A DNA stretch of 23,656 nt from a virus. A program made the position numbers and the translations under genes. The notes under the pieces were generated by a model, which saw only the letters and a program-made list of their open reading frames with translations, ran no database searches and was not told the origin of the DNA. Positions 1 through 23,656 of this stretch are shown here, in pieces; positions within the stretch are counted from its first letter, which is position 1, and every line of letters begins with the position of its first letter. The stretch lies in the IMG/VR virus record IMGVR_UViG_3300031834_000049, positions 1 through 23,656 of that record. One strand, 5' to 3'.

Positions 1-2
1 AG

Positions 3-458
3 CTCGCGGATTCGAGGGATGCCGTGGTGAAGGCAAATGCGGAGACCGCGACCCTTCGCCAGGAACTCGCAGCCCGTGACGAATCCATTGCACGGGAAGC
101 CTTCATCAAGGCAGAGTCCGGCACGCTGCCGTCGTTGCCGGGTACGGCCGATGAAAAGGGATCCGTGCTGTACACGCTGTCAAAGTCTCTCCAGAAGGTG
201 GACTATGACAAGGTGGTTACACTGCTCAAGTCCGGTGATGCGGCGTTGGCTGCGCAAGTGACCGCAGCCGCCGAAGTCGGAACAACCGTCGCGCTGACCG
301 GTACAACGGCCATGGACCAGATCATGGAGTTGGCGAAACAGAAGGTCCAAAAGGGGGACGTGAAGAGCATTGCCGTGGCCATTGACCAGGTGACTCGCGA
401 ACACCCGGATCTGGCGTCGGCGCATCTGAAGGAAACACGCGGCACGGTCGCCGAGTAA
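3..458 (+). CDS. Phage scaffold / prohead protease-like protein, C-terminal part (5' partial)
   Basis: The reading frame is open to the left edge of the window (first full codon at 3), so the GTG codons at 24 and 27 are probably internal and this is the C-terminal end of a longer protein. What is visible is a charged, Ala/Glu-rich, probably helical stretch followed by a segment rich in Lys, Asp and Gln, ending in TAA. The position directly before a DUF2190-like cement gene and the major capsid gene is where Mu-like phages keep the protease/scaffold (I/Z) protein, whose C-terminus is a helical scaffold. The product would then act inside the procapsid during shell assembly. The identification rests on position and composition; no catalytic residues lie in the visible part. 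Confidence 0.5.
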   Translation, partial: LADSRDAVVKANAETATLRQELAARDESIAREAFIKAESGTLPSLPGTADEKGSVLYTLSKSLQKVDYDKVVTLLKSGDAALAAQVTAAAEVGTTVALTGTTAMDQIMELAKQKVQKGDVKSIAVAIDQVTREHPDLASAHLKETRGTVAE

Positions 459-486
459 CGCGCCTCAATCAGAAGGAGACAATGAC

Positions 487-876
487 ATGGCATTCGAGAT
501 TCCTGGTATGCAGTTGTCCATGGTCGCGGGTGAAGACCTTCGGACAAAGCGATTCTACTTCACGAAGATTCACACGGACGGCACCCTTCTTCTCTGCTCG
601 TCAGTGACGGAACCGATTTTCGGCATCTTGCAGAACACCCCCAACACTGGGGAGATGGCCACAGTGATGGTGTTCGGGGTGTCCAAGATCGTGGGAAGCG
701 CCGACCTGGCCAAGGGCGATCCGGTGGGCACGACCACTGCCGGAAAGGCCGCGACGTACGCGCACGGCACGGACACCACGAAGTATATCGTGGGCACGGT
801 GATGCTCGACAACTCGGTAGATGGTGGCGTGGCAACCATCGCGTTCAACTGCCTCGGCGCTGGCCGTGCGGCCTAA
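487..876 (+). CDS. DUF2190-like capsid cement / head decoration protein
   Basis: A 129-residue protein with a good ribosome binding site (AAGGAG at 473-478, 8 bases before the ATG). The pattern of a small beta-rich domain containing a 'KGDPVGTTTAGKA' segment near residues 78-90, followed by 'KYIVGTVMLDNSVDGGVATIAF', is typical of DUF2190 proteins. These are small capsid cement proteins that bind the outside of the phage shell and stabilise it. The gene sits immediately upstream of the major capsid protein, the usual place for a cement gene. Family assignment is from remembered sequence pattern and gene order, not from a search. Confidence 0.7.
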   Translation: MAFEIPGMQLSMVAGEDLRTKRFYFTKIHTDGTLLLCSSVTEPIFGILQNTPNTGEMATVMVFGVSKIVGSADLAKGDPVGTTTAGKAATYAHGTDTTKYIVGTVMLDNSVDGGVATIAFNCLGAGRAA

Positions 877-925
877 CCGGTAACGGGCTATGTTGTTACG
901 GACCCTTCAACTTCATCTCGTGTTT

Positions 926-947
926 ATCCGCCTTATACGGGGCGGAT
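926..947 (+). other. Hairpin in the 145-bp gap before the capsid gene
   Basis: A perfect 7-bp inverted repeat (ATCCGCC at 926-932, GGCGGAT at 941-947) with an 8-base loop lies between the cement gene and the major capsid gene. There is no T-run after it, so it is not a classical terminator; it could be an RNA-processing or stability element in the capsid leader. No convincing promoter was seen in the gap. Confidence 0.35.
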
Positions 948-1021
948 GTTCGGCATGGGAAGCGTGGGTTCGGGAACAGCTGGCCGCTTTGAAACAGACC
1001 ACTGACCAGGAGTAGAAAAAC

Positions 1022-1993
1022 ATGAGCGTTCTCGTACGAAAGGGCCAGCCGTCGCAGGGTGAAGTTCACACTGACGCCATGCTGGACAACATCAGCATCG
1101 CGTACATTCAGTCCCAGGATGCGTACCTGTTTCCGAAGGTGTTCCCCATCGTTCCGGTTGGGAAGCAGTCGGACAAGTACTACACGTTCACGAAGAACGA
1201 TTGGTTCCGTGACGAGGCGCAGAAGCGAGCAGATTCGACGGAGTCGGCCGGCAGCGGGTACGGTCTGTCGTCGGGGAACTACTACTGTGACGTGTGGGCT
1301 TTCCACAAGGATGTCGGGTCGCAGGCGCGTGCCAATGCGGACGCGCAGATTGACCTGGCGCGTGGCGCGGTGCAGTTCGTGACTCAGCGCCTGTTGCTTC
1401 GGCAGGAGTTGCAGTGGGTGACGGATTATTTCTCGGCCGGTTCCGGGTGGGGCACGACCGCTACACCCGCCAACCTGTGGAGCGACTACACGGCATCGGA
1501 TCCGATGGAGGACATTGAAACGGCAAAGGAAGCCATTCTGTCCGTGACCGGGTTCCTGCCGAATACGCTGGTCCTAGGTTACCAGGTCATGCGGAAGCTG
1601 AAGAATCACCCGGACTTCCGTGATCGGATCAAGTACACGTCGGCGGAGAACATCACACCGGCATTGCTTGGTTCGTTGCTGGAGATTCCGACCGTGCTGG
1701 TGGCCAAGTCGATCAAGGCGACCAACCTGGAAGGGGAAACGGCTGGGTACGCGTTCGCCCACGGCAAGCACGCATGGCTGGGGTACGTGAACCCGACACC
1801 GGGGCTGATGATGCCTTCGGCGGGGTACACCTTCGCCTGGACCGGGGTCAGCAGCACTCCGTCCTCGACCATCGGAATCGACTCGTTCGACATGCGTTCG
1901 ATCAAGTCCACCCGGTACGAGGGTGAAGTGGCGTTCGACAACAAGGTGGTGTCCGCCGATCTCGGATACTTCTTCAACGGGGCGGTGGCCTAG
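1022..1993 (+). CDS. Major capsid protein
   Basis: A 323-residue protein, a normal length for an HK97-fold major capsid protein that has no separate delta domain. It starts at an ATG 9 bases after AGGAG (1008-1012). The N-terminal 'DNISIAYIQSQDAYLFPKVFPIVPV' type segment, a 'W...RDEAQKRADS' segment, a long helix-like stretch (ARGAVQFVTQRLLLRQELQW, about residues 114-133) and the C-terminal beta-rich 'GYAFAHGKHAWLGYV' region match large phage coat proteins of this class. The product builds the icosahedral shell. Context supports the call: scaffold-like and cement genes precede it, a terminator-like hairpin follows it, and neck genes come next. The exact family was not checked by search. Confidence 0.8.
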   Translation: MSVLVRKGQPSQGEVHTDAMLDNISIAYIQSQDAYLFPKVFPIVPVGKQSDKYYTFTKNDWFRDEAQKRADSTESAGSGYGLSSGNYYCDVWAFHKDVGSQARANADAQIDLARGAVQFVTQRLLLRQELQWVTDYFSAGSGWGTTATPANLWSDYTASDPMEDIETAKEAILSVTGFLPNTLVLGYQVMRKLKNHPDFRDRIKYTSAENITPALLGSLLEIPTVLVAKSIKATNLEGETAGYAFAHGKHAWLGYVNPTPGLMMPSAGYTFAWTGVSSTPSSTIGIDSFDMRSIKSTRYEGEVAFDNKVVSADLGYFFNGAVA

Positions 1994-2013
1994 TCCACGC
2001 CCGAATAGGCAAC

Positions 2014-2043
2014 AGGCTTCGGAGGACATTCACTCCGAAGCCT
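2014..2043 (+). terminator. Terminator-like hairpin after the major capsid gene
   Basis: A perfect 11-bp stem (AGGCTTCGGAG at 2014-2024 with CTCCGAAGCCT at 2033-2043) and an 8-base loop begin 21 bases after the capsid stop codon. A pyrimidine-rich tail, TCTGCCTCTTCTG, follows. The tail is not a pure T-run, so termination may be partial. A leaky terminator here would let the capsid message be more abundant than the downstream neck and tail message, as is common in phages. Confidence 0.6.
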
Positions 2044-2108
2044 TCTGCCTCTTCTGATGCACGGCCCTTATCCCATGATGGGATGGGGGATTTACCAGGA
2101 GAGCGTCC

Positions 2109-2867
2109 ATGCCGAATCTCATTACCAAAGGTAAAGCAGTCGCGGGCCAGTATTCGCTCGTCTCGGGCGTCATGTGGTTCTCGGGGTCCGGTGCGCCGAC
2201 CAATGCTGTGACCGGGGCCGGAGTCGCGGAAAAGGGATCGTTCTATATCCGCCTCAGCAACGGGGCGGTGTACTACAACACGGGCACGAAGGCCTCTCCC
2301 ACGTGGAGTCTGATGGGCGCGGTGGGGGCACTGGCCACGAACAACATCTTCGTTGGGAGTGCAGGCGGTGTTGCTACCGATGTGGCGTTGAGCGGGCACG
2401 CGACCATTGTGGCATCGGGAGCGTTGACACTGGCTGAGACCATCGTCAAGTACGACGAGATTACCATTCCTTCGGCTGATATCGTGTCGGCCACCGCTGG
2501 TAAACTCAGCCACGCAGCGGGTCAGATTCTGGTGGCGGCTCCTGCGGCAGGGAAGGCCATCGAATTCATCAGCGCCACGCTCATCTACGATTACGCCGGG
2601 GCCGCGTACGGTGGCGGCGGTGACTTGACCATTCGGTACTCCGGAGGCGGCACGATTCTGTCCGCGACCGTTACCGCAGCCAACTCCTTTGGGTCGGCAT
2701 CGGACAAGGTCGCAGTGTTCCAGCCCCTGGATACTGCGGGTGGGATCTTGCTGACCACCGCAGCGGGCCTGAACCTCGTTTCGGCATCTGTACCCTTTAC
2801 CTTGGGATCGGCCACGGGCGTTGGGCGTGTCAAGGTGTCGTACCGTATCCATACGACTGGCCTGTAA
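2109..2867 (+). CDS. Head fibre / virion decoration-type structural protein
   Basis: A 252-residue, Gly/Ala/Thr/Ser-rich, predicted beta-rich protein. Residues about 20-65 contain 'SGAPT....GAGVAEKGSFYIR' and 'VYYNTGTKASPTWS', a short module I recognise from phage fibre and decoration proteins; residues about 75-105 read 'NIFVGSAGGVATDVALSGHATI', a linker motif common in phage tail and head fibres. The C-terminal half has alternating hydrophobic stretches consistent with a jelly-roll-like domain. The ribosome binding site CAGGAG lies at 2096-2101. Its place just after the capsid gene favours a head rather than tail location, which is inference. No enzymatic motif was seen. Confidence 0.55.
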   Translation: MPNLITKGKAVAGQYSLVSGVMWFSGSGAPTNAVTGAGVAEKGSFYIRLSNGAVYYNTGTKASPTWSLMGAVGALATNNIFVGSAGGVATDVALSGHATIVASGALTLAETIVKYDEITIPSADIVSATAGKLSHAAGQILVAAPAAGKAIEFISATLIYDYAGAAYGGGGDLTIRYSGGGTILSATVTAANSFGSASDKVAVFQPLDTAGGILLTTAAGLNLVSASVPFTLGSATGVGRVKVSYRIHTTGL

Positions 2868-2879
2868 AGGAGGTCCGTG

Positions 2880-3227
2880 ATGGATATCCGATTTCGAGGA
2901 GCCGTTGTTCTCGGTTCTGACCTACTGACGCGGACGACGACGATTGACACTTTGGTGGATGTGGGGATTCTTCCGATTGACGTGTTTCGGACCAAGTACC
3001 TCACATTTAAAGCCACAACGAACACGCTGGTAGCCACTATTTTTGGGAGCCAGGATGGGGGGCTGACGTACCCGACCACGGTTGAAGCCGAGTTTGATGT
3101 CACCGTGGCGTCCCCGGTGTTGAAGACATCCACGACCTTCTATACGCACTGGAAGGTCCAGGTAAAACCAAAGGTGTCTGCGACCCACGGCACCTTGACT
3201 GTGTATGTGAAGGGGTCATCGTACTAA
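2880..3227 (+). CDS. Hypothetical virion-associated protein, beta-rich
   Basis: A 115-residue protein. The ATG at 2880 is preferred over the GTG at 2877 because the near-perfect Shine-Dalgarno AAAGGAGGT (2866-2874), which overlaps the previous stop codon, is then correctly spaced. The sequence alternates Thr/Val/Ile-rich strands with few helix formers ('TFYTHWKVQVKPKVS' near the C-terminus) and looks like a single beta-sandwich domain. It is probably co-translated with the preceding decoration gene, so a role as a partner or second decoration protein is plausible. I do not recognise the family. Confidence 0.5.
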   Translation: MDIRFRGAVVLGSDLLTRTTTIDTLVDVGILPIDVFRTKYLTFKATTNTLVATIFGSQDGGLTYPTTVEAEFDVTVASPVLKTSTTFYTHWKVQVKPKVSATHGTLTVYVKGSSY

Positions 3228-3252
3228 CCACTCGAGGGGCAGCGAGGTGTGT

Positions 3253-3465
3253 ATGTTTTGTGTGATTCAGAAAGCATTCAACGGTCCGGGGAACCGCCAG
3301 TACACGGTGGGTGAATTGGTGGATGCGTCGGAATGGCGGCTCAGCGATAAACTGGTTGAGGGGCGGTACATGCGCCCCGCCACGGAACGAGAAGTCGCGT
3401 ACGCTGAAGAAGTTGACGTACCGGATGTGCCGGTACGGAAGACGGCAAAGGGGAAGAAACGGTGA
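3253..3465 (+). CDS. Small hypothetical head-region protein
   Basis: A 70-residue protein with a start most likely at ATG 3253, 5 bases after GAGG (3244-3247); an in-frame GTG at 3247 is less well placed. The N-terminal half resembles a small SH3-like or 'YTVGELVDASEW' domain and the C-terminus is a basic Lys/Arg tail (KTAKGKKR). Small proteins of this type often sit between the capsid genes and the first neck gene. The stop codon overlaps the next start (GTGA at 3462), implying translational coupling. No function can be assigned. Confidence 0.5.
   Translation: MFCVIQKAFNGPGNRQYTVGELVDASEWRLSDKLVEGRYMRPATEREVAYAEEVDVPDVPVRKTAKGKKR
3417..3437 (+). repeat. 8-bp perfect inverted repeat near the 3' end of the small gene
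   Basis: CGTACCGG (3417-3424) and CCGGTACG (3430-3437) flank a 5-base loop. It lies 25 bases before the connector start codon, which itself precedes a second, longer inverted repeat. Confidence 0.35.
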
Positions 3466-3872
3466 GCTGGTCGTATGATTCGCTTCTAGCGACTAGTCGT
3501 GATCGACTCCGCCTGTTGATCGGAGACACCATTGCCTCCGATCAACAGTTCTCTGACGAAGAACTTGATTGGTTGCTGACCTCAAATGGTAATGGATTGT
3601 ACCAGACCGCTGCGGCATCGTGTCGAGCATTAGCTGCTCGGTATAGCCGATATGCGGATAAGTGGGTCGGTGATCTCAAGATTCTCGCGTCCCAGAAATC
3701 TAGAAGTTACCTGGCGATGGCAGACTCGTTCGACACCCAGGCAGGGGTCCAACCCTGGTCCGTTCCTTCTGCAGGAGGCGTGCGTATCGCTGAAAAGGAA
3801 GAAGCGGCAGCGGACACGTCCCTAGTCCAGCCGGAGTTCGTGCGGGGCATGATGACGAACACGGGGTCGTAG
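3462..3872 (+). CDS. gp6-like head-tail connector protein
   Basis: A 136-residue protein starting at a GTG that overlaps the previous stop (GTGA). The N-terminal pattern 'RDRLRLLIGDT' (residues 13-23) followed by 'FSDEELDWLL' (30-39), then a run of helices with 'AAASCRALAARYSRYAD', is the signature layout of HK97 gp6/SPP1 gp15-type connectors. These proteins form a ring under the portal and receive the closure protein. The acidic and polar C-terminus is a likely flexible tail. The next gene is the closure protein, matching the usual neck order. A 13-bp inverted repeat lies inside the 5' part of the gene. Confidence 0.75.
   Translation: MSWSYDSLLATSRDRLRLLIGDTIASDQQFSDEELDWLLTSNGNGLYQTAAASCRALAARYSRYADKWVGDLKILASQKSRSYLAMADSFDTQAGVQPWSVPSAGGVRIAEKEEAAADTSLVQPEFVRGMMTNTGS
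3513..3548 (+). repeat. Perfect 13-bp inverted repeat inside the connector gene
   Basis: CTGTTGATCGGAG (3513-3525) is repeated inverted at 3536-3548 with a 10-base loop. It covers codons about 18-29 of the connector. It is followed by TTCTCT, a weak T-rich tail. It could act as an attenuator, an RNA-processing structure or simply reflect codon choice; the first is inference. Confidence 0.55.
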
Positions 3873-3873
3873 T

Positions 3874-4236
3874 ATGTTTGAGTCCGAATTTCTGACGATG
3901 ATGCCGCATTCGGTGACAATTTTCCCCAGGAGCGGGTACACCGACAGCGGATTGCCGTCACATTCGGTCACGGGCAAACCGTATCCGTGCCGGATTGTGG
4001 GGAAGAACCTTTCCCTGCGCCGAAGTACCGTGCAAGATATGACCGTGGTATTTGACATCTTTCTCGATTCTGGGGACGATGTCATCGGGTTGGAAGACAA
4101 AGTTGAATTGCCCCTGGACGGGGCATGGTTGAATCGCTATCCATTGCTGTTTGCTGTGTATCGTGCCACGGATGAAGATGGACATCACCACACGAAACTT
4201 CAGTGCGGTTGGATGTATCATAGACAAGGTCAGTAA
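3874..4236 (+). CDS. Head-closure (head-tail stopper) protein
   Basis: A 120-residue protein with the ATG 2 bases after the preceding stop, so it is probably translated by re-initiation. The order of elements, 'SVTIFPRSGYTDSGLPS', a short 'PYPCRIVGKN' strand, a middle 'FDIFLDSGDDVIGLEDKVEL' segment and a C-terminal strand ending in 'LQCGWMYHRQG', fits the small beta-barrel closure proteins of siphoviruses (SPP1 gp16 / HK97 gp9 class). These plug the connector and dock the tail. The genes before and after it, a connector and a gp10-like protein, make the context very consistent. Family named by pattern and synteny. Confidence 0.65.
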   Translation: MFESEFLTMMPHSVTIFPRSGYTDSGLPSHSVTGKPYPCRIVGKNLSLRRSTVQDMTVVFDIFLDSGDDVIGLEDKVELPLDGAWLNRYPLLFAVYRATDEDGHHHTKLQCGWMYHRQGQ

Positions 4237-4874
4237 TGCCACTCACTGATATTCAACAGGAAGTTCAAAATCTCTTTCGAGCTGCGAGACAATCCTCGCT
4301 GAGTGGTGGCGGTGGCGTCAGCATCTATGGAGCAAATCTGACCGTCCGTAATGTGAAGGACTTGGAAAAAGGCATAGTGATGGAATGCGCGATGCAAAGC
4401 CGAGCAGGGGCTGACGCCATTCTGAAACAGGCCAAAGTCTATTGTCCCACGGATACGGGCACACTTTCCAGTACCGGTACCGTGCGAGCATCGGATGTGT
4501 TGGAGGGGCCGTCCATCCCCGGTGTGAATGTTGAGGTCCCCGTGTCTGGGTCGTCATTTTCTTTTACCCAGAAACAGCGGTCCGTGTGGTGGGTGACGTT
4601 CGGAAATGACACGGTAGAGTATGCAGCAGCAATTCATGAGAATGAAGGAAAACGGTTCGACATTAAAACCGAGAAGAATCCGTCCGCGCGTGACCACTAC
4701 CTTTATCACTCGTACTTGGAGTATGAACCGTATTTCTCGAAACGGGTCATTGACCGTCTCCAGGCACAGGTATTAAAGGCCGGGGTTGTGGGAGCGATGA
4801 TTGAATCAGTGGCACGGCGGGGATTGGGGGCTGGAACAGGACTTCCGCGATTGGTGAAAGCGGGGACAAGATGA
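4236..4874 (+). CDS. HK97 gp10-like neck / tail completion protein
   Basis: A 212-residue protein overlapping the previous stop by one base (TAATG). It contains the hallmark of the gp10-like family: a helix followed by 'AKVYCPTDTGTLSSTGTVR' (residues about 66-84), where a Pro-x-Asp-Thr-Gly-x-Leu turn precedes a beta strand, and later 'YAAAIHENEGKRF' (129-141), the conserved 'YA..vHe' segment. Proteins of this family act at the head-tail junction or help complete the tail. It is longer than the usual 120-150 residues because of a Gly-rich N-terminal insertion and a long C-terminal basic tail. It overlaps the next gene by 4 bases (ATGA). Confidence 0.75.
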   Translation: MPLTDIQQEVQNLFRAARQSSLSGGGGVSIYGANLTVRNVKDLEKGIVMECAMQSRAGADAILKQAKVYCPTDTGTLSSTGTVRASDVLEGPSIPGVNVEVPVSGSSFSFTQKQRSVWWVTFGNDTVEYAAAIHENEGKRFDIKTEKNPSARDHYLYHSYLEYEPYFSKRVIDRLQAQVLKAGVVGAMIESVARRGLGAGTGLPRLVKAGTR

Positions 4875-5269
4875 GCACCATGACCGAACTGGGTGCGTAT
4901 CTCGTGAATAAGAGCATCGGCATCCTGGGCACGTCGTTGTTCCTGTACAACTTGCCAATGGGGGTTGAGAACGCGGTCTCGGTAGTGCAGACGTCTGCGG
5001 CGTCCCCGATTCGGACCATGGGCGCGGCGTTGAGTGCTCCCGTGGCGGATGTGCCTGCGATTAAAGTCGAGGTGCGGAACGCGAGTCATTTGGATGGAGA
5101 GACGAAAGTCAAAGCAGTGATCGACGCACTCGATTTCTACAGCGGTACCCTGGGGTCCACGGAGTACTTGTTGGTGACTCTTGATTATGGTCCAGTGTAT
5201 CTAGGGCTTGACGAGAACAACCGTCACCGATGGTCCCTGATGTTTCGTGTCACGAAGAGGCGGTCGTGA
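4871..5269 (+). CDS. Tail terminator / minor capsid-type protein
   Basis: A 132-residue protein starting in an ATGA overlap. The N-terminal 'LGAYLVNKSIGILGTSLFLYNLP' helix, the central 'VPAIKVEVRNASHLDGETKVKAVIDAL' (residues about 61-87) and the C-terminal strands 'LLVTLDYGPVYLGLDENNRHRWSLMFRV' fit the phage minor capsid/tail terminator class (fold of lambda gpU and SPP1 gp17). Such proteins cap the tail tube and join it to the head. The location, after the gp10-like gene and before the tail tube genes, is exactly where a terminator is expected. Confidence 0.7.
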   Translation: MSTMTELGAYLVNKSIGILGTSLFLYNLPMGVENAVSVVQTSAASPIRTMGAALSAPVADVPAIKVEVRNASHLDGETKVKAVIDALDFYSGTLGSTEYLLVTLDYGPVYLGLDENNRHRWSLMFRVTKRRS

Positions 5270-5529
5270 TTGAAGATTTGATCATGAAGCAGTTAATGGC
5301 GACACGGGCTTCGGCAGAAGCATTGCTTCACAGTATTGATATGTTTCAGGCTATGGTCAGGCAGGAGAAACCTGACACTGGGGGGGTGCCAACGCCTCCT
5401 CCGCCGGGCATGAAAGATACAGTACCTGGAGAGTGCGACCACCCATCAGACCACCGGCTACGTACGCCAACGATGGGCAATTTACATCGTCAACTGTGCG
5501 GAGTTTGTGGGAAGGAGGTGACGGAGTGA
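5266..5529 (+). CDS. Small zinc-binding protein of the tail region
   Basis: An 87-residue protein. I place the start at GTG 5266, overlapping the previous stop (GTGA) and 5 bases after GAAGAGG (5254-5260); an upstream in-frame ATG at 5230 would overlap the terminator gene by 40 bases. Residues 1-35 are a helical, possibly coiled-coil segment, followed by a Pro-rich linker (42-48) and a C-terminal zinc-binding pattern C57-x-H59 ... C78-x2-C81. Small helix-plus-zinc-ribbon proteins like this occur in many phage tail modules and their role is not established. It is translationally coupled to both neighbours. Confidence 0.6.
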   Translation: MIEDLIMKQLMATRASAEALLHSIDMFQAMVRQEKPDTGGVPTPPPPGMKDTVPGECDHPSDHRLRTPTMGNLHRQLCGVCGKEVTE

Positions 5530-5753
5530 AACGCTACCTAGTTGTGGGGTCGTCAACTATCGCCATTGAAGGTTCTCATGCCCCTGGTGATACGTTTGAA
5601 GCGGATATGTCCGCAACATTGGAGGAGTTCCTGACCAGGATTGGGGCCATCGAAGAAGTTACCCCAGCATCGGTCGATGCGAATCACGGGGCCGCTGCCC
5701 CAATTACTCACCCTGGACTTGATTCCGGGGATGACGTGAAGGAGGAGGAGTAA
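5526..5753 (+). CDS. Small acidic hypothetical protein
   Basis: A 75-residue protein with its start at GTG 5526, in a GTGA overlap with the previous gene and after an excellent AAGGAGGTG (5512-5520). The first half has strand-like character (RYLVVGSSTIAIEGSHAPGD), and the C-terminus is acidic (DSGDDVKEEE). Similar short proteins between terminator and tail tube genes are common but uncharacterised. The purine-rich end of the gene doubles as the ribosome binding site (AAGGAGGAGGAG, 5739-5750) for the tail tube gene. Confidence 0.5.
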   Translation: MKRYLVVGSSTIAIEGSHAPGDTFEADMSATLEEFLTRIGAIEEVTPASVDANHGAAAPITHPGLDSGDDVKEEE

Positions 5754-6481
5754 TGGCCACGTTGGTATTGACGGATGCCAAAATCCTGATGGGCGCGTAC
5801 AACCTCAGCGGGTATCATTCGTCCATTGAAGTCGGTTACGAAGCCGAAATGCTGGACAACACAGTCTTCGGCACATCTGGGACTCGTTCTTCAATGGCCG
5901 GATTGAAGACGTTCACCATCTCAGGTAACATGTTCTGGGAATCGGCCGTGGACGATGCGCTATTCCAGAGAATCGGGAACCCAGTAGCCGATGTCATGAG
6001 TGTTGCGCCCGTGGGCAATGCTGAGGGAGATCGTTCCTACTGCGTCAAAGCGGTGCAGGCATCGTACAGCCCCGTCAGCGGGGAGGTGGGTGCCATTATC
6101 CGCACGTCACTGGAAGGCCGAGCAGCTGGTACGCCCCTGGTCCGGGGGCAAGTGATGGCGACGGGAAACAAGACAACGTCAGGTGCCGGTTCTGGGGGAC
6201 TCATCACGGCAGTCAGTGCGACGCAGCGGATGTACAGCGCCTTGCACATCACGGCCATTGCGGGAACAGCGGTGCCCACCTTCACGGGCATCATCCAGTC
6301 AGATGATGCCGGGGGGTTCGGAACCCCTGTTACTCGGCTCTCGCATCCGGCCGCGACCACGATTGGCGCGAATTGGCAGGAAGCGGCTGGCCCCCAGACC
6401 GACTCGTACTGGCGGGCGAGCTGGACCATCTCGGGTACGAACCCGGTGTTCACAGTGTTCTGGACCTTCGGGATTCTCTAA
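5753..6481 (+). CDS. Tail tube-type protein with extra C-terminal domain (paralogue 1)
   Basis: A 242-residue protein. Residues 1-130 form a core with 'VGYEAEMLDNTVFGTSGTRSSMAGLKTFTISG' followed at about residue 108 by 'SYSPVSGEVGAI', both of which recur in the next gene. This layout matches siphovirus major tail/tube proteins, whose beta-barrels stack as rings around the tape measure. Residues about 130-242 form an additional beta-rich domain ('LHITAIAGTAVPTFTGIIQSDD' onward) absent from the paralogue. Decorating domains on tube proteins usually face outward and are often Ig-like or lectin-like; that role here is inference. Which paralogue is the main tube subunit cannot be read from the sequence. 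Confidence 0.65.
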   Translation: MATLVLTDAKILMGAYNLSGYHSSIEVGYEAEMLDNTVFGTSGTRSSMAGLKTFTISGNMFWESAVDDALFQRIGNPVADVMSVAPVGNAEGDRSYCVKAVQASYSPVSGEVGAIIRTSLEGRAAGTPLVRGQVMATGNKTTSGAGSGGLITAVSATQRMYSALHITAIAGTAVPTFTGIIQSDDAGGFGTPVTRLSHPAATTIGANWQEAAGPQTDSYWRASWTISGTNPVFTVFWTFGIL

Positions 6482-6502
6482 TACGATTAGGAGGAGACAG
6501 TC

Positions 6503-6919
6503 ATGGCAACCATGGTGTACACCGATGCGTTCGTCAGCATCAACGCAGTGGATTTGAGCGACCACGTAAAGTCAGTGACCCTGACGTACGAAGCCGAGAT
6601 CCTGGATGATACGGTGATGGGCACAAGCGGAACACGGTCTTCCAAGCCGGGGTTGAAGAACTGGACCCTGGAGGTGAATTTCCTCCAGGACTACGCTGCG
6701 GCCAACGTCGATGCTACGCTATTCCCATTGGTGGGTGCGGCAGCGTTCACCTGCATTGTGCGTGCGAACAAGACAGCTGGCGTCGGTGCCACGAACCCGA
6801 ACTTCTCGGGGTTGGCGGTGCTGGCGTCGTACCCGCCCTTGACCGGTGAAGTGGGTGCATTGGGCACGGCCACAGCATCCTTCCGGTCTGCGGGCGCGTT
6901 GTCGCGGTTGGTGGCGTAA
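6503..6919 (+). CDS. Tail tube-type protein, core domain only (paralogue 2)
   Basis: A 138-residue protein preceded by a strong TAGGAGGAGA (6488-6497). It shares with the preceding protein 'YEAE-LD-TV-GTSGTRSS--GLK' (residues about 29-53) and 'YPPLTGEVGAL' near residue 110, so the two are tandem paralogues. It lacks the second domain. Its minimal size suits a bare tube subunit, and it is the last gene before the chaperone pair, the normal place of the major tail protein. It is followed by a hairpin-rich intergenic region. Alternative: this is the minor copy and paralogue 1 is the tube. Confidence 0.65.
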   Translation: MATMVYTDAFVSINAVDLSDHVKSVTLTYEAEILDDTVMGTSGTRSSKPGLKNWTLEVNFLQDYAAANVDATLFPLVGAAAFTCIVRANKTAGVGATNPNFSGLAVLASYPPLTGEVGALGTATASFRSAGALSRLVA

Positions 6920-7098
6920 CGATACCGCCACGGGACGGGGGCTTAGCGCCCCTGTAGGCGTCGATCACGGGTGGGGGGTATATCCCGGTATCCCCCGGCC
7001 CATAAAACGGCCGTACGGCCACTGCAGTGACCCCGCATGGGGTGGAGTCATTGCCCCCCGTACGGATCCGTGGTACCCATCCGAAGGAGGGTGTCGTG
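6920..7098 (+). other. Structured intergenic region before the tail chaperone genes
   Basis: This 179-bp gap is one of the longest in the window. It contains an 8-bp stem (6935-6942 with 6948-6955, one G-T pair, 5-base loop), a 12-base palindrome GGCCGTACGGCC (7009-7020) and a CCCC/GGGG stem near 7031-7042. None has a T-run, so a classical terminator is not clear; the first hairpin may stabilise or attenuate the tail tube message. The gap ends with AAGGAGGG (7084-7091) for the next gene. No sigma-type promoter was convincing. Confidence 0.45.
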
Positions 7099-7530
7099 AT
7101 GTTAGTTGAGAAAACCCCGTTCACGTTGTTTGAGTCTTTCGAACGCGACCGTAACGGCATCATCAAACGCCGTGCGCTGCGTTTCGACCTTAATGCTCTC
7201 GCGGACTTCGAACAGGAAGTCGGGATGGGCATTGCCCAGCTGATGCAGACCAAAGCCATCTTTGCGACCACGCGTGCGCTACTGTGGGCAGGGTTGCGCC
7301 ATGAGGACCGTGGACTGACTGTGGACCGCATGGGTGACTTGATTGGAACCTACATCAAGCAGGGCGGCGACCTCACCCAAGCACTGCAGGCCGCATTCAA
7401 AGCTGCTGTGGACCAAGGCGCGTTGGGGTCTCCTGACAAGGAAGATACAAGTGGGAGTACCCCCCAGGGAAACGCCCCGACACCAGTCCCGGATCCGGTA
7501 AAGGACGAGGCCGTAAATACCGAAAGTTAG
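7099..7530 (+). CDS. Tail assembly chaperone, short form (gpG-like)
   Basis: A 143-residue protein. ATG 7099 is chosen because it follows AAGGAGGG at 7 bases; an in-frame ATG at 7027 has no ribosome binding site. The core 'LRFDLNALADFEQEVGMGIAQLM' then 'ALLWAGLRHEDRGLTVDRMGDLI' and a helical end is the typical G-type tail chaperone domain, which binds the tape measure before tube polymerisation. The last 40 residues are a Pro/Gly/Thr-rich linker, in which the frameshift site lies. It stands immediately upstream of the tape measure, as in lambda. Translation that does not shift ends at TAG 7528. Confidence 0.8.
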   Translation: MLVEKTPFTLFESFERDRNGIIKRRALRFDLNALADFEQEVGMGIAQLMQTKAIFATTRALLWAGLRHEDRGLTVDRMGDLIGTYIKQGGDLTQALQAAFKAAVDQGALGSPDKEDTSGSTPQGNAPTPVPDPVKDEAVNTES

Positions 7531-7799
7531 ATTTTCGGTGGTCGGCATGGATTACGGAGAATGAACCCTTTGCATTCGGTCCGTTAGAGCTGAAACCACG
7601 GGAGTTTAGAAGTATGACTCCAGCCGAGTACGGGGCACTGTACCGAGGGTGGGTGTGGCGTACTCGTTCAGCTGAAGACCGAGACTGTGTGTGGGTGTGC
7701 ATGTTGGTCAATCACATGGGCACGGTCAGAGATCCTCTCATTCCGGTACGAGTGTTGGGCCGACCGATGGTGGGGATGCCGAAGGCGGGTGACGACTAA
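7099..7799 (+). CDS. Tail assembly chaperone, -1 frameshift fusion (gpGT-like)
   Basis: If ribosomes slip back one base on GGGAAAC (7467-7473), translation continues from 7473 in the -1 frame to TAA 7797-7799, giving about 233 residues. The -1 frame is open from 7437, just after a TGA at 7434. It encodes a T-type domain: 'DFRWSAWITENEPFAFGPLEL' followed by 'KPREFRSMTPAEYGALYRGWVWR', a pattern (Pro-Phe-x-Phe ... Met-Thr-Pro-x-Glu) widely seen in T extensions of siphovirus chaperones. No ribosome binding site stands before an internal start in this frame, and key T-domain residues lie upstream of ATG 7614, so the region is best read as an extension. The TAA overlaps the tape measure ATG. Confidence 0.85.
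7467..7473 (+). promoter_or_regulatory. Programmed -1 ribosomal frameshift slippery site
   Basis: G GGA AAC in the reading frame of the short chaperone is a canonical X-XXY-YYZ heptamer, and it is the only one I found in the permitted window 7437-7530 where both frames are open. It is the same kind of site (GGGAAAx) as in lambda G/T. I saw no obvious strong stem just downstream apart from the small palindrome CCGGATCCGG at 7489-7498. Confidence 0.85.
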
Positions 7800-10700
7800 T
7801 GGGGATGGGCACCAGTGTCGGATCGATTTTCGTCAGTATTGGCGCTGACACTTCGGGGTTAGTGTCAGGATTCTCGCGAGCCGAACGAGAAATTGAGCGG
7901 TTCGGCTCGCGAGTCTTTTTCCTCGGCTCTCGTATGACGGCCGGGGTCACGCTGCCCATTATCGGGGCAGCGATGGCGATAGGAAAGTTCGGGGCAGAAT
8001 TCGATAAGGCCATGACCGAGTCATTGGCGATCATGTCCGGGGTCACGCCCAAAATCCGAAAGGACATGGAAGAAGTCGCGAGAACAATATCCGAGACGTC
8101 GAAGTACTCCGCTAAACAGGCCGCAGAAGGATTCTATCACTTGGCATCGGCCGGGTACACCGCAGCGGAGTCGATGAAGTTGTTGCCGGTTACGACCAAG
8201 TTTGCACAGGCCGGGGTCATGGACCTGGCCAAAGCAACAGAGTACTTATCCGGCGCGCAACAGTCCTTGGGTATGCGGATGGAAGACCCCATCGAGAACG
8301 CCAAGGAAATGGCTCGTATTTCGGATGTGTTGACCGAAGCGAATAACCGTGCGCTAGGCACCATTGAAGACTTCGCCCAGGCCATCAACAATAAGGCCGG
8401 TGCGCAGCTACGCATTTATAATAAGACCGTGGAGGAGGGGGTTGCGGCATTGATGGCGTTGGCGTCCCAGAACGTCAAGGGACGTTTAGCCGGTCAGCAG
8501 TTATACATGGTCCTACGCGATTTGGCTAGGTTCTCGTTAGCGAATACGGCGGCGTGGGAAAAGTACAATGTCGCGGTCTATGACGCGTCGGGAAACATGC
8601 GGAACATGTCCAGTATCATCGTCGATCTTGATAAGGCCATGTCAGGCATGTCGGTGCTCGAAATCACGAACATGTTTAAGGAGATGGGATTCACTGACCG
8701 AACCCGTGCAGCGATCCAGTACTTCCGGGGCATGGGCGAGGGAATAAAGGGATACGAGAATGCGTTGCTCAGCGCAGGGGGCGCGACAGACCGCGTTGCC
8801 AAGAATCAGATGCAGGCATTCTCTAACCAGTTACAAGTGGTGTGGAATAAGATAAAGAATGTCGCCATTGAACTGTTCTCTTCCTTTGCCCCAACAATCC
8901 TAAACACGGTGATCCCCGCAGTAGAACGGATGATTGAATGGTTCTCTGAATTTGCAAGGGGAATCAGTCAATGGTCCGAAACTACCAAAGTTTTTGTCCT
9001 AGCCTTCCTAGCCTTAGCTGCGGCCATGGGCCCAGTGATTATGATCCTGGGATCGGGTATTTTATTCAGCAGTGCGATTCTCGGGGGGTTTACGTCTGTT
9101 GGTGAGGGAGTCCGTGCCATAACCCGCGCCGTGGTCATTGGTACTCAGGCGTGGCGTGATTATGCGCTGGCCCAGGGGGCCGTCAGTTTATCTCAGTCTT
9201 TGGGATGGGCCGTGAACGCATTTGGCGCGGCAGGGGCCAAGGCCACGGGCCCAGCAACCCGTAGATTAGGCCCAGGAGCAGGGTCGATGGTCAGTGCCGG
9301 GTTGCTTGCATATCAGGCGCGGGAATTGGCAAGTAGGCGTGCGTCAGTTATTGCGGCAGCTGCAGCTCAAGCTTCGCGACTATCCTCGTTGCCTGGGATG
9401 ACGCCAGCCATGGCGGAAGTGGGCGGTCAGGGATTGATGCTTGCTGCGACCCAACAGGCCGCGATTATGACAGCCATGTCCACGAAAAGTAAATTGTGGA
9501 TGGCAGAAATGAGCAGGTTGAGGGCTTTAGGAGTCACAAATACCAGTCTCATGGCTACTGAAGCAGTAAAGTCAGAAGGAATTTTAGGCGGAATTGTGGC
9601 ACGGACTATGTCCGTGTTTACAAAATTGGGAGTCACGTTATCGGCTCTGAAACTTGGGGGATGGGTAACAGCGACGTTGGTGACTCTCAGGGGTTTCTCG
9701 GACAGCTGGGAACAAGTGTTTAATGTCATTGTTACCGCGACCATGGGACCGGTAGCGATTCTGTTCCAGGCATTCAAGAAACTGTGGTCCGCCATTCTTC
9801 CGGAATTCCCAAACCTTCGGAAATTTATTGGGGAGTCTGTCGGGTCATGGGATGATTGGAAGCAAGCGATACTTGACTGGGGATCGGCGTCCTGGTACGC
9901 TATCCATAGTATAGTTACAGAGATAGAGAATCTGGGGTTTGCTATCGGCGCGTTGGACAAAACGAATAAAATCCCTTTGAAGACTCTGGTTCAGGAGGGA
10001 AAGAGGCAGGGGATGTCTATTCCCCAAGCCCTGAGTCTGTTCACGTACGCGTACGGCGCACGGGATGAGGAAGTAGCGGATTCGTGGATTGCCGCTCGTA
10101 AAGCACACGATAGACAAGTAAAAGATCTACGGGGGTCGGGTAACCAGCCCCTTTCAGGACTTTTGGGCACGGTATCTCAGTTCGCTACGCCAGTCAAAGG
10201 GCCAGACTTCAAAAAAGAATACGATAGGCTCATGTACCAGTTGAGGGACGCCACCCCGAAGGAGCGGCAAGAGGCGTTCGATGACCTCATCAAGAAATAC
10301 CAAGACCAGATGCGGGAAGGTGCATACCCTGAGGGACCGCCGAAACCTTCCAAGCCCGAGCGCATTGACCGTAACCTACAGTCCCAACAACGGTATTACG
10401 ACACGGTCAGGGGCGATGATCAAGATTTGGAGAACATGGCTAAGGGGTTCGTGGCCGCAGCGTTAGGGTTCTTTATTGATTCCCCTGACGCGACATCCAT
10501 CCCCCTTGCATGGGCCGAGCGGATGTGGGCGGACTATAAGAAATACAAGGACACACTTGCACCCGAGGAAATAACCGGCACGGTCAAAGTTCTGGATGAG
10601 TTGACTCGGTCGTTGTGGGAACAAGAAGCAATCTTGCGGCAGATGGCCGAGTGGGATAATAAGGGGTACTGGAAATCCTGGTCCGAGGAACTTCCCGGTG

Positions 10701-13396
10701 TCGATAAGAAGGTACGGGCGTTAGTCGCATCGTTTGAGGAACTGGGGCTGAACACCCCAGAACAGGTGGGACTCCTCCCCATTGAATTCTTTAAGGATAA
10801 CGAGGAAGCGATATCGGAACTGGCCGCAACATGGGGTACTTTCCCTGAGTCCATTAGAGAAGCAAATCCGGTCATTGATGCGCTAATAGCTCGATTCGGT
10901 AATCTGACGAAGGCCGGTACGTTGGGGACTGATAAGACGAAAGCGTACTTCAACACACTTCATGAGGGACTTGTCCAGATGGGGGCGGATGCGGCAGCTA
11001 AACTGTCCGATGCCGCATCTACGCTAGACACATTCCTGGAGGGTCAGTTCAGTTCTAGGCAAATGAAGAACTTGAAGCAGACCTGGGATAAGGCGTTAGA
11101 GGACATTAACAAAACTTACCTGAAGAAAATGGCCGAGATCGCGGCCATTCCCATTGGTCCTGACCAGGCCGTACAACAACTAGCGGGGATAAAACTTCTT
11201 GACTCTTGGCGCGATACCATGGAGGAAGTAGTCAAGATAACTCGTAATACGTTTAAGGGGAATTGGGCCGAAGCTGCAGGTTTCTCTAAGTCCCAGCAAA
11301 AAGGAATTGCTGGTATGACGGATGCGGATTTCAATAGGCTTAAGGAAGTCATAGACGCATGGGGTAAGCTTTACGAGGTAGTTGGTAAGGTCGGTACCGC
11401 ACTAAGTAAGTTCGGAACCTTGTTAGGGATGATAGGGTTTGAGGGATTTGGAGCTTCCATCCTTGCAGCCGCTGCATCTTTCGACGCCATGCGGACAGCG
11501 GCTGACACGTTCGTCAAGGCATTCCCAAAGGGCGGTCCTGCGGATTACCTGACCGGGATAGCGGCTGCCATTGATATGACCACGGCCTTTGTAGCGGCCA
11601 TGCAACTTGCAACACGCGAACAACGCACACTAGCTGGGGCTGCATCAGGGGCCATGGCGGGGGCGGCTATCGGGGCTATGACAGGGGCCAAAGGAGGGGG
11701 GGTCTGGGGCGCAATCATTGGTGCAATCGCTGGGGTGGTTGTTGGAGCCGTGAAGGGAGACCCTGCGTGGAAACGGATTAAAGACGCCGTTAGATTACAG
11801 TTTGGTACATCCATCAGTGAGGGTGTTGCGCAGGCAATCGCTGAGAGCAAAACAAAACTCGCGATGACTATACGAGAAGCGGACATCTTCAATTTAGACT
11901 TAATCATTGGGGAAGCTGGAGGAGTCACGGCCACAACCATAGGTAAATGGTCGCAAAAACTATCCGAAGCCTTTACCGTTTATGTGGAAGGACTGAAGAA
12001 ATTCCAGGACGCATCGGCAGCACAGACCCTTCGTCGGGGAACTTCTCCCACCACGGGAAGTGCAGAGAGTCTCCTTGAGATGGGGCGTGCGGCAGATACC
12101 CTGTTGGACACGTTTGACCGTGTATTCCCCTTGATTGCGGACGCGGTAGTGAAAAGCGGTAAGATTGCCGGCGCTGAATTTCTTACTCTCATAAAGTTGA
12201 TGAGGGCCACAGGACTTGAATCACAGGCTTTGTCTGACTTTATATCTGGTCAACTGACACGAGCCATGACCGCATGGAGTAAGGTAGCAGCACCGCTGGC
12301 CGCATGGTCTACATCATTTGCTACAGCGCGGCAAGACCTCATCGACTTCAATAAAGAGATGGAAGGGTCCGGGAAGTTCGACCCCAAAACGGGCAAATAC
12401 CTAGACCTGGGGTCTGAAGACCAGAAACGTCTGGATGAGATTCAGAAGAACCTGAAAAAGATAGAGGAAGGTGGGAAGGGAGCGGCAGTAGAAGTAGAAC
12501 GGCTGGGGCGCATCCTGATGTCGGCGTTCAACGGGGCGGTCGCATCCGGCCTGTCATGGATGGAGGCCATGGACCTGATGGGTCCGCAGTTGGATACGCT
12601 GATTCAGCTGTATAAGGACTTGGGGATTACCTCTAACAATGCCGCGTTGAATGCGCTGATGCACTATCAGAATCTAGCGACGCAGAATGCGGCACTGGTG
12701 GAGGGGGTACGTTCGCTGAATGAACTGACGCTGGCGCTGTCGAATCTGGGTGCGCTGGATGCTGAAACATTGGCTGACCTGGAGGCGCAGGGCCTTCAGA
12801 TGTATGAGCAGATGATCATCGCCGGATTTACCCAACGTGAAACCCTAATGGCCATGGAACCCTGGTTGAAGACCATCTGGGACGCGCACAAGAAACTGGG
12901 CATTCCCATTGATGAAAACACCCAGAAACTCATTGACCAGGCGAGAGAAATGGGATTGTTGGAAGATGAGAAGACGGTGTTAAGTGTGTTGGAAGCAGGG
13001 TTCAAAGCCCTTGTTACGGCTGTTAAAGATTTGACAAACGCGTTGATGGGAATTCCTTCCGCCGTCAACACCCGAATCAATATCCATACAGTCTACTCAT
13101 CTTCGGGGGGGCAGGAGACTCCGGATCCGGAGAATGATGACCACGATGAAGGTAATGGTATGCCTAATCTCGATATCAATGCGGCATACAGGGGAAGTTA
13201 CTGGTCGGCACGATCCGTATCGTTCTTAAACAGTGAAAAGGGACCAACACCAAGTAATGTATATAATAGAGGAAGTGGTATCAGTATGGATACATCTTCC
13301 ATTGTGAGAGAATTGCAGGCCTTGCGTGCGGCGCAGTCAAATCAAGATGTCTTGATTCGTCGTGCGGTACGGGATGCTGTACTACTGGCCAGGTAA
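7799..13396 (+). CDS. Tail tape measure protein
   Basis: At 1865 residues this is by far the longest gene and the expected tape measure, which sets tail length and fills the tube lumen. The N-terminal region (about residues 10-250: 'GFSRAEREIERFGSRVFFLGSRMTAGVTLPI', then 'FDKAMTESLAIMSGV', 'AAEGFYHLASAGYTAAES') matches TP901-type tape measures. Hydrophobic segments lie at about residues 396-430 and a glycine-zipper-like stretch at about 1278-1317; such segments are thought to enter the host membrane on DNA ejection. The rest is mostly helical, and the C-terminus is a short coiled-coil-like end (ELQALRAAQ). Assuming about 1.5 angstrom per residue, as for other siphoviruses, the tail would be near 0.28 micrometre. 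No peptidase or lysozyme motif was recognised. The start overlaps the chaperone stop (TAATG). Confidence 0.9.
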   Translation: MGMGTSVGSIFVSIGADTSGLVSGFSRAEREIERFGSRVFFLGSRMTAGVTLPIIGAAMAIGKFGAEFDKAMTESLAIMSGVTPKIRKDMEEVARTISETSKYSAKQAAEGFYHLASAGYTAAESMKLLPVTTKFAQAGVMDLAKATEYLSGAQQSLGMRMEDPIENAKEMARISDVLTEANNRALGTIEDFAQAINNKAGAQLRIYNKTVEEGVAALMALASQNVKGRLAGQQLYMVLRDLARFSLANTAAWEKYNVAVYDASGNMRNMSSIIVDLDKAMSGMSVLEITNMFKEMGFTDRTRAAIQYFRGMGEGIKGYENALLSAGGATDRVAKNQMQAFSNQLQVVWNKIKNVAIELFSSFAPTILNTVIPAVERMIEWFSEFARGISQWSETTKVFVLAFLALAAAMGPVIMILGSGILFSSAILGGFTSVGEGVRAITRAVVIGTQAWRDYALAQGAVSLSQSLGWAVNAFGAAGAKATGPATRRLGPGAGSMVSAGLLAYQARELASRRASVIAAAAAQASRLSSLPGMTPAMAEVGGQGLMLAATQQAAIMTAMSTKSKLWMAEMSRLRALGVTNTSLMATEAVKSEGILGGIVARTMSVFTKLGVTLSALKLGGWVTATLVTLRGFSDSWEQVFNVIVTATMGPVAILFQAFKKLWSAILPEFPNLRKFIGESVGSWDDWKQAILDWGSASWYAIHSIVTEIENLGFAIGALDKTNKIPLKTLVQEGKRQGMSIPQALSLFTYAYGARDEEVADSWIAARKAHDRQVKDLRGSGNQPLSGLLGTVSQFATPVKGPDFKKEYDRLMYQLRDATPKERQEAFDDLIKKYQDQMREGAYPEGPPKPSKPERIDRNLQSQQRYYDTVRGDDQDLENMAKGFVAAALGFFIDSPDATSIPLAWAERMWADYKKYKDTLAPEEITGTVKVLDELTRSLWEQEAILRQMAEWDNKGYWKSWSEELPGVDKKVRALVASFEELGLNTPEQVGLLPIEFFKDNEEAISELAATWGTFPESIREANPVIDALIARFGNLTKAGTLGTDKTKAYFNTLHEGLVQMGADAAAKLSDAASTLDTFLEGQFSSRQMKNLKQTWDKALEDINKTYLKKMAEIAAIPIGPDQAVQQLAGIKLLDSWRDTMEEVVKITRNTFKGNWAEAAGFSKSQQKGIAGMTDADFNRLKEVIDAWGKLYEVVGKVGTALSKFGTLLGMIGFEGFGASILAAAASFDAMRTAADTFVKAFPKGGPADYLTGIAAAIDMTTAFVAAMQLATREQRTLAGAASGAMAGAAIGAMTGAKGGGVWGAIIGAIAGVVVGAVKGDPAWKRIKDAVRLQFGTSISEGVAQAIAESKTKLAMTIREADIFNLDLIIGEAGGVTATTIGKWSQKLSEAFTVYVEGLKKFQDASAAQTLRRGTSPTTGSAESLLEMGRAADTLLDTFDRVFPLIADAVVKSGKIAGAEFLTLIKLMRATGLESQALSDFISGQLTRAMTAWSKVAAPLAAWSTSFATARQDLIDFNKEMEGSGKFDPKTGKYLDLGSEDQKRLDEIQKNLKKIEEGGKGAAVEVERLGRILMSAFNGAVASGLSWMEAMDLMGPQLDTLIQLYKDLGITSNNAALNALMHYQNLATQNAALVEGVRSLNELTLALSNLGALDAETLADLEAQGLQMYEQMIIAGFTQRETLMAMEPWLKTIWDAHKKLGIPIDENTQKLIDQAREMGLLEDEKTVLSVLEAGFKALVTAVKDLTNALMGIPSAVNTRINIHTVYSSSGGQETPDPENDDHDEGNGMPNLDINAAYRGSYWSARSVSFLNSEKGPTPSNVYNRGSGISMDTSSIVRELQALRAAQSNQDVLIRRAVRDAVLLAR
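7873..7920 (+). terminator. Intrinsic-terminator-like hairpin inside the tape measure gene
   Basis: A perfect 14-bp inverted repeat (CTCGCGAGCCGAAC at 7873-7886; inverse at 7900-7913) with a 13-base loop is followed at once by TCTTTTT (7914-7920). That is the textbook form of a Rho-independent terminator on the + strand. It lies within codons about 25-41 of an intact reading frame, only 74 bases after the start codon. Its position makes attenuation of the tape measure and distal tail genes, or read-through by an anti-terminated polymerase, possible; both are inference. Confidence 0.6.
11128..11149 (+). repeat. 8-bp inverted repeat in the tape measure gene
   Basis: AATGGCCG (11128-11135) and CGGCCATT (11142-11149) flank a 6-base loop. 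It has no T-run and may have no function; noted because two longer inverted repeats occur elsewhere in coding sequence. Confidence 0.25.
13119..13132. repeat. 14-base perfect palindrome near the end of the tape measure gene
   Basis: CTCCGGATCCGGAG reads the same on both strands. It lies in the acidic, low-complexity part of the protein (residues about 1774-1778). A protein-binding site or chance are both possible. Confidence 0.3.
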
Positions 13397-13398
13397 GT

Positions 13399-15414
13399 AT
13401 GGGATACTTGACTGTTTCTGTCGAGGCTAATCTTGCCACAACGGTATGGACCGATCTGACGGTCGATACGCGGCAGGAACCAGGCATTACGCTGGACTGG
13501 GGCATGGACGGCGGCCGGCCTGAGGATAACTGTGCTCGGCCAGGTACCTGCAATCTGACGCTGGATAACGAGACACGTACCAATGGATTGCGAGGTCGTT
13601 ACTCTCCCGGCCACACGAATGCGCTCGCGGGGTTCGACCTCAACACGCCGCTGCGCGTCATTCTACAGGATGGCCCGAACCGCTGCGTTAACGGCGGCAT
13701 GGAGACGGGCACAGCGGCAGAGTGGACGACGTACGACGGGGCAGGCGAGGTGACGGCGTTCGGCCAAACGGCCGCCACATCGCATTCCGGCACGATGAGC
13801 TGCAAGATCGAATGGACGGGCGGGAACGATGCGAAAGGCATCCGTCCCGTCGCAGGCGTCGGCAACCTGCCGTTCTCTCCCTACACCACGTACGTCGTGT
13901 CGTGCTGGGCGAGGATGTTGACGGCGTCTACTCCCTTCTTGTATCTCGGGTGGGTGGGGACGGCTCCTGCTACCAGCGTCTTGATCGGGGCGACGAACCT
14001 CTCAACCGTGTGGCAGCGATTCGCGTGGGTGATTACGTGGGGCGCGACGGTCAACGCCACCGTCGGAGACTTCGTCTTCTGGCTGAACAATACTGGCACG
14101 CACACGATCTACTTTGACGACATTCAAGTCGAGCGTGCCGCCTCCATCACGGATTGGCACGACTCGGCGCACCGGATCTGCGGCCCATATCGTATCGCCG
14201 AAATTACCCCAACTCCCGGGCAGTACCTTGAACGGCAGGTAGGGGTGCTGGCGACGGACTGGTTGGAAGAAGCGGCTGAAGCCCCTATTCAGACGTCCGC
14301 GATGATTCGCGTGGATGCGCCCACGCTCATTGGTACGCTTATCGCGAGCATGGACCGTCAGCCCACCGCGACGGAATTGGATGCCGGGATTGGTATCTTC
14401 GAGTACCCGCTGCGCGACATGACGGGACCGAACAATCGTGTCCTCGCCGCTTTCAAGGAGACCGCGCAGTCTGATGGTGGGTTCGTATATCTGACGAGCG
14501 ACGGGACGTTGCGCTATGAGTCGCGCAACTCGCGTGCTGGGAATACGACGGACGATTTCACGCTGTCCGACACCATGCACGGGTTGGAGGCGCAGCGGTC
14601 TCGCGATGCGCTGGTCAATTTCTTCAACCTCACGACGCACCCGCCGGTACTGTCGTCCGGGTACGTCGTGCTCTGCGAGATCTTGACCCCGTGGCTGATT
14701 CAGGGTGGGCAGACGGTCACGCTCACGCTGGACTATCGCGACCCGGACACGGGCGAGCCGTGCGGGGGAGTGCTGACGCAACCGCTCAGCGTGGCCCTGG
14801 GCGATTGGACCGCCAACTCGCAGGAGAACGGGTTTGGCACCGATTACACCGGGAACTCGAACTTGGTCATCGGGTATGGGTCGTCTACTGGCGTACCAGG
14901 CACGTCGAATGTGATCTTTCAAGTCCACAGCAATTTCGCGGTGGGCACTGACGTGTACATCACGACGCTGCGACAACGTGGTATTGCGGTGCTGGATCGC
15001 GATCCGGTCACGGTGGCCGCAGTCAACGCGACGAGCATCACGGCGTATGGGCGCAAGACGGTTGACGTCGATCTCCCGTACCAGAGCGATTCCAACTTCG
15101 CCACGGGACTCGCGGAGTATTGGAAATCTATCTATTCCGATGCGGCGATGCGGGCGTCTGCGGTGTTCGTGCGTGCCGCTGCCGACGCCACCCCGCTTGC
15201 GATGGTCTTGAGCGCAGACATCGGGACACGGATACGGCTGACGGAAACCATGACGGGAATCGGCGAATCGTACTGGGTTCAGGGAGTGGCGCTCACAGTC
15301 GTGGCCGGGATGCTCGCAGATATGACACTCCGACTAGCTCCGGCGGTTGATGACTTGTTTTTTGTGCTCGACGCCTCAGAGCTAGACAACCTGACGCGGA
15401 AGTTGGGATATTGA
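13399..15414 (+). CDS. Distal tail / tail hub minor tail protein with carbohydrate-binding-like insert
   Basis: A 671-residue protein starting 2 bases after the tape measure stop, where siphoviruses encode the distal tail or hub protein. The N-terminus (residues 1-93) has the usual minor tail pattern: 'GGRPEDNCARPGTCNLTLDNETR' then 'RGRYSPGHTNALAG'. Residues about 94-250 look like a CBM4/9-type jelly roll: it opens with 'NRCVNGGMETG', has 'TSHSGTMSCKIEW' and 'YVVSCWARM' in the middle, and ends with 'IYFDDIQVERA'. Such modules bind sugars. The remainder returns to the hub-like fold, ending in 'GIGESYWVQGVALTVVAGMLADMTLRL'. A role in baseplate assembly plus glycan contact with the host is inferred. 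Codon use here is richer in GCG, ACG and CGC than in the tape measure gene. Confidence 0.7.
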   Translation: MGYLTVSVEANLATTVWTDLTVDTRQEPGITLDWGMDGGRPEDNCARPGTCNLTLDNETRTNGLRGRYSPGHTNALAGFDLNTPLRVILQDGPNRCVNGGMETGTAAEWTTYDGAGEVTAFGQTAATSHSGTMSCKIEWTGGNDAKGIRPVAGVGNLPFSPYTTYVVSCWARMLTASTPFLYLGWVGTAPATSVLIGATNLSTVWQRFAWVITWGATVNATVGDFVFWLNNTGTHTIYFDDIQVERAASITDWHDSAHRICGPYRIAEITPTPGQYLERQVGVLATDWLEEAAEAPIQTSAMIRVDAPTLIGTLIASMDRQPTATELDAGIGIFEYPLRDMTGPNNRVLAAFKETAQSDGGFVYLTSDGTLRYESRNSRAGNTTDDFTLSDTMHGLEAQRSRDALVNFFNLTTHPPVLSSGYVVLCEILTPWLIQGGQTVTLTLDYRDPDTGEPCGGVLTQPLSVALGDWTANSQENGFGTDYTGNSNLVIGYGSSTGVPGTSNVIFQVHSNFAVGTDVYITTLRQRGIAVLDRDPVTVAAVNATSITAYGRKTVDVDLPYQSDSNFATGLAEYWKSIYSDAAMRASAVFVRAAADATPLAMVLSADIGTRIRLTETMTGIGESYWVQGVALTVVAGMLADMTLRLAPAVDDLFFVLDASELDNLTRKLGY

Positions 15415-15415
15415 C

Positions 15416-15853
15416 ATGAGTAGGATCAAGACCGCCCGCGACTTGCACTTCTCCCCGGATGATGTGCGGCACGCCATCCGCCATGCAATCTTCGTGCGCG
15501 GCCACGGCGGAGATATCGAGCAGCGTCTTGAAACAGTCGTAGCACGCGTGAATCACGGCCGCTGGATCGCAGACTGCCCGAACTGCAACGCAGGAATCGC
15601 GCTTCATCCGGAGTGGGACCGCGCCCGGTGCTTCGGTTGCGGGGCAATCTACCGGAATCTCACGTGGCCCGCGCATCCACGGCTTATCGCACGCGTGCTG
15701 CGGGCGCGAGTGATTCGTCACCAGAACTGGGAGCCGGGAGAAACCGTGGCCGACCTGATCGCGGAGAACGTCGCACATGCCGTCGTGGACCTAACCGTGG
15801 ACGAGACTTTCGAGGACGGTCCGACCGGAGACCTCGTGGCGGAGGGAGGCTGA
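15416..15853 (+). CDS. Zinc-ribbon protein of the distal tail region
   Basis: A 145-residue protein whose start is one base after the previous stop. The middle holds a clear zinc ribbon, C54-x2-C57 and C72-x2-C75, preceded by a His-rich helix (RHAIRHAIFVRGHGG, residues 18-32) and followed by a basic segment and an acidic C-terminus (TVDETFEDGPTGD). Its function is unknown; zinc ribbons in phage tail regions may be structural or may bind nucleic acid. The gene is translationally coupled to the hub gene and followed by a strong ribosome binding site (GGAGGGAGG, 15841-15849) for the next gene. It is the second Cys-rich small protein in the tail module. Confidence 0.6.
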   Translation: MSRIKTARDLHFSPDDVRHAIRHAIFVRGHGGDIEQRLETVVARVNHGRWIADCPNCNAGIALHPEWDRARCFGCGAIYRNLTWPAHPRLIARVLRARVIRHQNWEPGETVADLIAENVAHAVVDLTVDETFEDGPTGDLVAEGG

Positions 15854-15854
15854 T

Positions 15855-16487
15855 ATGGCATGGACGACCGCCTATACGTTCGTCGCGAATAGTATTTTGA
15901 CTGCCGCGCAGATGAACACGAACGTCAAGGACAACACGACGGCTCTCCACACGGGCGCGTTCGAGCTGGCGTCGCAGCTGACAGGCGACTGGATGCAGGC
16001 AAGTTCTGCAACACAGTGGTCGCGCGTGCGGCCGTACCGTCCGTTGCTCTTGGCGGGGTACACGCCCGCCAGCAACGGCACGACTGTCGAGACAGACCTG
16101 ATGGGTCTTTCGCTGGTGGCGGGACTGTTGGGCACGGACGGGTGGGGACTTGAGGTCGTGGCGGCGGTTGCCTGTGCGAGCAGCGCGAACGCCAAGACGG
16201 TGCGGTTCAAACTTGGCACGACGACGGTATTCTCTATATCGATGCCGACGAATCAGGCGTACAGCCAAGTCATACGTGTGACCATCCTGCGGGTGACGGG
16301 CACATCGCAGATCATAGCGTATGAAATTACAGGACCTCCGGGGATCGGCGCGATTGTGACTTCGAGCACGGCGACATGCGCGGAGACGATGGCGAATGCT
16401 CTTGCGCTCAAATTCACGGGACAAGGCGGAGCGAGCAGCGAGATCACGCAACTGCTCATGACAGTAGGACTCATTCGGGTGCCGTAG
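15855..16487 (+). CDS. Virion structural protein, tail fibre-type
   Basis: A 210-residue protein. The N-terminal 'AWTTAYTFVANSILTAAQMNTNVKDNTTALH' segment (residues 2-32) is a short helical motif that I recognise as recurrent at the start of small phage tail fibre or adhesin proteins, where it probably drives trimerisation or attachment. Residues about 60-205 are beta-rich with alternating Val/Ile/Leu strands ('LSLVAGLLGTDGWGLEVVAAVACAS', 'TVFSISMPTNQAYSQVIRVTILRV') and look like a jelly-roll or TNF-like tip domain. The role as a host-contacting or decorative tail protein is inferred from position after the hub gene. A long hairpin lies inside it at 16041-16078. Confidence 0.55.
   Translation: MAWTTAYTFVANSILTAAQMNTNVKDNTTALHTGAFELASQLTGDWMQASSATQWSRVRPYRPLLLAGYTPASNGTTVETDLMGLSLVAGLLGTDGWGLEVVAAVACASSANAKTVRFKLGTTTVFSISMPTNQAYSQVIRVTILRVTGTSQIIAYEITGPPGIGAIVTSSTATCAETMANALALKFTGQGGASSEITQLLMTVGLIRVP
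16041..16078 (+). repeat. Long bulged hairpin inside the fibre-type gene
   Basis: CCGTTGCT (16041-16048) pairs with AGCAACGG (16071-16078), and after a 3-base bulge GGCGGG (16052-16057) pairs with CCCGCC (16065-16070), giving 14 base pairs around a 7-base loop. No T-run follows. Confidence 0.4.
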
Positions 16488-16524
16488 GACGGCAGAACGC
16501 GCATCTCGCGCAAAGGAGAGTGAC

Positions 16525-16956
16525 ATGGCAGGATTCGTATTCAACAGAGGTGGGTTCGAGCTGCTCGGTGGATCGCCAGGGTGCATCTGGACCACGGCGG
16601 CGATTCGGTTCCGGCTCCAGCCAACTGCACAGGGCGCGAACGACCTGGACGCCGACGTGATGACGGGACTGGGCAGCACCGAGGCCACGGCGACGATCAC
16701 TCCGGGATCGAAAGCGGGGCCAACGCTGGACGATGCCCTGGACCACGTGAAGTTCACGTCGGCTAACGCGGTGTTTTCTGGTGCGGCGCTCGCGATTGGG
16801 GCGTGCAATCGGATGCTCATCTTCCGATTTGACACGAATGATGGGGCGAGCGTGCCCATCGCCTACTGCGACATCACGCCCGTCACGCCCAATGGCGGTG
16901 ACGTGACGGTGACGATGGACGCCTTGGGCTGGTTCTACATGCAGCAGCACGCGTAA
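16525..16956 (+). CDS. Small virion structural protein, hypothetical
   Basis: A 143-residue protein with a good ribosome binding site (AAGGAGAG, 16513-16520). The N-terminal 'FVFNRGGFELLGGSPGCIWTTAAIRFRL' followed by a Ser/Thr/Ala-rich region, then 'MLIFRFDTNDGASVPIAYCDI' and 'VTVTMDALGWFYMQQ' at the C-terminus, resembles the small beta-sandwich proteins found in series behind tail hub genes. I cannot name a family with confidence. It is probably a tail-surface or fibre-associated protein because its neighbours on both sides are. Confidence 0.5.
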   Translation: MAGFVFNRGGFELLGGSPGCIWTTAAIRFRLQPTAQGANDLDADVMTGLGSTEATATITPGSKAGPTLDDALDHVKFTSANAVFSGAALAIGACNRMLIFRFDTNDGASVPIAYCDITPVTPNGGDVTVTMDALGWFYMQQHA

Positions 16957-16969
16957 TCGCGGAAGGTCG

Positions 16970-16996
16970 GGCCGGGTGGCATCGGGCCACTCGGCC
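16970..16996 (+). terminator. Strong GC-rich hairpin between two structural genes
   Basis: GGCCGGGTGGC (16970-16980) pairs with GCCACTCGGCC (16986-16996) over 11 bp, with one G-T pair and a 5-base loop, in the 72-bp gap after the 143-residue gene. There is no T-run (GGGGCGGGG follows), so it is more likely a 3' stabiliser or Rho-associated element than an intrinsic terminator. Confidence 0.4.
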
Positions 16997-17028
16997 GGGG
17001 CGGGGAGTGTGCGGGATGGAGACGTAGC

Positions 17029-17385
17029 ATGGCGATCACGCTGAGCACCGCCTACAGCACCAACGTCTCAGGGGGAAACCTCCCCGCTGCGTCCACCTTT
17101 ACGATTACCGGCATCACCGTTCCTTCTGACGCGACGGCCGCGCTCCTATTCATGCACGGGGGGTATGGCACGACGACCGGCGACACCCTTGACATCAGCA
17201 ATTTTGATGCGGACACCGACGACCATTTCACCTTCTTGGATGACGGGCGATTGGCTACAAGGTTGCATCCGCGACGATGGTGATGACCGTGGCATCGGGC
17301 GGGTATCAGGGCGGGGGTGGCCTTCGCGGTCAAGGCGGCGGAGGGCGGGGCCGTAGACAGTAACTTCATCTTCAGTCGGTGGTAA
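17029..17385 (+). pseudogene. Structural gene broken by two compensating single-base frameshifts
   Basis: ATG 17029 follows GGAG (17018-17021) and the frame runs to TGA 17281, giving only 84 residues whose last ones (RLATRLHPRRW) look like out-of-frame sequence. If one G is added to the GGG run at 17245-17247, the frame continues sensibly as 'GAIGYKVASATMVMTVASGGYQG'. If one G is removed from the GGGGG run at 17313-17317, it returns to the original frame as 'GVAFAVKAAEGG' then 'AVDSNFIFSRW' and stops at TAA 17383, 15 bases before the next gene. The repaired product would be 118 residues and beta-rich, like its neighbours. Either the assembly has two homopolymer errors or the gene is decayed. 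The function is unknown beyond a likely virion structural role. Confidence 0.65.
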
Positions 17386-17400
17386 CGAAGGGAATGACCG

Positions 17401-18246
17401 ATGGCTGACAACGTAGAAATCACGGCAGGCGCGGGCACACGCATCGCCACCGACGAAGTGACGCGCAACGCGATTGTCGAGCACCAGCAGATTGTCAAGA
17501 TTGGCCTCGGCGCGGAGGGCGCGCACGACCTCGTGGTGGACTCCGGCCAGCAGACGATGGCGAACTCGTTGCCGGTCGTGCTGGCGAGTGACCAATCGAC
17601 CCACCCGGTCACGGCTACCCTTGCAGCCGAGACGACGAAGGTCATCGGGACGGTCAACGTCGCTGCGACGCAAACGATTGCGGTCACGCAGGGCACGGCG
17701 GCGAACCTCAACATGACTGAGGCGAGTGCGTCGGCCATTCGCACCTCCGTGGAATTGCTTGACGACTCCGTGATCGCGGATAGCGCGGCGTTCGCCCCGA
17801 CGACGACGAAGGTGGTCATGGCCGGGTTCGAGATGGACGACGCCGCCACCGTACTCGTCCAGGAAGCGGACGCGGGCGCGGCGCGTATCACTCCCGACCG
17901 CAAGCAGATTGTCGTGCTGGGGGAGGCAGGTGCGAACTACGTGAGGGGCGGCGGGTCAAAGGCGGACACCACAGCGCAGTCGATCATGGCGGCATCCGGC
18001 GATGCGGCCATCTCGAATTACCTCTGCTGGTTCGCGTGCTACAACTCGTCCTCGACGAATACGTGGGTGGAAATCCGCGACGGCACCTCGACCGTTGTGC
18101 TCATCCTGCCGCTGCCCGCGTACGGTGGCGCGGTGTTTCAGCCATCGCATCCGATCAAGGGCACGGCCAACACCGCTTTCAACGCTTACTCGGGCGCGAG
18201 CGTGACGACCGCCTACTACTACGGTGGTGGATACAAGGGGATCTAA
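17401..18246 (+). CDS. Virion structural protein of the tail region
   Basis: A 281-residue protein. Residues about 1-60 end in 'MANSLPVVLASDQSTHPVTA', a motif I recognise as common in the N-terminal part of phage virion proteins attached to the tail ('SLPVVLASDQS'). It is followed by Thr/Val/Ala repeats ('GTVNVAATQTIAVTQGTAAN') and a C-terminal beta-rich domain with aromatic and Cys residues (NYLCWFACYNSSSTNTWVEIRDG, then LPAYGGAVFQPSHPIKGT), which looks like a jelly-roll. It is probably a tail-associated fibre or baseplate decoration; its partner is unknown. The stop overlaps the next start (TAATG at 18244-18248). Confidence 0.55.
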   Translation: MADNVEITAGAGTRIATDEVTRNAIVEHQQIVKIGLGAEGAHDLVVDSGQQTMANSLPVVLASDQSTHPVTATLAAETTKVIGTVNVAATQTIAVTQGTAANLNMTEASASAIRTSVELLDDSVIADSAAFAPTTTKVVMAGFEMDDAATVLVQEADAGAARITPDRKQIVVLGEAGANYVRGGGSKADTTAQSIMAASGDAAISNYLCWFACYNSSSTNTWVEIRDGTSTVVLILPLPAYGGAVFQPSHPIKGTANTAFNAYSGASVTTAYYYGGGYKGI

Positions 18247-18956
18247 TGCCATCCCTCGACTATACAGCGGCGTCTACGAACTGGCCGGGGTTCTGGGTCT
18301 GGTGCCTTGTGGACCTCTGGGGCGGCGGCGCGTCCGGTGGCGGATGCACAGCGGCCAATCCGCGTTACGGCGGTGGCGGGGCGGGCGGCTGTTACGTCAA
18401 GCATCTCGCGTCGGGCCTTACGCTCGGCACGAATTACGCGGTTGCCGTGGGGCAGACCAAGGCGGGCGTGTCCGCAGGAGCGGGTGGTCCTGGTAACGAC
18501 TCGACCTTCAACACAACGACAGCGGTGGCGAAGGGCGGACTGAACGGCGGGGCGCTGGATGCGGCGGACGGCGCAGGTGGCGGGGCAGGCGGCAGTACGG
18601 GATGCACGGGCAGCCTCATTGTCTCGGGCGGCGGTAATGGCGGCAACCGTTCCGGCACGAACTCCGGTGGCGGCGGCGGGTCAGCGGGTAGCACAGGCGC
18701 GGGTGGGAACGCCAATGGCATCACGCAGGGCGAGGCGACAGCCATCCGTCCTGCGGCCGGGTCTACCACGGACGGCGACGGCGCGGCCGGTCGTTCCTCT
18801 TCCGGTGCGGGAAACCCAGGCACCGTCTACGGTGGCGCGGGCGGTGGCGGGCGCACGACGTCGGCGTCTGCGCGAGCGGGCGGTAACGGCGCGGCGGGCT
18901 ACGGGCGCGTGTACTGGTCGCCGCCGACCAGCTTGCTCTGCTGTGGGTGTGGCTGA
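18246..18956 (+). CDS. Glycine-rich adhesin-like virion protein
   Basis: A 236-residue protein, starting at ATG 18246 in overlap with the previous stop; upstream in-frame codons lack a ribosome binding site. A short N-terminal domain (WVWCLVDLWGGGASGGG at about residues 17-33, then 'GGGGAGGCYVKHL' and 'LTLGTNYAVAVGQ') is typical of the phage glycine-rich domain in which strands lead into Gly loops. Residues about 80-225 are runs of GG/GGG separated by Ala, Ser, Asn and Thr. In phage S16-type adhesins such runs fold as a polyglycine-II sandwich with variable tips that bind the receptor; the same fold here is inference. The end is a short Cys-rich tail (SLLCCGCG), which is unusual. Confidence 0.6.
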   Translation: MPSLDYTAASTNWPGFWVWCLVDLWGGGASGGGCTAANPRYGGGGAGGCYVKHLASGLTLGTNYAVAVGQTKAGVSAGAGGPGNDSTFNTTTAVAKGGLNGGALDAADGAGGGAGGSTGCTGSLIVSGGGNGGNRSGTNSGGGGGSAGSTGAGGNANGITQGEATAIRPAAGSTTDGDGAAGRSSSGAGNPGTVYGGAGGGGRTTSASARAGGNGAAGYGRVYWSPPTSLLCCGCG

Positions 18957-19384
18957 TGGCTGAACTCGCAACGGCAACCGGCGTGCTCGTGCTGCTGATG
19001 GACCACGACCAGACGGCGTCCACGAGCCTCAAGCGCGACGGTCGCTACAAGCGCGGAGACATCGTGGCGGTCTATCCGCCGGGCAAGACGTACTGGCGCC
19101 CGCCCGCCGAGCCGTGGCTGTTCGTGGAAGTGACCGGCACGATCCCGTTCTCATTCGCGCAGGTCAAGGCGCGGTATGAGCAGATGGAGCGCGTCGGGGC
19201 GTTCGACCCCGAGACGGGCGACGTCAAGACGCGGCCCATCCGACGTCGCGTGTTCCACGTGAACCTCGACGCCTTGCCACTGGCAGTGCGGAACGCGCTG
19301 GCGACCGACCGCTACGTGTCGGTGCCGTGGACGGCGGTGCGGGCCTACATTCGCAACAAGGTCACGAACGAGACCGAAGGATGA
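18956..19384 (+). CDS. Hypothetical protein of the tail region
   Basis: A 142-residue protein with its ATG at 18956 overlapping the previous stop (TGATG). The central part (residues about 16-60, 'DHDQTASTSLKRDGRYKRGDIVAVYPPGKTYW' type pattern, then 'EPWLFVEVTG') looks like a small beta-barrel, and the second half is a helix-strand stretch rich in Arg (RPIRRRVFHVNLDALP). I do not recognise a family. The position between the glycine-rich protein and the beta-helix protein, with an ATGA overlap at the end, implies the same transcript and a virion or assembly role. Confidence 0.5.
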   Translation: MAELATATGVLVLLMDHDQTASTSLKRDGRYKRGDIVAVYPPGKTYWRPPAEPWLFVEVTGTIPFSFAQVKARYEQMERVGAFDPETGDVKTRPIRRRVFHVNLDALPLAVRNALATDRYVSVPWTAVRAYIRNKVTNETEG

Positions 19385-20439
19385 TCACCTACTACGTGGA
19401 CTGCGATGCGGCGGGCGGGGGCGACGGGAGCGTTGGCTCGCCGTACGACGCGCTCTCCGCAGCGGAGGCCGCGCAGAATGGCACGTTCACCGACGTCATC
19501 CGCTTCCTCTGTTCCGCCAGCGCGGGCGGCAAGGACACCGTGGGGACGTTCGTCTGGGGCGGCGACCAGACGGCGGCGTACTACCTGCTCATTCAGGCGG
19601 CAGACGGGCATCGCGCGAGCGAGGCGTGGAACCCCAATATCTACGGCATCGAGATCAGTGGCTCGGCTGTGAACTGCATCTCGATTGGAGACGACTACTG
19701 CCGCGTGGATGGCATCCAAGGGCGCGTCACTGCGTCCACGGGCAACTACAACGGCTGCTTCGTCACGTCCACCAACCAGTCTGCGACGAACCGCGTGGAC
19801 TTCACGAACCTGCTGGCGCTCGGCCCGGTATCTGACAACACCTACAGCTTCACCTGCTACAACAATGCCGACCCTGACGGGGTCATGAACCTCGTGAACT
19901 GCGTCGGGCGCATAGTCACGACGACGGACTCCAATCGCGCCTGCGTGTCATCGTCGGGAACCACGCTGAACCTCTACAACTGCATCTTCATCGGCGGGCA
20001 ATCCGCCGTGGAGTCGAGGGCAGTTGGCGTCGTGAACTGCCGCAACGTCTATGCGGCGGGGTCGGGCAATGAGGCGTTCTACCGCCGCGACACCGCGACG
20101 CTGAATAAAGTCAACTGCGCGTCCAGCGACGGCACGGCCGACGACACCGACGCCTACACGACCGCGTCGAACTGCCTCGTCAACGTGCCGCTGGACGCGA
20201 CGACCCTGCTCGACCCGCTGAACGCGACGGTACTGAGCCGCGACTATCACCTCGCGGGCGTGGATTCGGACCTCTACGGGGCGGGCGTGGCGCCCGGAGG
20301 ATCGGACCCGCTTAACTACACCACGGACATCGATGGCGACACCATCGGCGTCGGGGGTCGCTACGACATCGGCGTGGACTGGTACAGCACGGGTGAAGCA
20401 CCGCCCGACAGCAATTTCTTCTTCTATTCGTACTTCTAG
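19381..20439 (+). CDS. Right-handed beta-helix-like tail spike/fibre protein
   Basis: A 352-residue protein starting in an ATGA overlap. It opens with 'YYVDCDAAGGGDGSVGSPYDALSAA' (residues 4-28), the usual entry motif of pectate-lyase-like beta-helix proteins. Repeated short strands follow with Asn, Cys and Gly at turns ('VNCISIGDDYCRVDGIQG', 'MNLVNCVGRIV', 'LNLYNCIFIGG', 'VVNCRNVYAAG'). It ends with a 'YGAGVAPGG ... DIDGDTIGVGGRYDIGVDWY' segment typical of the C-terminal cap of such proteins. Beta-helix proteins on phage tails bind or cut host polysaccharide. I see no catalytic signature, so it may be a binding protein only. Cys residues are frequent for a virion protein. Confidence 0.6.
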   Translation: MITYYVDCDAAGGGDGSVGSPYDALSAAEAAQNGTFTDVIRFLCSASAGGKDTVGTFVWGGDQTAAYYLLIQAADGHRASEAWNPNIYGIEISGSAVNCISIGDDYCRVDGIQGRVTASTGNYNGCFVTSTNQSATNRVDFTNLLALGPVSDNTYSFTCYNNADPDGVMNLVNCVGRIVTTTDSNRACVSSSGTTLNLYNCIFIGGQSAVESRAVGVVNCRNVYAAGSGNEAFYRRDTATLNKVNCASSDGTADDTDAYTTASNCLVNVPLDATTLLDPLNATVLSRDYHLAGVDSDLYGAGVAPGGSDPLNYTTDIDGDTIGVGGRYDIGVDWYSTGEAPPDSNFFFYSYF

Positions 20440-20450
20440 GAGCGTGCCCG

Positions 20451-20549
20451 ATGAGTCTGCTACTGTTGCTGCGTTCGCCGACCATCGGGGAATCCGTGAT
20501 GAAGGTCTATCGGCGCATGGCGGCGTGGTTCACACATCTGCGCCGGTAG
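20451..20549 (+). CDS. Possible 32-residue basic membrane-type small protein
   Basis: ATG 20451 follows AGGAG (20438-20442) by 8 bases and runs to TAG 20547. The product begins with Met-Ser, five Leu and an Arg, then a helix rich in Val, Ala and aromatic residues, with a basic end (THLRR). It fills the gap between two larger genes with correct spacing on both sides. Its small size makes the call uncertain; it could equally be a leader for the next gene. No family is known. Confidence 0.45.
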   Translation: MSLLLLLRSPTIGESVMKVYRRMAAWFTHLRR

Positions 20550-20567
20550 GCGCGAAGGAGGTTCGTG

Positions 20568-21032
20568 ATGGGTCGGATGTATGTTGCTCCTCTCAGTGCG
20601 CTGTCGGTGGCGGTGGTTGCCGAACTGTGGGCGATCACGGCTCCGGCGGATTCCGCCGTTGTGCTGCATGAGGTTGTCATCACGCAGGACACGAGCGAGA
20701 CGACCGAGCAGTTGCCCATTCAGATTTTCCGCACGGCGACGGACCAGAGCGCGAAGGGCACCGGGGTCACGCCCGCTCCTCTGAATGCGGGAGATGCGGC
20801 GTATGGCGGGACCGTGCGGCGCTACATCGTGACAGGGGACACGTTTGCCACGGTGACGACGCTGCTGTTCCGTCAGTCGCAGAACGTCTTGGGTGGTTGG
20901 CACTGGCTGTTCACACCAGAGACGCGCCCGGTCATCAGTCCGAGTACGCACATGATTATCAAGTTGGACGCCGCGCCCACGGCAGCGCTCCCCATCAGCG
21001 GCTACGTCGTGTTCGAGGAAATCGGAGGCTAA
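20568..21032 (+). CDS. Small virion structural protein
   Basis: A 154-residue protein starting at ATG 20568 (AAGGAGG at 20555-20561, 6 bases upstream); the adjacent in-frame GTG at 20565 is less well spaced. The opening 'GRMYVAPLSALSVAVVAELWAITAPADSAVVLHEVVITQ' is a beta-rich pattern that I recognise from small phage proteins encoded near tail fibres. Later 'GDTFATVTTLLFRQSQNVLGGWHWLFTPE' and 'HMIIKLDAAP' strands complete a likely jelly-roll. The last residues (YVVFEEIGG) contain the ATCGGAGG (21021-21028) that serves as ribosome binding site for the repeat protein, so expression of the two is linked. Confidence 0.55.
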   Translation: MGRMYVAPLSALSVAVVAELWAITAPADSAVVLHEVVITQDTSETTEQLPIQIFRTATDQSAKGTGVTPAPLNAGDAAYGGTVRRYIVTGDTFATVTTLLFRQSQNVLGGWHWLFTPETRPVISPSTHMIIKLDAAPTAALPISGYVVFEEIGG

Positions 21033-21038
21033 CGACCC

Positions 21039-23531
21039 GTGGCCAACTGGGTCTTCCGTCGTCCGCCGTTCGAGCAGTGGCGCATCGGTGCGCCCGTTCG
21101 CGTGCTGGCGTTTGTCTCGGATACGGGAGTCTCGACCGCCACAGCTGCGCTTGCGAAGTGGATCGCCCCAGACGCGACAGCCAGCATCGGGGCGGTCTCG
21201 ACGCCCGCAACGGCGGCACTGGCAAAGTTCATCACCCCAGACGCCACCTCGTCCAGTACGATTTCGGTTCCGGCAACGGCGGCACTTGCGAAGTTTATCG
21301 TCCCAGACGCCACGGCCAGCGTCGGGGGAGTCACCGTCGCTGCCGGTCCTACTGTCGCGCAGTGGCTCGCCATTGCCGCCACGGTCGTCCTAGGGGCTGT
21401 CAGCGCGGATGCCACGGCAGCGGTCGCCCGCTTCGTTGTCCCTGACGCTACGGTCTCCGTTGGTGCGGTCAGTACGACGGCCACGCCTTCGGTCGCCCTC
21501 TGGATCGCCCCAGACGCGCAAGCCAATACTGGCATGACGAGCGCGGCGACGGCGGCGGTCGCCAAGTGGCTCACAGTCGATGCGTCTACTGGCGTCGGAG
21601 CGGTAACGACGGATGCGACGGCGTCACTGGCGAAGTTCATCGCGCCCGATGCGGTTTCTTCCAGTACGATCTCCGTCCCGGCAACGGTATCGCTTGCGAA
21701 ATTCGTCACGCCAGACGCCTCCGCATCTGTAGGCGCAGTCACTACATCCGCAACAGCAGCCCTCGCCAAAGCCATAGTTCCAGATGCCACGGCAGCAGGT
21801 GGTGGTGTTTCGACACCCGCGACGGCCGCACTTGCTAAGGCCATTGTCCCAGATGCTACCGCCTCTGTGGGCACAGTCACCACGGCGGCGACACCCTCCG
21901 TTGCCATCTGGATTGCGCCCACGCAGGAAGCGACTGGCTACATTGTCACGCCAGCGACAGCGGCCGTCGTCAAGTTTATTGTTCCAGATGCCGCAACATC
22001 TGTAAGTGCGGTCTCGACCGCAGCCAGCGCGTCCGTGGCCATTTGGCTTGCGCCAAACGCGACAGCGGTCAGTGTCATTTCCGTCCCAGCCACAGCTTCT
22101 GTAGCCAAGTGGCTCGCGCCAGATGCCACAGCAGTTGTTGGAGCGATTACCACTCCGGCAACTGCCGCACTTGCGAAGTGGCTTGCCACAGACGCAACGA
22201 TCTCGGTTGGGGCAGTCACAACTCCGGCAACGGCAACACTTGCACTATGGACCTCACCAGATGTTACGGCATCTGTGGGGTCGGTCACAACTCCGGCCAG
22301 TGTTTCTGTTGCGAAATGGCTTGTCCCTGATACGGTCGCAATGTCGTCACAATCGACAGCGGCGACCGCTACGGTTGCGAAGTTCATTACTCCAGATGCT
22401 ACCGCGTCGGCCGGGGCCGTCTCGACGGATGCCACGGCGACCGTAGCGAAGTGGATCACGCCCGATGGTTCCACATCCGTAGGTGCCATTACCACCGCAG
22501 CGACGGCCTCTCCCGCGACGTGGATTAGCGTCGATCAGTACGCCACCTCCTATATTGTCAGTGCGGCCACGGCATCACCAGCGAAGTTCGTCGCGCCAGA
22601 TGCTACGGCGTCCGTGGGAGCGGTCAGTACACCCGCCACGGCAACCGTTGCGAAGTTGGTGACACCCGATGCGACCGCCAGCCCTGGCGCGGTTACGGTC
22701 GCAGCCACGGCCAGCGCGATTGCGAAGTGGCTCGCACCAGATACGTCCGCCTCTGTTGGTGCGGTCTCGACGCCTGCAACAGCGGCCATCGTCAAGTGGA
22801 TTGCTCCAAGCGCATCGGCGTCTGTGGGTATGGTCACGGTGCAGGCCACGGCTGCCGTTGCGGTCTGGGTCGGGACATCGGCTTCGACCTCGGTTGGTCC
22901 TGTCTCTATCCCGGCTACGGCGACGATTGCCAAGTGGATCGCCATCGACCAGTACGCGACGTTCGGCGTGGTGTCGCTGGCCACACCAGCCGTCGCCAAG
23001 TGGATTACACCAGCGGGCGCGTCATCCAGCCCGATCATCGTAGATATCATCGGTGCGGACATCGGCGCGGTGGACGTGGTGGCGGAGATTTCACTTACTC
23101 CACTAATCCTAGATCTAGTCGGATCGTATCAGACCATCATCGACGTAACCGGGAGAGATGTTATGGCCAAAGAAGTAACTATCGGCGGATCGGGAGCCTT
23201 GTTCTATGGTGAGGACAAGACCTTCCGCCTGGAACTGCTCAACTCGGCGGATCTGCCAGTCGATATGGCGGGGTGGACGGTCAAGATGGCGGTACGGACC
23301 AACGACAACTCTGCTGACCCGCCCATCTTCGACAAGACGGCTACCATCGACGGCACTTTCAACGCCGTGCGCGCCTCGAACACGCAACGCGCCACAGTCG
23401 TGCTCACCGACGTGGAGATGTTGACCGTCACAGCCAAGACCTATCGCCAGTCATGGAAGCGCATGACTGAAGGCAATGAGACCGTGCTGGCCTACGGGCC
23501 GTTCGTCGTGCAGCAAGCAACGTCGTGGTAG
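21039..23531 (+). CDS. Large tandem-repeat virion protein fused to a BppU-like C-terminal domain
   Basis: An 830-residue protein, GTG start after ATCGGAGG. Residues 1-31 form a short head (NWVFRRPPFEQWRIG). Residues about 32-666 are 28 tandem units of 22-23 residues with a consensus like 'TPATAALAKWIAPDATASVGAV'. Residues about 667-708 are a hydrophobic linker (IVDIIGADIGAVDVV). Residues 709-830 form a separate domain with 'FRLELLNSADLPVDMAGWTVKMAVR', like the N-terminal domain of upper baseplate proteins (BppU). The gene lies at the far end of the tail module, so a fibre, needle or tail decoration is inferred. The fold of the repeats is unknown to me; Ala/Thr/Val dominance and regular length suggest a beta-solenoid or extended fibre. 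No signal peptide or enzyme motif was seen. Confidence 0.8.
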   Translation: MANWVFRRPPFEQWRIGAPVRVLAFVSDTGVSTATAALAKWIAPDATASIGAVSTPATAALAKFITPDATSSSTISVPATAALAKFIVPDATASVGGVTVAAGPTVAQWLAIAATVVLGAVSADATAAVARFVVPDATVSVGAVSTTATPSVALWIAPDAQANTGMTSAATAAVAKWLTVDASTGVGAVTTDATASLAKFIAPDAVSSSTISVPATVSLAKFVTPDASASVGAVTTSATAALAKAIVPDATAAGGGVSTPATAALAKAIVPDATASVGTVTTAATPSVAIWIAPTQEATGYIVTPATAAVVKFIVPDAATSVSAVSTAASASVAIWLAPNATAVSVISVPATASVAKWLAPDATAVVGAITTPATAALAKWLATDATISVGAVTTPATATLALWTSPDVTASVGSVTTPASVSVAKWLVPDTVAMSSQSTAATATVAKFITPDATASAGAVSTDATATVAKWITPDGSTSVGAITTAATASPATWISVDQYATSYIVSAATASPAKFVAPDATASVGAVSTPATATVAKLVTPDATASPGAVTVAATASAIAKWLAPDTSASVGAVSTPATAAIVKWIAPSASASVGMVTVQATAAVAVWVGTSASTSVGPVSIPATATIAKWIAIDQYATFGVVSLATPAVAKWITPAGASSSPIIVDIIGADIGAVDVVAEISLTPLILDLVGSYQTIIDVTGRDVMAKEVTIGGSGALFYGEDKTFRLELLNSADLPVDMAGWTVKMAVRTNDNSADPPIFDKTATIDGTFNAVRASNTQRATVVLTDVEMLTVTAKTYRQSWKRMTEGNETVLAYGPFVVQQATSW
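21132..23036 (+). repeat. Coding tandem repeat array, 28 units of 66-69 bases
   Basis: Each unit encodes 'ATA--AKW/F-xPDATASVGAVST'-type sequence. The copies differ at many synonymous and non-synonymous positions, so the array is old and kept under selection at protein level. 22-residue units occur as units 2, 6, 8, 12, 14 and 18, an alternation of +4 and +2. With the motif SSSTIS-VPAT in units 2 and 8 (and VSVIS-VPAT in 14) this shows a six-unit super-period of about 400 bases. Confidence 0.85.
23163..23531 (+). CDS. Possible internal start: 122-residue BppU-like domain alone
   Basis: Within the repeat gene, ATG 23163 follows GGGAG (23151-23155) at 7 bases, in frame. Translation from here would give exactly the C-terminal domain (MAKEVTIGGSGALFYGEDKT start) as a separate protein. 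In several phages a similar domain is encoded as its own gene. Internal initiation is known for some tail fibre genes, where the short product helps assembly. This is a proposal: the ribosome binding site is moderate and the longer frame continues through it. Confidence 0.4.
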   Translation: MAKEVTIGGSGALFYGEDKTFRLELLNSADLPVDMAGWTVKMAVRTNDNSADPPIFDKTATIDGTFNAVRASNTQRATVVLTDVEMLTVTAKTYRQSWKRMTEGNETVLAYGPFVVQQATSW

Positions 23532-23542
23532 GAGCCGATCTG

Positions 23543-23656
23543 ATGAACAGTGATACTGAACTCATTCTGGCCGTGATCGCAGAAGTGCGCTTGCACGTCA
23601 CCGAGGGCTTTGCGGGGGTCTATAACCGGCTCGATACCTTGAACCATCGCACGGGC
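23543..23656 (+). CDS. Start of a small protein, 3' partial (coiled-coil-like)
   Basis: ATG 23543 follows AGGAG (23530-23534) by 8 bases and the frame is open to the window edge (38 codons). The visible part is helical: 'TELILAVIAEVRLHVTEGF' and then 'YNRLDTLNHRTG'. The 'RLDTLN-R-G' ending resembles small coiled-coil proteins that come just before holin/lysin genes or at the end of tail modules in siphoviruses. The right-hand sequence would decide. Confidence 0.5.
   Translation, partial: MNSDTELILAVIAEVRLHVTEGFAGVYNRLDTLNHRTG

Follow-up and report, generated by a model that had tools for sequence, protein, structure and literature searches.

Near the start of the tape measure protein (TMP) gene of a tailed phage, a perfect 14-bp hairpin is followed at once by a U-rich tail, and we class this element as terminator-like. 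Comparison with a distantly related virus leaves selection on the hairpin well supported and suggests that the structure is probably a selected signal, not a by-product of the protein code. We lean towards the view that this selected coding hairpin acts as a leaky terminator or attenuator between the high-copy and the low-copy late genes.

The stretch of DNA that we analysed (the window) is IMG/VR virus record IMGVR_UViG_3300031834_000049, 23.7 kb in length. It carries the late structural genes of a tailed phage, nearly all of them on the + strand (Table 1). The ORF that houses the hairpin runs for 1865 codons (1865 aa) with internal stops absent, and its identity as TMP comes from matches to the PHROGs tail length tape measure proteins (best E 1.2e-58) and to Pfam PhageMin_Tail (E 1.7e-28). 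The overlap between its start codon and the stop of the preceding small ORF suggests translational coupling from the small ORF into TMP, and a stop-start overlap of this kind, TAATG or TGATG, is also present in the relatives L014, L015, L016, L009 and L034. The ORF 3′ of TMP (13399-15414) has a marginal match, exactly at the cut-off, to the carbohydrate-binding domain CBM_4_9, which would plausibly fit a tail-tip protein. Among annotated sequences, the major capsid protein comes nearest to those of Arthrobacter phages (about 53% identity), a likeness that gives a weak hint of an actinobacterial host. No DNA-level relatives were found among annotated phages, and the bacterial genomes searched gave a sole protein match, at 25% identity.

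Table 1. Late-operon genes, the post-tail-tube gap and the parts of the TMP hairpin in the window.
Feature	Position	Strand	Remarks
Scaffold gene	487-876		
Major capsid protein gene	1022-1993		
Major tail protein gene	5753-6481		
Major tail protein paralogue (tail-tube paralogue) gene	6503-6919		
Gap after tail-tube paralogue gene	6920-7026	+	GC-rich hairpins, U tract absent
Tail protein gene	7027-7530		
Small ORF directly 5′ of TMP	7614-7799	+	TAA stop overlaps TMP start as TAATG
Tape measure protein (TMP) gene	7799-13396	+	ORF call; houses hairpin near 5′ end, codons 25-39
Hairpin 5′ arm CTCGCGAGCCGAAC	7873-7886	+	Codes F-S-R-A-E-R
Hairpin loop GAGAAATTGAGCG, 13 nt	7887-7899	+	Differs in L034
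Hairpin 3′ arm GTTCGGCTCGCGAG	7900-7913	+	Codes R-F-G-S-R-V
U-rich tail TCTTTTTCC	7914-7922	+	Codes conserved V/L-F-F

The initial annotation had placed a perfect 14-bp stem with its tail 74 nt inside an intact TMP gene, and these coordinates are exact: the two arms pair at all 14 positions, and the hairpin spans 74-114 nt 3′ of the TMP ATG. No other perfect short-loop inverted repeat in the window is as long. Folded alone, the hairpin RNA reaches -27.4 kcal/mol (z -5.0 versus dinucleotide shuffles), and it dominates both the local fold and the fold centroid. A U tract abuts the 3′ side of the stem, reading UCUUUUUCC in the window and UUUUUUUC in the outgroup virus L034; the window tail is interrupted (U C UUUUU), whereas that of L034 is U7. 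The loops of intrinsic terminators typically measure about 3-8 nt, a range that is typical and not absolute, and the loop exceeds it both in the window (13 nt) and in L034 (15 nt, reduced to 9 nt if two inner pairs are counted). Using our own implementation of the d'Aubenton-Carafa formula, with approximate thresholds, we obtained a marginal terminator score of 2.3 at the hairpin, which is the sole positive + strand site in the 23.7 kb. To call the hairpin as good a terminator as those found between genes was thus an overstatement, given its 13-nt loop, its interrupted tail and a score of 2.3 versus mostly 20-65 for the terminators that relatives carry in the gap after the tail-tube paralogue. 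A simple terminator scan with loops of at most 8 nt catches the site only partly and was uninformative for the window (16 matches versus 16.1 in shuffles), and an Rfam search of the window at gathering thresholds gave zero matches.

Since the site was picked for being unusual, its first-stage rarity has to be discounted, and the weight of the argument rests on L034, which was found later by an amino-acid motif search blind to the hairpin. This virus is represented by three contigs (L031, L034 and L037); its TMP N-terminus is 62% aa-identical to that of the window, and a tree places it outside the group formed by the window, L014, L015, L016, L017 and L009. At the homologous codons, L034 carries GTCGCGAGCCGAA, a loop unlike that of the window, and TTCGGCTCGCGAC followed by TTTTTTTC. 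Twelve of the 14 bases of the 5′ arm are the same as in the window, and the outer pair is swapped on both sides, from C-G to G-C. The terminator score at this site is 27.8, the sole positive coding-strand site on the 10.3-kb contig, and it was matched by 0/600 synonymous versions. Given the protein and codon use, a 13-bp stem in that register has a probability of 1.1e-4.

The likeness between the two viruses is concentrated at the hairpin. The 11 codons of the arms and U tract are all identical; elsewhere, positions with the same amino acid also share the codon in 39.9% of cases. Codons 24-41 mark the best 13-codon stretch of the window/L034 alignment. Simple multiplication puts the 11-codon identity at about 4e-5, and such multiplied probabilities are guides and inexact because the lineages are not fully independent. 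The rare codons CGA and GGC, identical in both viruses, are confined to the arms and tail. The loop codons differ, and the likeness is therefore limited to the paired and U-tract bases. When 2.9 million viral contigs were searched for exact copies of the arm pair, 6 contigs matched, all at the TMP site and all from the window or L034 lineage, so that the exact arms are common to these two lineages only. On these comparisons, a shared protein or chance would explain the retention of the arms in L034 poorly.

A first scan had yielded eleven TMP relatives, and the hairpin has a mixed record among near relatives. The hairpin is unchanged in L002, L003 and L013 (=L004), which are, however, almost the same virus as the window. 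On one 27.3-kb contig, IMGVR_UViG_3300037193_002415 (L010/L011), the TMP region occurs twice, in opposite orientations and at both ends, which looks like an assembly palindrome. The sister L014 (=L005, 97% aa identity) differs synonymously at 6 of the 15 stem-loop codons, an above-average number; its three stem changes leave G-U pairs and all 14 pairs are kept, with the U run broken to UCUUCUUUC. L015, L016, L017 and L009 (86-89% aa identity) retain IERFGSRVFF with only 5-9 of the 14 Watson-Crick pairs in the window register; Ser-26 is Gln in all four, and the other amino acids of the site are kept. Other, register-shifted hairpins occupy the site in L016 and L017, the one in L016 ending in UUUUCUUCC and scoring 2.0, with no other positive site on its 11.6 kb, and L009 is without a notable hairpin there. 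The terminator score at the site is positive in none of L014, L015, L017 and L009. The hairpin is thus dispensable, because L015, L017 and L009 lack a positive score and L009 has no notable hairpin at all.

When excess folding is taken across L015, L016, L017 and L009 only, the site is unexceptional (rank 52 of 1192 windows), and folding strength across near relatives is weak evidence of function (Fisher p about 0.009 with L034 and 0.05 without it, uncorrected). Pairing over seven rows is weak as well, with the covariation score matched by 15/500 shuffles and the paired cells by 51/500, because four relatives lost the register. Just 3′ of the site, L015 has a strong lineage-specific TMP fold of its own (8121-8180, -39.6 kcal/mol in 60 nt, z -5.7), which is weaker in the window (z -3.9). 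The initial annotation had held that relatives keeping the amino acids while losing the pairing would speak against a signal. L015, L016, L017 and L009 are such relatives, and we first accepted their loss of pairing as a decisive refutation; this verdict was overturned by L034, which keeps the arms, a compensated pair and U7.

In the simplest history, the hairpin would be ancestral, kept on the branches to the window and to L034, and either decayed or replaced in L015, L016, L017 and L009, in which Ser-26 changed to Gln. If the window and L034 lineages had instead gained it independently, this would argue for selection at least equally strongly. Short recombination between these two lineages is unlikely because the inter-arm loop and the flanks differ between them, which a transferred block would not be expected to leave. 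We also rejected, from the sequences, a single template-switch event that perfected the repeat: one copy event would be insufficient because the differences from L014 that perfect the repeat affect both arms, at pair 7 on the left side and at pair 8 on the right.

We also surveyed terminators and long hairpins elsewhere in the late operon. A scan of 81 TMP loci (455 kb) gave 28 positive coding-strand terminator scores, among them those at the TMP hairpin site in the window clade, L034 and L016. In L072, L078, L082, L086, L087, L096 and L119, terminators end about 770-860 nt before TMP codon 1. These upstream terminators are mostly strong, with long U tracts, and by position and gene order (the order being seen for L020/L082) they sit in the gap after the tail-tube paralogue. 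Hairpins without a U tract, like those in this gap of the window, are also found there in L014-L017, L009 and L034. Terminators with a U tract, in several distant relatives, and U-less hairpins, conserved in the window clade, share this place. Across 543 kb of related sequence there are just 9 distinct perfect stems of at least 12 bp. Two of these belong to the TMP hairpins and two to versions of a hairpin in the gene at 3462, while another four, in L078, L084, L086 and L087, are as far from TMP as the post-tail-tube gap. Long hairpins therefore mark a few fixed places in the late operon.

The hairpin in the gene at 3462-3872 (phrog_1732, unknown function) is a second coding hairpin of the window. 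Located at 3513-3548, 51 nt into the gene, it has 13 perfect bp, a loop of 10 and no good U tract. It shows a full compensatory change (A-U to G-C) in L014/L038, a 12-bp version in L017/L041 and a register-shifted one in L015/L039, comes out near the top when windows are ranked by excess folding across relatives, and is missing in relatives at 57% identity or less. Among near relatives, it is better conserved than the TMP hairpin. The gap after the major capsid gene holds an 11-bp perfect hairpin with a weak U tract (2014-2043); its arms are kept in L014, and in L015 the corresponding place is taken by a hairpin with another sequence, a pattern that would be expected of a terminator or 3′-end hairpin after the capsid gene.

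How might the TMP hairpin act? The initial annotation had suggested that a terminator or attenuator restricts the distal tail genes or is held open by translating ribosomes. The anatomy of the element favours this proposal and its operon position fits; termination, ribosome gating, antitermination and a gene-dosage benefit at the hairpin are steps that we infer. One long late operon would hold high-copy capsid and tail-tube genes together with low-copy TMP and tail-tip genes, and the hairpin would stand at the border. Ribosomes probably reach TMP by coupling, because the TMP start overlaps the upstream stop. A ribosome close behind RNA polymerase over the TMP start would prevent the hairpin from forming; behind a polymerase with a lagging ribosome, the hairpin would form and the polymerase would stop after about 120 nt of TMP. 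A leaky stop of this sort would thin the expression of the rare tail proteins. We offer a more specific version tentatively, considering it possible rather than probable: in this phage group, the stop may have moved from the post-tail-tube gap into the TMP coding sequence, with readthrough only if TMP is translated and tail-tip mRNA proportional to TMP translation.

In phage late operons, terminators follow high-copy structural genes, as T7 T-phi does after the capsid gene. As in that arrangement, a partial stop between high-copy and low-copy virion genes is proposed here, and the terminators of relatives lie in the post-tail-tube gap. Unlike in that arrangement, the sole positive score of both the window and L034 lies inside TMP and not in the gap.

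The closest competitor to a leaky terminator is a selected mRNA hairpin with another job, such as slowing ribosomes near the beginning of a very long gene, shielding or defining an mRNA processing end or providing stability, whose U tail comes merely from the conserved Phe-Phe codons. It would account for the better retention of the stem than of the U run in L014, for the second coding hairpin (3513-3548), which is kept with a compensatory change yet has no good U tract, and for the U-less hairpins of the gap at 6920-7026 in the window's clade. However, L034 joins its stem to a U7 tail that goes beyond its synonymous versions (0/600), the codons TTT TTC are common to the window and L034, and distant relatives as a rule have U-tract terminators about 770 nt upstream; we therefore consider a different job for the hairpin rather unlikely.

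Coincidence without function seems to us less probable again. Here, the codons for S-R-A-E-R ... R-F-G-S-R-V-F-F would simply happen to be nearly reverse complements with a U-rich end. The protein sequence does predispose the site to pairing: the codons for S-R-A-E-R and R-F-G-S-R-V are near reverse-complementary words, and synonymous sampling with the protein fixed already gives a mean of 7.2/14 pairs in the hairpin register. Terminator scores above 0 occur in 1-7% of synonymous versions of the hairpin stretch, so the single positive-score site is not compelling alone, and the pairing is missing in most near relatives. Against this, a perfect 14-bp stem in the hairpin register has a probability of 7.5e-6 with the protein fixed, the L034 stem is improbable in the same sense, and the rare codons are shared by two lineages only in the arms and tail while the loops differ. 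Synonymous codon permutation across the whole TMP gene gave a stem of at least 14 bp in 0/1500 cases and of at least 13 bp in 4/1500, in agreement with an earlier chance estimate of about one in a thousand.

A DNA-level element, either a cruciform or a dyad to which a phage or host protein binds, is very unlikely. In its favour, the arms but not the spacer are strictly kept between the window and L034, and the arm contains the palindrome CTCGCGAG. Against it, copies of the arm in the window with at most 3 mismatches show no excess (5 found versus 3.9 expected, two being the arms themselves), the 2.9 million viral contigs have the arm pair nowhere but at the TMP site, and the G-U pairs of L014 break DNA symmetry while preserving RNA pairing.

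The TMP hairpin shares with intrinsic (Rho-independent) terminators a GC-rich stem, a U-rich tail directly 3′ of it, location on the coding strand and positive scores (2.3 in the window, 27.8 in L034). It differs from them in lying inside an ORF, 74 nt from the start, and not after a gene, in its 13-nt loop, and in having a stem and tail that encode conserved residues. Premature 3′ ends inside ORFs and 5′ UTRs of E. coli have been mapped by RNA sequencing (Adams et al. 2021, PMC7815308), and some are predicted intrinsic terminators, such as aceK int, with a score of 5.9, and the ispU 5′ UTR site, with a 6-bp stem and eight U. The ORF-internal E. coli sites resemble the TMP hairpin in being putative premature termination within an ORF; they were mapped in a host, whereas the TMP hairpin is known from sequence alone, in a phage structural gene, and has a much longer stem. 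Ribosomes can block the formation of intrinsic terminator hairpins in E. coli coding sequence (Elgamal et al. 2016, PMC5021804). The TMP element likewise is a terminator-like hairpin in translated sequence whose formation a trailing ribosome could prevent; unlike in those ribosome-gated terminators, no stalling motif, leader peptide or antiterminator hairpin was identified at TMP, short of a systematic search. Searches of the open-access literature turned up no intragenic terminator described where a TMP gene begins, which is a weak negative.

The very different copy numbers of phage virion proteins made from one long late operon are mostly ascribed to translation. If the TMP hairpin is indeed a leaky terminator, protein code and transcription signal would lie on the same bases in the first TMP codons, with retention at the codon level across 38% protein divergence, and the hairpin would provide a compact, testable element for dosage control of the TMP and tail-tip genes.
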